Origin: Parasedimentitalea psychrophila
Lineage (GTDB): Bacteria; Pseudomonadota; Alphaproteobacteria; Rhodobacterales; Rhodobacteraceae
DNA: 64,000 bases
Assembly: GCF_030285785.1 (NCBI RefSeq)
Contig: NZ_CP127247.1
Coordinates: forward strand, 2,813,501 to 2,877,500
Direction: 5' to 3'
A program made the translations under genes and the position numbers. Within the stretch, counting starts at the first letter, position 1; each line of letters begins with the position of its first letter. Positions 1 through 64,000 of this stretch are shown here, piece after piece. The notes below the pieces were generated by a model. The model was not told where the DNA came from. It was given only the letters and a program-made list of their open reading frames with translations, and searched no databases.

Positions 1-693
1 AGCAGCAATATTCTCGATGCCGGATGCGGTACAGGCGCACTGACATCAGAAATATTGCGCCGCACCGAAACCGCAGACATTACCGGTGTCGACATCTCTG
101 AGGCTTATGTTGAATACGCCGCACGGCAAATTTCAGACCTACGTGTTTCGTTCGAAGTTGCTGACCTGAAGGCTCTTCCAATGCCGGATGAAACATTCGA
201 TCATGTTGTGTCTCAACTCGCCTTAAATTTCGTTCCAAACACGAGCGTGGCGATATCCGAGATCTCGCGTACTTTGAAGGTGGGCGGCCGTCTTGCGGTA
301 GCCATTTGGGATGTAAGAGGAGGCCTAGTGTTCAATCGCCTCTTTCTGGACACAGCTTCAATGCTGGACCCTGAGGCCAACGAACTTAGAAAAAAGAACT
401 TCACGCGACCGCTTACGCGACCCGGCCATCTGGAAGATGCTTTGAAGTCAGCGGACTTTGCCAAAGTTCAGATCGGTGAAATCCACATCCGAACTGAATT
501 CGCATCTTTCGAAGACTATTGGAGGCCGTTCGACGGGAAAGACGGCCCAATTCCATCCTACCTTTCGAAGAGACCCGCCGAACTGAAAAAACAGATAAAG
601 GATGCCGTGCGAGATGCCTATCTAGATGGCGAAGCTGATGGACTTCGCTCTTATGTTGCAACAGCATGGGTAGCAACGGGGCGACGGCAATAG
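1..693 (+). CDS. Class I SAM-dependent methyltransferase, 5' end cut by the window
   Basis: The frame is open from base 1, so the true start lies outside the window. The visible 230 codons begin just before motif I (LDAGCGTGAL, codons 5-14), the glycine-rich loop that binds S-adenosylmethionine. The acidic loop ITGVDIS and a region with LPMPDETFDHV follow, as in the UbiE/Methyltransf_11 group. The partner is not identifiable; small-molecule methylation in the cytoplasm is the family's usual role. Only about the first 30-50 residues seem to be missing. A TTG at base 55 would start after motif I and cannot be the real start. No clear operon partner is visible; the next gene is on the other strand. 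Confidence 0.85.
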   Translation, partial: SSNILDAGCGTGALTSEILRRTETADITGVDISEAYVEYAARQISDLRVSFEVADLKALPMPDETFDHVVSQLALNFVPNTSVAISEISRTLKVGGRLAVAIWDVRGGLVFNRLFLDTASMLDPEANELRKKNFTRPLTRPGHLEDALKSADFAKVQIGEIHIRTEFASFEDYWRPFDGKDGPIPSYLSKRPAELKKQIKDAVRDAYLDGEADGLRSYVATAWVATGRRQ

Positions 694-819
694 CGAACTT
701 CATAGTCTGCTTTGGGCTCGGAGTCGCCTTGCGGCGGCGCAGAACAAGAACCGGTTTCGAGGTCACCTGAATGTCGGCTGCCGACATGGTGTCTTGAATG
801 GCTCGCGTCTGCAACGAAA

Positions 820-870
820 GTCCGGAATCCGCCCTTCTAGTTGAAATGTGCATGGTGCGGCATTAGTCTC
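820..870. repeat. Dispersed intergenic repeat, module A copy
   Basis: This stretch carries the module A core, GTGCATGGTGCGGCA at 848-862, preceded by a CCGCCCTT-like run. It is the first of about eight copies scattered between genes in this window (others near 1698, 4513, 24247, 35919, 42058, 44309 and 59364). No reading frame is convincing here. Confidence 0.6.
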
Positions 871-949
871 AAATGAAGCACAGTCCAGTAGTTCGCTGCA
901 GTGTACATGAAAGTCCTGAGCGGGCCGACCGTGAAATCGGCCCAACTTG

Positions 950-1582
950 CTAGATTTCAACTGCTTCAGATATTGCCAGAGCGTCTTCCAGCTCAACACC
1001 GAGGTATCTGACTGTGCTGTCCATCTTTGTGTGGCCAAGCAAAAGCTGAACCGCACGTAGGTTGCCGGTCTTCTTGTAGATTTGCGAAACCTTGGTTCGG
1101 CGCATCGAATGCGTTCCGTAACCGCTTGGCTCAAGCCCTATGGATTTGACCCATTCACGAACCAGCCGCGCATATTGGCGTGTCGAGATATGCAAGCGTT
1201 CGTGGAACCGCCCCAGCCACAAATATTCGGACCCTGTCATCAAGGGTTCGTCCATCCAGCGTAGGAGCGATTTGCGCGTACCCTCTGTTACTTCAAATCG
1301 AACTGGCTTTTGGGTTTTACTCTGGATGACCGACGCGCGTTCCTTGACTTGTCCAGCCGCAAATACGTCAGCGACTTTCAGGCAAACCAGGTCACATCCT
1401 CGAAGTTTGCTGTCGATGGCCAGGTTGAAGAGCGCAAGGTCACGATGATTGTCCGCGATCTCCAGGCGTACGTGGATCGCCCAGACGTGTTTCGGCAGAA
1501 GCGGCTGCTTTTGTCCAACAATGCGCCCCCTATTCCATGCCGGGCGGCAGGAACGAATGGCAGGTAAGTTTGGTATTTGCAT
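950..1582 (-). CDS. Short tyrosine-type recombinase/integrase (210 aa)
   Basis: This is a catalytic-domain tyrosine recombinase that cuts and rejoins DNA strands. The catalytic set is visible: Arg in SKLRGCDL, Lys in QSKTQKP, HxxR in GTHSMRR, His in LLGHTK and the nucleophile Tyr in STVRYLG. There is no separate N-terminal core-binding domain. I recall a widespread family of about 200 residues with this same layout, so it is probably full length. The ATG at 1582 is chosen because GGAG lies about eight bases upstream and the protein then starts MQIPNLPAIR; the frame stays open to 1636 but that extension looks non-coding. It is flanked by dispersed repeats on both sides, in keeping with mobile DNA. 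Confidence 0.85.
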   Translation of the reverse strand: MQIPNLPAIRSCRPAWNRGRIVGQKQPLLPKHVWAIHVRLEIADNHRDLALFNLAIDSKLRGCDLVCLKVADVFAAGQVKERASVIQSKTQKPVRFEVTEGTRKSLLRWMDEPLMTGSEYLWLGRFHERLHISTRQYARLVREWVKSIGLEPSGYGTHSMRRTKVSQIYKKTGNLRAVQLLLGHTKMDSTVRYLGVELEDALAISEAVEI

Positions 1583-1664
1583 GATGGTTTCTCCTATCCA
1601 CCACACCCATCCGCATCGACAACCCGATGTTGACACAGCAGTCTACCACGTGCCGGAGGGAGGC

Positions 1665-1900
1665 GCAGAGTAAGCTCGGGGCGAGCCCAAAACCGGATAC
1701 TGCACCATACACTTTTCGACGAGAAGGGCGGAGAGTCGACCTTCGCTGCGGTATGCTCCAGCGGCAGCTATGCGCAGATTGCGACCTTTGCAAATTCTGG
1801 CCGCGGCTCGCCCTGATAGGACGCGAACGGCCCACTGCGGACCTTCGATCAAGCCGCAGCTAATGGCAGCAGGGAGCCCACTTTGACCAATGCTGCGTTC
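1665..1900. repeat. Mosaic intergenic repeat with modules A and B
   Basis: Both modules occur here in order. The module A core TACTGCACCATACAC is at 1698-1712, followed by AAGGGCGGA and TTCGCTGCG. Module B has CGGCAGCTATGCGCAG and ACCTTTGCAAATTC (1784-1797), then CGAACGGCCCACTGCGGACC near 1820. A further GCAGCTAATGGCAGCA tract ends it. This is the most complete copy in the window. I see no gene between 1583 and 1978. Confidence 0.65.
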
Positions 1901-1978
1901 TTCATGAACGGCAGCTAACTCACGAGACGGCCAAACAGCTAGAGTTCGTGTGCCCACAACATTTCTCTCATTGCCGCC

Positions 1979-2644
1979 CTACAGCCAGCTCGCATAGTCT
2001 TTGATCCATTCTTGCCTAAGCCTGTCACCCTCGCCGATGAACCCCTCATTCAACTCTTCATATTCGCTCACCCTGTCGGGGCGGAAATGACGCAGATCTT
2101 TTCTGAGTTCACACCATGCGGCAATAACGATGGCTTCGGAATGATAAGCAATTGCGATGGGCCAGATCGTCCTGCGTGTCTCAACGCCTTCCGCATTGCG
2201 GTAATAGATGCGAAGCTTCCGATCCTCCCGGATTGCTTTGCGAACGGTCGTGAGATCAATAATCTCAGGTTCTTCGACCCCCCAAGTGGAAGCAAACACC
2301 GTTTCACTCAGCCGCGTCGAGTCAGCCAATTTTTGGGCGGCAGACCGCGCCGCACGGTTCAAACCCCGGTCCCCGGTGCGGGCAATCAGGGCCAATCCGA
2401 CTGTAATGGCCTCAGCCTCCTCGACGTCAAAGTTGATTGGTGGGAGGTCATACCCGGATCGCATGACGTAGCCCACACCGGCTTCACCCTCGACAGGCAC
2501 TCGCATGGCCTGCAACGCTGCAATATCTCGATAGACGGTGCGCTTGGTAACCTCCAGTTCTTCGGCGATTTGCTGTGCCGTTCGTGGTCTCTTGGCGTTC
2601 CGCAAGATTTGGATGATCTCAAACATGCGCGTTGATCGGCCCAA
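1979..2644 (-). CDS. YafY-type HTH/WYL-domain transcriptional regulator
   Basis: A 221-residue regulator with an N-terminal winged helix-turn-helix of the HTH_11 type (about residues 6-60, AQQIAEELEVTKRTVYRDI). A WYL ligand-sensing domain follows, with LRIYYRNAEG and the Arg-rich strand RRTIWPIAI at about 140-165. WYL proteins usually sense nucleotides or small ligands and repress or activate neighbouring genes. It is transcribed away from the DMT transporter and PPOX-family genes starting at 2751, with about 105 bp between, so it most likely controls that pair and itself. The start MGRSTRMFEII is usual for the family. The inducer is unknown. Confidence 0.88.
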   Translation of the reverse strand: MGRSTRMFEIIQILRNAKRPRTAQQIAEELEVTKRTVYRDIAALQAMRVPVEGEAGVGYVMRSGYDLPPINFDVEEAEAITVGLALIARTGDRGLNRAARSAAQKLADSTRLSETVFASTWGVEEPEIIDLTTVRKAIREDRKLRIYYRNAEGVETRRTIWPIAIAYHSEAIVIAAWCELRKDLRHFRPDRVSEYEELNEGFIGEGDRLRQEWIKDYASWL

Positions 2645-2750
2645 TGCACGTCTCCTCTTTCAAATTACCGATCCTTAGCACATCGCTGCTGACCATATGG
2701 TGTCAGCAGTGTCTTGGTAGGACTTCTCCAAATCAAATCGAGAAAGCGCC

Positions 2751-3815
2751 ATGAAACACATTCCTGAAACAAAGCTCTTTGCCAATACCACAGTCCAAGA
2801 CACAGGATCGGATATCAAACGCGGCGTCTTGCTGGTGGGTCTGTCGGCTTTGGCTTTCAGTACGGCTGGAATATTCACAAAATCGGTCGCTGCGAATGCT
2901 TGGGATGTCATCTTTTGGCGTGGCTTAAGCGGGATTGCATTCACGCTTGTGTTCTTGCTGGCGAGAGCCGGATTCAAAGATGAGCTTCGCCGGTTTGACG
3001 CACCAGCACTCCTTGCTACGATCCTGATGGCGTCCGGGACTGCGGCATTCATTCCGGCCTTCAAGCTGACCAGCGTTGCGAATGTCTCGCTGATCTGGGC
3101 CACGTCACCCTTTGTTGGTGCAATTTTTGCTTGGGCATTTATCAAAGAAATACCATCAGCAAGAGTCTTGACTTGTAGCGTTCTTGCTCTGGTTGGAGTC
3201 GCCATCACAGTGCACGGCTCTTTCGCCGCTGGTAACATCACCGGGGATATGTTGGCTCTATGGATGACCTTGATGATGGCTGGCACAATGGTGGTTTATA
3301 GAGCGCATCCCGACACACCAACCAAGCTTCCTGCGGCACTCTCAGCCCTCATTCTGTTTCCGTTTGCATTGTTTGCTTCTGAACCGGCACAAGTGTCAGG
3401 CGTGGAAATTGGCGTCCTCATCAGCTTTGGATTGGTGTTTGCCACGGCATCGGTTTTGCTGGCGGAAGGGGCGCGCTTGATACCATCAGCACAGGCCGCA
3501 TTGGTAAGTGCGCTTGAAACGCCACTGGCACCCATCTGGGCCATACTCATTCTTTCTGAATGGCCCTCTGTAGCAACGATTGTGGGTGGCGCGATCATCA
3601 TAGCCGCCGTTGTCTTTTCGCAAATAGCCCCGCGAGTTGTGAACCGATCTTGTAAAATCCGGTCAGCGAGATCGCGAGCCAACACAGCAGCCTTCCTGAG
3701 GTTGAACGACCACCTACGGCTGGACATAGGGATCGACGATGAGCACAGCAGGGTCAAGACAAACTGGCAGGATCCGCTGGAGATTGAGACACGCAGACTG
3801 AGCCAACGGCTCTGA
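2751..3815 (+). CDS. EamA/DMT-family transporter with a C-terminal tail
   Basis: An inner-membrane drug/metabolite-type transporter. Two EamA repeats are visible: hydrophobic helices from about residue 25 to 160 and a second set from about 165 to 300, with the family pattern of a helix pair around FWRGLSGIAF and a late SALETPLAPIWAIL motif. EamA proteins usually have about 300 residues and ten helices. This one has 354, and the last 50 or so (rich in Arg, Asp and Asn) are hydrophilic and unlike the family. They may be a cytoplasmic tail or the result of an altered stop. The substrate is unknown. It probably forms a unit with the PPOX gene 24 bp downstream, under the divergent WYL regulator. 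Confidence 0.85.
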   Translation: MKHIPETKLFANTTVQDTGSDIKRGVLLVGLSALAFSTAGIFTKSVAANAWDVIFWRGLSGIAFTLVFLLARAGFKDELRRFDAPALLATILMASGTAAFIPAFKLTSVANVSLIWATSPFVGAIFAWAFIKEIPSARVLTCSVLALVGVAITVHGSFAAGNITGDMLALWMTLMMAGTMVVYRAHPDTPTKLPAALSALILFPFALFASEPAQVSGVEIGVLISFGLVFATASVLLAEGARLIPSAQAALVSALETPLAPIWAILILSEWPSVATIVGGAIIIAAVVFSQIAPRVVNRSCKIRSARSRANTAAFLRLNDHLRLDIGIDDEHSRVKTNWQDPLEIETRRLSQRL

Positions 3816-3839
3816 ACACATCAAGAGAGGAAATACGCC

Positions 3840-4391
3840 ATGGGCATAAAAACAAACAGGCTAACCAAGTCGTTCCGGAAATTCATCGAAGATCAGATCA
3901 TGTTTTTTGTCGCGACTGCGGCGCCGGAGGGCCGCGTCAACGTCTCCCCAAAGGGGTTGGATTCGCTGCGGATACTTTCAGATCAAAAGATCGTCTGGCT
4001 AAGCCTTACCGGAAGCGGAAACGAAACTGCCGCGCATGTGCTGCAAAACCCGCGCATGACGTTGATGTTCTGCGCCTTTACCGGAGATCACTTGATCTTG
4101 CGCACCTACGGCAATGCCACGGTTATCCATCCACATGATACTGAGTGGGAGGAACACTACGCCCTGTTCTCCGACTTTGCAGGTGCGCGTAATATATACG
4201 TTCTCGACATCGATCTGGTCACGACATCCTGTGGGAGCGGCGTTCCAGAAATGTCAGTAGTTCGAAGCCGGGGCGAAACCGATCTGGAGCCCTGGTACGC
4301 CGACATGGGGCCAGAAAAGGTGCAAGAATTCTGGAGAAAGAAAAACCTAATGAGTCTAGATGATCATCCAACCGGTATTTTCAAGAAGTGA
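3840..4391 (+). CDS. Pyridoxamine 5'-phosphate oxidase-family (PPOX-class) protein
   Basis: A 183-residue protein with the split-barrel flavin-binding fold of PPOX-class proteins. The strand FFVATAAPEGRVNVSPKG (about 22-40) and KIVWLSLTGSGNETAAHV (about 50-67) match the FMN-contacting part. The LMFCAFTG strand and YALFSDFAGARNIYVLDID follow. Members bind FMN, F420 or haem; the substrate here is not known. The ATG has AGAGAGGAAA upstream as a ribosome site. It follows the DMT transporter gene by 24 bp in the same direction, so the two are probably co-transcribed. Confidence 0.82.
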   Translation: MGIKTNRLTKSFRKFIEDQIMFFVATAAPEGRVNVSPKGLDSLRILSDQKIVWLSLTGSGNETAAHVLQNPRMTLMFCAFTGDHLILRTYGNATVIHPHDTEWEEHYALFSDFAGARNIYVLDIDLVTTSCGSGVPEMSVVRSRGETDLEPWYADMGPEKVQEFWRKKNLMSLDDHPTGIFKK

Positions 4392-4469
4392 CGTTATTGG
4401 CCAGCCTGAAAGCCGCCATCTGCGCGCGCGCAGCGAATTGGCGCTTTGTCCGCTCAGCAAGCATTGGTG

Positions 4470-4640
4470 TGACGCGCAGCGAACTTCCGCAATCCGCCCT
4501 TAGTGACGAAATGTGCATGGTGCAGCAATTGGGCCCTTTCACTCGCCCATCTCGGTCACTAACGGCCCACTGGGACCTTCGGTCAAGCCGCAGCTAATGG
4601 CAGCAAGGAGCCCATTTTGGACGATGCGTCCAGTCCGACT
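4470..4640. repeat. Mosaic intergenic repeat, module A plus CGGCC/GCAGC tract
   Basis: The stretch contains GCGAACTTCCGCAA, then CGCCCTTAGTGACG, the module A core GTGCATGGTGCAGCA (4513-4527), CACTAACGGCCCACTGGGAC and GCAGCTAATGGCAGCA. The order matches the copies at 42058 and 44309 read on the other strand. The frames here code for nothing recognisable. Confidence 0.65.
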
Positions 4641-4702
4641 CAATACAAACCTCTTGATCGGAGCAACACTCTTCGGCAGCATTGGTCTGACGATGTTGTA
4701 TT

Positions 4703-5734
4703 GTGGAGATGTCGGTTGAAAGAACTACGGCGCAGAACTCTGGGCAGCTTCCCGGGCAGGTCAAGATGATCCGTTCGTCACCTGAACTGCTGGCAGTTTC
4801 AAGGCGGTGGTATGAGATACTCAGAACCAAAAAGAACACCGACGAATTGCGGGATTTTCTATCGACGGCCAATGAATTGCGGTTCATTGGAACGGGTGAA
4901 GGCGAGTTCTGGAACGGCCGCGCAGTTCGCGATGGGGTCAGCGGCTTTTTCGCAGAGATCCCAGCACCGGAAGTGTTTGAAGAGCTCGAGGCGGAAGCCT
5001 TCGAAAACGGTGAAACCGGTTGGTCATCCTTTGTTCATAGGATTCAGTTTGTCGGCTTTACCGATGCGGTTTTCTATCGGACCGTCCTGATTTTCGTTCT
5101 GGAGGGCGCAGCGTGGAAAATAGTCAACCGCCATGCTTCCGTGGCGACCCCCAACATTGAGCTTGTGGGAAAGGAACAGTTGGCGATCCAGCAACTGATT
5201 GATGCCGCGCGGGAAGATGGACCGGAACTGATCCTGACCGAAGGTTTAGCCTCGGTCCTTTTCACTGACGTAGAGGGCAGTACCGCATTGGCGGAATCAT
5301 TAGGCGACCAGCGCTGGTCGGTAATGATCGATAACCATTTCCAAATTTTGGCGGACATTATCCAGAAACATCGCGGCCAGTTCGTCAAATCCTTAGGAGA
5401 CGGAACGTTGTCAATCTTTCCATCTGCGAACGAAGCGCTTACGGCTGCAGTCGAGATGCAGACAGCCGTTGCATCTGCATCCGAAGAACCGCACTTAGGT
5501 CTGCGCATCGGAATTCACACCGGCGATGTTGTGCAGTCTCGTGGTGATTTTTTCGGTACCGTGGTCAATAAGTCCTCACGCATAACGACCACAGGCGTTG
5601 CAGGCGAAATCCTGGTATCGGATGCTACTCGAGCGATGATCGGCGGAAAGACTACATTCTGTTTTGCCGACACTGATCCCAAACAGCTCAAAGGCCTCAA
5701 AGGGCAACACATTCTTTATCGGCTTAAGTGGTAG
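4703..5734 (+). CDS. Class III adenylate/guanylate cyclase with N-terminal SnoaL/NTF2-like domain
   Basis: The C-terminal half (from about residue 180) is a class III nucleotide cyclase. The first metal-binding Asp is in LFTDVEGST (Asp189), the second in KSLGDGTLS, then RIGIHTGDV and GTVVNKSSRI, the last giving the transition-state Asn and Arg. It should make cAMP or, less likely, cGMP. Residues about 25-155 resemble a SnoaL/NTF2-like fold (RRWYEILRTKKNTDELRDF, WKIVNRHAS), which may bind a small ligand and act as sensor. There is no membrane segment. GTG 4703, ATG 4709 and ATG 4766 are all possible starts; the last has a GGGCAGG ribosome site and loses only 21 residues. Intergenic repeats flank the gene, so it probably stands alone. 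Confidence 0.85.
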   Translation: MEMSVERTTAQNSGQLPGQVKMIRSSPELLAVSRRWYEILRTKKNTDELRDFLSTANELRFIGTGEGEFWNGRAVRDGVSGFFAEIPAPEVFEELEAEAFENGETGWSSFVHRIQFVGFTDAVFYRTVLIFVLEGAAWKIVNRHASVATPNIELVGKEQLAIQQLIDAAREDGPELILTEGLASVLFTDVEGSTALAESLGDQRWSVMIDNHFQILADIIQKHRGQFVKSLGDGTLSIFPSANEALTAAVEMQTAVASASEEPHLGLRIGIHTGDVVQSRGDFFGTVVNKSSRITTTGVAGEILVSDATRAMIGGKTTFCFADTDPKQLKGLKGQHILYRLKW

Positions 5735-5840
5735 CACAAAGTACTCGGCTAGCCAGATGTCAAATCGCAATCGACCGATGTCGCAGCTTCGTCCGCTCAG
5801 CAGACGTCGGTGCAGATCGCAGCGAAGGTCCGCTTCCCGC

Positions 5841-6989
5841 GGCGGTTTCAACGGGTCGACGCAACACTTTAGTCTTTATGGAAAGACGGAGTGTAAATCA
5901 TGGCCTATCGCCGCAGACATTTTTTTACAGATAAACAGAAGTCAGAGATCTGGGATCGTTGGCAACGCGGAGAGTCGATGAGTTCGATTGGACGTGGATT
6001 TGATCGTGCATCATCATCGATTTATCCTCTGCTGGCGCGCACCGGTGGTATCCGTCCGCCAGATCGCATGAGGTCCCGTTTGGCTCTGAGTTTGGCTGAA
6101 CGCGAGGAGATATCACGAGGCCTGACTGCGCAACTATCTGTGCGATCAATTGCGAGATCCTTGAAACGGTCTGCGTCGACCATCAGCCGCGAGATCCGGC
6201 GCAACGGTGGTGCCAAACTTTACCGTGCGGCTCAATCAGATGCAGCGGCATGGGCTCGTGCCCATCGCCCAAAGCCCTGTAAATTGGCAGGCAATATCTA
6301 TCTATGTCGAGCGATATCGGCCAAGCTGACCCGCAAATGGTCCCCGCAACAAATCGCAGGTTGGCTGATGCGCGAACATCCCGATGAGGAAGACAAACGG
6401 GTCTCCCACGAGACGATCTACCGAAGCCTATTTATCCAGACACGCAATGTACTTAAGAAAGAATTGCTGTCGCACTTGCGGGCGACGCGATCCATTCGTC
6501 GCTCTCGCCACGCCACCATGAAGCGCAGCGGCCTTGGCCAAATCAAGGACACTATATCGATCCGACAAAGACCGGCGGATGTGGAAGACCGTGCCGTTCC
6601 AGGACACTGGGAAGGCGATTTGATCGCCGGTTCTGGCAACAGCTTCATTGCCACGTTGGTCGAGCGACATACGCGTTATGTGATGCTGGCCAAGGTTGGC
6701 AACAAAGACAGTCACAGCGTTGTTCAGGCGCTGATCAAGCAAGCTCACAAACTACCAAAAGAACTCTACCGTTCACTGACATGGGATCGTGGAAGCGAGA
6801 TGGCGGGGCACAAGAAGTTTACCTTGGCGACTGAGATCGACGTCTATTTCTGTGATCCGCGATCACCGTGGCAACGCGGCACGAACGAAAACACCAACCG
6901 TTTGCTGCGACAGTACTTCCCAAGGGGCACAGATTTGTCGATACATAGTCAAGCAAAGCTGAGTGCCGTCGCAAGACAGCTCAATGAAC
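5841..6989 (+). mobile_element. IS30-family element, copy 1, missing its right end
   Basis: The left inverted repeat starts with GGCGGTTTCAACGGGTCGAC at 5841 and is identical to the left end of the intact copy at 17385. Sequence identity runs to 6989, where an IS3 element begins. The last part of the transposase gene and the right inverted repeat are absent, also from the far side of the IS3 element, so the loss was an insertion plus deletion and not a simple insertion. Confidence 0.88.
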
Positions 6990-7090
6990 TGAACCTCGTC
7001 CCTGTTCCCAGACACTGGGGTACTTTACCCCTGTCCATGAAAGGGGCACCAAATGGGACGACAGCGACGGAATTATACGGACGATTATAA
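5900..7090 (+). pseudogene. IS30-family transposase, 3' truncated and fused to IS3 DNA
   Basis: Identical to the intact transposase at 17444 through the residues AVARQLNE (about residue 363). After that the frame reads into the left end of the IS3 element and gives 33 unrelated residues. The N-terminal helix-turn-helix (about 10-95, with SIARSLKRSASTISREI) and the DDE core (Asp in GHWEGDLI, Asp in TWDRGSEM, Glu in RGTNENTN) are still present. Only the C-terminal 22 or so residues are replaced, so residual activity cannot be excluded, but the lost right terminal repeat would stop it moving its own copy. Confidence 0.85.
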
Positions 7091-7349
7091 GGCTGCGGCA
7101 GTTGAACGGCTTTACGAGCCAGGAGCGACGCAGGGTAGCGTGTCGAGCGAGCTTGGGATCACCGGTACACAACTGAAGACGTGGAGGCTTGAGATTGAGG
7201 CGTTTGGTTCATCAGAAGCCAAGCGCCGTCAGAAGGCGGATGCCGCTGAACTGGTCCGCCTTCGCAAAGAGAACAGGCGTCTTGCTGAGGAAGTGGAGAT
7301 TTTGCACAAGGCATCCGCTTTTTTCGCAACGAGGGCGGTGAAACCATGA
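7053..7349 (+). CDS. IS3-family transposase OrfA
   Basis: A 98-residue DNA-binding subunit. A helix-turn-helix (YKAAAVERLYEPGATQGSVS, about 11-45) is followed by a leucine-zipper-like segment (ELVRLRKENRRLAEEVEIL, about 65-85), the usual OrfA layout. GGGGCACCAA precedes the ATG. It overlaps OrfB by four bases (ATGA), so a fused OrfAB transposase could be made by a -1 frameshift, as is known for IS3 elements; I did not identify a slippery site with certainty. Confidence 0.88.
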   Translation: MGRQRRNYTDDYKAAAVERLYEPGATQGSVSSELGITGTQLKTWRLEIEAFGSSEAKRRQKADAAELVRLRKENRRLAEEVEILHKASAFFATRAVKP

Positions 7350-8245
7350 CGAACAAGCACAGCTTCGTCACTGCCCATAAAGCGCAATATGCGGTCTCCA
7401 CATTATGCCGACACCTCAAGATATCTCGGGGTTGGTTCTATGGCTTTCTGACCAGTCAGGACGCCCGAGATCAGCGGCGTACCATCCGTGAAGCGCGAGA
7501 TCTGGAGTTGCTGCCAAAGATAAAGGCGTTTTTCAAAGCCAGCGGGAAATGCTATGGGTCCAAGCGTATTCATCAGGATCTAATGGCTGATGGTGAGATC
7601 GCTTCTGAGCGGCGTGTGGCGATAATAATGAAAGAAAACAAGGTGTCTCCGCTTCTGCGTAAGCGCCGAAAGCCCAAAACTACTGACAGCAATCACGACA
7701 TGAAGCCTTCACCAAATCTATTGGAGCAGAAGTTCAACTGCCAGACGCCCAACGCCGTTTGGCTGGCGGATATTACCTATATCGACACGGATGAAGGGTG
7801 GCTTTACTTGGCTGGCATCAAAGACATGTCCACGCGGGAGATTGTTGGCTGGGCGATGGAGGACCATATGCGGGCAGAGCTCTGCTGTGAGGCCCTGAAG
7901 ATGGCTCTGGCGCGACGAGGGCCCGTTTCCGGATTGATCCACCATTCCGACAGGGGGAGCCAGTATGCAGGTGGGAAATACCGCAAGCTAATTGGCAAGG
8001 CCTCCATCACCCAATCCATGAGCCGCAAAGGAGAATGCCTGGATAACGCGCCAATGGAGAGCTTTTTTGCTTCATTGAAAAAAGAACTCGTGCATCGCCA
8101 TCGGTTCAGAACGCGCGCTCAAGCCAAAGCTGCAATCTTCGAATACATTGAGGTCTTCTACAATCGCCAGCGCCGCCACTCCAGTATCGGCTACAAAACG
8201 CCCCTGCAGGCATTTGAAGATACAGCTTTGAAAATGGCCGCATAG
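7346..8245 (+). CDS. IS3-family transposase OrfB (DDE catalytic subunit)
   Basis: A 299-residue integrase-core protein. An HTH_21-like region (KCYGSKRIHQDLMADG, about 65-100) precedes the rve domain. The catalytic triad is visible: Asp in VWLADITYI, Asp in IHHSDRGSQY and Glu in NAPMESFFASLKKE, the last 35 residues after the second Asp as expected. The ending RHSSIGYKTPLQAFE is the family C-terminus. The gene is full length and looks active. Confidence 0.93.
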   Translation: MTNKHSFVTAHKAQYAVSTLCRHLKISRGWFYGFLTSQDARDQRRTIREARDLELLPKIKAFFKASGKCYGSKRIHQDLMADGEIASERRVAIIMKENKVSPLLRKRRKPKTTDSNHDMKPSPNLLEQKFNCQTPNAVWLADITYIDTDEGWLYLAGIKDMSTREIVGWAMEDHMRAELCCEALKMALARRGPVSGLIHHSDRGSQYAGGKYRKLIGKASITQSMSRKGECLDNAPMESFFASLKKELVHRHRFRTRAQAKAAIFEYIEVFYNRQRRHSSIGYKTPLQAFEDTALKMAA

Positions 8246-8269
8246 GGTCAATAGTGAAACTGTCCGGTT

Positions 8270-8722
8270 TTAGGGACGAGGATCACTCTTGCTTGTATAT
8301 GCCTCGAAGACCTGCAGCGTTTCTTCACTGACGTGATGCTCGATACCCTCAGCATCATGTTCTGCAACATCGGAAGACACGCCCAAAGCAATCAGAAACT
8401 CAACAACAGTGCGATGACGTTTACGGCAAGCCGCCGCGAGCTGCCGACCTTCGTCGGTCAACTGAATTGAGCGATAAGGTTCGTGCAGGATCAATTCCTC
8501 GCGTTTAAGACGCGCAAGGTTCTTTGTCACAGTCGGTTGTGCAACGCCCAGTCGTTCAGCGATGTCCTTGGGGCGTGCAGAGCCATACTGATGAATGAGA
8601 TCTGCAATCAGTTCGACATAATCCTCCACTATCTCACTTTGATGGGCCGTACGCACAGATTCAAACTGGCGGACTTGGTCTTCAACGGCGCGCGTAACGG
8701 GATTTGAATGAGGCTTCATCAT
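8270..8722 (-). CDS. mntR: MntR-type metal-dependent transcriptional regulator
   Basis: A 150-residue DtxR/MntR-family regulator. The winged helix carries RPKDIAERLGVAQPTVTKNL (about 50-70). The metal ligands of Bacillus MntR are recognisable: VEDYVELI gives the Asp and Glu of helix 1 (Asp34, Glu37), RKRHRTV gives the His, and DAEGIEHHVS gives the Glu-x-x-Glu-His set. Known MntR proteins use manganese (or iron) to bind DNA and repress uptake genes. I take the ATG at 8722; the frame is open to 8794 but that would cover the operator. The final residues DPRP and the stop come from the end of the adjacent IS3 element, so the native C-terminus was replaced. Divergent from the peroxidase/ABC operon. 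Confidence 0.85.
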   Translation of the reverse strand: MMKPHSNPVTRAVEDQVRQFESVRTAHQSEIVEDYVELIADLIHQYGSARPKDIAERLGVAQPTVTKNLARLKREELILHEPYRSIQLTDEGRQLAAACRKRHRTVVEFLIALGVSSDVAEHDAEGIEHHVSEETLQVFEAYTSKSDPRP

Positions 8723-8775
8723 TGGGAAATTGTACTCTGATTGGCGTGGCCCAGCTATGCACGAAAAACAGGCGC

Positions 8776-8819
8776 TTGACAATAAGTTAGCCATGGCTAA
8801 TTAAGTTAGCCAAGGATAA
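8776..8819 (+). promoter_or_regulatory. Promoter with a double MntR-like operator
   Basis: TTGACA at 8776-8781 and TAATTA at 8798-8803 (16 bp apart) form a plausible promoter for the peroxidase operon. A perfect 14-bp palindrome, TTAGCCATGGCTAA (8787-8800), lies between the two promoter boxes. A second imperfect copy, TTAGCCAAGGATAA (8806-8819), follows immediately. The half-site TTAGCC is like that of DtxR-type boxes. That MntR binds here is an inference from position and symmetry. Confidence 0.65.
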
Positions 8820-8833
8820 CTTTTGGACACGCA

Positions 8834-10687
8834 ATGAAACGATTTTTGACCACAACTGTTTTGTGCCTGCTGCCCGTGACGGCACAGGCCACCGCGCTTG
8901 AAGACGCTCCTTGGGCCCCTCGTGCCGCCGCATATCGTCTGACATTGTTTTTGGGAAATCTTGATCCGTTGCCATGGGGCAAGCTGGAAAACAGCTGGAC
9001 CGCTCCTGTCACCGGCAGCGCACCCAATGTGTCTGCAATGTCCAAGATGTCTGACGCCGAGGCCTCCGCGGTCACATTGGCTGTTGAAAACCAGGACCGC
9101 CACGCGCTGTTCATGGCTGCGACTGATGTGGTGGAAAACGGGATTTTACAATTCCTCGCAGCAGCGAATGATGCGCTTGGCACGGCAGACGCGGCACAAA
9201 ACGTTGCCCGCGCCGAGGCCCTGTACCGTGCATTCGCCGATGGCATTCAGGCAGGCGATCGCGCTGGCTTTCGCACCCTTGGGCGGGCTTGGTTAACCCT
9301 GAATTCAGCCGTGGGAAGTGCCGGGCTATCGCAATCCGGGGCACCTGATCCCGACCGTGAAGCCTTTACTGAGGCACGTGAGGTGATTGAGACATATCTG
9401 CGCGACAACTTTACAGCTGCCAATATCGCGCCACGCGCCAAACTAACTTCTGTGCCCGAGACCATTGTCCAGTCAGGGGCACAGATTGATGTCCCGGTTT
9501 CGCTCCCTCCTGGATCTGACATCGCCGATCAGCGCGAATTCCCCCGTCTGGTACTGCAATTCGAAGAAGCGGGCCTTGATGAGGCTGACATGCCGCTGGT
9601 TGCCTATGGCGATATGCTGTTTGACAGCCCGCAGATTTTCGGCGGACCGGCGCGCGACTTGGGCATCTCTTGTTCTACCTGTCACAACCGATCTGACGTG
9701 AACCGTGATTTTTTCATTCCCGGCCTCAGCAGCCATGCGGGCGGGATGGATGTGGACGGGTCGTTCTTTAACCCGATGTTCAATGACCGCACCGATGACC
9801 ACCTTGATACGCCATCCTTGCGCGGCATCCGCTTTACTGGCCCATATGGCCGCGATGGGCGCGAAGCCAGCCTGCGCGATTTCACCCGCAACGTGATCGT
9901 CACCGAATTTGCAGGCGAGGAACCGACACCGTTTCAACTAGATGCTTTGCTGGCTTACATGCGTCAGTTTGATTTCCTGCCCAACCCGCAGATTGATCGA
10001 GCAGGGAGATTGACCGATCAAGCCTCTGACGCTGCAAAGCGGGGTGAAGTGCTGTTCAGCACACCTTTTGATGGCCTGAACGGTCGTGCTTGCGCCACAT
10101 GCCACACGCCGGATCGCAGCTTTCGCGATGGTCAAACCTATGACATCGGAACCTCTGAAGCACCGTTTGAGGGCGGCACAGTAACACAGCTTGAAACCCC
10201 GACGCTGCGCAACATCAACTTCTCAGCTCCCTATATGCATGATGGTAGCCTGCCGACACTTGGTCGTGTGGTGGAGTGGTTCAATGACAGCAAATCCCTC
10301 AACCTTGATGCCGAAGAACGGGCCGATCTGACCGCTTACCTAGAGGCCGTTGGCGATGGCCAGGACCCCTACCAGGTGTTTGAAGGTCGCGAGAGCACTT
10401 TCCGTCTCGCCTTTGATGAGCTCACCACTTTTGCCTCGACCCTAAACACGCTTATCCCAATGCAGGACGCTGAAAACATTTCGCTATTGGTAGATACCGT
10501 TGCACCTGATTTGGCGGCTGACGCCTCGGTCATGGTCAATCAAGCAGCCAAACCGGATGTATATCGATTGTCTGCGCATCTGCGGGCCGTGGGCGATGCC
10601 AGTGCCGCTGGCAACTGGGGCGACGCCGCCACCGCGTGGGAGTCCTTCAAAGCCCTGCAATCTAAAATCAATGAAGGGATGTACTAA
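8834..10687 (+). CDS. Exported di-heme cytochrome c peroxidase (MauG/CcpA-like) with an extra N-terminal domain
   Basis: A 617-residue protein with a Sec signal peptide (first ~20 residues, ending TAQATA) that places it in the periplasm. Two c-type haem sites are visible: CSTCH at residues 280-284 and CATCH at 420-424. The segment TPTLRNINFSAPYMHDGS near 455-472 is typical of the peroxidase C-terminal domain. Bacterial di-heme peroxidases reduce H2O2 or oxidise a protein or metal substrate. Ordinary members have about 330-400 residues; here about 240 residues of unknown fold precede the first haem. It opens the operon and overlaps the next gene by one base (TAATG). The link to MntR suggests a role in oxidising or mobilising a metal, which is an inference. 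Confidence 0.87.
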   Translation: MKRFLTTTVLCLLPVTAQATALEDAPWAPRAAAYRLTLFLGNLDPLPWGKLENSWTAPVTGSAPNVSAMSKMSDAEASAVTLAVENQDRHALFMAATDVVENGILQFLAAANDALGTADAAQNVARAEALYRAFADGIQAGDRAGFRTLGRAWLTLNSAVGSAGLSQSGAPDPDREAFTEAREVIETYLRDNFTAANIAPRAKLTSVPETIVQSGAQIDVPVSLPPGSDIADQREFPRLVLQFEEAGLDEADMPLVAYGDMLFDSPQIFGGPARDLGISCSTCHNRSDVNRDFFIPGLSSHAGGMDVDGSFFNPMFNDRTDDHLDTPSLRGIRFTGPYGRDGREASLRDFTRNVIVTEFAGEEPTPFQLDALLAYMRQFDFLPNPQIDRAGRLTDQASDAAKRGEVLFSTPFDGLNGRACATCHTPDRSFRDGQTYDIGTSEAPFEGGTVTQLETPTLRNINFSAPYMHDGSLPTLGRVVEWFNDSKSLNLDAEERADLTAYLEAVGDGQDPYQVFEGRESTFRLAFDELTTFASTLNTLIPMQDAENISLLVDTVAPDLAADASVMVNQAAKPDVYRLSAHLRAVGDASAAGNWGDAATAWESFKALQSKINEGMY

Positions 10688-11547
10688 TGCTGAGCCGTCG
10701 CACATTACTTGCATCGATCACCGCGCTCGCGCTCACCACATCGAGTGCGCTCGCCCAAGACACCCTGAAAATTGCATTCATCCCGCAAGAAAACCCCGAA
10801 AAACTATTGGGGGATATTGATGTCATCACCACATGGATGGGCGAACAACTGGGTGTGCCAGTTCAGGGTTTTGTGACCTTTGACCACGCTGCCGCTGTTG
10901 AAGCATTGCGCAATGGCGACGCTGATATCTCGTTCATGGGGGCACTGCCATTTGTGCTGGCCGAAGCCCAAATCGGGGCGGAACCACTGGTGTCAGAGGT
11001 CTACCGGGGCTATCCGAGCTACGCGGGTCGGATTTTTGTGCGCAAGGACAGCGGCATCGAAACGCTTGCTGACCTGCAAGGGCGCGACATTGCGTTTGCC
11101 GATCCCGTGTCAGAGTCTGGATATCTGTATCCACTTGATTTGTTTGTCGAGGACGGCTTGTTCACAGGCACCCAAGGGGCGGCGGAGTTCTTTGGCAACA
11201 GCTTCTTTGCTGGTGGTTATCAGCAAGCGATGCAGGCGATGGCAAACGGTCTTGTTGATGCGGCAGGGGCCAGTCAATATGCCGATATGCTCTTGTCTCC
11301 AGAGCAACAGACCGAAATCAAGGTGATTGGTGAATCCGTGCAAATCCCCAGTCATGCGATCATTGCGCGCCCAGACTTGGCTGCAGAGATGAAAGTCAGG
11401 TTCACGGATATGATGCTGACGCTAAACGCCCCAGAGAACGGTCACTTTTTGGCGTATCTTTATGGCCCGGATGGCTATGTCGTCGCCGATGTCGCGGCCT
11501 ATGATGGCGTACGGGATATAGCACGAAAATACGGATTGCTCGAATGA
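10687..11547 (+). CDS. PhnD-like periplasmic substrate-binding protein
   Basis: A 286-residue binding protein with a signal peptide (SRRTLLASITALALTTSSAL, cleavage near AQD) and the PhnD/phosphate-phosphite-phosphonate fold. Visible family marks are IAFIPQENPEKL near the N-terminus, LRNGDADISFMGALPFVLA (about 75-95), VRKDSGIETLADLQGRDIAF and SESGYLYPLDL. It delivers ligand to the ABC permease encoded 770 bp downstream. PhnD-like proteins are often annotated as phosphonate-binding, but no phosphonate gene is nearby, and the MntR-like operator and peroxidase argue for a metal or metal complex. Start and stop overlap both neighbours, so translation is coupled. Confidence 0.85.
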   Translation: MLSRRTLLASITALALTTSSALAQDTLKIAFIPQENPEKLLGDIDVITTWMGEQLGVPVQGFVTFDHAAAVEALRNGDADISFMGALPFVLAEAQIGAEPLVSEVYRGYPSYAGRIFVRKDSGIETLADLQGRDIAFADPVSESGYLYPLDLFVEDGLFTGTQGAAEFFGNSFFAGGYQQAMQAMANGLVDAAGASQYADMLLSPEQQTEIKVIGESVQIPSHAIIARPDLAAEMKVRFTDMMLTLNAPENGHFLAYLYGPDGYVVADVAAYDGVRDIARKYGLLE

Positions 11548-12314
11548 CCGCATGCCTGTCTCTTTGTGGTGTTTCCCATGAATTTGACGGCGTTGCCGCG
11601 TTGAGCAACATCAACCTTTCTGTGTCCGAAGGCGAATGCATTGCATTGCTTGGGCCATCGGGCGCAGGGAAGTCCACATTGCTGGGGTTGCTGGATCGCC
11701 GCTTAAAGCTGGGTTTTGGCGAGGCTCAGGTTCTGAATAAATCCCTTAAAAAAGGCCAACGTATCACGCGTAAGGATCGCTCTGATGTTGGGTTTGTCTT
11801 TCAGGAGTTCGCCCTGCTGGACCGCGTGAGCGTGTACCAAAATGTCATGAATGGCCGTATGGGGCACACGCGACGTTGGCCCTCTCTTTGGGGCTGGTTT
11901 GAGACCCAGGATCATCTGATTGTTGCACGTGCTTTGGCTGATGTTGGCCTATCTGATTTTGCAGATAGGCGTGCGGATCAGCTTTCTGGCGGGCAACGTC
12001 AGCGCGTTGCAATCGCACGCTGTCTTGCACAAGAACCACGCCTGATCTTGGCCGATGAACCCGTTAGCAATCTTGACCCGTCGCGGGCTGAAAAATTGCT
12101 AGACCTAATTACATCACGCGTTCAAGAGGATGGGATGACCGTCATTTTCAGCTCTCATCAACCTCAACTTGCGCAGCGTTTTGCAGACCGTGTCATTGGG
12201 CTGCGCGATGGTAAAATCATGTTTGATAACCCCGCAGCACAGCTTACCCAGAAAGACGTCGCCCAGCTCTATGATGGTTTTCACCCAGAAACTGATCTGC
12301 GTGTGGTCAACTGA
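11544..12314 (+). CDS. ABC transporter ATP-binding protein (PhnC-like)
   Basis: A 256-residue cytoplasmic ATPase that powers the importer. Walker A is GPSGAGKST at 37-45, the signature is LSGGQRQRVAIAR near 150, Walker B is LILADEPVSNLDP and the switch His is in FSSHQPQ. The length and the early QEFALLDRVSVYQNV stretch fit the PhnC branch. It overlaps the binding-protein gene by four bases (ATGA) and the permease gene by one base (TGATG), the arrangement of a tight operon. Confidence 0.92.
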   Translation: MTACLSLCGVSHEFDGVAALSNINLSVSEGECIALLGPSGAGKSTLLGLLDRRLKLGFGEAQVLNKSLKKGQRITRKDRSDVGFVFQEFALLDRVSVYQNVMNGRMGHTRRWPSLWGWFETQDHLIVARALADVGLSDFADRRADQLSGGQRQRVAIARCLAQEPRLILADEPVSNLDPSRAEKLLDLITSRVQEDGMTVIFSSHQPQLAQRFADRVIGLRDGKIMFDNPAAQLTQKDVAQLYDGFHPETDLRVVN

Positions 12315-13057
12315 TGACACGGAACTTGATCTGGATACTGATCGGTGGGGCCGTAATCTGGGCTGGACTCAGCGCAGATATCAGCACTGACAAACTCTCG
12401 TCAGCCGCGCCACGTCTGGCGGATTTTCTGGCACGTATGTTCCCCCCGGACTGGAGCGTCTGGCCCGAAATCCTGAAAGGTTTGCTTGAATCCCTGCGCA
12501 TTGCAATCCTTGGCACATTCTTCTCGGTGATCTTGTCCGCGGGCCTTGCGGTGCTGGCTTCGGAAAAACTGTTCCCCCACCTGGTCTGGCGTCCCGTGCG
12601 CGCTTTTCTTGCGATGATCCGGGCGATTCCTCTCATTGTGGTTGCGATGTTGATGGTGGGGTCTGTTGGTTTGGGACCACTGCCAGGCATTTTAGCAATC
12701 ACATTCCATGCGACCGGTATGCTGGCCAAATTCTATGCCGAAGCGATCGACAATGTCGCCTCGGCTCCCGTCGCAGCCCTGGAAAGCGCTGGTGCCTCTC
12801 GTGCGCAACAGCTGCGTTGGGGGATTTGGCCGCAAATGGCTCCGGTTATCCTGCGTGATACCATTTTCCGCTTTGAGCTAAATTTACGTGAAAGCTTGGT
12901 CTTGGGGATCGTTGGTGCAGGAGGGATTGGTTTGTATGTCCAAACTTACGTACGCTCCTTCCAATATGATAAAGCAGCAGCCGTGACCCTCGCGATTGTT
13001 ATTCTGGTCCTGATTTCAGAATTGGTTGCAGTGATAGTGCAGCGAAGGTTTTCCTAG
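12314..13057 (+). CDS. ABC transporter permease (PhnE-like)
   Basis: A 247-residue inner-membrane permease, about six helices. The EAA loop that docks on the ATPase is visible as ALESAGASRAQQLRWGIWPQ (about 152-171). PhnE proteins are usually 260-290 residues, so this is on the short side but complete. It closes the peroxidase/PhnD/PhnC/PhnE-like operon. No terminator hairpin is obvious after it; a repeat remnant and an IS91-like element follow at once. Confidence 0.88.
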   Translation: MTRNLIWILIGGAVIWAGLSADISTDKLSSAAPRLADFLARMFPPDWSVWPEILKGLLESLRIAILGTFFSVILSAGLAVLASEKLFPHLVWRPVRAFLAMIRAIPLIVVAMLMVGSVGLGPLPGILAITFHATGMLAKFYAEAIDNVASAPVAALESAGASRAQQLRWGIWPQMAPVILRDTIFRFELNLRESLVLGIVGAGGIGLYVQTYVRSFQYDKAAAVTLAIVILVLISELVAVIVQRRFS

Positions 13058-13084
13058 TTCTATTTGGCATGTGCGCATCAGTCG

Positions 13085-13159
13085 TAGATTGAAAGTAACC
13101 ATAGCTCAGCCCCTTTGCGCAAAGCTGCCGTTAATACAGATCGCATCAAAGGTCCGCAA
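13085..13159. repeat. Degenerate intergenic repeat next to IS91-like copy A
   Basis: CCCTTTGCGCAAAGCTGCCG followed by ATCGCATCAAAGGTCCGCAAT resembles module B and the CTGCCGTTA part of other copies. The IS91-like element begins directly after it, at 13160. Confidence 0.45.
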
Positions 13160-13497
13160 TCCTGAAGGTTTTTCGATGCGGGGCGCGGCGTGACAGCTGC
13201 CTCCAAATGATGGCGTCCCGCGTTGACAAACCTCGGAAGGAGGAAGCCGCGGGGGGCTGGGTGATGCCTATGGGGAAAGAGCGATGCGGATGGGTTCTAC
13301 GGCTGGAAGTGGCCGACACTTTGGTAGAACGATTGAGCCTTTGGTGCCGGATGGAACGTCAGTGCCCCCCAGATAAAGGTGTCGCTCGAACTTGTGCGGG
13401 TGGGTTCGTGTGCGCATTGGGATGCGAGGCACAGACCGTTTAGTCCGGGCCCTGAGATGGAACCAGAAAGGTATCGTCCAATGGAATGGGCGATTTG

Positions 13498-14691
13498 TCA
13501 TGCGGCCTGCTCCCTCGGTGGTGCCCTCGATCTTGGTTGTTGCCCGCGGCGGAATATCTCGACAATGCGCATCGGTCCGCCACAGCAAGGGCACGGCTCC
13601 CGTAGAGTGAGAGGGATAATCTCGGCGCTTTGCTGGACCTCCTGGTCAGGCGGCTCCACCTCAAGCAGGGCGCGTATCCTGGCGATGTTGGCCTTGCGGG
13701 TCGAGCTGGCCAGCAAGCCATAGTGACGGATGCGGTGGAAGCCGTCGGGTAGGACATGGATCAGGAAGCGGCGTATGAACTCGCCGGTGGAGAGGCGCAT
13801 GACCCTCTGCCGGTTGCTATTCTTGATGCGATAGTCTTTCCAGTGGAAGGTCACGGCCTCGGCGTCTGCGTTGACCAAGCGGGAGTTCGATATGGCGACA
13901 CGATGCGTATAGTGGCTGAGATAGGCCAGTACCGCCTCTGGCCCACCAAAGGGCAGTTTGGCATAGACTACCCATTCGGATTTGCGGAACGGGGCGAGCC
14001 AAGTAGCAAACGTGTCAGCCTTTGCCAACCCACCCAGATCCCCGAAGAAGCTCAGTTCGCCTGCGTTATGGAGGGCCATCAATCCTTCGATAAAGAGGCG
14101 GCGGAACAGCCTGGACAGCACCCGCACATGCAGAAAGAACCCCGGTCTGCATTTGATCCAGCCTACGCCATCCGGCAACAGGCCGCCGCCGGGCACGATC
14201 ATATGCACATGGGGATGATGTGTTAGTGCTGATCCCCAAGTGTGCAGCACGCTTGTCATACCAACGCGTGCGCCGAGGCGCTTGGGATCGGCCGCGATGG
14301 TCATTACCGTTTGGGCGGACGCCTTGAACAGCAGGCTATAGACTGCCTTCTTATTCCAATATGCGATGCGGGCAATCTCGGCAGGCAGGGTGAAGACGAC
14401 ATGGAAATACTCTACCGGCAACAGGTCCTCAGCACGCGCCGCCATCCAGTCCCGTGCGGCTGGCCCCTGGCACTTCGGGCAATGCCTGTTTTTGCAGGAG
14501 TTATAGGCAATATGGCCGTGGTCGCATTTGGTGCAAGCCGCCACATGGCCACCGAGCGCCTCGGTCCGGCAGGCCTCTATCGCCGACATCACCTTAAGTT
14601 GGCTGAGGCTGATATGCCCAGCATTGGCCTGCCGCCATGCGGGACCGTACTTTCGAAAAATATCAGCAATCTCCAGCTTCGAACGAGACAC
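13498..14691 (-). CDS. IS91-family (Y2, HUH) transposase, copy A
   Basis: A 397-residue rolling-circle transposase. An N-terminal zinc-binding part (CTKCDHG, CKNRHCPKCQG, about 50-75) is followed by the HUH metal site HHPHVHMIV (about 155-165) and the tyrosine motif YLSHYTHRVAIS (about 262-275) with two Tyr four residues apart. A CPCCGGPM zinc knuckle sits near the C-terminus. The protein nicks DNA at the element end and stays bound to it. It starts 12 bases after the recombinase stop, so the two are one operon. Identical to the copy at 21877. Confidence 0.93.
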   Translation of the reverse strand: MSRSKLEIADIFRKYGPAWRQANAGHISLSQLKVMSAIEACRTEALGGHVAACTKCDHGHIAYNSCKNRHCPKCQGPAARDWMAARAEDLLPVEYFHVVFTLPAEIARIAYWNKKAVYSLLFKASAQTVMTIAADPKRLGARVGMTSVLHTWGSALTHHPHVHMIVPGGGLLPDGVGWIKCRPGFFLHVRVLSRLFRRLFIEGLMALHNAGELSFFGDLGGLAKADTFATWLAPFRKSEWVVYAKLPFGGPEAVLAYLSHYTHRVAISNSRLVNADAEAVTFHWKDYRIKNSNRQRVMRLSTGEFIRRFLIHVLPDGFHRIRHYGLLASSTRKANIARIRALLEVEPPDQEVQQSAEIIPLTLREPCPCCGGPMRIVEIFRRGQQPRSRAPPREQAA

Positions 14692-14703
14692 CGGCCCCGA
14701 GCG

Positions 14704-15591
14704 TCACTCCAACCCTCGTCGGAGCGTGTGATCCTGCAACTGTTTGAGGTTGTCGAACGGGCTGACCGTATTGCGGATCGTCTTAGTGGCGACGTGGGTG
14801 TAGCGCGCTGTCGTGCTCAGCTTGGAATGACCCAACAGGACCTGGATCACCCGCACATCGGTATTGGCCTCCAGCAGATGGGTCGCAAAACTATGCCGCA
14901 GAGTATGCAGTGTCGCCGGTTTGTTGATCCCCGCCATGTGCTTTGCCGAGGTGAAGGCGCGATTGAGCTGGCGTGGTGACAGCGGATTGATCTTGGGTTT
15001 TCCGGGAAATAGCCAGCCCTCGGGTCGTGCCTCAAGCCAATAGTCCCGCAGCAGTTCCAAAAGCCTTCGCGACAGCATCGCCTTACGGTCTTTGCCATTC
15101 TTGCCCTCGTCGACATGGATCAACATCCGGTCGCTGTCGATGTCGGCCACTTTGAGGTGGCAAACTTCGGACGCCCGCAACCCAGCGCCATAGCTAATGC
15201 CCAAAGCAGCCCGATACTTGAGGCCAGGACCAGGAACGGCTGTCAGCAGATCGGATACCTCCTCGACGCTGAGCACAACGGGCAGTTTATTCGGTTTGCG
15301 TCGGAACTGCATGTATCGCTTCATCTCTTCGCGCCCGCAGGTCACGCCGAAAAATAGTCTGAGCGAGACGATCCGGGTGTTGAAGGTCGTCGTCGAAACG
15401 TCAGTGTCTGTCATGTGCAACTGATAGGCGCGCAACTCATCTGGTGTTGCGGTATCAGGCGAGCGGCCAAGGAAAGCCGCAAAATGTTTAATCGCACGGA
15501 TATGCCCTTTCTGCGTCAACTCCTTCAGTCCGCGAATGCGCATATCCTCGATCATCCGCGCTCGCAGCGACGTTGTCTTCTCCTCTTTCAT
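14704..15591 (-). CDS. Tyrosine recombinase carried by the IS91-like element, copy A
   Basis: A 295-residue integrase with a SAM-like core-binding domain (about 15-95) and catalytic residues Arg in YGAGLRASEV, Lys in DEGKNGKDR, HxxR in HTLRHSFATH, His in LLGHSK and Tyr in TTARYTHV. The ATG at 15591 is chosen because AGGAGG lies seven bases upstream; the longer frame to 15699 lacks such a site. Several IS91-type elements carry such a gene, perhaps to resolve circular forms. Identical to the copy at 23083. Confidence 0.9.
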   Translation of the reverse strand: MKEEKTTSLRARMIEDMRIRGLKELTQKGHIRAIKHFAAFLGRSPDTATPDELRAYQLHMTDTDVSTTTFNTRIVSLRLFFGVTCGREEMKRYMQFRRKPNKLPVVLSVEEVSDLLTAVPGPGLKYRAALGISYGAGLRASEVCHLKVADIDSDRMLIHVDEGKNGKDRKAMLSRRLLELLRDYWLEARPEGWLFPGKPKINPLSPRQLNRAFTSAKHMAGINKPATLHTLRHSFATHLLEANTDVRVIQVLLGHSKLSTTARYTHVATKTIRNTVSPFDNLKQLQDHTLRRGLE

Positions 15592-15726
15592 GGAAGCCTC
15601 CTGTCTAAAGATTGAGAAGGCCCAATCGTCGAACAGGTTCGTCAGAATACAAAATGCACAGATTTTGCGTAGGTGTGGAACGCTCAACACGAGCGCCATT
15701 GCCGCGAGAGCGGCTTAGTCCTTCCG

Positions 15727-16082
15727 ACCTTCGTGACGCCGGTAAGCTCTCCTAGTTTCGGGTTTTCGCAGATGCAGCGAGTGGCGGATATGGCCGCAGC
15801 CTGGCCCGTGCTGCACATCGTCTTGAAGGTCCTCTGTGGATGGCTCCTGCATTGCAAGCGTTTTTCGGCGATTTCGGAGCGTTTTGTCAGTACAGTCGTC
15901 TGTCCGGCCTGTTTGTGCAGCACTTTCAAAATACTGCTGGCCCTGATGGTTTCCGCGAGCGAGGATCCAAACGGCTTAACGACCTCAAAGGGCCGGTGAC
16001 CTTCCCGGAGTGTCCTGGCTCTTGGTTGACTTGTGCCGCGTCATCACCTCATTCGTCTTGCATCTCGTGGCCGCCATGTCGC
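15727..16082. other. Region without a recognisable gene between IS91-like copy A and an IS110 transposase
   Basis: The first bases (ACCTTCGTGACG) resemble the repeat family. The rest has short frames on both strands that match nothing I know. The part next to 16083 is likely the non-coding end of the IS110-family element. Confidence 0.4.
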
Positions 16083-17108
16083 CTATGCGACTGGCTGCCT
16101 GTATTGCTGTCCTTTCGATAAAACTGCCCAGATCACTCGCGCTGACTTGTTGGCCATAGCAACCGTCGCAAGCCGGAACGGCTTTTGAGCGAGGATGTTC
16201 GCAGTCCAACGGTCTGCGCGCTCAGGATGGTTCCTTGCTTGCAGCGCGCGCGATGTCATCCCGACAACCAGTAGTTTTCGAAGGTATCTGTCGCCCATTT
16301 TCGTGATCTTTCCGAGCCTCTCTTTCCCACCACTGGATTTGTTGAGCGGGGTCAAGCCGAGCCATGCGGCGAGATCACGACCGGTTCTGAACTGGCTCCC
16401 GTCTCCAATTGTCGCCACCATCGCTGAGGCCGTGATTGGACCTATACCCGGTATACGCGTGAGGCGTCGGCAGTTTGCATCTAACAAAGCGTGTTGCTTG
16501 ATGAGCAGGGTATATCCTTCGATCCGCGCATTGAGCCCCAAAAGTTGATAGCACAGCGTTCCCAGAATACCGTTGGCTAGCTCGGGCATGTCAAATTGAT
16601 CCCCATCCATATGGCTTTGAGAAAAGCGTTTCACAGCTTCTACGCCTGTCGGCAGTACATGCCCAAACTCCCGCAGGACGCTACGGATCATGTTTACGAC
16701 TTGCGTTCTCTGCCGGACCACGAGGTCGCGGGAGCAATGCACTGCAAGGAATGCCTGTTGGTCCGTCGACTTTATCTCGACAAACCGCATCGAAGGCCGC
16801 CGAACTGCCTCGCATATCGCCTCGGCATCGGCATCGGCAGCGTCAGTCTTGCCCCGCTTCACATAAGGTTTGACATAAGCCGCGGGCATCAGTCGGACGT
16901 CATGGCCCAGTTTGCGCAGTTCTCGGCCCCAATGGTGTGCCGATCCGCACGCTTCCATGCCAACGGTGCAGGGTGGCAACGTCTCGAAGAACGCCAGCAG
17001 TTTCGCGCGCTTGATCTTCTTGTTGAAAACCTTGCGTCCGGTCTCGGATATCCCGTGAACCTGAAACACATCCTTGGCCAAATCCAGGCCTACTGTTTTT
17101 ACAGTCAT
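16083..17108 (-). CDS. IS110-family transposase (DEDD), intact
   Basis: A 341-residue transposase. The RuvC-like DEDD domain shows Asp in GLDLAKDVF, Glu in VGMEACGS and the Asp pair in GKTDAADADA. The C-terminal transposase_20 part has IPGIGPITASAMVATIG and the Ser-containing region LNKSSGGKERLGKITKMGD. The ATG is preceded by GAGAGGAGCCACCCA. IS110 elements move as circles, and some use an RNA from their non-coding end to choose the target. A shorter, damaged relative lies at 35984, and a more distant one at 53591. Confidence 0.92.
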   Translation of the reverse strand: MTVKTVGLDLAKDVFQVHGISETGRKVFNKKIKRAKLLAFFETLPPCTVGMEACGSAHHWGRELRKLGHDVRLMPAAYVKPYVKRGKTDAADADAEAICEAVRRPSMRFVEIKSTDQQAFLAVHCSRDLVVRQRTQVVNMIRSVLREFGHVLPTGVEAVKRFSQSHMDGDQFDMPELANGILGTLCYQLLGLNARIEGYTLLIKQHALLDANCRRLTRIPGIGPITASAMVATIGDGSQFRTGRDLAAWLGLTPLNKSSGGKERLGKITKMGDRYLRKLLVVGMTSRALQARNHPERADRWTANILAQKPFRLATVAMANKSARVIWAVLSKGQQYRQPVA

Positions 17109-17219
17109 TGGGTGGCTCCTCTCTCAGCAATACATGACAACTGCAGTATGGCGCATTGCGACACCGGATGAAGCAGGGGCCATCCACCTCATCCGCTATT
17201 GCGGCGATTGGTTTCGGTG

Positions 17220-17384
17220 CCAGGTCTGCTATGGGCTGACTGCTGCCGTTAGACGCGGTCACCACCAACGGCAGCTAAGCGCAGTTTTTGACCTTTGCAA
17301 AGTTGGCCCCCAGGACGCGCCGACATGTCACGAACGGCCTATTGCGGGCCTTCGTGGACGGCGCAGCGAATGGCAGAATAGAAC
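17220..17384. repeat. Intergenic repeat, modules C (part) and B
   Basis: GGGCTGACTGCTGCCGTTAG is followed by CACCACCAACGGCAGCTAAG, ACCTTTGCAAAGTT (17291-17304), CGCGCCGACATGTCACGAAC and GGCCTATTGCGGGCCTTCG. The same order and spacing occur near 62829-62950. IS30 copy 2 is inserted at its right edge. Confidence 0.65.
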
Positions 17385-18611
17385 GGCGGTTTCAACGGGT
17401 CGACGCAACACTTTAGTCTTTATGGAAAGACGGAGTGTAAATCATGGCCTATCGCCGCAGACATTTTTTTACAGATAAACAGAAGTCAGAGATCTGGGAT
17501 CGTTGGCAACGCGGAGAGTCGATGAGTTCGATTGGACGTGGATTTGATCGTGCATCATCATCGATTTATCCTCTGCTGGCGCGCACCGGTGGTATCCGTC
17601 CGCCAGATCGCATGAGGTCCCGTTTGGCTCTGAGTTTGGCTGAACGCGAGGAGATATCACGAGGCCTGACTGCGCAACTATCTGTGCGATCAATTGCGAG
17701 ATCCTTGAAACGGTCTGCGTCGACCATCAGCCGCGAGATCCGGCGCAACGGTGGTGCCAAACTTTACCGTGCGGCTCAATCAGATGCAGCGGCATGGGCT
17801 CGTGCCCATCGCCCAAAGCCCTGTAAATTGGCAGGCAATATCTATCTATGTCGAGCGATATCGGCCAAGCTGACCCGCAAATGGTCCCCGCAACAAATCG
17901 CAGGTTGGCTGATGCGCGAACATCCCGATGAGGAAGACAAACGGGTCTCCCACGAGACGATCTACCGAAGCCTATTTATCCAGACACGCAATGTACTTAA
18001 GAAAGAATTGCTGTCGCACTTGCGGGCGACGCGATCCATTCGTCGCTCTCGCCACGCCACCATGAAGCGCAGCGGCCTTGGCCAAATCAAGGACACTATA
18101 TCGATCCGACAAAGACCGGCGGATGTGGAAGACCGTGCCGTTCCAGGACACTGGGAAGGCGATTTGATCGCCGGTTCTGGCAACAGCTTCATTGCCACGT
18201 TGGTCGAGCGACATACGCGTTATGTGATGCTGGCCAAGGTTGGCAACAAAGACAGTCACAGCGTTGTTCAGGCGCTGATCAAGCAAGCTCACAAACTACC
18301 AAAAGAACTCTACCGTTCACTGACATGGGATCGTGGAAGCGAGATGGCGGGGCACAAGAAGTTTACCTTGGCGACTGAGATCGACGTCTATTTCTGTGAT
18401 CCGCGATCACCGTGGCAACGCGGCACGAACGAAAACACCAACCGTTTGCTGCGACAGTACTTCCCAAGGGGCACAGATTTGTCGATACATAGTCAAGCAA
18501 AGCTGAGTGCCGTCGCAAGACAGCTCAATGAACGACCTCGAAAAACGCTAGGATATGAGACACCTGCCGAGCGTTTCAATGCATGTGTTGCGTCGACCCG
18601 TTGAAACCGCC
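17385..18611 (+). mobile_element. IS30-family insertion sequence, copy 2, complete
   Basis: A 1227-bp element. The left end GGCGGTTTCAACGGGTCGAC... (17385-17411) and the right end, ending at 18611, are perfect 27-bp inverted repeats. AC flanks both sides, consistent with a 2-bp target duplication. One transposase gene fills it. Confidence 0.93.
17444..18604 (+). CDS. IS30-family transposase, intact
   Basis: A 386-residue DDE transposase. Two N-terminal helix-turn-helix regions include SIARSLKRSASTISREIRRN (about 75-95). The catalytic domain shows Asp in PGHWEGDLIAGSG, Asp in TWDRGSEMAGH and Glu in RGTNENTNRLLRQYFP. It ends RPRKTLGYETPAERF, the family ending. The stop lies inside the right inverted repeat. 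This is the only full copy in the window and could mobilise other copies that keep both ends. Confidence 0.94.
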   Translation: MAYRRRHFFTDKQKSEIWDRWQRGESMSSIGRGFDRASSSIYPLLARTGGIRPPDRMRSRLALSLAEREEISRGLTAQLSVRSIARSLKRSASTISREIRRNGGAKLYRAAQSDAAAWARAHRPKPCKLAGNIYLCRAISAKLTRKWSPQQIAGWLMREHPDEEDKRVSHETIYRSLFIQTRNVLKKELLSHLRATRSIRRSRHATMKRSGLGQIKDTISIRQRPADVEDRAVPGHWEGDLIAGSGNSFIATLVERHTRYVMLAKVGNKDSHSVVQALIKQAHKLPKELYRSLTWDRGSEMAGHKKFTLATEIDVYFCDPRSPWQRGTNENTNRLLRQYFPRGTDLSIHSQAKLSAVARQLNERPRKTLGYETPAERFNACVASTR

Positions 18612-18721
18612 ACCTAAGCCGACTTTTCATGCGATGTATTGACAGAAAATACCTACCGGCATAGCCGCCCTATCAATTTTCATAGGGCCCACATTCTTCG
18701 TGGCACCTGTTTAACGCCCGT

Positions 18722-19435
18722 TCATGAGACATCCCCTCCTTTGACCGACAGGGCAACCGCCCTGTATGCGTCATGAAGCAAGGGTTCACCGTGGGCACTG
18801 AGAAAATGGTTGAACTGCAACTCCAAAACACGTTCAACATCGTTTGTCTCCGGTTTTGCGAACTTACGCCAGCCGGGGCCAATGACAGCTTGTTTGAAAA
18901 AGCCCAGGCGCGCTTTGCTTTCGGCGGCATGGTCGTTGAAATACTTGTCCGGGCCACGCATGTTCTGAAAACTGTCGCAGGTAATCAGAATGCCGCCGTG
19001 GCACTTTAGATGCAAAATGGCTTCGGGTAGTTCAGGCGTATCAAAAACAAAGGCAGAGGAGCCTGGGATTGGACCGTCTTGACCGTCCAGCAAAAACTGG
19101 TCGGTTTTCTCTCCGCGAGTAAATGTCATACCTTCAGGGGTCCATAGATCAGCCTGGTAGCGGTTCAGGTAGAACGCATCGTCGCGTCCATGAAACCCTC
19201 CGAGCCTAACAATGGCTTTCACCGTGCCAAGGTGATCCAACGCTGCAAGACCGGCTGAATTCAGGCGGATGCTGTTGACCAGCGTGAGGTCCATCCCGTC
19301 CCGAATGACAACCATATTGCGGCTGAACTCTGAAATCGGATCGGACTCTACTTTGATCTGTCCGGTTAGAAAAAAGATGTCGGGAAAGATCTCTTGAAAT
19401 TCGCCATGGGGTAGCTGGGGAGGAAATTGGGGCAT
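18722..19435 (-). CDS. Metallo-beta-lactamase-fold-like protein lacking the usual metal motif
   Basis: A 237-residue soluble protein. The pattern LVNSIRLNSAGLAALDHLGTV, a short strand, then GGFHGRDDAFYLNRYQADL and LHLKCHGGILITCDSFQNM follows the strand order of DUF4336-type beta-lactamase-like proteins. The canonical HxHxDH zinc motif is replaced by FHGRDD, so metal binding and hydrolase activity are uncertain. The function is unknown. It lies downstream of an NmrA-like gene on the same strand (gap about 80 bp), opposite a LysR regulator, so the two could be a small LysR-controlled unit. Confidence 0.6.
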   Translation of the reverse strand: MPQFPPQLPHGEFQEIFPDIFFLTGQIKVESDPISEFSRNMVVIRDGMDLTLVNSIRLNSAGLAALDHLGTVKAIVRLGGFHGRDDAFYLNRYQADLWTPEGMTFTRGEKTDQFLLDGQDGPIPGSSAFVFDTPELPEAILHLKCHGGILITCDSFQNMRGPDKYFNDHAAESKARLGFFKQAVIGPGWRKFAKPETNDVERVLELQFNHFLSAHGEPLLHDAYRAVALSVKGGDVS

Positions 19436-19514
19436 TATTTTTGTCCATTATGTCAATACACCGCGCCACACGATCTGTCATGGCGCGGGACTTTTGGGGT
19501 TCATTCCCGACTGC

Positions 19515-20378
19515 TTACAGCGCCAGTGCAAATTCTTGGGCAAACGCGTCGATGTCTGTTGCTGTTGACCCTGTCATTTTCTCAAAATCATTGCTTGCGG
19601 GCTGATCTTCGCCCTCGGCCCAAAGCTTGAATAATTTCATGACCGTCTCGACGATCATGTCTGGTGTTCCAAACGCTTCAAGACCGGCCTTTTGATCCTC
19701 ATATGGCAGGTTCACATACTGAACGTCCTTACCCAGTGATTTTGAAAACGCCTTGGCGACGTCGGAGAAACTGATCGCCTGGGGGCCAGTGATATACTGA
19801 ATTTGGCGGTTGAACTCATCCGATGTCAGGCCAATGAACGCAGCCTTTGCGATGTCCCGCGTGTCGACCATGGGAATGCGGGTATCGCCCAGATATTGCG
19901 CAAACATCTGCTTTTCCTTGATGAAACTGGCGTGCATTTGAGGGATGTTCTGCATGAAGTAATGTGGCCTCAGAATGACATAGTCCAATCCTGCAGCCAT
20001 TAAGTAATTGTCGACTTCGGTATGTTGTTCATACATGGGAAGACCCTTGCTGTACCGAGCAGGTTCGGCCGAAATGCGCACAACTTTGCGCACATTTGCA
20101 GATAGGGCGCAATCAATCAGCCCCTTGTGCAGAACCGACATATCGGGGGAAGGGCTGCTCACAAGAAAAACCGTATCAATGTTTTCCAGTGCAGCCGCAA
20201 CACTTGGCCAGTCCCCCAATTCCGCACGGACAGTCGGCACATCTTTTGACGCCATTTTAGATTCGCTTTCGTCGCTGCGCACCATAACGCGATAGCTTTG
20301 ATCACTGTCTTTCAACAGATCGACAAGTGGAGCACCGGTGTTGCCGGTGCCGCCAATAACAAGGATTTCATTTCCCAT
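19515..20378 (-). CDS. NmrA-like NAD(P)-binding atypical short-chain dehydrogenase
   Basis: A 287-residue Rossmann-fold protein. The nucleotide loop is ILVIGGTGNTGAPLV (about 5-18), and VMVRSDESES likely selects NADP. DYVILRPHYFMQNI near 130-145 is typical of the NmrA/azoreductase/QOR2-like group, and YITGPQAISFSDVAKAFS near 195-212 closes it. Members reduce quinones or dyes or sense the redox state; the substrate is unknown. It is divergent from the LysR gene at 20539 with 160 bp between, the typical layout for a LysR regulator and its target. Confidence 0.83.
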   Translation of the reverse strand: MGNEILVIGGTGNTGAPLVDLLKDSDQSYRVMVRSDESESKMASKDVPTVRAELGDWPSVAAALENIDTVFLVSSPSPDMSVLHKGLIDCALSANVRKVVRISAEPARYSKGLPMYEQHTEVDNYLMAAGLDYVILRPHYFMQNIPQMHASFIKEKQMFAQYLGDTRIPMVDTRDIAKAAFIGLTSDEFNRQIQYITGPQAISFSDVAKAFSKSLGKDVQYVNLPYEDQKAGLEAFGTPDMIVETVMKLFKLWAEGEDQPASNDFEKMTGSTATDIDAFAQEFALAL

Positions 20379-20538
20379 CTTTTAGTCTCCGCATATGTGT
20401 GTCGAACGGGTTGCCGTTTCCATTGAGAGCGAGATATGACATTCATTATTGATGGAGAACTGGCTATAATCAAAATCTCTTGTTCCACTTTTGCACCACC
20501 CGAAAAATGCGGACATGAGCGACGCCAAGGAGGGCAAT

Positions 20539-21438
20539 ATGAAGGTTTTCGAGTGGGATGACTTGCGCATCTTTCTGGCTGTTTTACGGGGTCGGTCGGT
20601 CCGATCAGCCTCCAAATTGTTGAATGTAAGCCATTCCACGGTGTCGCGTCGCTTACAGGCCATGGAGGAGCAACTGGGCATCAAGCTATTCATTCGCCAA
20701 CCTGACGGGTTTATCCTCACCGAGACAGGCGAGGCAATGGTTGTGCGCGCTGAGCGGGTTGAAAGTGAAATTCTCAGCATGGAGCGAGAAGTTTTTGGTC
20801 GTGACGCGCTATTGGCGGGGCCAGTACGCGTCTCCGCACCACCGTTGCTCGCGCAACATTTACTGATGCCAATTCTGGCCGATTTTGCTCGGCTCTACCC
20901 GCAAATTGAAATCGAAATGGACGCCACTTTTGACGTCGCTGATCTGCGGCGGCGAAATGCGGATATAGCCATCCGGTTTCAGGTTCAGCCTGACGAAAAT
21001 CTTGTTGCCTACAAGCTGCCCTCCTTTGCCAATTCAATCTATGCAACCCGTGAATACGCTAAGACGCACAGCTTCACCGGTGCAAATCCGACAGCGCAAT
21101 GGATTGCGATGGGAGGCAAAGAGGTTCTAGATCATTGGCGCCATGACACACCGTATTCGGAGTGCAAAGTGCACCACGTGGTCTCGGACATGCTGGCGCA
21201 TCTTAGTGCCGTGAAGGCGGGAATGGGGTTTGCCTACCTCTTTTGTTTTTTGGCAGACGCAGAGCCTGCACTTGTGCGCCTTCCAGAAGCAACGACGGAC
21301 AGGGCCATCACCACTTGGGCGGTGACCCACCCCGATGTGATTGCGACTGAACGGGTACGGGTTTGCGTGCGTTTTCTGGTCGATGCAATATTTGAGCACG
21401 AACGAAAGATCGGTGGGAATGCAGTTGGAACGAATTGA
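20539..21438 (+). CDS. LysR-family transcriptional regulator
   Basis: A 299-residue regulator. The N-terminal winged helix-turn-helix (WDDLRIFLAVLRGRSVRSAS, then LNVSHSTVSRRLQAMEEQLG) is followed by a periplasmic-binding-like effector domain from about residue 90. The ATG at 20539 has AGGAGG at the right distance; the frame is open upstream to 20491 but the extra residues do not look like a LysR start. It belongs to the group that often regulates a divergent oxidoreductase, here the NmrA-like gene. Confidence 0.88.
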   Translation: MKVFEWDDLRIFLAVLRGRSVRSASKLLNVSHSTVSRRLQAMEEQLGIKLFIRQPDGFILTETGEAMVVRAERVESEILSMEREVFGRDALLAGPVRVSAPPLLAQHLLMPILADFARLYPQIEIEMDATFDVADLRRRNADIAIRFQVQPDENLVAYKLPSFANSIYATREYAKTHSFTGANPTAQWIAMGGKEVLDHWRHDTPYSECKVHHVVSDMLAHLSAVKAGMGFAYLFCFLADAEPALVRLPEATTDRAITTWAVTHPDVIATERVRVCVRFLVDAIFEHERKIGGNAVGTN

Positions 21439-21876
21439 ACTGAAGGTTTAGCCGTATATTTGTGATTTGAGCCGTAAAGAAAAAAGCAGCTTGGTCCGCA
21501 CAGCGGTCGTTAGTGTTCGACGCAGCGAACGGCTCCTTTCCTGAAGGTTTTTCGATGCGGGGCGCGGCGTGACAGCTGCCTCCAAATGATGGCGTCCCGC
21601 GTTGACAAACCTCGGAAGGAGGAAGCCGCGGGGGGCTGGGTGATGCCTATGGGGAAAGAGCGATGCGGATGGGTTCTACGGCTGGAAGTGGCCGACACTT
21701 TGGTAGAACGATTGAGCCTTTGGTGCCGGATGGAACGTCAGTGCCCCCCAGATAAAGGTGTCGCTCGAACTTGTGCGGGTGGGTTCGTGTGCGCATTGGG
21801 ATGCGAGGCACAGACCGTTTAGTCCGGGCCCTGAGATGGAACCAGAAAGGTATCGTCCAATGGAATGGGCGATTTG

Positions 21877-23070
21877 TCATGCGGCCTGCTCCCTCGGTGG
21901 TGCCCTCGATCTTGGTTGTTGCCCGCGGCGGAATATCTCGACAATGCGCATCGGTCCGCCACAGCAAGGGCACGGCTCCCGTAGAGTGAGAGGGATAATC
22001 TCGGCGCTTTGCTGGACCTCCTGGTCAGGCGGCTCCACCTCAAGCAGGGCGCGTATCCTGGCGATGTTGGCCTTGCGGGTCGAGCTGGCCAGCAAGCCAT
22101 AGTGACGGATGCGGTGGAAGCCGTCGGGTAGGACATGGATCAGGAAGCGGCGTATGAACTCGCCGGTGGAGAGGCGCATGACCCTCTGCCGGTTGCTATT
22201 CTTGATGCGATAGTCTTTCCAGTGGAAGGTCACGGCCTCGGCGTCTGCGTTGACCAAGCGGGAGTTCGATATGGCGACACGATGCGTATAGTGGCTGAGA
22301 TAGGCCAGTACCGCCTCTGGCCCACCAAAGGGCAGTTTGGCATAGACTACCCATTCGGATTTGCGGAACGGGGCGAGCCAAGTAGCAAACGTGTCAGCCT
22401 TTGCCAACCCACCCAGATCCCCGAAGAAGCTCAGTTCGCCTGCGTTATGGAGGGCCATCAATCCTTCGATAAAGAGGCGGCGGAACAGCCTGGACAGCAC
22501 CCGCACATGCAGAAAGAACCCCGGTCTGCATTTGATCCAGCCTACGCCATCCGGCAACAGGCCGCCGCCGGGCACGATCATATGCACATGGGGATGATGT
22601 GTTAGTGCTGATCCCCAAGTGTGCAGCACGCTTGTCATACCAACGCGTGCGCCGAGGCGCTTGGGATCGGCCGCGATGGTCATTACCGTTTGGGCGGACG
22701 CCTTGAACAGCAGGCTATAGACTGCCTTCTTATTCCAATATGCGATGCGGGCAATCTCGGCAGGCAGGGTGAAGACGACATGGAAATACTCTACCGGCAA
22801 CAGGTCCTCAGCACGCGCCGCCATCCAGTCCCGTGCGGCTGGCCCCTGGCACTTCGGGCAATGCCTGTTTTTGCAGGAGTTATAGGCAATATGGCCGTGG
22901 TCGCATTTGGTGCAAGCCGCCACATGGCCACCGAGCGCCTCGGTCCGGCAGGCCTCTATCGCCGACATCACCTTAAGTTGGCTGAGGCTGATATGCCCAG
23001 CATTGGCCTGCCGCCATGCGGGACCGTACTTTCGAAAAATATCAGCAATCTCCAGCTTCGAACGAGACAC
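21877..23070 (-). CDS. IS91-family (Y2, HUH) transposase, copy B
   Basis: The 397-residue product is identical to the one at 13498: zinc-binding N-terminus, HHPHVHMIV metal site, paired Tyr in YLSHYTHRV. The complete identity of the copies points to a recent duplication. Confidence 0.93.
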   Translation of the reverse strand: MSRSKLEIADIFRKYGPAWRQANAGHISLSQLKVMSAIEACRTEALGGHVAACTKCDHGHIAYNSCKNRHCPKCQGPAARDWMAARAEDLLPVEYFHVVFTLPAEIARIAYWNKKAVYSLLFKASAQTVMTIAADPKRLGARVGMTSVLHTWGSALTHHPHVHMIVPGGGLLPDGVGWIKCRPGFFLHVRVLSRLFRRLFIEGLMALHNAGELSFFGDLGGLAKADTFATWLAPFRKSEWVVYAKLPFGGPEAVLAYLSHYTHRVAISNSRLVNADAEAVTFHWKDYRIKNSNRQRVMRLSTGEFIRRFLIHVLPDGFHRIRHYGLLASSTRKANIARIRALLEVEPPDQEVQQSAEIIPLTLREPCPCCGGPMRIVEIFRRGQQPRSRAPPREQAA

Positions 23071-23082
23071 CGGCCCCGAGCG

Positions 23083-23970
23083 TCACTCCAACCCTCGTCG
23101 GAGCGTGTGATCCTGCAACTGTTTGAGGTTGTCGAACGGGCTGACCGTATTGCGGATCGTCTTAGTGGCGACGTGGGTGTAGCGCGCTGTCGTGCTCAGC
23201 TTGGAATGACCCAACAGGACCTGGATCACCCGCACATCGGTATTGGCCTCCAGCAGATGGGTCGCAAAACTATGCCGCAGAGTATGCAGTGTCGCCGGTT
23301 TGTTGATCCCCGCCATGTGCTTTGCCGAGGTGAAGGCGCGATTGAGCTGGCGTGGTGACAGCGGATTGATCTTGGGTTTTCCGGGAAATAGCCAGCCCTC
23401 GGGTCGTGCCTCAAGCCAATAGTCCCGCAGCAGTTCCAAAAGCCTTCGCGACAGCATCGCCTTACGGTCTTTGCCATTCTTGCCCTCGTCGACATGGATC
23501 AACATCCGGTCGCTGTCGATGTCGGCCACTTTGAGGTGGCAAACTTCGGACGCCCGCAACCCAGCGCCATAGCTAATGCCCAAAGCAGCCCGATACTTGA
23601 GGCCAGGACCAGGAACGGCTGTCAGCAGATCGGATACCTCCTCGACGCTGAGCACAACGGGCAGTTTATTCGGTTTGCGTCGGAACTGCATGTATCGCTT
23701 CATCTCTTCGCGCCCGCAGGTCACGCCGAAAAATAGTCTGAGCGAGACGATCCGGGTGTTGAAGGTCGTCGTCGAAACGTCAGTGTCTGTCATGTGCAAC
23801 TGATAGGCGCGCAACTCATCTGGTGTTGCGGTATCAGGCGAGCGGCCAAGGAAAGCCGCAAAATGTTTAATCGCACGGATATGCCCTTTCTGCGTCAACT
23901 CCTTCAGTCCGCGAATGCGCATATCCTCGATCATCCGCGCTCGCAGCGACGTTGTCTTCTCCTCTTTCAT
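23083..23970 (-). CDS. Tyrosine recombinase carried by the IS91-like element, copy B
   Basis: Identical to the copy at 14704, with the same AGGAGG-supported ATG (23970) and the same R-K-HxxR-H-Y catalytic set. It lies 12 bases upstream of the transposase gene on the same strand. Confidence 0.9.
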   Translation of the reverse strand: MKEEKTTSLRARMIEDMRIRGLKELTQKGHIRAIKHFAAFLGRSPDTATPDELRAYQLHMTDTDVSTTTFNTRIVSLRLFFGVTCGREEMKRYMQFRRKPNKLPVVLSVEEVSDLLTAVPGPGLKYRAALGISYGAGLRASEVCHLKVADIDSDRMLIHVDEGKNGKDRKAMLSRRLLELLRDYWLEARPEGWLFPGKPKINPLSPRQLNRAFTSAKHMAGINKPATLHTLRHSFATHLLEANTDVRVIQVLLGHSKLSTTARYTHVATKTIRNTVSPFDNLKQLQDHTLRRGLE

Positions 23971-24105
23971 GGAAGCCTCCTGTCTAAAGATTGAGAAGGC
24001 CCAATCGTCGAACAGGTTCGTCAGAATACAAAATGCACAGATTTTGCGTAGGTGTGGAACGCTCAACACGAGCGCCATTGCCGCGAGAGCGGCTTAGTCC
24101 TTCCG

Positions 24106-24320
24106 CCCTTTGTGCTCGATATACCGCGTCATGCTGCACCCAGCACGAATGTCGTAGAAGGGCTGGAAGCTGCCGTTAGACGTGTTTGGCACCAATGGCC
24201 GCAGTGGGCCGTTAGTGACCGTGAGGAGAGAGAGAAGTAGCCTGATTGCTGCACCCTGCACATTTGGTCACTAAGGGCGGAAAGCGGAAGTTCGCTGCGA
24301 TGGCAAACTGTCAGGCTCGT
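24106..24320. repeat. Mosaic intergenic repeat, modules C and A
   Basis: Module C (ATGCTGCACC, then CACGAATGTCGTAGAAGGGC at 24144-24163, then GCTGCCGTTAGACGTG) is followed by GGGCCGTTAGTGACCGTGAG and the module A core TGCTGCACCCTGCAC (24247-24261), with CACTAAGGGCGGAAAG and AAGTTCGCTGCGA. The copy near 35770-35965 has the same order. From 24321 to 24572 I see no gene; a CGCGCGGCACACCC-rich stretch lies there. Confidence 0.65.
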
Positions 24321-24572
24321 TTCCCACAAAGCAGCCATTCGGCTCACTAATGCAGGAAATTTTCTGCTAATGACGGCAGTGAACCCAGAGTGACAATTTC
24401 TTGGTGAGGCAGCTAACCTCAGGTTTGGTGCGGGAACCTTGTCGAAAACGTGCCTATCCCCTACCGCTGTGCGGCGCGCGGCACACCCACGGGTTTGCTG
24501 CGACCACGAAACGCCGGAAAATCCTGCAAGATATGCTAGTGTAACCTATGTTCACTCGCAGGAGATAAGGTG

Positions 24573-25460
24573 ATGGCTCGGTTAACCGCAAAGGACTTCG
24601 ACCCTAAACTTCTAGAACTTTACGATTTTTATGCCCATGGAATGATTACGAAACGTCAGTTTCTGGATGGGGCCGCGAAATTTGCTGTGGCGAGCATGAC
24701 GGCCTCGGCGATTCTGGGGATGATGTCCCCGAATTATGCTTTGGCGGAACAAGTATCGTTCAACGACCCTGATATTGTTCCTGAATACATCATGTATCCT
24801 TCGCCCAATGGCCATGGAGAAGTGCGCGGCTATTTGGTGCGCCCAGCAGGTGTTGAGGGTAAATTACCAGCCGTCGTCGTGGTCCACGAAAATCGCGGTC
24901 TGAATCCCTATATTGAGGATGTCGCCCGCCGGCTTGCCAAAGCCGGTTTCATGGCGTTGGCACCGGATGGGCTTACGTCTGTTGGAGGTTATCCCGGCAA
25001 TGACGCAGAAGGACGGGCGATGCAAAAGTCGGTCGACCGCGGAAAGCTGATGAATGATTTCTTCGCAGCGGTGGAATTCATGATGAGCCACGATGGCTCG
25101 ACCGGTAACATTGGGATTACCGGGTTCTGTTATGGTGGCGGCGTGGCAAACGCAGCCGCGGTCGCCTATCCAGAACTCAGGGCCGCTGTACCCTATTACG
25201 GCCGTCAAGCTGCCGCCGAGGATGTACCGAAAATTCAAGCACCTCTGCTTTTACACTACGGTGCGCTGGATGAGCGAGTGAATGCGGGCTGGCCAGAATA
25301 TGAAGCCGCATTGAAAGCAAACGAAAAAACCTATGAAGCGCATTTCTACGAAGGCGCCAACCATGGTTTTCACAACGACAGCACGCCGCGCTACGACGAG
25401 GTGATGGCGAATTTGTCTTGGGAGCGGACGCTGGCACATTTCCGAACACATCTTGTTTGA
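24573..25460 (+). CDS. Dienelactone hydrolase-family alpha/beta hydrolase with a Tat-like N-terminus
   Basis: A 295-residue hydrolase. The nucleophile Cys186 is in GFCYGGG, the Asp in HYGALDERV and the His in GANHGFHND, the Cys-Asp-His triad of dienelactone hydrolases. VVVVHENRGLNPYIEDVARRL is the family oxyanion region. The N-terminus has KRQFLDGAAKF followed by a hydrophobic stretch (about 28-58), like a degenerate Tat signal with KR instead of RR; such enzymes are often exported. The ATG 24573 is eight bases after GGAG; a GTG at 24570 is also possible. Cleavage of a lactone or ester is likely; the substrate is unknown. It stands alone between repeat-rich gaps. Confidence 0.86.
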   Translation: MARLTAKDFDPKLLELYDFYAHGMITKRQFLDGAAKFAVASMTASAILGMMSPNYALAEQVSFNDPDIVPEYIMYPSPNGHGEVRGYLVRPAGVEGKLPAVVVVHENRGLNPYIEDVARRLAKAGFMALAPDGLTSVGGYPGNDAEGRAMQKSVDRGKLMNDFFAAVEFMMSHDGSTGNIGITGFCYGGGVANAAAVAYPELRAAVPYYGRQAAAEDVPKIQAPLLLHYGALDERVNAGWPEYEAALKANEKTYEAHFYEGANHGFHNDSTPRYDEVMANLSWERTLAHFRTHLV

Positions 25461-26277
25461 GACCTGCTTCGCCCCAGTACATTGATTGACTCTCCGAAAA
25501 GAATGGCGTCAGGGCACGACAGCTACAGATGTGACTTAACCCGTAATGCAGGTACGAATGTTATGCGCAGGTGATTGCCTGCGAGTTTAAAAACTGGCGA
25601 TTATTGAGCCTTTCCTGAATTTGGACCGGTCCGCGTTGCAGTCACCTGAAGCGCAGAAATGCTGCGCTATTAATGAATGACCGCAATAAAGTGCCGCGCC
25701 GCAGTATCTTTATCTGATAGCCAAGGTCCGCATTGGGCCGTTAGTGACAGTTGGGCCAGTAACAGTGAATGACCGCAAGGTGCTGCATAGCCGCCGTCTG
25801 ACGGGGGGGTGTTGGACACATCTCCGCAATGTCAGCTAACTGCACTTTCGCGACCTTGGTGAATAGTGCAGCATCCGACACTATGGGCGGGTTCCGGACC
25901 TTCGCTGCGGTCAACTCCAATGGCGGCTATGCGCAGTTAGTCACCTTTGCAAAGTAGGGGTGCCAAGTGTGTCGGATCGACAGAACCTGCCCATTGCGGA
26001 CTCTCACCGATCAGTATGACGCTGCACTGCAGTTTTCGCCTTGCCGACATTGGCTCAGGCCGCAGCAATTGGATCGTGGTAGGATCCGCAGAGCGGGGCG
26101 GAACCGAAATCTGTGGATTTAGTCGGCGCTCTGGATTGTGGCAGTCGAACTATAGGCGTTAGAGAAAACACTCCCAAAATGTGCCACCCAAATCTGCATT
26201 TTCTAGACAAGCTGCTGCGCTAGCACATTACAGTGGCCGTGGAATAAGTCCGTTAAGGAAAAAGGAAAGCTCGACTT
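25461..26277. repeat. Long gene-free gap with decayed repeat modules
   Basis: AAGGTCCGCATTGGGCCGTTAG near 25722-25744 and the run CGGCTATGCGCAG with ACCTTTGCAAAGTA (25943-25956), then CTGCCCATTGCGGACTCTC, are module B-type copies. The rest has no convincing frame. A near-duplicate CTTCGCTGCGGTC-type start at 25898 precedes module B as it does near 1741. Confidence 0.55.
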
Positions 26278-27306
26278 TTACTCGGCTTGAGCGACAAAGT
26301 CCAAAAGACTGCGTGCCTCATGATGTTTCAGAACTGGGTAACATAGGTCGCCAAAAGCAGAGATATCAGAAACAATTTCCGGAAAAATTTGGCAAATTTC
26401 CTCCCGTGCAGCGCCGGATAGAGCAGTTTGTGCCATCTCGGCTGGCATCAATGTTTCACACTCCACCCCATTGGCCCAGACCGTGTGATGGCCGTCCAGC
26501 AGGATGTGGAAATAGTCTACGCCTTCGCAGGTCTGCACCGGACAAATGCTAGTATCATTTTGCAACGAAGTCGCAGTTACCAGAACCTCTGGTTCGCCGA
26601 ACAACATTTCTGCGCGCCAATCGTTTAGCAGTATTCGGTGCTGCGGCGACAGCAGCAGATCGCTGTGCGGGCACCCCGGCGCCAGACTGCCAGACGCAAG
26701 GCGAATCGGGCGCAATTCGGGATGAGCGCGCAACTGGGCACTGTCTAGGTGCGAGCTGCCAATCCAGCGGATTGGACAGCGGATGCCATCGCCGCATATA
26801 ACTTGGTCCCCACTTTGCAACTGCACTATTGGGCGAATGCCATCCACCGTTAGGATACGACTGCCGCGCACAAAACAAACCACAACACAGGCCACACCGG
26901 TGCCATTTTCGGATTCGACATCGATTGACACCGTATGCGGTTGACCATCAGACCCCGTGTATTCAAACGTCCAGACATTGCCGACCGTTGTGTAACTGTC
27001 GAAACCAGTGAACTCAAAACAGTCGCCGGGATCCATACTCTTGACTGACATCGAAAAATCATCATCAAAACCAGACAGATCAATATGAAATTCGTCGTCG
27101 CCTCCCGGACCAGCTCCCGCCTCAGTCGGCGCATCCTTGCCCCAAAATTCAAACATATAGTTACCTGAAAGGTTGCCACCATCTTCGATGGTCACAACCT
27201 GATTGTCATCCGCGTCACCGGAAATCAGCTTCTTGCCCGTAATTTTGTTACCCGTGACATCCACCCCTAACCACCAATAAGGGGGGGGATTGTCGTTCGT
27301 TGCCAA
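26278..27306 (-). CDS. Hint-domain (Hedgehog/intein-like) protein
   Basis: A 342-residue protein. The C-terminal half is a Hint domain beginning CFVRGSRILTVDG (about residue 144), with LQSGDQVICGDG, SPQHRILLN and VDYFHILLDGHHTVWANGVECET. These are the Cys-start, block B-like and His-containing stretches known from autoprocessing domains. The N-terminal 140 residues are acidic and rich in Gly, Asp and Thr, like secreted repeat proteins; no classical signal peptide is present, so type I secretion is possible. Such proteins are common in Roseobacters, and their processing role is largely unproven. It is monocistronic. Confidence 0.85.
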   Translation of the reverse strand: MATNDNPPPYWWLGVDVTGNKITGKKLISGDADDNQVVTIEDGGNLSGNYMFEFWGKDAPTEAGAGPGGDDEFHIDLSGFDDDFSMSVKSMDPGDCFEFTGFDSYTTVGNVWTFEYTGSDGQPHTVSIDVESENGTGVACVVVCFVRGSRILTVDGIRPIVQLQSGDQVICGDGIRCPIRWIGSSHLDSAQLRAHPELRPIRLASGSLAPGCPHSDLLLSPQHRILLNDWRAEMLFGEPEVLVTATSLQNDTSICPVQTCEGVDYFHILLDGHHTVWANGVECETLMPAEMAQTALSGAAREEICQIFPEIVSDISAFGDLCYPVLKHHEARSLLDFVAQAE

Positions 27307-27516
27307 TAAATCAAATGTCTGTTGTTGTCAGAAAAAAAGAAATAGTTTTCGACGAATAACCTATTGGATTATCATTGTTAGCCACAGACGGTAAACCAAA
27401 GGCCATGCGTTACATTACCGGCAAGCACAATTTTGCTATCAGAGCTTCTCGCCTGCGAAACAACTCGTTATTAAAGATATCACTATACGCACCGCACAGA
27501 ATACTCCAAAATCGGC

Positions 27517-28971
27517 TCAGCTTTTTGGTATCAAGGTCAACAGCCTGTCCCGAATGCCCTTTTCCTCGTCCCACAGGTTGGTCAATTCGTGGGGGTCTTT
27601 TTTTAGATCATAGAGTTTTCCGGGCTCAGGCAGGCTGTGATCGAATTGCCCAAATTGAATCTCTACCTGAGGAACAGTTTCATCAAGACCAACAATCAGT
27701 TTGTAGCGCCCGTCGGTGACCGCCCGCCAGGATCCCAGCCCTGTTTGCGTATTCTGTGGCGGCATCTGGTCATCTCCGCCAAGAAACGGGCCCAGATCAA
27801 ATCCGCTGTATTCCTTTGGTACCGCAACTCCGGCCATTCGAAGATACGTCGGGGGCAGGTCAATAAGGTTGGCGGGGGTATCGGGCAAATTGCCGCGCGG
27901 AACGACGCCGACACCGGAGACTACAAGCGGGACTTGTACGGCGGGTTCAAAGGGTACTTCTTTTTGCCACAAGTTTCTGTCCCCCAGCATTTCGCCATGG
28001 TCGCTGGCAAATATTATCACAGTGTTTTCATACTGACCTTGGGCCTTTAGCTGATCGACAAACGCTCCAATCCAGCGATCAATATTCTCGATCATCGCGG
28101 CATAGTGGCGCCGGATGTTGCGAACGAGCGTTTCGTCCGGGTGGTGGCATCCGACAGGATAGGGCAGCTCTGCGTCTCTCCACGCGTCAGCCATCTCGGG
28201 AGTGATGTCCATCGGCTCGTGCGGGCCGGGGAAGTTCACGATTGTGAACCAGGGGTTCTCACCGTCAAATTTCTTGAGGATATCGAGGGCGGCTTGCCCG
28301 ATGAAGTTATCGCTATATGCGTCTTTTGGTATCTCGACAGGTTCGATGTTTGTATAGGCCTGTACCGGTTCGACCCATCGGCCCTCAAGCCAGTCCGACA
28401 GTGGCACTGGTTCATGCGAAGTCAATGACCTGCCCTCAAAGTCACGCACATAGTCATCGATCAGGCCCTGAGATTTGAGCATGTCCGTATAGGGATCAAT
28501 ACAGCCTTTTTCGGCGGCGTTGATGGAATCATGCTTGCCCGCGCTGTCGAACCCATCGCTGAATCCAATCTCGGCCATCCCATCGCGGTCGTCTACAATG
28601 TGCCGCCCGTCTGCGCCCCAGCTGTGTGCCTGTTTGAGCAGATCTGACTTGCCAAGGTTGGCAACTCGATACCCGCTGTCGAGCAACAGCCGATAGAAGG
28701 TTTTCTGGTCTAGCGGCAGGTTGTCTTTGTTGTGACGCACTGGCGAGGCATCATAGCTGCGCCCCAAGGCTAGACAGGCCCGGGCCGGGGCGCAAATCGG
28801 GCATGGCGTCCATGTGCGGCCAAAGCTGACGCCGCGGGCCACCATGTCATCGATATTTGGGGTGCGAACAGGAATGCCGGAAATCGCATGAACCCAGTCA
28901 CCGCGCCATTGGTCGGGAAAAATCATCAGAATATTGGGGCGTTTTTCCAACGGGTCGGGTCCGGCTTCCAT
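27517..28971 (-). CDS. Type I (formylglycine) sulfatase, cytoplasmic
   Basis: A 484-residue sulfatase. The formylglycine motif CxPxR is present as C60-A-P-A-R64, in CPICAPARACLALG. Metal and sulfate contacts are visible as the IFPDQWRGD start, PNIDDMVARGVSF and IIFASDHGEMLGD (about 320-332). There is no signal peptide, so it should act in the cytoplasm on an imported sulfate ester, releasing sulfate. An anaerobic or FGE-type maturase is needed; none is in the window. It is the last gene of a seven-gene operon with a TTT importer, an aldo-keto reductase and UxaA-like subunits, 33 bp after TctA. This suggests a sulfated sugar or sugar-acid substrate; choline-sulfatase-like activity is an alternative. 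Confidence 0.88.
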   Translation of the reverse strand: MEAGPDPLEKRPNILMIFPDQWRGDWVHAISGIPVRTPNIDDMVARGVSFGRTWTPCPICAPARACLALGRSYDASPVRHNKDNLPLDQKTFYRLLLDSGYRVANLGKSDLLKQAHSWGADGRHIVDDRDGMAEIGFSDGFDSAGKHDSINAAEKGCIDPYTDMLKSQGLIDDYVRDFEGRSLTSHEPVPLSDWLEGRWVEPVQAYTNIEPVEIPKDAYSDNFIGQAALDILKKFDGENPWFTIVNFPGPHEPMDITPEMADAWRDAELPYPVGCHHPDETLVRNIRRHYAAMIENIDRWIGAFVDQLKAQGQYENTVIIFASDHGEMLGDRNLWQKEVPFEPAVQVPLVVSGVGVVPRGNLPDTPANLIDLPPTYLRMAGVAVPKEYSGFDLGPFLGGDDQMPPQNTQTGLGSWRAVTDGRYKLIVGLDETVPQVEIQFGQFDHSLPEPGKLYDLKKDPHELTNLWDEEKGIRDRLLTLIPKS

Positions 28972-29003
28972 GGGATATCTTTCGTTATTTTGGGGCAGCC
29001 TGT

Positions 29004-30476
29004 TCAGGCGGTCAATTTACGTTTTTTCAGTTCCTGACTGGCCGCCCACAACACGGCAAGCAGGCTCAGACTTAGAAGAACAAGGGGGACAGGACGGGTG
29101 ACAAAGGGCATGAGACTGCCTCTGGATTCCATCATCGCTGCCCGCACGGCTTCTTCACCGATCGGTGTCAGAACAAATCCGATAATGAAGGCAGGCAAGG
29201 GGATCCCGCTGGACAGGAAAATCAGACCGACAGCGGCAAATCCAAAGAACACCCACAGCTCGAACGGATTGTTCGAATAGGTCAGCGTTCCGACCATGCA
29301 GAAAAACAAGATGGTCGGAGTCAGAATGTACTTGGGCATTTTCAAGACAAACAACAGGTGGCGACTGGCCAGCACCATAAAGAACAACATGGCAAAGTTC
29401 GCGATCAAGGCCGCTGAGATAATGCCATAGAATTCTTTCGGATGATCGATAATCATCAATGGTCCCAGTTGAACATTCTGCAACGTGAGGGCCGCAATCA
29501 GGATAACGTCAGCCGCACTGCCCGGAATGCCAAGCGCGATCATCGGGATCAGTGCCCCCATGACGGTTGCGTTGTTGGCTGCCTCTGCGGCGACAATGCC
29601 TTCGGGCTCGCCTGAGCCAAATGTCTCCGGCTTTTGGGATGTGATGCGGGCAATCGAATAGGAGACAATTGCGCCAATCGCAGCACCAACCCCGGGCAGC
29701 GCGCCGATGGCCGTGCCGATCGCTGACGATCTGATAAGGTTCCACGGATATGTCAGCACCGCGAAAAAATGGCGCTTCATGCTTGTTGTTGTCGACACCT
29801 GCTGCGGCGCGGCGGTCCGGTTTGTCAAAAGGTCATGCAGGATGGGTGCAAAGGCAAATATACCCAGAATGACCGGTATCAAGCCAAACCCACTTTGCAT
29901 ATCCGCGATACCTAGAGTCAGACGGGGTGTGGCATCAATCGGATCGAGGCCCGGAATGGAGCAAAGGGCGCCCAAAGCGCCGGCAAGCAACGCTTTGGAC
30001 AAGGAACCTGATCCCACGGCGGCAATCAAGAGAATGCCGGTAATCACCAGGGCCGTCGTTTCAAAATTTCCGAATTTCAAAGCCACGGCTGCAAGCGGTG
30101 CAGACAGAAAGGCCAAGACCAGCCAGCCAAGCATACCACCAACAAATGATGCGCCGATGCCAAGGGCCAGCGCGCGTGACGCCTGCCCCTTCTTAGCCAT
30201 GGCATGGCCGTCCAGCGTCGTCATGACTGCCGTGGGTGAGCCGGGTATTCCAATGAGAATGCCGGATATCAGGCCGCCGCTGACACCGCCCACATACATG
30301 CCGATCAATAGACCCTGCGCCGAAACCGGATCCATGTAAAATGTCAGGGGAAGCGTCAGCGCCATGGCCATGCCGCCATTCAGGCCGGGGATTGCGCCCG
30401 CCACCACTCCAACCAACATTCCGGTCATCGAGAAGACAACCAGCGCCATTGTGATCGTGCTCAGGAAAATTTCCAT
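29004..30476 (-). CDS. tctA: Tripartite tricarboxylate transporter, large permease TctA
   Basis: A 490-residue inner-membrane protein with about 11-12 helices. Family motifs include GAIPGLNGGMAMALTLPLTF and YVGGVSGGLISGILIGIPGSPTAV near the N-terminus, and ALGIPGSAADVILIAALTL around residue 320. It uses an ion gradient to import a carboxylate or sugar-acid ligand delivered by TctC. It follows TctB by 65 bp and precedes the sulfatase gene. The true ligand is unknown; tctA is the family name and does not imply citrate. Confidence 0.92.
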   Translation of the reverse strand: MEIFLSTITMALVVFSMTGMLVGVVAGAIPGLNGGMAMALTLPLTFYMDPVSAQGLLIGMYVGGVSGGLISGILIGIPGSPTAVMTTLDGHAMAKKGQASRALALGIGASFVGGMLGWLVLAFLSAPLAAVALKFGNFETTALVITGILLIAAVGSGSLSKALLAGALGALCSIPGLDPIDATPRLTLGIADMQSGFGLIPVILGIFAFAPILHDLLTNRTAAPQQVSTTTSMKRHFFAVLTYPWNLIRSSAIGTAIGALPGVGAAIGAIVSYSIARITSQKPETFGSGEPEGIVAAEAANNATVMGALIPMIALGIPGSAADVILIAALTLQNVQLGPLMIIDHPKEFYGIISAALIANFAMLFFMVLASRHLLFVLKMPKYILTPTILFFCMVGTLTYSNNPFELWVFFGFAAVGLIFLSSGIPLPAFIIGFVLTPIGEEAVRAAMMESRGSLMPFVTRPVPLVLLSLSLLAVLWAASQELKKRKLTA

Positions 30477-30541
30477 AGTATTTTATCTCACTCGATTTCC
30501 GGCAGTTTTGTCCGGCAGCGTTGCAGATCCACTGATCACGA

Positions 30542-31018
30542 TTATGGAAGTGGCAGGCCCAGCACGTTTTTGAACAGCTGTGCCACGCCCAGGGTTAAAA
30601 CAACGCCCGATATGCTCAAATACCCCAGAGTTTTGCCGGTTAGCTTGTGATCCGGCGAAACCTTGATCACCAGCAAGCCGATCAGGGCAAAGATCGCTAT
30701 CAGAACCAATTCTGTCGAACATAGTCGTTCAACGATAAGAACCGACATTGCGGCTGGAACAGCGACAAAAAACAAACCCGTCTTAAGCGTGTCGAGCGAC
30801 TTTCCGGTCTCTTCCGCCCCCGTTTGTCGCGCCCGGCTGAACGCAAAAACGGCGCACGCAGCGGCAAGGATTGTTGCCAGTACCCCAATGACACCCATGA
30901 AGTTTTGCGTGCCCACTGGGTCAAAGCGGGAGGGTGGCGTCGCTATTGCGGTCGCCACCACACCCATTCCCATCAGAGTGATCAGGGCAAAAAGTATGGC
31001 TTGATCTCTATTATTCAT
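30542..31018 (-). CDS. tctB: Tripartite tricarboxylate transporter, small permease TctB
   Basis: A 158-residue membrane protein with four hydrophobic helices (about 8-25, 38-58, 80-120 as a pair, and 130-152), the TctB layout. Sequence conservation in this family is low, so the call rests mainly on its place between tctC and tctA and on its size. Confidence 0.85.
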   Translation of the reverse strand: MNNRDQAILFALITLMGMGVVATAIATPPSRFDPVGTQNFMGVIGVLATILAAACAVFAFSRARQTGAEETGKSLDTLKTGLFFVAVPAAMSVLIVERLCSTELVLIAIFALIGLLVIKVSPDHKLTGKTLGYLSISGVVLTLGVAQLFKNVLGLPLP

Positions 31019-31068
31019 AACAAGCCTTGCTCCCTCCGCCAGACTGATCCCAGATTGCGACAGTTCGG

Positions 31069-32013
31069 TCAGTTACCGGATATCGCAGATACAGATGCTG
31101 CATAGTTGGCCATTTGCTCGTCCAATGAGGCCGACGTCTCGGCCGCATTCAAATGCAGAGGCGCATCAATTCCGCGCTCGACAAATTCGGCCTGCACGGA
31201 CTCTTTGGCCATGATGTCGCCAAGGGCCTGTTCGATAATCGATTTCGCTTCAGCGGGAACGCCTTTGCCCATCATCCACCAGAATGCGAGTTGGAAGCGC
31301 GCCGGAAAGTCTTCTTCGCCGGCCGAGGCGGTATCAGGCACAGCGGCGCTGCGCTCGTCGGCAAGAACGGCCAGTGGCACAAGTTCCTCACGACCCGCAA
31401 ACTTACCTTTCCCGAGTATCGCGACATGAGTGAATTCACCCAGCAATGACTTCAGCTTGGCGGCACCGCCACCGGGCACATTGACATAGTTGAAATCGAC
31501 GCCCAACCCATCGGCGATTTGCAGCATCACAAGGTGGCCGAGGCCACCAATATTTACCCCGGCATTGACCTCGCCTGGGTTCGCAGCCGCATAGTCCTTT
31601 AGCTCGGAGATGTTTGAAAAAGGTGCGCCCTTGTAGGAGACCAGATAGTTTTCCATCAGGCCGGTTTGCCCAACACCGTCAAATTTATCCAGCGGGTTGA
31701 AACCCAGCAATCCCGACGCTCCGATGACCAGCATCTGCTGGTGGGTGACTAGCATGGTGTAGCCATCCTGATCGGCGTCGTCAGCCTGACGAATACCAAT
31801 GGCGGACGCTCCGCCTTTTACATTCACGACCGGAAAGGGAACGCCGAGCGTTTCTTCAAGTTGCACGGAAATCAAACGTGCGACTGTATCCAGCGCACCT
31901 CCGGCTTTGGCCGGTACGATCAGTTTTACTGGTTTTTCGGGGTAACCGGCAGCAACCACACTGGTCGCCGAGGCCATCATGGCAGCGCAGATCAAAGTTA
32001 GAAATCTTTTCAT
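31069..32013 (-). CDS. tctC: Tripartite tricarboxylate transporter, periplasmic binding protein TctC
   Basis: A 314-residue protein with a signal peptide (MKRFLTLICAAMMASATSVV, cleavage near AAG). The Bug/TctC motifs follow: YPEKPVKLIVPAKAGGALDTVAR, GASAIGIRQADDADQDGYT and VNAGVNIGGLGHLVMLQIADGLGV. Bug proteins bind carboxylates, often sugar acids or aromatic acids, in a narrow pocket. Its ATG is one base after the stop of the aldo-keto reductase gene, and its AGGAG lies inside that gene, so translation is coupled. Confidence 0.92.
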   Translation of the reverse strand: MKRFLTLICAAMMASATSVVAAGYPEKPVKLIVPAKAGGALDTVARLISVQLEETLGVPFPVVNVKGGASAIGIRQADDADQDGYTMLVTHQQMLVIGASGLLGFNPLDKFDGVGQTGLMENYLVSYKGAPFSNISELKDYAAANPGEVNAGVNIGGLGHLVMLQIADGLGVDFNYVNVPGGGAAKLKSLLGEFTHVAILGKGKFAGREELVPLAVLADERSAAVPDTASAGEEDFPARFQLAFWWMMGKGVPAEAKSIIEQALGDIMAKESVQAEFVERGIDAPLHLNAAETSASLDEQMANYAASVSAISGN

Positions 32014-32014
32014 T

Positions 32015-33097
32015 TCACTCTCCTGAGATTGGATGTTGTTGCAACTTCGCGTAATTTCCTACGTCTTCTTTTTGATTTTCGTGAGCGGTGGATGCCGTTT
32101 GAATGTTTCGCTTTGAGACAGGCCTGCCTGCATAGTTCTGTGAGCCTGGCCGACAGCTCTTTTCCAAGATGGCAATCGGATCAGGCACGCCAATTTCCGC
32201 CAAATCGGCCCATAATTCCGACGGAATTTTCATCTGCATGTCGACCATGTTGCAGCGCAGGTCATCAGGTTCGACAAGTCCCAGGATAAGCCGTTCGACT
32301 GCTGGGTGGCGTGCACAATATTGTAGCGCAGCACGTTTGAGAGGCACACCGTAGGCGTCGCAGATCGCTGCAATCCGGCGTGTTCGATCCAGAATTTCAG
32401 GTTCGGGAGTGGCATAGCGATACGTTGTCGTCATGTCGCCTGGACCGGTGGCTAGAATGCCGGAATTGAATGGGGCAGCCAGTTCAACCGAGATGTTGTT
32501 TCGTAAGCAGAAAGGCAACAATCGTGCGCCCGCGTCTTGTGTGAGCAGGCTGTAACTGTTGGCCACCATCAGCACATCCAGATCAACGCGATTCAGTATC
32601 GCTTCATGGGTGCTTGCGGTGTTGCTTGCGCAGCCAATGCGGCCAATCACGCCTTGATCCCGCAACCGGCACAAGGCAGGGAAAGCCCCTGCCACCGCTT
32701 CTTTTACAAAACGATCGCAATCGTGAATGTAGACGATGTCAAACCTGTCCACCCCCAACCGTTCAAGGCTCTTCTCTATGGATCGCAGGCATGCGTCGGC
32801 CGAATAGTCGTAGATGTCAGTTGGATTGTTGCGCTGGTCTGCAAGCACTGCGCCATAAGGCCGGTACCGTCCAACTTTTGTTGACAAAATGTAGCTGTCA
32901 CGCGGTTGCCCTTTAAGCAATTTCCCCAATCGGTATTCCGATTGACCACCACCATACAGCGGTGACGTGTCAAACCGGGTGATGTTCAATGCCAGAGCGG
33001 CCTCGAAAATCTTCTCCGCGACATCATCCGCAAGCGGCAGTTGCTGGGACGCCCCTAAGGACGCAAATCCAAGACCGATGGACACCGTGCCGGTCAT
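32015..33097 (-). CDS. Aldo-keto reductase (aldose 1-dehydrogenase-like)
   Basis: A 360-residue NAD(P)-dependent oxidoreductase of the D-threo-aldose/L-fucose dehydrogenase-like branch. The catalytic residues are Asp and Tyr in RFDTSPLYGGGQSEYRLGK (about 40-58), Lys in ILSTKVGR and His in VYIHDCDR. The branch-typical KVGRYRPYG and CASNTASTHEAIL are present. Members oxidise the anomeric carbon of a sugar to a lactone. The last ~35 residues extend beyond the barrel. It overlaps the SAF-subunit gene by four bases and is followed by tctC, so it belongs to the sulfatase/UxaA operon. Confidence 0.88.
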   Translation of the reverse strand: MTGTVSIGLGFASLGASQQLPLADDVAEKIFEAALALNITRFDTSPLYGGGQSEYRLGKLLKGQPRDSYILSTKVGRYRPYGAVLADQRNNPTDIYDYSADACLRSIEKSLERLGVDRFDIVYIHDCDRFVKEAVAGAFPALCRLRDQGVIGRIGCASNTASTHEAILNRVDLDVLMVANSYSLLTQDAGARLLPFCLRNNISVELAAPFNSGILATGPGDMTTTYRYATPEPEILDRTRRIAAICDAYGVPLKRAALQYCARHPAVERLILGLVEPDDLRCNMVDMQMKIPSELWADLAEIGVPDPIAILEKSCRPGSQNYAGRPVSKRNIQTASTAHENQKEDVGNYAKLQQHPISGE

Positions 33098-33366
33098 GCG
33101 CGCTTGCTTTCAAGGTTATGCACATGAACCCACGCGCCGCGTTGGATTGCCCTCGTTGCTCGACCGATAACATAGCCATCCCGCACGACATCGGTGCCGG
33201 ATGGGATATCAATAAGCGCGACCTTGTGAAAACAACGAATGTTTTCAAGAGCCTCGACGGAATCTTCCGACTGATGCCCGCTAACGGAAAGACAATCATT
33301 CTTGATGACCGCTTCAAGAACATTGGCAACATTGTCGTTGGCTTGCAGTTGAACACAGGGTTTCAC
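33094..33366 (-). CDS. SAF-domain small subunit of a UxaA-family (altronate dehydratase/SuyA-like) lyase
   Basis: A 90-residue SAF-domain protein. The residues LQANDNVANVLEAVIKNDC, HKVALIDIPSGTDVVRDGYVIGRAT and the Ile-Gln-Arg-Gly-Ala-Trp-Val-His-Val-His-Asn-Leu ending match the N-terminal domain of altronate/galactarate dehydratases, which also occurs as a separate small subunit, for example SuyA of sulfolactate sulfo-lyase. It overlaps both neighbours by four bases (ATGA), so it is made together with the large subunit. Whether the substrate is a sugar acid or 3-sulfolactate cannot be decided from sequence reading alone. Confidence 0.83.
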   Translation of the reverse strand: MKPCVQLQANDNVANVLEAVIKNDCLSVSGHQSEDSVEALENIRCFHKVALIDIPSGTDVVRDGYVIGRATRAIQRGAWVHVHNLESKRA

Positions 33367-34532
33367 AGCGAGGCTCCAAATCTGGAGATCGTTTCAGAGC
33401 CCTCGGCAAGGATTTCACCAAATGTAAGGCTTCCCGAGGCGACGTCTGCGACATGCTCGGCCAGTCTCGCAGTTGCCTCGTCCCACGACCCACCAGACAA
33501 AAGGCGACTACAGTCGAAATCTATTTGTTGGGGGAGGGCTTGTGATGTGAACTTGTTGGCAGACACCTTGATGGTCGGCGCCAATGCGCTGACATAACTG
33601 TTTCCCAGCCCTGTGCTGAAGATCATCAACTGCGCGCCTGCTGCAACAAATCCCGTCAGAGATTCCGGCGAATACGAAGGTGCATCCATTAGGTAAAGCC
33701 CGCGCCCCGATGGTCGTTCGGCATACTTTAAGACACCGGATATTTGTTGGTTCCCGGTCTTGGCAGATGAACCGCTTGCCTTTTCCTCAATCGTTGTGAG
33801 GCCGCCCTCTATGTTTGCGTGATTGGGGTTGTTTCCCGTCAAATTGATGCCTGCGTCTTGTGCAATGCGCTCGCGGCGTAAGACGGCTTGGCGAATGTCT
33901 TCGGCGATCTTTGGTGTCCTGGCACGGGCAGCCAACCGATCTTCAACGCCAAGCCATTCCAGTGTCTCCCCGACGATGGCTGTTCCGCCTGCCGCGACCA
34001 TCTGATCGGAAAACCGCCCCATTAGCGGGTTCGCGCCAAGCCCTGAGGTTGGATCGGAAAGACCGCATTCCAGACCAATAACCAAGTCTGACAGAGGCTG
34101 GGACGTAGGACGTTGACGCGACATGTCTCGGCTCAGCACTGCGCCAGCTCGAATACCCTGATCGGTCATGCGCAGCGTATCGTGGCCAACATCATCATAT
34201 GCGATCGCGTGAAATGGTTTTCCGCTTTTGGCAAGTGCGTTGCTGATGATATCGCAGCGTGGCCGATCTGCGCTCAGGATAAGCACGGCCCCTGCGTTGG
34301 GGTGGTTTGCCAGACCGAGAATTGAATCAACATGCACCTGTGCATCCTCACCCAGCATGCCACCGCCAAACGGTGTTGAGGCAAATAAGGAACCCGGCAG
34401 AGCAGCATGAATTCGCCGGGCGGTCAGCTCGCTCAGACCCGTTGTATTCAAAATCAACAACTTGTTGCGAATGCCAGCCGAACCCGTTGCGCGCGCATAA
34501 CCCTGAAATGTTCGTTCCGAAATGTTGATCAC
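33363..34532 (-). CDS. UxaA-family large subunit (altronate/galactarate dehydratase or SuyB-like)
   Basis: A 389-residue lyase subunit. The family block GLECGLSDPTSGLGANPLMGR (about 153-173) with SDQMVAAGGTAIVGETLEWLG after it is diagnostic. NPNHANIEGGLTTIEEKASG and the metal-site region near LMDAPSYSPESLTGFVAAGAQ follow. UxaA-type enzymes eliminate water from sugar acids; the two-subunit form is also found in sulfolactate sulfo-lyase, which releases sulfite. I take the GTG at 34532, with AAGGGG upstream, because the extra frame to 34607 would cover a palindromic operator. It is the first gene of the operon reading to the sulfatase at 27517. Confidence 0.85.
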   Translation of the reverse strand: MINISERTFQGYARATGSAGIRNKLLILNTTGLSELTARRIHAALPGSLFASTPFGGGMLGEDAQVHVDSILGLANHPNAGAVLILSADRPRCDIISNALAKSGKPFHAIAYDDVGHDTLRMTDQGIRAGAVLSRDMSRQRPTSQPLSDLVIGLECGLSDPTSGLGANPLMGRFSDQMVAAGGTAIVGETLEWLGVEDRLAARARTPKIAEDIRQAVLRRERIAQDAGINLTGNNPNHANIEGGLTTIEEKASGSSAKTGNQQISGVLKYAERPSGRGLYLMDAPSYSPESLTGFVAAGAQLMIFSTGLGNSYVSALAPTIKVSANKFTSQALPQQIDFDCSRLLSGGSWDEATARLAEHVADVASGSLTFGEILAEGSETISRFGASL

Positions 34533-34604
34533 ATGCGCCCCTTGAACAGATCGTGCCTCTTGCTTACTACATAGGGTGCTCAGGTGGGGAACCAGAAAGA
34601 ACCT

Positions 34605-34622
34605 CAACTGAGCGCTCAGTTG
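34605..34622. promoter_or_regulatory. Perfect 18-bp palindrome, candidate GntR operator
   Basis: CAACTGAGCGCTCAGTTG is a perfect inverted repeat 73 bp before the chosen start of the UxaA-like gene and 164 bp before the GntR gene, in their shared promoter region. A second small palindrome, ATACTAGTAT, lies at 34663-34672. Binding by the neighbouring FCD-type GntR protein is an inference; no T-rich tail is present that would make it a terminator. Confidence 0.55.
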
Positions 34623-34785
34623 GAATTTGTGTTACACTACAGCCGGGGCTCAACGTGTCAACATACTAGTATTGGAAAATTGAAGTAGCGCATATTGACG
34701 TATCAGCGGTAGACAGCTCTGGCATAAAACGGGCAACGAGGCGTCTGCCACAGGTCAAGATAGTGAAGGGGTAGTTGTCGGGAAG

Positions 34786-35472
34786 ATGGATGTGAGAAAA
34801 AGCCAACATACACAAGAAGACGCATACAACACTTTGCGTGAAGAAGCTTATCGACAATTCATGAATGCGATGCTGGACCGAAAATTTCGCCCGGGCCGCA
34901 TGCTCAGCCAACGTGAGCTGGCCAAGTGGACAGGAAGCTCTTTGGCCTCGATGCGCGAAGCCCTGAAACGGCTCGAAGGCGAAGGTGTTGTGAAGCTCAT
35001 CCCTCAACGTGGAGTGCTCATTACCGAGGTGACTCGAAAAGATATTGCCGATGCCTATGACTTCAGAATTCTGATCGAAACGCATGCAATTCGGCACTAT
35101 GTTGCCAATTGTGACCCAGCCGAAGTAGAGCGCATACGTGCGCAAACCAAAGAAATTCTGGCCGCGATTCCCGACGAAAAAGGGATCGAGCATTTCAACA
35201 GATGTCTGGAAATCGATCGCGAACTTCACCGACAAATCGTAGCAGCTCTTGATAACTCGGCCATGAGCGATACGCATCAGAAAATCGAAACGACGATGAT
35301 GCTGGCGCGCTTGAACTTACCTGCAAAACTTAACGCTGGCACCGCTGCTTTCGAGGAACATCTTGATCTATTGAACGCGATAAATAGCGGTGATCCGGAA
35401 GACGCCGCCGCATCGCTTCGCAATCACCTAATAAAGGCAAGAGAGCGCGCGATGGAGTTTGCCGAATTGTGA
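34786..35472 (+). CDS. GntR-family regulator with an FCD effector domain
   Basis: A 228-residue regulator. The winged helix-turn-helix (RPGRMLSQRELAKWTGSSLA, then SMREALKRLEGEGVVKLIPQRGVLI) spans about 37-85. The all-helical FCD domain shows DFRILIETHAIRHYV, the metal/ligand residues DRELHRQIVAA (Asp and His) and EEHLDLLNAINSGD (His). FCD-type GntR proteins usually bind a carboxylate or sugar acid and repress the neighbouring catabolic operon. It is divergent from the sulfatase/TTT/UxaA operon, so it is its likely regulator. Confidence 0.9.
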   Translation: MDVRKSQHTQEDAYNTLREEAYRQFMNAMLDRKFRPGRMLSQRELAKWTGSSLASMREALKRLEGEGVVKLIPQRGVLITEVTRKDIADAYDFRILIETHAIRHYVANCDPAEVERIRAQTKEILAAIPDEKGIEHFNRCLEIDRELHRQIVAALDNSAMSDTHQKIETTMMLARLNLPAKLNAGTAAFEEHLDLLNAINSGDPEDAAASLRNHLIKARERAMEFAEL

Positions 35473-35539
35473 ATGTTGCAGCCATCGGCTGTCCAGATAT
35501 TCTTTGGAACTTTTTTGCTCGTCGGCCGAGACAATGACA

Positions 35540-35695
35540 CTGTCTCGGCTCCGTGAGAAGCCGCCGAGCGTAAGGCCGCCGATGTGGTGTTGAGTAGCCA
35601 AGAACAGCGCCCCTTTTGTTGGAAAGTAATGATACAGCGCACTCTTTGAGTCGCCGAGATGTTCTGCAAGCCCACGCATCGCAATGCCCGCCTAC
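35540..35695 (-). pseudogene. TetR/AcrR regulator, helix-turn-helix fragment
   Basis: On the minus strand the frame reads MRGLAEHLGDSKSALYHYF and then PTKGALFLATQHHIGG, the recognition helix and YHYF signature of TetR regulators (about residues 25-70 of an intact protein). Nothing of the N-terminal start or the ligand-binding domain is present; the frame then runs into unrelated residues. It is a relic and its original target is unknown. Confidence 0.7.
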
Positions 35696-35769
35696 TTCAA
35701 AGTCGAAGGGCTTCACCCTTGGTAATATCGATTGCATAGGCGTCATTGGCACATACCGCAGCGAATTCG

Positions 35770-35965
35770 CACATTCCGCCCTTAGCGCTCTAGATGCCGC
35801 CTTATGCTGCACCCGGCACGAATGTCGTAAAAGGGCTGATTGCTGCCGTTAGACGTGTCTAGCAGCAAGGTCTGCATTGGGCCGTTCGTGACCGTGAGGG
35901 GGGGAGGGAAGAGGCCTGATTGCTGCACTGCCCACATAGTGAAGTGAAGGGCAGTTAGCAGATTG
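35770..35965. repeat. Mosaic intergenic repeat, modules C and A
   Basis: ATTCCGCCCTTAGCGCTC leads into ATGCTGCACCCGG, CACGAATGTCGTAAAAGGGC (35817-35836), GCTGCCGTTAGACGTG, TTGGGCCGTTCGTGACCGTG and a decayed module A core at 35919-35934. It has the same order as 24106-24320. Confidence 0.62.
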
Positions 35966-35983
35966 GGTGGATAGCACCTGCAC

Positions 35984-36140
35984 CATGAGGTTCGGCTGAT
36001 CCCGCCCATGTTCGTCAAACCCTATGTGAAGCGCGGAAAGTCAGACGCCGTCGACGCAGAAGTGATTTGCGAGGCCGTCACTCGCCCTACGATGCGGTTC
36101 GTCGAGATCAAATCGGTTGATTAGCAGGCACTGCTAATTG
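35984..36140 (+). pseudogene. IS110-family transposase fragment
   Basis: The frame reads HEVRLIPPMFVKPYVKRGKS, then DAVDAEVICEAVTRPTMRFV and EIKSVD followed by TAG at 36122. It aligns with the middle of the intact transposase at 16083 (RLMPAAYVKPYVKRGKTDAA region). It keeps one acidic part of the DEDD site only and ends within about five codons of the stop. It is a short relic. Confidence 0.82.
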
Positions 36141-36313
36141 GCAGGCGCTCTGCCATCGATGTCACAGCCGGAAAACAGCCCATTAAGTGTTCCACCGCAA
36201 GGGGGGGGTATCTGAAAATTAAACGCCCCAAATAGCAAACCGGCCGCATAACCATTTAAACCGCGGCCGTGTAATTGAGGAAAAAGACCCACCCTTGAAA
36301 GGAGGATGACAGG

Positions 36314-36502
36314 ATGAAGGGTAAGAAGCCAAGCCTCAATAATATCGTCCCGGTGGAGGATGGCATTCAGCGCCACGTGCCAAATGATGAAGGACTATCG
36401 CACCTCGATCGAAACGCTAAAAACGGCCGGGCTGATTGCTTGTCTGAGCCGCGACGATGTTTCATCGGATGGGATCAAGCCGAGCTTTCTGGAGCGGGGT
36501 GA
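36314..36502 (+). CDS. Small protein, possible relic of a P27-type phage terminase small subunit
   Basis: A very good ribosome site (AAAGGAGG, eight bases before ATG) starts a 62-residue frame beginning MKGKKPSLNNIVPVEDG. That beginning resembles the start of P27-family terminase small subunits, but the rest does not follow the family, so a frameshift or truncation after about residue 25 is likely. The reading frame overlaps another small frame at 36360. Low certainty. Confidence 0.35.
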   Translation: MKGKKPSLNNIVPVEDGIQRHVPNDEGLSHLDRNAKNGRADCLSEPRRCFIGWDQAELSGAG

Positions 36503-36728
36503 AATGCACCGCGGAACCGATCGGAAACTGGCAGACATCATTGTGGAAAGTATGATTTCCCATGATCAGCCGATCGATTGGGTGATCACCATCGCTGGGC
36601 AAGACCTCGCGTCCTTGTGCGGCGAGTTGCGGGATTATCCGCCCTACTCCTGCCTGTTACTAACGGGCATTTATATTGCTTTGACAGGCACACCACACCC
36701 AAAACTCGTACAGGACGGTCTTGCATAG
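36360..36728 (+). CDS. Hypothetical protein (122 aa), uncertain
   Basis: An open frame of 122 codons with no ribosome site of note (start inside the preceding small frame). The middle (DRKLADIIVESMISHDQPID and WVITIAGQDLASLCGELRDY) has ordinary amino-acid composition, so it may be coding, perhaps the frame-shifted continuation of the 36314 gene. I recognise no family. Confidence 0.3.
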   Translation: MAFSATCQMMKDYRTSIETLKTAGLIACLSRDDVSSDGIKPSFLERGEMHRGTDRKLADIIVESMISHDQPIDWVITIAGQDLASLCGELRDYPPYSCLLLTGIYIALTGTPHPKLVQDGLA

Positions 36729-37051
36729 TACAGGGGTCTTGGTTGAATTAAGCTTGGAAGGTATGTTTGCGGCCAGGCATATCCTCAGCACGCCTCTGTG
36801 GCACTCGAGATAGTATGGATCGGTGCTGGCTCAAGTCGCGACAAACGCGACGCTCAGAAACTTTCACCTGGCTGCGCTCATGATTATTGCAGACCCACCT
36901 TGGCGCATCGATGCCGCCGGGCGCGCGGTTGCGTCATCAACGCCGATCACAGAGGATCCTCGCAACAGAGAAGGGTGGGCAGCAAAACTTTCTAAGTGAC
37001 GAAATATCATTTAGCGTTGACTTCTCCTAACGGATATTTAGTCTGATAGAC
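36729..37051. other. Gene-free gap upstream of the integrase module
   Basis: I see no convincing frame, repeat module or hairpin in these 323 bases. The last 50 bases are AT-rich (ATATCATTTAGCGTTGACTT) and may hold the promoter of the 37052 gene: TTGACT near 37016 and TTTAGT near 37036 fit loosely. Confidence 0.4.
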
Positions 37052-37690
37052 ATGAAACTTTCCCAATTCATATCCCTATTGTCAGCGATGCTTGGCGCAG
37101 AAGAAAAAACAATCCGAATGATTGTGCGCTATCTTCGTGAAGCAGGTCTGTTCACAACCGGGGCTCGTGGTGTCAACTCGCCGGACATCACCGCACTAGA
37201 TGCCGTAAGGGTCATAATCGCCTATATGGCGTCCCCCTCATCTAGCAAGGCTGTCAAGGACGTACTGTATTTTGGGGCGCTGCAGCCTGACCTACGAGCT
37301 GACCAAAATGATCATACTTGGCCGCTTGGTCTGGATCCAAACAAAAACCTCGAACAAACTTTGGTCGATTTACTGGAGAACAGGGTTAGCAATTATAAGC
37401 TCATTTCTTGGGGTATGCTTCGCCTGTCGGATACAGGGGGCGCGTGGATAGAAGCCCAAGAGAACGTTCAAGAATACCACCACAGAGAACAGTGGAGTGA
37501 AATGCGTGACGCGACCGAAGCCAGAGGAACTGATAAAGGTAAAAGGCTGCGTCGTGAGGGGAAATTCCCTTTAAACGAGATGGAGACTATAGCACGCACA
37601 ACAGGCACAAAAGTGCATAGATCGGCTGAATACTGCATAGCTGACCTGCAGGGAATTGGTATTGAGTTACTTGGTTGGGAGGTTGAATAA
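37052..37690 (+). CDS. Hypothetical protein of the integrase module (212 aa)
   Basis: I do not recognise the family. The N-terminal 60 residues (EKTIRMIVRYLREAGLFTTG, then SPDITALDAVRVIIAYMA) look like a winged-helix or helical DNA-binding start, which would suit a regulator or excision factor. The C-terminal part is hydrophilic with RGTDKGKRLRREGKFPLNEM. Its stop overlaps the next start by one base (TAATG), and the integrase gene follows, so the three form one unit. Confidence 0.65.
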   Translation: MKLSQFISLLSAMLGAEEKTIRMIVRYLREAGLFTTGARGVNSPDITALDAVRVIIAYMASPSSSKAVKDVLYFGALQPDLRADQNDHTWPLGLDPNKNLEQTLVDLLENRVSNYKLISWGMLRLSDTGGAWIEAQENVQEYHHREQWSEMRDATEARGTDKGKRLRREGKFPLNEMETIARTTGTKVHRSAEYCIADLQGIGIELLGWEVE

Positions 37691-37887
37691 TGTCACCTGT
37701 CAAAGCAAAAATCACCCAGTCTGATCTCACTCGCGGTCTTAAGGCGTGGAAAGCAGTTTACGAAACTGAGCCTCTCTGCAGGATAATGCCCGATGGCACG
37801 ATGGAACTTGCTCCTGCAGGCGCTGTCGATCCGTCCGGCGGCGGTTTGACGCCATTGCAAAAGTGGAAGTCCGACAATGCGTCCTAG
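37690..37887 (+). CDS. Small hypothetical protein between regulator-like gene and integrase (65 aa)
   Basis: Starts with the TAATG overlap and ends 11 bases inside the integrase frame. It begins MSPVKAKITQSDLTRGLKAW, then EPLCRIMPDGTMELAPAG. Small proteins of this shape with a central ETEPLCR...PDG stretch often sit next to phage integrases; some are excisionase-like. The tight overlaps on both sides support it as a real gene. Confidence 0.6.
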   Translation: MSPVKAKITQSDLTRGLKAWKAVYETEPLCRIMPDGTMELAPAGAVDPSGGGLTPLQKWKSDNAS

Positions 37888-38926
37888 GGGGTTTCCTGAT
37901 AAAGTTCATCCTGTACGGCGCAAAGTAAAAGATGGCGTCCGCTATCATTTCTACGCTTGGCGCGGTGGTCCCAAATTTTGGGTAGACGCAGTTCAGTATC
38001 CAAAGTCCCCAGAATTCTTCCACGCATATTCTGATGCGACGGCCAGACCGAAACCAGCAGATTACATGGTGCAGCAGATGGTAGATGATTTTCTGTCCAG
38101 TACTGCCATGCCGAAAGGTCAGCGCTCACGTGCGGATATTCGCAAATGGGGTCTACGGTTTGCCGGTCATTTTAAGGATGCTCCGGCCATAATTTTCGAG
38201 GACAAGAGTGCGCGGGGTGAGATGAACACCTGGAGGGCTCTCTGGAAACACTCTCCGAAACAGCACGACATGGCAGGCACTCATGCAGTTCGTATTCTGA
38301 ACTGGGCAGTCGAAGAGGGAAAGTTGTCTGAACATCACTGCCATAAGCTGCACCGGCTCTATGAAGTGGACCGGTCTGAGATTGTCTGGAAGTCGGGAGA
38401 CCAAGAAGCAATTGACGCAATAGCTCCGGAGTGGGTGCGACGCATTCTTTGTGTTGCTTGCGAGACAGGTTTGCGCCCTGGTGACTTGATTAAGCTGACA
38501 ACCGGGCATGTCGAGAATACCCCACTGGGGCGTCGCCTTCGAGTTCGCACAAACAAGCGAAAGAGGTTGGCTCATATTCCGATCACGCCGACACTTGCTA
38601 AGGTCATTGATGAGACCGAGCCCGGAAAATTGTTGATCCTCACTAATGCGTCGGGTGATCAACTAACCGAACATCGTGCTTCTGAGGGGCTGCGACAGTG
38701 GCGGGATAAGGCCAAACTGTCTCGAGATCTGCGGTTGCAAGATACACGAGGCACTGCAGCGACCCGGCTTCTGAATGCCGGATTGAGCTTGTCAGAGATT
38801 GCCAACCATATGGGGTGGTCAATTCGTCATGCTGCCAATGTGATCGAACATTACGCGAGGGTCTCACCGGACGAAACTGACTCTGTATTAATCAAGCTGT
38901 CAGCTGCCCTTGGGGGTGCATCATGA
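37877..38926 (+). CDS. Phage-type tyrosine integrase
   Basis: A 349-residue recombinase. An N-terminal DNA-binding and core-binding part (about 1-180) is followed by the catalytic part with Arg in CETGLRPGDLI, Lys in TNKRKRLAHI, Arg in LQDTRGTAATRL, His in NHMGWS and the nucleophile Tyr in VIEHYARVS. The usual HxxR is changed to Asp-Thr-Arg, as in several phage integrases. It ends 74 bp before the 3' part of a tRNA-Cys sequence, which is the normal place for an attachment site. It probably integrates and excises the element to which the two preceding genes belong. Confidence 0.88.
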   Translation: MRPRGFPDKVHPVRRKVKDGVRYHFYAWRGGPKFWVDAVQYPKSPEFFHAYSDATARPKPADYMVQQMVDDFLSSTAMPKGQRSRADIRKWGLRFAGHFKDAPAIIFEDKSARGEMNTWRALWKHSPKQHDMAGTHAVRILNWAVEEGKLSEHHCHKLHRLYEVDRSEIVWKSGDQEAIDAIAPEWVRRILCVACETGLRPGDLIKLTTGHVENTPLGRRLRVRTNKRKRLAHIPITPTLAKVIDETEPGKLLILTNASGDQLTEHRASEGLRQWRDKAKLSRDLRLQDTRGTAATRLLNAGLSLSEIANHMGWSIRHAANVIEHYARVSPDETDSVLIKLSAALGGAS

Positions 38927-39000
38927 ACAAAACTGTAAACGCTACTGTAAACGGAGGTACCAGCGCAGTGTCCGAAGCAACGCAAGTCACTGAAAACACT

Positions 39001-39052
39001 TGGAGGCGAGTACGAGAATCGAACTCGTGTACACGAATTTGCAATCCAGCCA
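39001..39052 (-). other. 3' part of a tRNA-Cys gene, candidate integrase attachment site
   Basis: On the minus strand these bases read as the anticodon loop TTGCAAA (anticodon GCA, Cys), a variable region, the T-arm ACGAG-TTCGATT-CTCGT, the acceptor strand and the terminal TCCA. The D-arm and 5' acceptor strand are not present upstream; AT-rich, unrelated sequence (CCAAACAAAACAAGG) takes their place. The anticodon stem pairs poorly (CTGGA against TTCGT). This fits one end of an integrated element (attL or attR) that copied the tRNA 3' end. It is not a working tRNA. Confidence 0.65.
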
Positions 39053-39136
39053 AAAAACCAAACAAAACAAGGGGGATGTGTTTCAAAATACCCCCAGACA
39101 GACCGTGAACTTTACGGGAATGTTTCAAACGCTGGA

Positions 39137-39478
39137 TTGAGCAGCGCAAAAGAAAACACCGGGGCAGCGGCAACTGAACCTGGCGTCAATCAAGATAAGA
39201 AAACAGCTAGTTTTCGCCGCAACAATACCCCCAAAAGCGCAATGTCATTGTATGCCAAGGACCGGCACAAGAAGACCGCAAAGGGGCTGGGCTTTGCCCT
39301 CACCTTGGGCACTGAATCCGCGTGGCACAGCCTGACAATAACACTGATGGCCCGCCTGACTGAGGCCGAACGCGCCGCGCTGGCCTTTGCCACCCTCAAC
39401 AGCCTGTCAGAAAGTCACGCCTACATGACGGCATCCGCTGCCTTGTTCGGCACCCAGTACGGGGAGGCCGCAGAATGA
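39137..39478 (+). CDS. Hypothetical protein beyond the attachment site (113 aa)
   Basis: I recognise no family. The part from MSLYAKDRHKKTAKGLGFAL to RLTEAERAALAFATLNSLSE (about 36-95) has normal coding composition and an amphipathic helix. The TTG at 39137 and the ATG at 39242 are both possible starts; neither has a strong ribosome site. It overlaps the next gene by four bases (ATGA), which supports coding. The gene pair sits just outside the tRNA-Cys fragment. Confidence 0.5.
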   Translation: MSSAKENTGAAATEPGVNQDKKTASFRRNNTPKSAMSLYAKDRHKKTAKGLGFALTLGTESAWHSLTITLMARLTEAERAALAFATLNSLSESHAYMTASAALFGTQYGEAAE

Positions 39479-39723
39479 GCAACCTCCGCCCCGTCGAAGA
39501 GCTGTTGTACCATATGCGGACCATTGTTCGCAGCGGCAGTGATTGGGAAGCCAACTTCGCCCGATCGATCTTGAAACATGCCAAACGGCCCACTTGGAAC
39601 CCGTCCGAAAAACAGCATCAGATGATGCAGCGCATGGTGTCCGAGATGTTCACTCATAGCGGCGCTGACACCAGCGACGACATTGGCCTGATCGACAGGG
39701 GAGACCGGCACGACGCCGCCTAA
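39475..39723 (+). CDS. Hypothetical protein (82 aa)
   Basis: Translationally coupled to the previous gene by an ATGA overlap. It reads MSNLRPVEELLYHMRTIVRS, then ILKHAKRPTWNPSEKQHQMM and QRMVSEMF. It is small and helical, possibly DNA- or protein-binding; the WNPSEKQ stretch recalls proteins next to phage replication genes, but I cannot assign it. Confidence 0.55.
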   Translation: MSNLRPVEELLYHMRTIVRSGSDWEANFARSILKHAKRPTWNPSEKQHQMMQRMVSEMFTHSGADTSDDIGLIDRGDRHDAA

Positions 39724-39930
39724 AACGCGTCCGTTTCGGATGGTCGGTTAACGGTGGCATTCGAGACGTAGTGGCGAACCATGGGACGGGGCAAACGCCA
39801 AGGGCAGTTCGAAAGACCGAAGCCCGCCCCCCGGCATACACAGTGTCCTTCTGTGCTGGAAAGTAGCGGTCAACTCAACCGGCGAGGACATGCGCACAGG
39901 TTGGGGCTCAAAGCGAAGGGTCGGCTCCGT

Positions 39931-40009
39931 TGAGCAGATTAATATCGCCTAGAGCATAGAGACAGCTCCAGCCAATGGCCGGGGACTGTCGTTCTATGCT
40001 CTTTGCTCA
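39931..40009 (+). ncRNA. Strong nested hairpin, candidate structured RNA
   Basis: Inner arms AGAGCATAGA...GACAG (39951-39965) and CTGTC...TCTATGCTCT (39986-40002) pair over about 15 bases with a two-base bulge. The loop carries a short CCAGCCAATGGCCGGGG stem. An outer pair TGAGCA (39931-39936) and TGCTCA (40004-40009) closes it. No coding frame covers it and no T-run follows, so it is not a standard terminator. It could be a small RNA, an RNA element, or a DNA recombination site. The rest of 39724-40206 shows no gene. Confidence 0.4.
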
Positions 40010-40238
40010 GGGTCTCACCATTGAGCATATACAACTTCATAAATGTAGCGACAGTTGAACAGGACTAAATGTCACTGGAAGAGACTTAGTTTGGTCAGAC
40101 TCAATGAAAGCCCGGTTTACCTTGCCTGAGGGCAGGGCGGCCAAGCCGTGGGTTGAAGATAGGGCTGAGTTTGATGTTTGGTCTGTCCCTGAACCCGGCA
40201 AGCCAGTCACTGGCAATATCTAGACCTCACCTCATATC

Positions 40239-40923
40239 TCAAATAGAGAAATTGGCGATTTCCTCGCCGTAGATACCGCCCTGCGCCCAGCATTCGAAAT
40301 TCTCGCGAAAATGGTCGGCGGTTGTGATTCCCAGAACCATCCTTGATGCGCGGATCATTTGCGTACCTTGCTTTAAGCGGCGGGGAAAACTCGGTTCGCA
40401 GGGCTTGGCAGATGAACTGGCCCCTCACTATAGCTTGCACAAGTTGACCGGGGCGAATTTCAGTGAGATCCACCAGATGGCCTGCCTTGGTTCCTACACC
40501 GTGAATTCTGAACGTCAGAGGCTCCTTCAGTTCAAATTCACCTGTATCCAACCCCGAGCCGAAAAGGTGCTCTTCGCCTTGCCAAACATCACCAAAGGAG
40601 AACCGCAGTGTGTACTTTCCAGGCGGTACAAGGACTTTGAAGAATGCGCCGCCAATGATATACGCCGCCAATGCCTCCTTTCTGGTTCCTTCGTCGACTA
40701 GCGTTAGGAAATAGTCCTGGCCAGTAGGCGTTTTGACCTGAAGCGGGAAAACGGCGGGCAGACCGCTGCGGTTCCAAAGCAAGCCAGAGGTCGCAGGAAC
40801 AGCCGGGTCGCCCTGGATATTTGCAGCGGCAAACGTAGATAATATGCACGTGAGAAAAACAAAATGCAGCACCGCTGCGACTCGTCCGATGCTTTCCACA
40901 ACAGCCTCAATCAGCCTCAACAC
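40239..40923 (-). pseudogene. Exported hypothetical protein, frameshifted near its 3' end
   Basis: The first ~200 residues start with a hydrophobic segment (VAAVLHFVFLTCILSTFAAA, about 15-34) and then a beta-rich domain (KVLVPPGKYTLRFSFGDVWQ), like a carboxypeptidase-regulatory-type fold. After the residues ARYANDPRIKDG (near 40345) the annotated frame turns into basic nonsense (ending at 40207). One frame over, the DNA reads VLGITTADHFRENFECWAQG and GIYGEEIANFSI then TGA at 40239, which looks like real protein. So a one-base change probably shifted the end. Function unknown; probably periplasmic or membrane-anchored. Confidence 0.6.
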
Positions 40924-41284
40924 CTGTCAGTTCCTCTGTTAACTTCATCAAGGTTACCACGGATGTAGATTGTTCACGACCTGTGCACAGATGCCGCCGA
41001 TACAACTTTCCAAGAAAGGGGAGGGGGTGGGTCAGATCTCTGCAAACTTTTGCCCGCATACCCGCTATTCCCTCACGCGGAGGTTTTTTATTCCATGATT
41101 GACGAGAATTCAGAAGCTAAGGCCGAAACTCACTTGGAGGGCGACCCTGTGAAGTTGCGCCACGGAAGTGCGGGGGTGCACAATTTGATATAATTATGTA
41201 AAAACAATTACTTCCCATTATTTTACAGGCCAATGGTGGGCCCAATATCGCATCGAGCAGTTTACGGATGTTCATCCTAAGACT
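40924..41284. other. Gene-free gap
   Basis: I see no convincing gene. AT-rich sequence (AATTATGTAAAAACAATTAC) lies near 41190-41210, at the left edge of a fragment that continues into 41285. Confidence 0.4.
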
Positions 41285-41551
41285 TTGCGCAAACATTTTT
41301 CCCGTAAGCTTACCCAGTTCTTTGAGGTTATCGAAGGGGGAGAGCTGCGGGTTATGGCGGTTCGGATGCTGGACGGCAATATCTCCGTTGCCCGCAGGAT
41401 GCTAGACTTGGTGGAGATGCGCCGCGCCGCGGTTCCGCAGCCAAGCGCCCCGGCCGAAGGCAGCGGCCGCCCTGGCGACCGAAGGTCGTGGCATCAAAGT
41501 AGAGGTCGAACGGCGGCTTCAGGCCACTCTACCAAGCACAGATGGATGTAG
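41285..41551 (+). pseudogene. Fragment of a DNA-binding, possibly phage-related protein
   Basis: The frame is open before the TTG and reads WWAQYRIEQFTDVHPKTLRK, then HFSRKLTQFFEVIEGGELRV and MAVRMLDGNISVARRMLDLV. The VHPKTLRKHF part is like a helix-turn-helix that recognises DNA in phage or plasmid proteins. After about residue 45 the reading becomes Pro/Gly/Arg-rich and non-homologous. It looks like a relic. Confidence 0.35.
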
Positions 41552-41642
41552 AGGCTTGGAGTGTGGTCCTCTCGCCCATGAATGCTATGCTGTCCTTGAT
41601 CGCAATCGAATGCGGCGCCCACAAACGATTAAGGCAAAGCGC

Positions 41643-41906
41643 ATGTCTCAGGTGTTACTTCTTGACTCACTCAATTTGATCAAAACAGGCAATTTTCGAC
41701 CAGGCAAAGAAATGGCGAAGGCGCATGAGATCAGTCAAAAGCACGAGGGTGTTCCACTTTTCGATTGGGTGCATGCTCTAGTTCACCGGGCCGAAGGCGA
41801 TGACGCGAATGCTGGGTACTGGTATCGGCGTGCTGGCAAGACCCGGCATTCAGGATCAATTGAGGAAGAGTGGCAAATCATTAGAATGGAGATCGAAAAG
41901 GCTTGA
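41643..41906 (+). CDS. Small conserved hypothetical protein (87 aa)
   Basis: Begins MSQVLLLDSLNLIKTGNFRP and contains FDWVHALVHRAEGDDANAGY and WYRRAGKTRHSGSIEEEW. The motif HALVHRxEGDDxNAxYWYRRAG is one I recall from short bacterial hypothetical proteins of about 90-120 residues, so this is likely a real gene with no known function. The ATG at 41643 fits that family; the longer frame from 41556 adds atypical residues. Confidence 0.6.
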   Translation: MSQVLLLDSLNLIKTGNFRPGKEMAKAHEISQKHEGVPLFDWVHALVHRAEGDDANAGYWYRRAGKTRHSGSIEEEWQIIRMEIEKA

Positions 41907-41939
41907 GGAATATCGAGAATTACTGAGACGCCACTTCGA

Positions 41940-42130
41940 ATTTCTGCGCAGATCACCAAGGGCCGCTTCGACAGGCCGCACTGCGGCATTTGTGACTTGG
42001 CATGAAAGTCGGCAGAGGGCCGTTTGCTTCATTTTTGAGTGATTGAAGTGGCCCAATTGCTGCACCATGCACATTTCGACTAAAAGGGCGGAAAGTGTGA
42101 ATTCGCCGCAACCGCAAACCCGATAGGCAC
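41940..42130. repeat. Intergenic repeat, module A copy
   Basis: GTGATTGAAGTGGCCCAATT precedes the module A core TGCTGCACCATGCAC (42058-42072), then TTTCGACTAAAAGGGCGGAA and GAATTCGCCGC. It matches the copies at 4513 (other strand) and 44309. From 42131 to 42375 I see no gene. Confidence 0.65.
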
Positions 42131-42375
42131 TTCTTTCGGAAGCGGACTTACAAATGGCTGCGAATCTGCGTTCCTACGCCGCGTTACAGTGGTCCGATTG
42201 GAACCAGATCGGGCCGTTGGAACACCCAGAGTCTCCAGATGTCCCGAGCCTGAAGTGACGAAAGCCCGCAATCTGAAATAGCGGCGCTGGGTCGAACTTT
42301 CGTCGGGGCCGGCCTCTGTCAAACGGGTCAAATGGAACCGTGTTAAGATGAAATTTCAAATTGGGAGAAAGATTT

Positions 42376-44010
42376 ATGTCAGACTATTTTGATCTGGGCA
42401 GTTACAGTCGCCCCGTAAGTACTATTCCTGTTGCACAGACTTGGCTCGATCGGGGCCTTGTCTGGTTATTTGCGTACAATCACGAAGAAGCCATTGTGTG
42501 TTTTGAAAAGGCGCTGGAAGCCGATCCGGCCTGTGCACTTGCCCATTGGGGTATCGCTTACGCCATCGGACCCAACTACAACAAGCCGTGGGAGTTCTTC
42601 ACTCCTGATGAGAAGGGCCCAGCCCTCGCCCTCGCCCATGCGGCGCTGATGGCAGGGCTCGCGCTCGAGGATGCTAAGCCCGTTGAACGCGCTCTGATCG
42701 AAGCGCTGGCTTCTCGCTACCCCACCGATCCGGAGATTGAGGACTACCAGCCGTTCAACGACGGATTCTCTGCAGCGATGAAGCCGGTCTACGAGGCGAA
42801 CCAGGACGATCTGGACATCGCCTGCATCTATGCCGAAGCACTGATGAACCGGACGCCGTGGCAGCTCTGGGATTGTCACAAGGGCGTGCCGAACCCTGAG
42901 GCATCCACGGTCGAGGCGATGGCGGTTCTAGAACGCGCCTTCGACCAGACCCTGGGCGCTTGGGACCACCCGGGATTGCTGCACATGTACGTCCACCTGA
43001 TGGAGATGTCGCCGCATCCAGAACGCGCGTTGCGTCATGGCGACAGGCTGACGGACCTCGTCCCGGATGCTGGCCACCTCGTGCACATGGGTACCCATAT
43101 CGACGTGCTCTGCGGCGATTATCAGAACGTTCTTTACCGCAATCTCGCCGCATCCAAGGTTGATGAAACGTTCAAAGCCTATGCTGGGCCAGTGAATTTC
43201 TATGCACTTTACCGTATCCACAACCTGCATTTCGCCTTTTATGGCGCGATGTTCCTTGGCCAGAAGGCTGCGGCGGTCGACGCGGTCGTGCGCCTGCGTG
43301 CCGAAGTTCCGGACGAGGTTGTCCGCACCTACCCGGACATCTTCGAGACCTTCGTGGCCGCTGCGCCACATGTCTATATCCGGTTCGGCATGTGGTCCGA
43401 GATCCTAGAACTGCCCCAGCCAGAGGACAGAGAACTCTACGTCACCACCAACGCGCTGATCTACTATGCCAAGGCGGTGGCGCTAGCCAATCTCGGCCGC
43501 CATGACGAGGCCGAAGACGCCATGGCCCACTTCACCGCGGCCTATGCTGAGGTGCCAGACACACGGATGCTCTTCAACAACAAGGCGCATGATGTCCTCG
43601 CGATTGCCGAAGAGATGATGAAGGGTGAAATCGCTTTCAAGGCGGGTCGACGCGAAAAAGGTCTCGATCACCTGCGCAAGGCGGTCGTTCTGGACGACAA
43701 CCTGGCCTATGAGGAGCCCTGGTCCTGGCCGCAGCCCACCCGCCATGCCCTGGGCGCATTGCTGATGGAAGCGGGTGCATACGACGAGGCCGAGGCAATC
43801 TACCGAGCGGATCTGGGGCTCGATGGCAAGCTGCCACGGCCCAGTCAGCATCCGCGCAACGTCTGGGCACTGCACGGACTGCACGAATGCCTGCAGCGTC
43901 GCGGTGAAATGGTAGAACTGCCGCATGTCAAGGTGCTTCTCGATCAGGCTTTAGCCCGTGCTGATATCCCGATCCGTGCCAGTTGCCTATGCCGAGTCGA
44001 GTCGGCCTGA
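42376..44010 (+). CDS. TPR protein of the TTC38-like family
   Basis: A 544-residue soluble protein with several tetratricopeptide-like helix pairs: WLDRGLVWLFAYNHEEAIVC and FEKALEADPACALAHWGIAY near the N-terminus, and more around VALANLGRHDEAEDAMAHF and ALLMEAGAYDEAEAIYRADL near the C-terminus. The mid-protein HLMEMSPHPERALRHGDRLT and HLVHMGTHIDVLCGDY fit TTC38-like proteins. The ATG at 42376 has GGGAGAAAG upstream; the TTG at 42361 is less likely. A protein-binding role is assumed; the function is unknown. Flanked by repeat modules on both sides, so it is a single-gene unit. Codon use is more GC-rich than in the neighbours. Confidence 0.86.
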   Translation: MSDYFDLGSYSRPVSTIPVAQTWLDRGLVWLFAYNHEEAIVCFEKALEADPACALAHWGIAYAIGPNYNKPWEFFTPDEKGPALALAHAALMAGLALEDAKPVERALIEALASRYPTDPEIEDYQPFNDGFSAAMKPVYEANQDDLDIACIYAEALMNRTPWQLWDCHKGVPNPEASTVEAMAVLERAFDQTLGAWDHPGLLHMYVHLMEMSPHPERALRHGDRLTDLVPDAGHLVHMGTHIDVLCGDYQNVLYRNLAASKVDETFKAYAGPVNFYALYRIHNLHFAFYGAMFLGQKAAAVDAVVRLRAEVPDEVVRTYPDIFETFVAAAPHVYIRFGMWSEILELPQPEDRELYVTTNALIYYAKAVALANLGRHDEAEDAMAHFTAAYAEVPDTRMLFNNKAHDVLAIAEEMMKGEIAFKAGRREKGLDHLRKAVVLDDNLAYEEPWSWPQPTRHALGALLMEAGAYDEAEAIYRADLGLDGKLPRPSQHPRNVWALHGLHECLQRRGEMVELPHVKVLLDQALARADIPIRASCLCRVESA

Positions 44011-44576
44011 GCCTGAAAGAACCCTATGCGCCTCCGCTTCTAGGGGCGCATATTAGAAAGGTTCGACCCAACACGAAAGGGCGATCAACCACTTTCCATG
44101 CAAGCCGCGTTTCGAGGAAGCATTGGCGCGGCACACGAATATTAGATACTAGACGGATTTGTCCAGTGCTGCCGTCTTTTGGAGTTCGTAAATGCTGCGC
44201 GATGCATGAATGACCGGTCTGACGGACCGCGCCGCTGCAGTTTGATGTGGTCACCAATGTCGGCATCGGGCCGTTCTCGACATTTATAGGCGAGTGAAGT
44301 GGCCCAATTGCTGCACCATGCACATATAGGTACTAAGGGCGGGAAGTTGCCATTCGCTGCAGATGCGAATTTTTCGGCTCAATCGGCAAAGCGGACATTT
44401 GACCGCACCTTTGGATCTATTTCAGCAAACCGAACTGATGTGAAGCCCTAGCATACGAAGCACCGTTGGCGGACCGGAGCCCACAGTCAACTGGCTGACG
44501 TTGAATTGCAGACTAGGGTTTCTGCAATTATTATGACCACTGTTCAAAGTCCGTTTTCTATATGTCGTATTCCAGC
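44011..44576. repeat. Gene-free gap with module A repeat
   Basis: GCATCGGGCCGTTCTCGACA and GGCGAGTGAAGTGGCCCAAT lead to the module A core TGCTGCACCATGCAC at 44309-44323, then TACTAAGGGCGGGAAG and CATTCGCTGCAG. The parts before and after have no recognisable gene. Confidence 0.6.
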
Positions 44577-45839
44577 TTATTTGACTGAGAGATCGACAAC
44601 AGCGTTTACGGCCCCGCCCAGTACACGTTGCAAGTGAAAAAGGGTCAGCGGATCGTTAGGCAGTTCCGCCACAAGCGCCGCCAGCGACTGTCGGGCCAGC
44701 GGGGACCCGCTGGCCAGCTGAGCAAAAGCGACCCGATAGGCTTCCATCGGTTTCGACGAGCTGATTTCCAGTGACAGAGGTTCAAAGGTCGCCAATCTTT
44801 GCGACTTGCCAGCCAAGAGCAATTCGCCCGCCGGGCGGCCTGCAAAATCTCCGATTTTTGCAACGACACTTTCGCTCACACAGATGCGGGTGCCTAGAGT
44901 TTTGTTGGCGTTCTCCAGGCGCGCTGCAGTATTTACAGCATCACCATAGGCTGTGTAGTCAAAAAACGATTCTCCGCCAAAATTGCCGATTATCGCTTCG
45001 CCTGAATTAACGCCGATGCGTGTAGTCCCCAGTGCAACCCCACGCGCGTTCCAGTCTGAGCGATAATCTTCGGCGAACCTGTCGATCTCAAGCGCGCAAT
45101 TGACGGAACACGCCGCGTGATCAGTTTGGGCCACCGGCGCTCCGAATGTCACCTGAACAGCATCTCCAATGATCTTCATCACAGTGCCTTCGTTGGAAAA
45201 TACGATCTTGGCAATGCCTTCTATGTAGTCGTTTAACAGCCTAATGATAATGTCAGGTTCCGTCGATTCAACCAGATTGGTAAACCCGGTCAGATCCGTG
45301 AACAGGAACGTCGCTTCGCGTCGCTCGCCACCAGGTTTCATCTGTTCGGAATCCAGCGCCATCGATTCCACAACACTAGGCGAAAAATATCGTGACAGCG
45401 TCGCCCTGGCCAGTTCGGCCTCGGCCTTTTCGCGCTGCAAAGTTTTGAATTTTTCCAGGTGCTCGAGGGTCTTGCGAATGGTGACCTCTAAATCGTCAAA
45501 TTCAATGGGTTTGGTCACAAAATCAAAAGCCCCGCGATTCATCGCAGTTCGGATGTTTTCCATATCACCATAGGCGGAAACGACCACGGTTTTCAGATTT
45601 TGATACTTATCACCCAAGTGGGTCAACAGCGTCAGGCCATCCATTTTCGGCATGTTGATATCCGACAAGACCATCAACACGTCTGTGTCCGTCTCCAGCA
45701 TATCCAACGCCTCTTGCCCGTCACGGGCAAACACAAACTCCATTTCATTTCTGCGGATTTCCCGGCGGAATTTTTGCGTAATCAACGCCTCAACATCCGG
45801 TTCATCGTCAACCACCAAAATACGGTTTGCGGATGTCAT
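44577..45839 (-). CDS. Response regulator fused to a class III nucleotide cyclase
   Basis: A 420-residue two-domain protein. The receiver domain (1-125) has the acidic pair in VVDDEPD, the phospho-acceptor Asp in [11 protein letters not shown] and Lys in VTKPIEF. A coiled coil ([20 protein letters not shown], about 130-150) connects it to the cyclase domain, where [38 protein letters not shown] and [17 protein letters not shown] give the two metal Asp and the Asn/Arg. Phosphorylation by the kinase at 46234 would be expected to switch cyclic nucleotide synthesis. It overlaps the preceding response regulator gene by four bases, so the three genes are one operon. Confidence 0.92.
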
Positions 45840-46225
45840 GACGCTGCCTGATCTGACAATTCGGCCAGTTCGGATTTCAGTTTCGCAAAATCAACCGGTT
45901 TGGACACAAGCTGCACCGCGCCGCGTTTCATGGCGTCTGATTCCGTGCCCGCATCTCCGTAGGCAGTGATCATGATAACGGGTAGATCAGGTTTTTTCTG
46001 CTTGACGACATCCAATAGTTCCAGGCCGCTCATCCCCGGCATATTGATATCCGACAACAACGCCATCACACTGGGCGATGTTTCCCTTTCCAATACATCC
46101 AGCGCCTGATCGGCAGACTGCGCAAAAAGGAATTCATAATGCTTTTTGCGGATTTCTCGACGAAAATTTTGCCGGAACAATAACTCGGCATCAGGTTCAT
46201 CATCGACCATCAATACTTTTAGCAT
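45836..46225 (-). CDS. Single-domain response regulator
   Basis: A 129-residue receiver: [13 protein letters not shown], phospho-acceptor in [16 protein letters not shown], Thr in [10 protein letters not shown] and Lys in LVSKPVDF. There is no output domain, so it acts as a phosphate relay or binds a partner. The ATG at 46225 ([18 protein letters not shown] upstream) is preferred to the longer frame to 46276. It lies nine bases after the kinase stop and overlaps the cyclase gene. Confidence 0.92.
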
Positions 46226-46233
46226 CAGTCCCC

Positions 46234-49200
46234 CTATTGAGCATCGTGGGCGGTATGCTTGGGAAGAGACAGGCAAAAAACTGTGCCTTTGTTCAATTTC
46301 GTTTGAAAACTCAACTCGCCGCCATGCTGCTTAACTATATCAAAACTCATCGACAGGCCTAAACCTGTCCCTTCTCCCGTTGGTTTTGTGGTAAAAAATG
46401 GATTGAAAATCTTATCTCTGGCGTCTTCCGGGATACCGCCACCATTGTCAGAGATCATGACCAGATACTGCTCGCCTTTCTGCACCGTTGACACCACCAG
46501 TTTGGCGGGATCACCACCAGATTTGGAATGTTTCACCGCCTCGTACATGCCATTGCCACACAGGTTTAGAATCACTCTTTGCAAGTCCTGCGGCAGGCAT
46601 TCAACTTGCCCCACATCCTCTGACAATTCGAGTTGCAGATCGACATTGAACCCTTTGTCTGCGGCGCGGGCCCCGTGAAAGGCCAAATTCAAACCCTCTT
46701 GGGTCAGCGCATTCAGGTCCACGATGTGTTTCTCGCTAGAGCCTTCGCGCGAATGCAGCAGCATGTTCTTGACGATGCTGTCGGCGCGGCGTCCATGCTG
46801 ATCGATTTTTAGCAGGTTGTTCTTGACGGTGGCTAACAAATCTTCGGCATCGTCCCGATCGTCTTCGCTCAACGCGGAAATCGGACCTTCCAGAACTTCG
46901 GCCAGCTCTTCCATCATCTCGGCAGACAATTTGGCGAAATTGTTCACAAAGTTCAGCGGGTTCTTGATCTCGTGTGCGATCCCGGCGGTTAATTGCCCAA
47001 GGCTGGCCATCTTCTCTGCGTGTACCAATCTCTGTTGCGCGTTCTTCAATTCCTGCAAAGCGGATTCGGCTTTGTCGCGCGCTCGTGAAATTTCAGATAT
47101 GTCAAAATAGGTCAGCATCCTGCCACCATCTGGTAACGCGACACATTGATAGCTCACAACAGTGCCATCCTTCCGACGCACTTCGGTTGGCGCAATGTTT
47201 CCAGCCTGAATGGCCAGGATCCGGTTGTCCAGCCATTCGTCCCAGTCGTCAGGTTCCACGTCATAATAGCCTCTATTTTGGACATAGGATATCAACTCCC
47301 GGGCGCTGGGATGCTCTTTGATGAATTCTGGTGAAATATTCCAAATTTGGCCAAATGCCCGATTTGTGATCCGCGCGCGCAGATCCGGACCCATGAACAT
47401 GATGCCATAGTCGATATTGTCGAGCACCGCATTGAACTCGGCTAAAGCGGATCTCTGCTTTTCCTCGGCCTGCTTACGCTCGGTCACATCAGTGTAAGTC
47501 GAGACAAAACCACCGCCTTCGATGGGCATTCCCACGACTTCGATAACCACTCCGTCCGGGCGTGTGCGTTCGAACCGGTGCGGTTCAAACTTGGCAGACA
47601 ATTCCAAACGCTCGCGAACCTGCTCATCAACGTTCCCGGGGCCATATTCGCCGCGTTCCGCATTGTAGCGGAACGCTTGTTCCATTGAGAAACCTGCTGC
47701 AAACTTTTCCGTCGGAAGGTCCATTAATTCGAGGAATTTCTGGTTAAGAGCCATGGTGTTCAGGTCCCGGTCAACCATCGTGATACCTTGGCCCATGTTC
47801 TCCATGGTGGATTTCAGAATGATCGACTGCTTTTCGATCTCCATTTGGCTGGTTTTCAATTCTGTTACATCGGTGTAAATCGAAACGATCCCGCCATCTT
47901 TGGTGCGATGATCGGTAATTTGCAGCCATTGCCCATCAATCAGTTGCTCGCGACTGTCTCCAATCGCTGCCAGCCGCTTTTCGGCAATCGCCGCCAGATA
48001 GCTAGGAACGTCACCTTCAGACAGCGGGAACAACCCGCGTCCCAGACCAGCCGCAATAATGTCGGTGAACAAGGCGCCCGGTGCGACGACATCCCCCAGT
48101 TTCGAAAAATACTCGCGATACCGCGCATTACATGTGACCAAACGGTCGTCAGCCCCCCACAATGCGAATCCCGATGAAATCGCCTCAATCGCTTCCTCAA
48201 ACCGTTGCCGCGCGGCCTGGGCTTCGTCTTCGCGGCGTTTGAATTCTGTGATGTCGGTATACACCAACACTCGACCACCGTCGGGCATCGTCCGTTCGTT
48301 CAGCAAAATCCACTTGCCATTGGCCAGCTCCAACTCCCACTTGGCAACGGGTTGCTTCCATGCCTCTACACGCGACTTGACCCATGCATCCACCCCGTCC
48401 GGATGGGGTTGAAACATCCCCAGATTATACCCGTCGCGGATCATGTCGAAAAAAGAACGCCCGACCACGATCACATCTGACAAATCAGCTCCGCCCGCCG
48501 CGTCGCCGAATATTTCTACATAGCGCTCGTTGAACAATTCCACGTGATCGTCGGGGTTAATCAGCAAAATGCCATCTGAGATCGTGCTCAGCGAGGTCAT
48601 CAAACGCGATTTGGTTCGTTCCAGCTCCGATTCTGCTTGGCGTATTTCGGTAATGTCACGAATAGCGCCAACAAGACGCACAACACGGCCCTGGCTGTCT
48701 CTTTCACCTACACTACGGTCACTCACCCACCTGTAGCCGCCTGCCTTGGCACGCAGGCGGTAAGTCAGCTCGACGGAGTCAGTCTGCTCTTTAAAATGGT
48801 CGCGAATTGCGGCAATGTAATTGGGCCGATCGTTTGGGTGCAAACAGTCCGCCCATATCCTTGAAGGTCCAGTTCCAACCTTCAGACCCAGCAATTGGGT
48901 CAGATTGTCAGACAAATAAAGCACGTCATCGGTGACGTTCCAGTCAAAAAAGCCATCACTTGATGCACGCGTAACAAGGGAGTATCGCTCTTCGCTTGCT
49001 GCCAGCGCAGCATCTTTCCGGACGCGCTCACCGATGTCACGAACCGCCGCTACCATCCGCGTGGTTCTGCCATCGCTGTTTCTGATCGATGTGCCATGAT
49101 CCGATACCCACATCCATTGACCAGAGGCGTCTCTGAGCCGGTACTCGCACTCCCATCTAGGCTGGGCGCCTGATCTGTGTTCTTGCAACGTTGATTGATA

Positions 49201-49875
49201 ATGCGCCAGATCATTGGGATGGATCAGCCGCTCCCACGACCAGTCGCGGATCCCGTCCGCCTTTAATTCCAACCCCAGGAAGGCCCCCAAACGTTCAGAC
49301 GCATAAAAGCGATCTTCTTCAATGTGCCAGTCGTAAATAGCCTCTTCAGCCGCTTCAGACACCAGCGCATACCGCTCTTCGCTGGCCTGTAACGCGCGTT
49401 CAGCGTTTCGCTCGGCTGTGCAATCCTGAAACGTTACAATCAATCCGCCAGACGATGTGTGGCGATATCGGATTTGAAGGATTTGACCGCTGGCCAATTC
49501 CCGTTCCAGCTCACGTTCGCCAGACGTTGTGATTTCGGCAATCCGTTCAGCAACCTGATCGTCGCTTGCACCGGGCCCAAAATCGCCCCGCTCAGCATTG
49601 AACAACAGTAAGTTCTGCAGGCTGACGCCATGCCGACATAAAACTTTAGGGTATTGCCTCAGCGCACGAAAGGCCGAGTTACAAAATGTCAGCTGCAGAT
49701 CGCTGTCAAAAATTCCGACGCCCACGCTCAGAAGCTCCAAGCCTTCTTCCGCGTACACTGGCTCAGTTACCATCATATACCCCGAGGTTCCCGAAACAAT
49801 AGGAACAGATAAAGGGTTGCATACAAAATTCTCTTTGTTGTTTGAGCTCCATCGCTTGCGCGTATTGTGCGACAT
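46234..49875 (-). CDS. Soluble multi-PAS sensor histidine kinase
   Basis: A 1213-residue kinase without membrane segments. By eye I count seven PAS domains in a row (roughly 45-165, 170-290, 295-420, 425-550, 555-675, 680-810 and 810-935). The second and third are PAS_3-like with a C-terminal PAC part; the others are PAS_7-like. The dimerisation helix has the phospho-His at residue 968 ([14 protein letters not shown]). The ATPase domain follows with [24 protein letters not shown] and [15 protein letters not shown]. It should phosphorylate the two response regulators encoded downstream. The start could instead be ATG at 49776 ([12 protein letters not shown]). The signal is unknown; the PAS domains may bind haem, flavin or ligands, but no diagnostic residue is clear. 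Confidence 0.93.
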
Positions 49876-50070
49876 AAGCCGTTTCCGATGTCGGGCAATG
49901 ATGGAGCTACAATAATTTTTTTTGGCTCGAGAAACTCCCGCCTAGGTTGCTGCTTTATAGGACGATAAACATCCGCACCCGTGATCTAGGGTCACCGAGA
50001 TATGTCATTCAATTCGATTGCCTGCTTTCTTCGCCGCAGTGCAGAATTGAGTTTGCGCGGTGAACGGCCG

Positions 50071-50130
50071 CTAATGGGATGTACCGGCTCCGCCCCCCAT
50101 CGGGTTAAACTGTGTTTGTTTCACCCGCCA
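50071..50130 (+). mobile_element. Solitary end of an IS110-family element
   Basis: These 60 bases match 53514-53573, the non-coding left end of the IS110-family element at 53.5 kb, with only a few differences (CTAATGGGATGTACCGGCT, CCCATCGGGTTAAACTG, TTTGTTTCACCCGCCA). No transposase follows; the DUF2235 gene remnant continues right after. It is a scar of an imprecise loss. Confidence 0.75.
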
Positions 50131-51040
50131 GGGTTCGAAGCCAATGTCGAACAGACTGTCACACATTTGGCCCACAACTACACGCCGCAAGCTCAAATCT
50201 TCATATATGGTTTCAGCCGAGGTGCGGCGCAGGCGCGGGCCATGACGCGGTTTCTGAGTTGGATGGGCGGCGTGCCCGCCAAGTCTGATGCCTACTACAT
50301 TCCCGAATTCTTCCGCCACTACATTGCCAAGCGCGGTTTGGGATCCCCTTATGACATAAAGAACTCGAAAGGCGAAACGCCGGCCGAACGAATGGTGCCA
50401 CTAAATGTCACATTTTTAGGGGTTTGGGATACTGTCATGGCCCTTGGCTCCCGCTTCCGCTCTGATGGGACGACGTCCGTTGAAGAGAAGTCCTTTCACG
50501 TCGGTACAAAGCCCGCGACATGCGTGCAGCACGCACGACAGGCGATTGCAATTGACGAAAAACGTGCAGATTTTAGTTCAGAAATCTGGCTGGAACCGAC
50601 GAATGGTCAGACGCTCGAGCAACGCTGGTTCGCTGGAGCACATGCTAACGTTGGAGGATCCTATGGCAATGACGGGATCGCCAATTGTGCGCTGCATTGG
50701 ATAGTCGACGAGGCGAAGACTCATGGCTTGGATGTCGACGAGGCATTTCTTGAGAAATACCGATGATTTTCGCGTGACATTCTAGGCGATCCGTACACGC
50801 TGATGTACCGCCTCGCCGACACCCTTCGCTGCAAAAGTAACAACGGAAAGCGCGTTCTTAAAGGCTATCCCGAAACGGCCAATCTCTCGATCGACCCGTT
50901 CGCAATTGAACGATTTTGCAGCGATCCTGCCGATTATCCGAAGACAATGTCTCAACCCGACCGTCCCGAAGAACTGGTAAAGATCGCCAAGGTCCATGCA
51001 AATGATGCAAAGGCGTGGATCGAGAGCTACGGTCTTAACC
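50131..51040 (+). pseudogene. DUF2235 (Tle1-like) phospholipase/hydrolase, N-terminally truncated and interrupted by TGA
   Basis: The frame reads GFEANVEQTVTHLAHNYTPQ, the nucleophile elbow IFIYGFSRGAAQARAM, FLGVWDTVMALG and WFAGAHANVGGSYGNDG, the Ser and Asp/His regions of DUF2235 proteins. The first part of the gene (strand with the oxyanion DGT motif) is missing, replaced by the IS110 scar. An in-frame TGA at 50764-50766 follows EKYR; the same frame then continues with GDPYTLMYRLADTLRCKSNN until the IS5 end at 51041. So it carries at least three lesions. Tle1-type relatives are type VI secretion effectors; no such locus is here. Confidence 0.8.
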
Positions 51041-51487
51041 GGCTTTGTTGCACAAATTGATTGAGGGGATTCATCTCGTGAATCCAGCGTGATAACTGAC
51101 GGTCATGGGCAGCTGGACACCGACGACTTATAAGACCAAGAACTGGTCGAACTATAACCTTTCCCTGAAGCGGCGCGGGTCTTTATCAATCTGGTTTGAC
51201 ACAGAGATGGTGTGGGAGGCGAAGCCTTCAGGCCAACGTGGACGTCAGCAGGCTTATAGCGATGCGGCGATACAAGCATGCCTGACCATCAAAGTGCTGT
51301 TCGGCTTGCCTTTGAGGCAGGCGACCGGGTTTGTGGAAAGCCTACTGGAACTGGTCGGGCTCGACTGGGCGGTACCAGATTTCAGCACCTTGTGTCGACG
51401 ACAGAAATTGTTGTCTGTTGCCATTCCATACCGGGGTTCACCGGGACCATTGCACCTTCTGATAGACAGCACTGGCATCAAAGCCGA
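51041..51487 (+). mobile_element. IS5-family element, left part only
   Basis: Starts with GGCTTTGTTGCACAAA at 51041, the typical terminal repeat of this IS5 group. It is cut at about 51487, where IS3 DNA in the opposite orientation begins. Confidence 0.75.
51105..51487 (+). pseudogene. IS5-family transposase, N-terminal part
   Basis: About 128 codons: the start MGSWTPTTYKTKNWSNYNLS, LPLRQATGFVESLLELVGLD, DFSTLCRRQK and PLHLLIDSTGIKAE, which is the beginning of the DDE catalytic domain (first Asp in LLIDSTGIK). The remaining two thirds are absent. The frame then runs about 15 codons into IS3 DNA. No function expected. Confidence 0.85.
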
Positions 51488-52171
51488 GATGCCCTTGTCT
51501 TGCAGCCATTCCGCCAGTTCCCCTGAGACGTAGCTGGAACCGTTATCACTCAGCAGGCGTGGCTTGTGGACGACATGAACTTGGTCACATCCCGATGCTT
51601 CCAAAGCCAAGTCCAACGTATCGGTGACGTCTTGTGTTCTCATGTTCGTGCAAAGCTTCCATGAGATGATGTACCGGCTGTAATCGTCCAAGATCGTGCT
51701 GAGATAAAACCAACCCCAGCCGATGATCTTCAGATATGTGAAGTCCGTCTGCCACAACTGGTTGATGGCTGTGGTTTTGTCTTTGAACTCGCTCGCCGCC
51801 TTTATAACGATGAAGGCGGGGCTGGTGATCAGATCGTGCGCCTTCAAGATCCGATACGTCGAAGCCTCTGATACGAAATAGCTTTCTCGATCCGTGAACG
51901 TCACTGCCAGTTCACGTGGCGACAACTCGGTCTCGTTCAGCGCCAACTTCACGACCTTGCGCCGTATCGCGTCCGGAATACGGTTCCAGACGTGTTTGGG
52001 CTTCGGCGATTGATCCTGCAGTCCAGCTTCGCCGCGCTGCAAATACCTATCGTACCAACGATAGAAAGTGGTGCGTGGGATGCCCAACTTGGCCAATGTC
52101 AGGCGGGCCGACAGATGCGATCCCTCAACCAGCCTGATGATCTCTAACTTCTCAGATGCAGGGTATCTCAT
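51488..52171 (-). pseudogene. IS3-family OrfB, C-terminally truncated
   Basis: The frame keeps the helix-turn-helix (MRYPASEKLEIIRLVEGSHL, LGIPRTTFYRWYDRYLQRGE) and the first two catalytic residues, Asp in WQTDFTYLKIIG and Asp in RLLSDNGSSYVSG. It stops matching at LQDKG near 51488; the third residue, Glu, is lost. The open frame continues into antisense IS5 sequence to 51254. Inactive. Confidence 0.85.
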
Positions 52172-52580
52172 TCGCGGCCGTCCCCACCGTCGAACATGCT
52201 TTTTTTAAGCAAACGGAGTTCGAGCGTTTGTTCCGCCACAACTTCCTTCAGATCACGCGCTTCACGGCGCAGATCCTTCACTTCGTCGGTGTTTGCAGCG
52301 CGTGCAGTATCGCCAGACAGCCGCTTCTTGCCAGCTTCCATGAAGTCTTTCGACCATTTGTAGTAGATGCCTTGGGAAATGCCCTCACGACGGCACAGCT
52401 CAGCAATGCTGTCTTCGCCACGAAGGCCATCCAGGACGATCCTGATCTTCTCTTCGGATGAGTAATGCTTGCGCCCCTCTCACACATGCTGCGCATGTGC
52501 TGCCGGGCAGGGGTGGCCCGCTTGATATCTTTGACGATCTTCTCGCCAGGGCTTTTGCCTGTTCCAGTTGTATGTCTCAT
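52168..52580 (-). pseudogene. IS3-family OrfA with a short palindromic insertion
   Basis: The start MRHTTGTGKSPGEKIVKDIK, with GAGGAG upstream, is one I recall from a common Roseobacter IS3 OrfA. The continuation EEKIRIVLDGLRGEDSIAEL and CRREGISQGIYYKWSKDF is read one frame over, ending in LRLLKKSMFDGGDGRE. Between the two parts, about 38 extra bases (52473-52510) contain the palindrome CACATGCGCAGCATGTG and shift the frame. The stop overlaps the OrfB start by the normal ATGA. Confidence 0.7.
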
Positions 52581-52728
52581 GTTCCACTCCTCAGTGGTTA
52601 CGATGAGCCAGAAACACTCTCTTATCAAATAACGCTATTTGGACCCATAGGCGCTGACGTCAGACACAGATCCGCCTTGAAGGCGGCGACTGTTCGACCG
52701 ACAGCTTCTGCTACCCCAACACCTGAAC

Positions 52729-53388
52729 GTGAGTATTGAACCGTCTATGGCCGCCCTTTGGTGGGCGGTCATCGCCTCGGGTGCGTATCACGGGATGAAC
52801 CCGGGGATGGGTTGGCCCCTTTCTGTGTCTGCGGCGCTGATGGAAGGTCGGAGATCAGCGCTTGTTACAGCGTTGGCAATGCTTGCGCTTGGACATTTCC
52901 TTGCGATGTCTGCAATTCTATTCCCTTTCTCGGCGATGATAACACTTCTGGACTGGCAGCGTGAAATCCGCGTCGCAGCAGGGCTTTTGGTGATGACGGT
53001 CGGCGCGTATTTGCTGATCAATCGACGCCATCCTAGATTTCTGGCACGGGTCAAACCAACCCGTCTCGCCCTTTGGTCTTTCCTCGCCGCAATGGCCCAT
53101 GGTGCGGGCTTGATGCTGCTACCGATCTATTTGGGTTTGTGCCAGAAAGAAGAGCTGGACACCGGGCATCAGGCTGCGACTGAGTTGATGTCCGGCAACA
53201 TCGAGACAGCGTTGACAGTTGCAATCGTTCACACTGTATTCATGACTTTATCAGGTGGGGTATTGGCCGTAGGTGTGTACAGTTGGCTCGGCCTGAAATT
53301 CCTGTCGAAGACTTGGTTCAACATGGATGCCCTCTGGGCTCTGAGCTTACTCATTGTGGGCCTAATCGGAGTTTGGACAGCCATATAG
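52729..53388 (+). CDS. Uncharacterised integral membrane protein, possibly a small transporter
   Basis: A 219-residue protein with about six hydrophobic helices. The conserved-looking motif AYHGMNPGMGWPLSVSAALM near the start, LLINRRHPRFLARVKPTRLA in a loop and FLAAMAHGAGLMLLPIYLGL resemble proteins often mislabelled in databases as amino-acid antiporters or placed near metal exporters of the RcnA/NreB type. The HGMNPG and AHGAG motifs carry His residues that could bind a metal; this is an inference. GTG at 52729 or ATG at 52747 may be the start. It survives intact between broken mobile elements. Confidence 0.65.
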   Translation: MSIEPSMAALWWAVIASGAYHGMNPGMGWPLSVSAALMEGRRSALVTALAMLALGHFLAMSAILFPFSAMITLLDWQREIRVAAGLLVMTVGAYLLINRRHPRFLARVKPTRLALWSFLAAMAHGAGLMLLPIYLGLCQKEELDTGHQAATELMSGNIETALTVAIVHTVFMTLSGGVLAVGVYSWLGLKFLSKTWFNMDALWALSLLIVGLIGVWTAI

Positions 53389-53513
53389 TATAACTATTTG
53401 GTTTCATGGATTAACAACCGACGTCGCGATCCGGTTATTAGGTCTGCGGTTTGGTTCGAAGGGCTGCTTGTGTGCTCTGACCGGAAGTCCGAAACGATGA
53501 CCCTCAAGGTCGG

Positions 53514-54700
53514 CTAATGGGATGTACCGGCTACGCCCCCCAATCGGGTAAACTGTGCTTGTTTCACCCGCCACCAGAGGAGACGTAGCCATGAGTTCGA
53601 AGAAGACGGAAATCAAGATTGAGGCGCTGATGTCAGTTGGTATCGATATCGGAAAGGACGTGTTCCATTTGGTAGGGTTTGATCCTGATGGAAATGTTGT
53701 TGTGCGCCAGAAGATCAAACGAATGGCGTTGGAAAAGACATTTGAGAAACTGCCATCCTGCATCGTTGGGATGGAAGCCTGCCTCAGCGCCCACTTTGTT
53801 AGCCGATCACTGCGCAAGTTGGGCTTTGAGCCACGCATCATTCCCGCCATCTAGTTTAAGCCGTTCAATAAAGGGCAAAAGAACGATGACAACGATGCGG
53901 AGGCCATCGCAGAAGCCGCGCTTCGTCCCAATCTGAAAACCGTTCCCGAGAAGAGCCAAGACCAGCTCGATTTACAAGCGTTGCATCGGGTCAGATCGCG
54001 TTTGGTGTCACGCCGGACCGCAACCATCAACCAGATCCGTGCGCTTTTGATTGAGCGAGGGATTACAGTTCGCAAGGGTCTGCGGGCCCTGAAGAACTCG
54101 TTTCTGACAATCCTTGAAGAGCGCAAAGATGAGATATCGCCCAGGATGCGGAAGATCCTGCTCGGCCTCTATGGGGATTGGCTGTGGATGGATGACAGGA
54201 TCGATGCTGTTTCGAAAGAGATTGAGCAGATCAGCGTCTCCGAAGAAAATTGTGTGAACATCATGACAATCCCGGGCATCGGTCCGATGATATCAACGGC
54301 AATGGTTGCTGCCATCGGCACAGGGGCGGCGTTTGATCGGGGTCGTGATTTTGCGGCTTGGGTTGGCCTTGTGCCACGACAATACAGCACGGGTGGCGGA
54401 ACTGTGCTCGGGCGTATCACAAAACGCGGCAGCCGATATTTGCGAGTGCTGTTTGTGCAGGCCGCCAAGGTGATCCTGATGCGCCCGCATCGCTGGCCCG
54501 ACTTCAGCTTCGGTGACTGGTTGATCAGGGCCGAACCTCGCATGCATCGCAACAAGCTGGCGGTTGCCCTTGCCAATAAACTTGCACGAACAGCCTGGAG
54601 CATCCTGCACCATGGCACCACGTTCGATGCCACCAGAGACGAGGTCGCGGTCGGCGTCTAATACCCCGCCACGATCCAAAGGAGTTCGCTAAAGATCAAA
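53514..54700 (+). mobile_element. IS110-family insertion sequence (second type)
   Basis: A non-coding left end of about 75 bp (53514-53590) and one transposase gene. No inverted repeats are visible, as is normal for IS110. The right limit is set at about 54700 by guess. The left 60 bp recur as a scar at 50071. Confidence 0.6.
53591..54661 (+). pseudogene. IS110-family transposase with an in-frame amber codon
   Basis: One frame of 357 codons encodes the whole protein: Asp in VGIDIGKDVFHLV, Glu in IVGMEACLSAH, Asp in NDDNDAEAIAEAA, and the C-terminal transposase_20 part with IPGIGPMISTAMVAAIG and STGGGTVLGRITKRGSRYLR. A single TAG at 53852-53854 interrupts it, where relatives have Tyr (PAIYVKPF). 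Everything after stays in frame. GAGGAGACG precedes the ATG. So it is a recent nonsense mutation in an otherwise complete gene. Confidence 0.85.
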
Positions 54701-54845
54701 AGCATGGAACGGAAATATTACGCCCCCATAGTCTGACGGCCCATTCGGTCATTATAGACCTTGCGGCTAATGAGATCACGGAGCGAGCGTAACCCCAATG
54801 CGGCCACGACCCGCGTGTCGATCAACAGGCCGGATCTTGAGACTG

Positions 54846-56567
54846 TTAATCGGGTGGCGGTTTGACGGGATTCAGACGGCAAGTCGCTTCATACTGATGC
54901 AGAAAAATTTCACCGGACAGGTCGGACAGGAAGTGTGATTTTTGAAGCCGATCCATTACCGGTCCTTTGACCTCGCTCAGATGCAATTTCAGGCCGTTGT
55001 CCTGAAGGCGTTGGTCGATCATCTCGAGACTTTCAAGGGCCGATGCATCAATGTAGTTCACGGCCGAACACATCAGCACAACATGTTTTAACGACGGATC
55101 TTTCGCGACTTCATCGTTGATCGTGTCTTCCAAGAACCGGGCATTTGGAAAATACAGGCTCTCGTCTATCCGCACCGACAGAACGCCACGGGTCAACACC
55201 ACATCGTGACGCAGAACATTGCGAAAATGTTCAGTGCCGGGAACCTGTCCGACGATGGCATGATGCGGACGAGATGTGCGGTACAGGTACAGCATGAGCG
55301 AGAGGCTAACACCTGTTGCAATGCCAAGTTCGACCCCAAACCCCAGCGTCACTAGAATGGTTGCGAGCATGGCGCTGAAATCGGATTTTGAATAGGTCCA
55401 GATCTTCTTGATGGCACCAAGATCAACCAACGACAATACAGCAACCATGATTGTCGCTGCCAGCGTCGCTTTGGGCAGGTAATGCAGCAGCGGCGTCAGA
55501 AATACGGTTGCCAGGGCGATAGCGATCGCCGTATAGGCACCGGCCGCAGGGGTTTGCGCCCCCGCATCATGGTTCACCACCGAACGCGAAAACCCACCGG
55601 TTACCGGAAATCCGCCTGAAATCGACGATCCGATATTTGCAGCACCCAAGGCAATTAGCTCTTGGTCCGGGTCTATGCGCTGCCGACGTTTCGCGGCCAA
55701 AGTCTGCGCGACAGATACCGTTTCGACGTAACCTACAACGGATATCAGCAAGGCGGGCAAAGCCAGCTGTTTCCAAAGGCTCGCGTCAAATTCCGGCAGA
55801 GTTGGAGTCGGCAGACCCGATGGAATATGACCCACAATCGCAACACCTTGCGCCTCTAGGGAGAATATCCAAACCACCGATGTGGTCACGATCACGGCCA
55901 GAACCGGGCCGGTTTTCGCCAGACTGCCAGCCAGCTTTTCGCTCAGGCCGATGCGGACCAACAGTGGTTTCAAGTTGCCCCGCACCCAGTAGAGAAAGGC
56001 TAGCGTGGTGGCTCCAATGACAAAAGTGGGGCCATTGATGTTCGACACTTGAGCACCGATATCCTGGATCAATTCAACCAGATTGTGGCCGCTGGCGCTT
56101 ACGCCAAGAATATGCTTGAGCTGGCTGAGTGCAATGATCAGACCCGAGGCGGTAATAAAGCCAGAAATCACCGGATGGCTAAGGAAGTTGGCCATAAACC
56201 CGAGCCGTGCCAGTCCCATGGTCAGCAACATCAGCCCAGACAGCAGCGCAAGCAGGATCGCCGCACCGAGGTATTCCGGCGTGCCCTGCGCCACCAGATT
56301 GCCAATCGCCGCCGTAGTCATCAGCGACGCCACGGCGACCGGTCCAACGGCCAGCGTCATCGATGTGCCGAACAGCGTGTATAGCAGCAGCGGTGCTATG
56401 GACGCATAAAGGCCGACTTCGGGCGGCAGGCCAGCAAGCAAGGCGTAAGCCAGTGACTGCGGGATCAGCATGATGGTGACAATCACAGCTGCAACAGCAT
56501 CGTTGACAAACGTGTCGCGGGTGTAATTGCGAGACCAAGTCAGAATGGGAAAATAGCGGGATATCAT
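54846..56567 (-). CDS. SulP-family inorganic anion transporter with STAS domain
   Basis: A 573-residue transporter. The SulP signature PLLLYTLFGTSMTLAVGPVA and the N-terminal AAVIVTIMLIPQSLAYALLA lie in the first 100 residues; about 11-12 helices run to about 410. A C-terminal STAS domain (about 440-560) contains HVVLMCSAVNYIDASALESL. SulP proteins carry sulfate, bicarbonate or related anions. It lies downstream of the BigR-type operon on the same strand, with a 150-bp gap containing the end of a broken gene. In known bigR operons a SulP or TauE-type gene exports sulfite or sulfate made from sulfide oxidation, so that role is plausible. Confidence 0.92.
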   Translation of the reverse strand: MISRYFPILTWSRNYTRDTFVNDAVAAVIVTIMLIPQSLAYALLAGLPPEVGLYASIAPLLLYTLFGTSMTLAVGPVAVASLMTTAAIGNLVAQGTPEYLGAAILLALLSGLMLLTMGLARLGFMANFLSHPVISGFITASGLIIALSQLKHILGVSASGHNLVELIQDIGAQVSNINGPTFVIGATTLAFLYWVRGNLKPLLVRIGLSEKLAGSLAKTGPVLAVIVTTSVVWIFSLEAQGVAIVGHIPSGLPTPTLPEFDASLWKQLALPALLISVVGYVETVSVAQTLAAKRRQRIDPDQELIALGAANIGSSISGGFPVTGGFSRSVVNHDAGAQTPAAGAYTAIAIALATVFLTPLLHYLPKATLAATIMVAVLSLVDLGAIKKIWTYSKSDFSAMLATILVTLGFGVELGIATGVSLSLMLYLYRTSRPHHAIVGQVPGTEHFRNVLRHDVVLTRGVLSVRIDESLYFPNARFLEDTINDEVAKDPSLKHVVLMCSAVNYIDASALESLEMIDQRLQDNGLKLHLSEVKGPVMDRLQKSHFLSDLSGEIFLHQYEATCRLNPVKPPPD

Positions 56568-56713
56568 GGTCTTCGCCTTTCGTAGGGGGGGCTGACCGAG
56601 GACCGTCAGATATCGAACATTTGCCAGTCGGGCTTTTCAGGCTGGGACGCATGCTCTCAAGGATATTCCGGCAGCTTGCACAGTGGCACGGAATTGGCTC
56701 CGCCGTGACCTTG

Positions 56714-57041
56714 TCAGATTGTCTGTGTCCGAGCCCACAGGCTTGCCGCCCACGCACCCGTACGGCAATAGCCGAGAACCTGACAGCTATCGTCATTCAG
56801 AATTTCCCGCAGGGCCTCAACATGTTCAAGATTAACTTCACTGGGAACCAGCGGCAGGTGGTGAAAACTCAACCCTAGCTGCGGCTTGCTGGATATCTTG
56901 CGAGGTTTCACCGGCGGACACTTCTCTGTCCGGGCGACTGCAGACAATGGTTGTGAAGCCTCTGGCGGCTAGATCTTGAACTTCAGCGACAGAAATCTGC
57001 GCCGAAGCACTAAAGTCCTTGGACAGTTGGTTGATGATCAT
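56714..57041 (-). pseudogene. DUF442/TIGR01244-type sulfur transferase, frameshifted
   Basis: The first 50 codons read MIINQLSKDFSASAQISVAE, VQDLAARGFTTIVCSRPD and ETSQDIQQAAA, the start of the phosphatase-like DUF442 domain found fused or next to Blh. At about 56876 the frame shifts by one base. In the next frame the protein goes on with LGLSFHHLPLVPSEVNLEHV, EALREILNDDSCQVLGYCRT and GAWAASLWA, which carries the active-site Cys loop CRTGA. So the gene is broken by one small indel, unless the end is a sequencing error. It lies 11 bp after the YeeE gene in the sulfur operon. Confidence 0.78.
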
Positions 57042-57052
57042 TTTCCTTCCTT

Positions 57053-57478
57053 TCAGGCGGTTTGTGGAATGCGACGCTTAAGAGGAACGGCCAACCACAT
57101 GCCGACGACCATGGAAGCGAAGAACAAAGCACCGCTTGTGCCGTTGAACGTCAGGGATGCCATGGCCGGGCCAGGGCAGAGACCGGCAAGCCCCCAGCCT
57201 GCACCAAATAGGAATGACCCAATGACCAGATTTCGACCAACTTTCTGTTCGGGTGGTTCGGGCAATGTGGTGCCCAGAAACGATGTTTGACGACGCTTGG
57301 CGTATTGCCAGGTGAAGAACATTGGCAGAATGGCACCGCCCAGGACAAAGGCCAGGGTCGGATCCCAGTCACCGAAAATATCCAACCAGCCTTGAACTTT
57401 GACCGTGTCAGTCATGCCTGATATAATCAGACCCAGACCAAACAAGCTGCCGCTGATGAAAGAGGATAGATTACGCAT
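57053..57478 (-). CDS. YeeE/YedE-type membrane protein (second half-module)
   Basis: A 141-residue membrane protein of the YeeE/YedE (DUF6691) group. It starts MRNLSSFISGSLFGLGLIIS at ATG 57478, and contains PTLAFVLGGAILPMFFTW and the conserved GAGWGLAGLCPGPAMASL motif with its Cys. The pair with the next gene makes one functional unit, probably moving sulfur species (thiosulfate, sulfite or sulfide-type) across the inner membrane; YeeE itself imports thiosulfate. It overlaps the upstream gene by one base (TGATG). Confidence 0.88.
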   Translation of the reverse strand: MRNLSSFISGSLFGLGLIISGMTDTVKVQGWLDIFGDWDPTLAFVLGGAILPMFFTWQYAKRRQTSFLGTTLPEPPEQKVGRNLVIGSFLFGAGWGLAGLCPGPAMASLTFNGTSGALFFASMVVGMWLAVPLKRRIPQTA

Positions 57479-57906
57479 CAGATAACCCCCAGAATGTGTT
57501 TGAAAACGACGATGCTCAGACCGCCTGCCAGCAGATAAAACACGGTTGCCACCATCCCTCTCAGTGAAAGCCGCGAGATGCCGCAAACCCCATGACCGCT
57601 GGTACAGCCTCTGGCAAATCGAGTGCCAAGGCCAACCAAAATTCCAGCCGAAATCAGGATCCATGCATTCGATGTGATGTGTGTTTCAGGCGCGCCAATC
57701 ATCAAGGCGACAAGACCGGGAACGGCAATAAGCCCAAGCAGGAACGTTGCACGCTCTCGCCAAGTATTACGCCCGGAACCGTCGACCAACCCGCCCAAAA
57801 TTCCACTGGCGCCCATTATTCTTCCGTTCATCAGAAGATAGACGGACGCGGCGCCCCCAATCGTCAGACCTCCGAGGAGGCCGTAAACCCAACTTTGTTC
57901 AATCAT
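57478..57906 (-). CDS. YeeE/YedE-type membrane protein (first half-module)
   Basis: A 142-residue protein with about four helices and the conserved motif FARGCTSGHGVCGISRLSLR (about 97-116) with two Cys, the marker of the first YeeE/YedE half. Together with the gene at 57053 it corresponds to one full transporter. It follows blh directly (two bases apart), so expression is tied to persulfide metabolism. Confidence 0.9.
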   Translation of the reverse strand: MIEQSWVYGLLGGLTIGGAASVYLLMNGRIMGASGILGGLVDGSGRNTWRERATFLLGLIAVPGLVALMIGAPETHITSNAWILISAGILVGLGTRFARGCTSGHGVCGISRLSLRGMVATVFYLLAGGLSIVVFKHILGVI

Positions 57907-57908
57907 GA

Positions 57909-58772
57909 TTACAATCCATTTACTGGGAACTTGAGATAGGTCGTTCCGTTATCTTCCTCGACCGGCATCCGACCTGCACGCATGTTCACCTGCAACGATG
58001 GGATAATCAGCTTGGGCATAGCCAGACTGGCGTCCCTTGCAGAGCGCAGTTCCACAAAGTCACTTTCAGTGGTGCCGTTGCCGACGTGTTTGTTTGCCCG
58101 CTTTTGCTGACCGACCGTCGTTTCCCAGGCATAGGCATCGCGACCGGGGGCTTTGTAGTCATGGCCGACAAAAACACGGGTTTCATCGGGCAGCGCGAAG
58201 ATTTTTTGAATCGAGGCGTAAAGATCGGTGGCTGATCCGCCGGGGAAATCAACACGCGCAGTGCCAAAATCCGGCATGAACAATGTGTCACCGACAAAAG
58301 CAACATCCTCGACCACGTAGGTGAGACAGGCGGGCGTGTGGCCCGGGGTGTGCAGGACCGATGCCTTCAGATTGCCGATCGAAAACGTATCACCCTGCTC
58401 AAACAACCGGTCAAATTGCGAGCCGTCGCGCTGGAATTCCGTGCCTTCATTGAAGACTTTCCCAAAAGTGTCCTGAACAACCGTGATCTTCTCGCCAATG
58501 CCGATCTTGCCGCCCAGTTTTTCTTGCAGATACGGTGCCGCAGACAAGTGATCGGCGTGCACATGTGTTTCCAAAATCCAATCGACTATCAAACTATTGT
58601 CTTTGACATAGGCGATGATGTCATCCGCCGAGCGGGTGTCGGTTCTGCCAGAGAAATAGTCAAAATCCAACACGGAATCCAAAATTGCACAGTGATTGCT
58701 TGTCGGATCTTTGACAGCAAAGGACGCTGTGTTCGTCTTTTCGTCAAAGAACGGTGTTACAACAGGGGGCAT
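57909..58772 (-). CDS. blh: Blh: metallo-beta-lactamase-fold persulfide dioxygenase-like enzyme
   Basis: A 287-residue enzyme of the ETHE1/Blh type. The metal motif is H70-x-H72-x-D74-H75 (ETHVHADHLSAAPYL), with further ligands His in LHTPGHTPACL and Asp in FVGDTLFMPDFG. The VFVGHDYKAPGRDAYAWET stretch is typical of the Blh branch. Persulfide dioxygenases use iron and oxygen to turn glutathione persulfide into sulfite. First gene of the operon and divergent from the ArsR regulator; the product protects against sulfide. Confidence 0.9.
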   Translation of the reverse strand: MPPVVTPFFDEKTNTASFAVKDPTSNHCAILDSVLDFDYFSGRTDTRSADDIIAYVKDNSLIVDWILETHVHADHLSAAPYLQEKLGGKIGIGEKITVVQDTFGKVFNEGTEFQRDGSQFDRLFEQGDTFSIGNLKASVLHTPGHTPACLTYVVEDVAFVGDTLFMPDFGTARVDFPGGSATDLYASIQKIFALPDETRVFVGHDYKAPGRDAYAWETTVGQQKRANKHVGNGTTESDFVELRSARDASLAMPKLIIPSLQVNMRAGRMPVEEDNGTTYLKFPVNGL

Positions 58773-58808
58773 CGGTTCACTCCTTTGGCTTCGAGACTCT
58801 AGACGTCA

Positions 58809-58832
58809 ACATATACACAAATTATAATATGT
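58809..58832. promoter_or_regulatory. AT-rich dyad, candidate BigR/SqrR operator
   Basis: ACATAT (58809-58814) and ATATGT (58827-58832) form an inverted repeat with 12 bases between, inside a 130-bp AT-rich gap between blh and the regulator gene. BigR-type repressors are known to bind AT-rich palindromes in such divergent promoters. The assignment is by position and symmetry. Confidence 0.55.
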
Positions 58833-58904
58833 AAATATCATAGTTATAGGGATTGAAATTTGCCGTAGAGTGATGAATTATTCGCGTGGACCATCCGTAG
58901 GGGC

Positions 58905-59240
58905 GTGGACAGTGTGAACTCTCAAAACAGACATGATCAGCCATCATTGCCGCCGCAGAACATCGTTGGCGACAAAGCCGAAGAAGCGGCGGAGTTTCTG
59001 AAAGCTCTGGCGCACAAGGACCGGCTTTGGATTCTGTGTGAACTTGTTGAGGAAGAGAAAACCGTCTCGCAACTTGAGACGGCGCTGGACCTTCGACAGT
59101 CTTCGGTGTCGCAACATCTGGCCCGCTTCAGACACGAGGGTTTTGTGAAATCCAGACGTGAGGGTAAACAGGTTTTCTATGCGATTGCGGATCAGAGAAC
59201 GCTGAAAATCATCCGGCTTTTATATGATATATTCTGTTAA
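58905..59240 (+). CDS. ArsR-family persulfide-sensing repressor (BigR/SqrR type)
   Basis: A 111-residue winged-helix regulator. Helix-turn-helix: TVSQLETALDLRQSSVSQHL (about 53-72), then RHEGFVKSRREGKQVFYAIA. Two Cys, C45 (in LWILCELV) and C111 (the last residue, YDIFC), are 66 apart, as in SqrR of Rhodobacter (C41 and C107), where persulfide links them and releases DNA. This spacing strongly supports the role. It controls the divergent blh operon. GTG at 58905 or 58914 may be the start; the upstream AGGGG fits the second better. Confidence 0.88.
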   Translation: MDSVNSQNRHDQPSLPPQNIVGDKAEEAAEFLKALAHKDRLWILCELVEEEKTVSQLETALDLRQSSVSQHLARFRHEGFVKSRREGKQVFYAIADQRTLKIIRLLYDIFC

Positions 59241-59299
59241 CAAACGCCTTTGCGGACCAACTATCGTGTCGGTTTGCAGCAGGGCGAATGACCGCGTTT

Positions 59300-59430
59300 G
59301 CCATTGTGCTGGAACTTCTTGTACTTGCAGCGAACTTCCTCAAGCCGCCCCTAGTGCCGAAATGTGCATGGTGCAGCATTCAAACTACTGTCCCCGTCCA
59401 TCATAGTCACGAACGGCCCTAAGCCGCCCC
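59300..59430. repeat. Intergenic repeat, module A copy
   Basis: GCGAACTTCCTCAAGCCGCC leads to CTAGTGCCGAAAT, the module A core GTGCATGGTGCAGCA (59364-59378) and CACGAACGGCCCTAAG. It has the same order as the copy at 4470-4640. Confidence 0.6.
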
Positions 59431-59624
59431 TTCATTTTGCGCCACTTTTGGGTTCGGTTTTGACCGCCCTTTCCAGAAGTGAAACGGTGAGCCTCTCAGA
59501 TGCCCCCAGAATGGCTGAATTATCAATGTGGGTTGTTGCGCCTCGCCTGCCTTCAGGTGGCCTGAGTGGGCATTTCTGCCCCCCTACGCGGCCAATCGAG
59601 ACACCACGACCAATCCGCAATCGA

Positions 59625-59835
59625 AAATGGCCCGGTGGCTTTTGGGCTGCGTGTGACGCCATCAAGAGCCCAGACCTATCAGGCACAATATCGCAAAGGT
59701 GGAAGAGCCCGGCGCGTGTCCACCGGGCGGCACGGCAAGATTACCGTGGACGAGGCCCGCAAACTCGCCAAGGAAGTCATGGGACATGTCGCCAGGAGCG
59801 AGAACCCTGCCGAGGATAGGATTGGTAAGGCACGA
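59625..59835 (+). pseudogene. Fragment of a phage-type integrase (Arm DNA-binding domain)
   Basis: The frame reads FGLRVTPSRAQTYQAQYRKG, then GRARRVSTGRHGKITVDEAR and KLAKEVMGHVARSENPAEDR. This is the N-terminal DUF4102/Arm-type DNA-binding domain of P4-like integrases. Neither the start nor the catalytic domain remains, and repeats flank the fragment. Confidence 0.78.
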
Positions 59836-59869
59836 GCAAAGTACCGGCTGACGTGAGCCTGGTGAAAAA

Positions 59870-60000
59870 GGACGGAAAGCGGGCATTCGCTGCGTCCAGT
59901 ATCAACGGCAGCTATGCGCAGTAAGTCACCTTTGCAAAGTCCAGGATGCGAAGCCGACTATGAGCCGCGACCGGCCCTTTGCGGACATCGACGCAGACAG
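59870..60000. repeat. Intergenic repeat, module B copy
   Basis: GGCATTCGCTGCGTCCAG, then AACGGCAGCTATGCGCAGTA, ACCTTTGCAAAGTC (59928-59941) and CGACCGGCCCTTTGCGGACA. It matches the copies near 1741 and 25898. From 60001 to 60357 no gene is visible, and the last 120 bases are AT-rich and hold the promoter of the sulfatase gene. Confidence 0.62.
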
Positions 60001-60357
60001 CGGATTCCGCGTTGCAAGCGGTGAAAGTGGACACTGGTCACGGTCGCAATATACTGGGCCACTCTCTGAGGGCAGTGCCCTCAAGACGACCAGAGCCTAT
60101 ATGTTTGAAAATTGCTCCGCGATATGAGACACTAATTTCGTGCCGTTATTGGGGATCTGGTATGGCATCAAAATCGACATTTCCCCTCCCGTCTGCACTA
60201 ATAACACGGCAGTATGTTTTTCCGGTCAAAGAAACATCAACTTGATCAAAACATGACACGAATTTGGTAATTTGACTTTTTAAATCTTCAGGCTACCTGA
60301 GTCAATTGATTTTGTTAAATTCAAAATCAAGATACTTTGTAAATTGGGGGAATTAAT

Positions 60358-62418
60358 ATGCCAATCAGTAAACCGCTCATTTCAATGACTGCGGCCATTT
60401 CTCTTGGATTTACATCTAGCATAGCCCTGGCGCAAGAAATCGAACATTTTCACCCAGACGGAAAACTGCCGTCAGAGCATACGCTAAAAGTATTTGAAGA
60501 GGCGCGCGCGAATTTACCTTTTTTTGATACGCAAGACTTCGAAGAGCAGGCAAAGGGGTTTATGGGGGCTCCCACGTCAATGATAATCATGGCCGATGCC
60601 GGTAACGTTGCCTGGGACAAAGAGAGATACCAGTTCTTGAGAGACGACGATAATATCAATAGCATACACCCATCAATGCTGCGTAACTCTCAACTTAATT
60701 TGAACTTCGGACTTTATGAAGTTATTCCGGGTATTTATCAGGTTCGAGGCTTTGATCTGGCAAATATTACTTTTGTAAGAGGTGAAACCGGCTGGATCGT
60801 GTTTGATCCACTGACCGCTGCGGAGACCGCGCGGGCAGCCAAGGAACTTCTTGATGAACATCTGGGGGATATACCTGTTGTCGCAGTGATCTACTCTCAT
60901 TCCCATGGCGATCACTGGGGTGGTGTGCGCGGTATTGTTAATGAGGATGATGTAAATTCGGGCAAGGTGGAGATCATTGCCCCACGAGATTTCATGCAAT
61001 ACGCGATTTCCGAGAATATTTACGCCGGCAATGCTATGAATCGTCGGTTGTTCTATCAGTACGGTGTGTTGCTACCTGCCAACCCCTTTGGTCACGCTGG
61101 CCAGGGACTGGACTTGAATGTTGCTACGGGCAACACCGGACTAATTCCACCAACCCGCGTTATCGAAGACGGGGTTGAGGAGATTGAAGTTGACGGCATC
61201 AAGATGGTTTTCCAGAACACTCCAGGGACCGAAGCTCCATCGGAGATGAACACCTACATCCCGAGCATGAAGGCCTTGTGGATGGCTGAAAATGTAATGG
61301 GTCTAGTTCACAATATCTATACTCTACGCGGTGCCCAGGTTCGAGACTCACTGCGCTGGTCGAAATATATCAATGCAGCATTATATTCGTTCGGTGACCA
61401 GGCTGAGGTGATGTTCGCATCCCATCATTGGCCGCGGTGGGGCAATGATCGTATCCAGGAAGTTCTCAGGGACCAACGTGATATCTATGCCCACATGAAC
61501 AATGTCGTTCTGCACAATGTAAACCAAGGTGTTACTATTAACGAGATACACAATGTTTACCAATCACCGGCCAGCCTTGACGACGGGTGGACGACCGGTT
61601 TTTATCACGGCTCCCGTCAAAATAACGTCCGCGGCATTGTTAACTTTTACATTGGTCACTGGGACAACAACCCGGCGACACTGATCCCACTATCTCCAGG
61701 TGACTCAGCGCCACTTTATGTTGAGATGATGGGGGGTGCCGAAAAAATTATGATAAAAGGAAGGGAACTTCACGATCAGGGTAAGTATCTGGAAGCTACC
61801 GAAATATTAGATAAGCTTGTTCATGCCGAGCCAGAAAATCAGGCTGGAAAGGACCTTTTAGCTGATGTCTATGAGCAGCTCGGTTACCAACAGGAAAACT
61901 CAGGACTGCGTAATGCTTTTCTGGCTGGCGCCTTCGAACTGCGCTCCGGTATTCCTGGAGGTGAATCACCTAAAACCAGTGGACCGGACGTGATCCGGGC
62001 GATGTCTACAGAATTATTCCTAGATTTTCTCGGCATTCGAATGGACAGTACAAAAACAGTCGGCATGAGTTTCAAAATAAATCTCGTTCTGCCCGACAAC
62101 GGTGAGAAGTTCATTATCGAGCTCAGTAACGAAGCGTTGACCAATATCGAGGGCTATCAGGCAACTGATGCAGACCTGACAATTACCATCAATCGCAGCG
62201 ATCTTGAACAGGTCATGATGGGCGCAAAATCTCTAAATGCTCAAATTGAAAATGGAACCGCAACAGCTGAGGGTGACTTGGAAGTTCTGAGTTTTCTTGC
62301 ATCGACAATGGTCACTTTCGAGATCGGTTTTGAAATCTTGCCAGGCACCGCGACGCGGGTTCAAAATGAGAAATCAAACCCTTTCTCAATTGATGCTTTC
62401 GCCGACATTCCCGAGTAG
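60358..62418 (+). CDS. Exported alkyl sulfatase, SdsA1/BDS1-like (MBL fold, SCP2-type C-terminus)
   Basis: A 686-residue protein with a signal peptide (cleavage near SSIALAQ). The MBL motif is H181-x-H183-x-D185-H186 in SHSHGDHWGG. Typical blocks are YQVRGFDLANITFVRGETGW, TPGTEAPSEMNTYIPSMKAL and FASHHWPRWGND. The C-terminal SCP2-like domain (about 565-675) has TDADLTITINRSDLEQVMMG. Such type III sulfatases cut long-chain alkyl sulfates such as SDS in the periplasm. Codon use and the flank are more AT-rich than the surroundings, so the gene may be horizontally acquired. It stands alone. Confidence 0.92.
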   Translation: MPISKPLISMTAAISLGFTSSIALAQEIEHFHPDGKLPSEHTLKVFEEARANLPFFDTQDFEEQAKGFMGAPTSMIIMADAGNVAWDKERYQFLRDDDNINSIHPSMLRNSQLNLNFGLYEVIPGIYQVRGFDLANITFVRGETGWIVFDPLTAAETARAAKELLDEHLGDIPVVAVIYSHSHGDHWGGVRGIVNEDDVNSGKVEIIAPRDFMQYAISENIYAGNAMNRRLFYQYGVLLPANPFGHAGQGLDLNVATGNTGLIPPTRVIEDGVEEIEVDGIKMVFQNTPGTEAPSEMNTYIPSMKALWMAENVMGLVHNIYTLRGAQVRDSLRWSKYINAALYSFGDQAEVMFASHHWPRWGNDRIQEVLRDQRDIYAHMNNVVLHNVNQGVTINEIHNVYQSPASLDDGWTTGFYHGSRQNNVRGIVNFYIGHWDNNPATLIPLSPGDSAPLYVEMMGGAEKIMIKGRELHDQGKYLEATEILDKLVHAEPENQAGKDLLADVYEQLGYQQENSGLRNAFLAGAFELRSGIPGGESPKTSGPDVIRAMSTELFLDFLGIRMDSTKTVGMSFKINLVLPDNGEKFIIELSNEALTNIEGYQATDADLTITINRSDLEQVMMGAKSLNAQIENGTATAEGDLEVLSFLASTMVTFEIGFEILPGTATRVQNEKSNPFSIDAFADIPE

Positions 62419-63153
62419 GCAAAGTAATACTTGCACACAGGCAAAACCGGCTGTGTGCAAGTTATCCTCAGCATGACACGCCACAGAATTGGGTAACATA
62501 TGGCTCGCGCAATCGTTCATGAAGAAATGAACCTGACGGTCAGGCTTGGGGCAATACATCCAATTCAGCACGAGCAATTTGACTTCCGCTTGGGTCAGAT
62601 GCGGAAGTCACTGCGATTGTAGGCTAGTCAATTCGTGAAAAAAATCCATAACAGTAAAGGGTTATAATCGGACCGCTGTAGTGCCGAAGGGAAATGCGCG
62701 TTAGCCGCCCGTTGGAGGTTCGCTTTTGGAACTTGCCTATTCAAGTGCGCGATTGCAGCGAAGGACGGCTCTCCGCCCTTCCTGCTTCAGAAGCCCCCAT
62801 GCTGCACTGCGCACCAATGTCGTAGAAGGGCTGGAACCGGCCATTAGACGCGATCACCACCAACGGCGACAATGCGCAGTTATCGACCTTTGCAAAGTCG
62901 GCCCCCAGGGCGCGCCGACATGTCGCGAACGGCCCATTCCGGCCTTTGGTGACAAGGGTCAACGCTGCAGCGCAGTGTCACCAGACTAGCCGTTCGTGCA
63001 TCACGCGGCATTTTCATATGCCGGATGGCTGCAGAGCGGACAAAGTTGTCGTTCGGAAACATGGGATTTGGCGGCGTTCACATTTTCAAGTATCATTCTC
63101 AAATACATGCGCTGCCAGAATAAACGCACTGCCGTCGCACGCTGACAAGTGTT
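62419..63153. repeat. Gene-free gap with a module C + B repeat copy
   Basis: The copy runs from about 62740 to 62960: CTCTCCGCCCTTCCTGC, ATGCTGCACTGCG, CACCAATGTCGTAGAAGGGC (62812-62831), CCATTAGACGCGATCACCAC, ACCTTTGCAAAGTC (62886-62899), GCGCCGACATGTCGCGAACG and GCCCATTCCGGCCTTTGG. Its second half matches 17226-17370 nearly base for base. The other parts show no gene. Confidence 0.65.
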
Positions 63154-64000
63154 TTACACGGAATTTGGCCTGCGGCATGCTTTGGCCAAGTGAAGCTGAT
63201 ATGCACGCAGTTCCTCTTCAATCCGGGCTTCTGACCACCCCAGAAGTGGCGCTGCGACCTCGGCAATTGAACGCGCTTGACTGCCCCCCTGATCAGGCTC
63301 CCACCCCAAACCCAACCGTCGCATAAGAAGATCGGCCAGACTGATGGGCATCTCATCACGTACGCAACGCTCGATCTCAACCGCAGGTATGTTTGCTGTA
63401 CCCCCTTGATCCGATATCATCTGAGCGCCTTGATAGTCTGGACGTTGCGGTGCGGCAGTGGGTGACAGTCGGCCTGTGATTTCTTTGACCAGTCGTCGCG
63501 CAACACGCCTGTGGGTCATTATTGGTCCGCCGGTTAACGTCAGAAGACCGGGCAATCCATCAGGCGCAAGATCATGAAGCTTGATTTCGCGACTTCCCAG
63601 CGGCTCTTCCGGATCGCTGGTCAATGGATTGACGCCCGCCCAAGAATACAAAATATCATCTCGAGATATTGCCAGTTTAGGCAAGCAGCGGTTGGTTTCA
63701 GCAATCATCCAATCGATTTCCTGATCGGAGGCGGAAACTCCGGCGATATCGCCCGTGAACGGTGTCCGCGTCAATCCAATGTAGTGAACGCCGCGAAAGG
63801 GCAGGCAGTAGAGCGGCTCGCCCAGGCTGTTATAGGTGAACACACCCCAATCGTTGAATTCCTCTGGAAGGCGTAATGCAATGTGAATGCCTTTCATTCC
63901 GGTGCATTTTGGGGCCGCATTGGAACCGGTTTTGTGGATGAGATCATCGACCCAGGCTCCGGCGAGGTTAAGGACGAGATCGGCAGTCACACTGGCGGAG
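63154..64000 (-). CDS. glpD: FAD-dependent glycerol-3-phosphate dehydrogenase, N-terminal part outside the window
   Basis: The visible 282 codons are the C-terminal two thirds; the frame is still open at base 64000. ADLVLNLAGAWVDDL fits the FAD-domain VNxxGxW block, and GMKGIHIALRLPEEF, YCLPFRGVHYIGLTRTPF and LYSWAGVNPLTSDPEEPLGS match the GlpA/GlpD core. GGPIMTHRRVARRLVKEITG links to the DAO_C C-terminal domain, which ends AAPLLGWSEARIEEELRAY. The enzyme oxidises glycerol-3-phosphate to dihydroxyacetone phosphate at the membrane. The sequence RLGLGWEPDQGG is slightly odd for the helix there. Other FAD-dependent oxidases of the same superfamily are possible. Confidence 0.82.
   Translation of the reverse strand, partial: SASVTADLVLNLAGAWVDDLIHKTGSNAAPKCTGMKGIHIALRLPEEFNDWGVFTYNSLGEPLYCLPFRGVHYIGLTRTPFTGDIAGVSASDQEIDWMIAETNRCLPKLAISRDDILYSWAGVNPLTSDPEEPLGSREIKLHDLAPDGLPGLLTLTGGPIMTHRRVARRLVKEITGRLSPTAAPQRPDYQGAQMISDQGGTANIPAVEIERCVRDEMPISLADLLMRRLGLGWEPDQGGSQARSIAEVAAPLLGWSEARIEEELRAYQLHLAKACRRPNSV

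Follow-up and report, generated by a model that had tools for sequence, protein, structure and literature searches.

A conserved MntR-associated module pairs a di-heme peroxidase with a PhnCDE-like ABC importer and may serve metal acquisition

At positions 8270-13057 of a 64,000-nucleotide stretch of the Parasedimentitalea psychrophila genome (the window), mntR stands divergent from an overlapping operon encoding a di-heme peroxidase, a PhnD-like substrate-binding protein (SBP), an ATPase and a permease (Table 1). This five-gene set is a small, mobile, conserved module of many marine bacteria. What is new is the combination; the parts belong to known families, and our literature search found no description of MntR, a di-heme peroxidase and a PhnCDE-like importer together. 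We interpret the set as a Mn-repressed metal-acquisition module in which the peroxidase would act on a metal, possibly iron, before the SBP captures it, an interpretation to which we give somewhat better than an even chance.

Table 1. Features of the module, with positions counted from the first letter of the window
Feature	Position	Strand	Basis
mntR, DtxR-family manganese-responsive repressor	8270..8722, ORF open to 8794	-	NF008273 and ligand positions
TTGACA, candidate -35 box beside operator	8776..8781	+	palindrome directly after; pair absent from promoter-scan list
MntR operator (predicted), exact palindrome TTAGCCATGGCTAA	8787..8800	.	genome search and conservation
Second operator copy TTAGCCAAGGATAA, one mismatch	8806..8819	.	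sequence match
Exported di-heme peroxidase-like enzyme, 617 aa	8834..10687	+	PF03150 44.2 bits, conservation, structure model
PhnD-fold SBP with twin-arginine signal, SES-Y and transferrin-like 'PSHAIIAR' segment	10687..11547	+	PF12974 184.8 bits
PhnC-like ABC transporter ATPase	11544..12314	+	PF00005; TIGR02315 245.8 bits, cut-off 266.1
PhnE-like ABC transporter permease	12314..13057	+	TIGR01097 248.6 bits, cut-off 216.7

Successive genes of the operon overlap by 1 base (peroxidase and SBP), 4 bases (SBP and ATPase) and 1 base (ATPase and permease); the ORF coordinates agree here with the preliminary description, as they do for the divergent mntR. That description had also proposed a search for conserved neighbourhoods of this kind, and they were found: 142 relatives were confirmed in a locus search, and among the best 80 of these 142, which were kept for all counts over 80 loci, mntR is present in 77 and the SBP in 79. 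The peroxidase is also present in all 42 plasmid records that carry this SBP, and a DtxR-family gene occurs in 19 of 19 module-carrier genomes (in one of which, G165, the peroxidase is split in two pieces) versus 51 of 371 non-carriers. Gene-distance correlations took in 70 of the 80 loci, with a stricter cut leaving 10.

The MntR product scores 201.7 bits against the NCBIfam MntR model NF008273 (cut-off 153), and in the alignment six metal-ligand positions, D8, E11, H77, E99, E102 and H103, are kept in 78 of 78 MntRs; we take these, in B. subtilis numbering, to be Mn-type ligands. The 174-residue mntR ORF begins within the palindrome, and since homologues align only from about Met25/26, the start probably lies near 8719-8722, which would leave both operator copies intergenic. 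The perfect 14-bp palindrome and the second copy noted earlier are both present, whereas of the promoter boxes proposed with them only a candidate -35 element is found; the -10 box is unsupported, as a promoter scan listed no such pair. A 19-base version of the operator matches the window at the two copies, each time on both strands, and nowhere else; in 100 shuffles it has no match. Across the whole 5.0-Mb genome, TTAGCCNNGGCTAA has one exact place, at this operator, and 8 further places at one mismatch, one of them the second copy; these 9 places are no more than a control pattern gives (15). Among the best 80 loci, 78 have an operator ahead of the peroxidase gene at up to two mismatches (20 exact, 52 with one mismatch, 6 with two), and 0.05% of shuffles match at up to one mismatch. 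The two loci without an operator, L048 and L108, are also without an adjacent mntR. The extended consensus AAAnTTAGCCnnGGCTAAnTTT shares a 22-base geometry with AAACATAGCCTTTGCTATGTTT, which lies just upstream of E. coli mntH and is presumably the E. coli MntR box. The tie between operator and mntR, together with the kept ligand positions, makes the MntR control first proposed for this operon a well-supported prediction. By comparison it is likewise well supported that, when cell Mn is sufficient, Mn-loaded MntR would sit on the operator or operators at the shared promoter and repress the operon, and that at low Mn the peroxidase, SBP, ATPase and permease genes would be expressed together.

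The partners of MntR elsewhere were examined in 20 non-carrier loci of the same taxonomic order, hand-picked, no genome being used twice, out of the 51 non-carriers that gave a match. Fourteen adjoin importers (11 Nramp, 3 with a ZnuA-type SBP), and in four a multicopper oxidase is followed by a ZIP-like gene; this last operon is a parallel case, again an oxidase with an importer. Eighteen of the sampled loci have an importer or oxidase partner, 17 of them in a divergent layout, and an operator match at up to two mismatches falls within 15 of the twenty 6-kb stretches. The module has its regulator and a mostly divergent layout in common with MntH (Nramp) and SitABCD/MntABC (ZnuA-type), but its transporter family is unrelated to theirs and a redox enzyme is added. 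In the relative L108, a Fur-family gene and a Fur-box-like site stand in place of mntR; the operon is the same, but its metal regulator is of another kind. This observation favors a cargo of iron, or of iron and manganese, with MntR control reflecting the Mn/Fe balance. Transferrins, to which we return below, carry iron as well. A heme peroxidase with an iron permease is, moreover, the EfeUOB pattern (PMC9174327). Against such a cargo, however, MntR with the full Mn-type ligand set accompanies 77 of the best 80 loci, and the Fur-family gene of L108 could itself be of the Mur (Mn) type; we regard a cargo of iron, alone or with manganese, as unlikely. Manganese is the more likely cargo, with iron as the main alternative.

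The SBP has the PhnD-type fold and exceeds the cut-off of the broader subfamily TIGR01098 (153.7 bits, cut-off 112.05) but falls below that of the PhnD equivalog TIGR03431 (164.7 bits, cut-off 261.1). In PtxB, the residues of the lobe-2 oxyanion motif, STS-H, are phosphite ligands (PMC5700983). This motif reads SES-Y in 76 of 76 module SBPs (the window plus 75 of 79 locus SBPs with >90% coverage; L043, L087, L091 and L104 fall short) versus 0 of 33 PF12974 comparators, obtained by phmmer from 33 of 34 PF12974 loci. The comparators read SNSH (27), STSH (4), STIH (1) and SSSD (1), that is, S(N/T)S-H in 31 of 33. The pocket, which the preliminary description had singled out for checking, thus appears from its residues to depart from those of phosphorus-oxyanion binders, and this signature supports the view that the importer is not a phosphorus-oxyanion importer. 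A 29-residue query around His223 gives 4 PDB matches at E<=10, all weak (E 0.5-1.2) and all in the transferrin family, from both lobes; longer SBP queries give no transferrin match in the PDB, and the transferrin Pfam model has none over the whole SBP at E<=1. A twin-arginine signal, by a crude count of RR near the start (for the comparators, within the 45 residues that precede a motif), is found in 76 of 76 module SBPs versus 1 of 33. Given the exchange of STS-H for SES-Y and the His in the transferrin-like segment, the SBP most likely binds a metal ion, for which the candidate ligands are Tyr112, Tyr178, His223 and a carboxylate, for instance Glu143; Glu143 presumably lies near where transferrins bind carbonate. 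The same two features and the twin-arginine signal set the protein apart from the PhnD, PtxB, ArrX and AioX SBPs. Unlike the lobes of transferrin and lactoferrin, it has no sequence-level membership in that family, is a single lobe in an ABC system and shows no clear Asp ligand.

Alternatively, the cargo could be phosphate, phosphonate, a chelate or another such anion or organic ligand, with Mn control being indirect. The permease passes the PhnE cut-off, the PF12974 fold is present, and HtxB and ArrX, relatives in which STS-H is altered, still bind oxyanions; because of these two proteins we give the alternative slightly more weight and our main reading, along with its Mn(III) form, slightly less. 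Opposed to it are the invariant SES-Y and the PhnD equivalog score below its cut-off; in addition, a search of the genome for the C-P lyase PhnJ found none. The earlier statement that no phosphonate gene is present holds as far as PhnJ is concerned, but another PhnD-family ABC operon (its ATPase and permeases named by inspection) lies elsewhere in the genome. Phosphonate genes at homologous loci, named at the outset as evidence that would count against a metal system, were not recognised on inspection of the 34 most frequent neighbour families, as far as these were identified. We consider an anionic or organic cargo improbable.

The match to PF03150 above its cut-off (25.6 bits) and the two CxxCH sites confirm the di-heme enzyme described initially, and the extra N-terminal region is present too. 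This region includes a helical domain (about 29-228); two heme domains carry the sites C280-H284 and C420-H424; and, in addition to that description, the structure model shows a helical bundle of some 95 residues (about 523-616) at the C-terminus. Two CxxCH sites are present in 81 of 81 peroxidases, as is Phe483, whose aligned column is Met in 1iqc, 3o5c and 9qdt and Tyr in 6e1c. We take this column to be the axial ligand of the second heme, Met in CCP and Tyr in MauG/MbnH; the enzyme has neither. Its nearest curated families are MbnH and MauG, with scores far below the equivalog cut-offs (TIGR04039, 57.0 of 362.85 bits; TIGR03791, 48.1 of 443.85 bits). This kinship, distant as it is, would suit a MauG/MbnH-like modifier that oxidises residues of a partner, whether this is the SBP or the enzyme's own helical part, and so builds a metal site, after which the importer takes the metal. 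Both helical domains have conserved Trp and Tyr residues, which points the same way; according to PMC3621798, MbnH/CorB-type di-heme peroxidases pair conservedly with partner proteins, and copper downregulates the CorA/CorB genes. However, the MbnH Tyr is replaced by Phe483 throughout, and Trp50 alone reaches >=90% conservation in the SBP, whose conserved Tyr residues are explicable as ligands; we think such a modifier unlikely. The module resembles MbnH-MbnP and CorB-CorA in pairing a di-heme enzyme of the same superfamily with a partner protein (PMC3621798), but its partner is an ABC binding protein with an ATPase and a permease, its regulator is MntR, and its enzyme lacks the MbnH Tyr and carries large N- and C-terminal extra domains. 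A further possibility is that the peroxidase removes periplasmic H2O2 when Mn, and with it Mn-superoxide dismutase, is short, the metal importer being merely an operon-mate. The family is that of the cytochrome c peroxidases, in keeping with this role. MntR regulons elsewhere are also linked to oxidative stress. On the other hand, peroxidase and SBP are almost never apart, in the plasmids as in the best 80 loci, the canonical Met position is Phe, and the enzyme has two large extra domains, all of which makes simple peroxide removal quite doubtful to us.

Returning to metal acquisition, we infer the identity of the metal, its oxidation state and the role of the enzyme as follows. The periplasmic di-heme enzyme would act on the same metal that the SBP receives, most likely oxidising Mn(II), or else Fe(II), to give the trivalent form that Tyr/His sites of the kind proposed for the SBP prefer. 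The SBP would then bind a metal ion, not a phosphorus oxyanion, and the PhnC/PhnE-like proteins would carry the metal into the cytoplasm. The module is comparable to EfeUOB and yeast Fet3p-Ftr1p, which, according to PMC9174327, likewise unite a periplasmic or surface oxidase or peroxidase, a metal-binding protein and an importer in one metal-uptake system. In EfeUOB, however, the heme peroxidase EfeB is of the DyP type and the permease EfeU of the Ftr1 type; neither is found among the module families (PF03150, PF12974, PF00005, PF00528), where the enzyme is a di-heme c-type one, the importer is a PhnCDE-like ABC system and the regulator is MntR. In its most specific form, the mechanism would be an oxidation-coupled Mn importer: the peroxidase makes periplasmic Mn(III), a transferrin-like Tyr/Tyr/His/carboxylate SBP captures it, a PhnCDE-type ABC transporter imports it and MntR represses the whole. 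We advance this form tentatively, as possible yet short of probable. If true, the MntR-multicopper oxidase-ZIP-like loci in the same order would represent a second, independent invention of oxidation-coupled uptake.

The bacterial Mn importers known so far carry the metal as Mn(II), chiefly by way of Nramp or ZnuA-type ABC proteins, and seawater holds much Mn(III) in ligand-bound form. The module suggests an undescribed route for manganese or iron uptake, and, as a mobile, Mn-repressed peroxidase-ABC set whose phosphonate-binding fold would hold a metal-type site, it makes testable how cells obtain ligand-bound Mn(III). Some annotations as 'phosphonate ABC transporter' may hide metal importers, for which SES-Y offers a quick test, and the module SBP would be an example from nature of a binding fold turned from anions to metals.

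The operon is compact: as the preliminary description stated, its four genes overlap by 1, 4 and 1 bases, with mntR divergent. The formal mntR reading frame starts within the palindrome TTAGCCATGGCTAA; since alignment with its homologues begins at about Met25/26, the true start probably lies near 8719-8722. The signal peptide of the PhnD-like binding protein (SBP; window 10687-10760) is of twin-arginine type, as in 76/76 members of the SBP family vs 1/33 PF12974 comparators by a crude count, and export of the folded protein via Tat is probable.

Features of the module in the window and of related loci
Feature	Position	Strand	Description
mntR	from 8270	minus	divergent from operon
Di-heme peroxidase-like enzyme	first gene of operon	opposite to mntR	617 aa, exported
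PhnD-like SBP	second gene of operon		286 aa
PhnC-like ATPase	third gene of operon, within 8270-13057
PhnE-like permease	last gene of operon, within 8270-13057
Exact palindrome TTAGCCATGGCTAA	8787-8800		between mntR and peroxidase genes
Second palindrome copy	8806-8819		one mismatch; between mntR and peroxidase genes
MntR divergent from multicopper oxidase and ZIP-type gene	L204:1-2399, L206:3238-5636, L207:3-2176, L208:3369-5668		loci of genomes without the module
Fur-family gene replacing mntR	L108:4664-5290		PF01475, 125 bits; metagenome-derived genome

One genome per species was scanned for relatives, and the best 80 of 142 confirmed loci, mostly from Rhodobacterales and other alphaproteobacteria as judged from record titles, were analysed. 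Among these best 80 of 142, mntR adjoins the peroxidase in 77/80 and the SBP is present in 79/80; the mntR-peroxidase-PhnD-C-E neighbourhood raised in the preliminary description recurs, with all five genes, in 73/80 (counted from the locus table), and 4 of the 7 incomplete loci run into the end of a contig, either inside the module or immediately past it. Over 70 loci the pairwise distances of the five genes show correlations of 0.90-0.97 with one another, so the module moves as one unit. Sampling found the peroxidase in 19/390 genomes of the order (split in two pieces in one) and 2/398 across the phylum, with no match in three genomes of the same genus. Of 72,556 plasmid records, 43 hold the full peroxidase; all 42 with the module SBP fall within these (compared by hand), and in the sole record without an SBP match the peroxidase lies at the very start. 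The next SBP relatives fall to 35% identity among 60 records taken across the 919. On these comparisons, we regard the module as a conserved, mobile unit.

Within the window the module stands isolated: transposase-like genes stop about 25 bases from mntR, and more transposase- and integrase-like genes lie downstream of the permease (all named by sequence inspection). Such genes are numerous around it (window 5900-8245, 13498-17108, 17444-18604 and 21877-24078), and several pairs share an identical protein start, which means that the window holds more than one copy of the same elements. Gene neighbours differ among loci. Frequently the module sits in islands (L025-L029, which are plasmid-borne, and many of L030-L109) with nearby genes for L,D-transpeptidases, M23 peptidase, Lnt, LspA, SCO, PCuAC, CtaG-like and ZIP proteins and a heavy-metal P-type ATPase; such an island is a metal and cell-envelope island.

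Comparison of promoters shows a link between operator and regulator. The region from 180 bases before the peroxidase gene to its tenth base was searched for TTAGCC-N2-GGCTAA in the 80 loci: 20 have an exact copy, 52 a copy with 1 mismatch and 6 one with 2 mismatches; at most one mismatch is reached by 0.05% of dinucleotide shuffles of the same stretches. The two loci without the operator, L048 and L108, both lack an adjacent mntR; L043 has a one-mismatch operator, with mntR absent from the available stretch. The palindrome extends to AAAnTTAGCCnnGGCTAAnTTT (48 distinct 26-base versions), and AAACATAGCCTTTGCTATGTTT, directly upstream of E. coli mntH, has the same 22-base geometry. A 22-base pattern composed by hand on the basis of the module consensus is matched with 2 mismatches in the E. 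coli mntS stretch and with 3 and 2 by the window's two copies. Across the window's genome, the module promoter is the only place with the exact 14-base palindrome, one-mismatch matches elsewhere show no excess over a control pattern, and mntR is the only DtxR-family gene found. Six positions that we take from B. subtilis to be Mn ligands are retained in 78/78 MntR sequences. A DtxR-family gene occurs in 19/19 carrier genomes vs 51/371 non-carriers (Fisher P 7e-16, kinship not corrected for).

In L108, the Fur-family gene is accompanied by an upstream site matching 15/19 positions of the Fur box (other loci, at most 13) and by an additional palindrome, TTGCGAATTATTCGCAA, where the mntR operator would stand. 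Because one metal regulator has been exchanged for another on the same operon, this locus points to metal as the relevant signal.

Twenty MntR loci of non-carrier genomes were also inspected. MntR adjoins an Nramp gene in 11/20 and a ZnuA-type SBP in 3/20, one just 30% identical to the probe. In 4/20 a multicopper oxidase is followed by a ZIP-like gene, whose C-terminal half scores 34.0 and 35.1 bits against PF02535 in two loci (cut-off 35.1); this is a second MntR-oxidase-importer pairing, from unrelated families. Another 2/20 retain only remnants (L202:3465-3626 and L203:2171-2332: mntR, an operator-like site and a 54-residue peroxidase piece), next to which lie a ZIP gene and a P-type ATPase. 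The same piece, residues 19-72, was matched on Dinoroseobacter, Actibacterium and Phaeobacter plasmids (H96-H100).

The enzyme's two CxxCH sites are invariant (81/81). They supply two of the only three histidines whose conservation reaches 95%. Phe483, also in 81/81, occupies a column with Met in three cytochrome c peroxidases and Tyr in MbnH, presumably axial ligands. On Phe483 and the scarcity of conserved histidines, the enzyme is neither a standard cytochrome c peroxidase nor a standard MauG; its scores fall far short of the curated MauG and MbnH cut-offs. An N-terminal helical domain (about 29-228) is predicted with pLDDT mostly near 90, and a C-terminal helical bundle (about 523-616) with about 70-94; the heme domains are poorly modelled (whole-model mean pLDDT 64.3), and a fold search gave no significant match. 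PsbQ-like matches to the C-terminal bundle are no better than helical bundles generally give.

By signature the module does not belong to the phosphonate importers: comparison shows that its SBP has lost the oxyanion motif. A full-text search of open-licence papers found no description of the module's combination. Its working logic resembles that of EfeUOB and Fet3p-Ftr1p (PMC9174327), although EfeUOB shares no family with it; MbnH-MbnP/CorB-CorA are similar in that a di-heme enzyme goes together with a partner linked to metal (PMC3621798). A rival reading has the enzyme modifying the SBP rather than the metal.

No Nramp gene was found in the window's genome. It does encode two ZnuA-type SBPs, one within an ABC operon and resembling Zn and Mn families while under every cut-off, so the genome may have Mn routes other than the module. 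We favour action on the metal, and we infer its identity, binding by the SBP, oxidation and transport: Mn shortage would lift MntR from the operator, allowing enzyme, SBP and importer to be produced; the di-heme enzyme would alter the metal's oxidation state, the SBP would capture it through a tyrosine/histidine/carboxylate site, and the ABC proteins would bring it into the cell.
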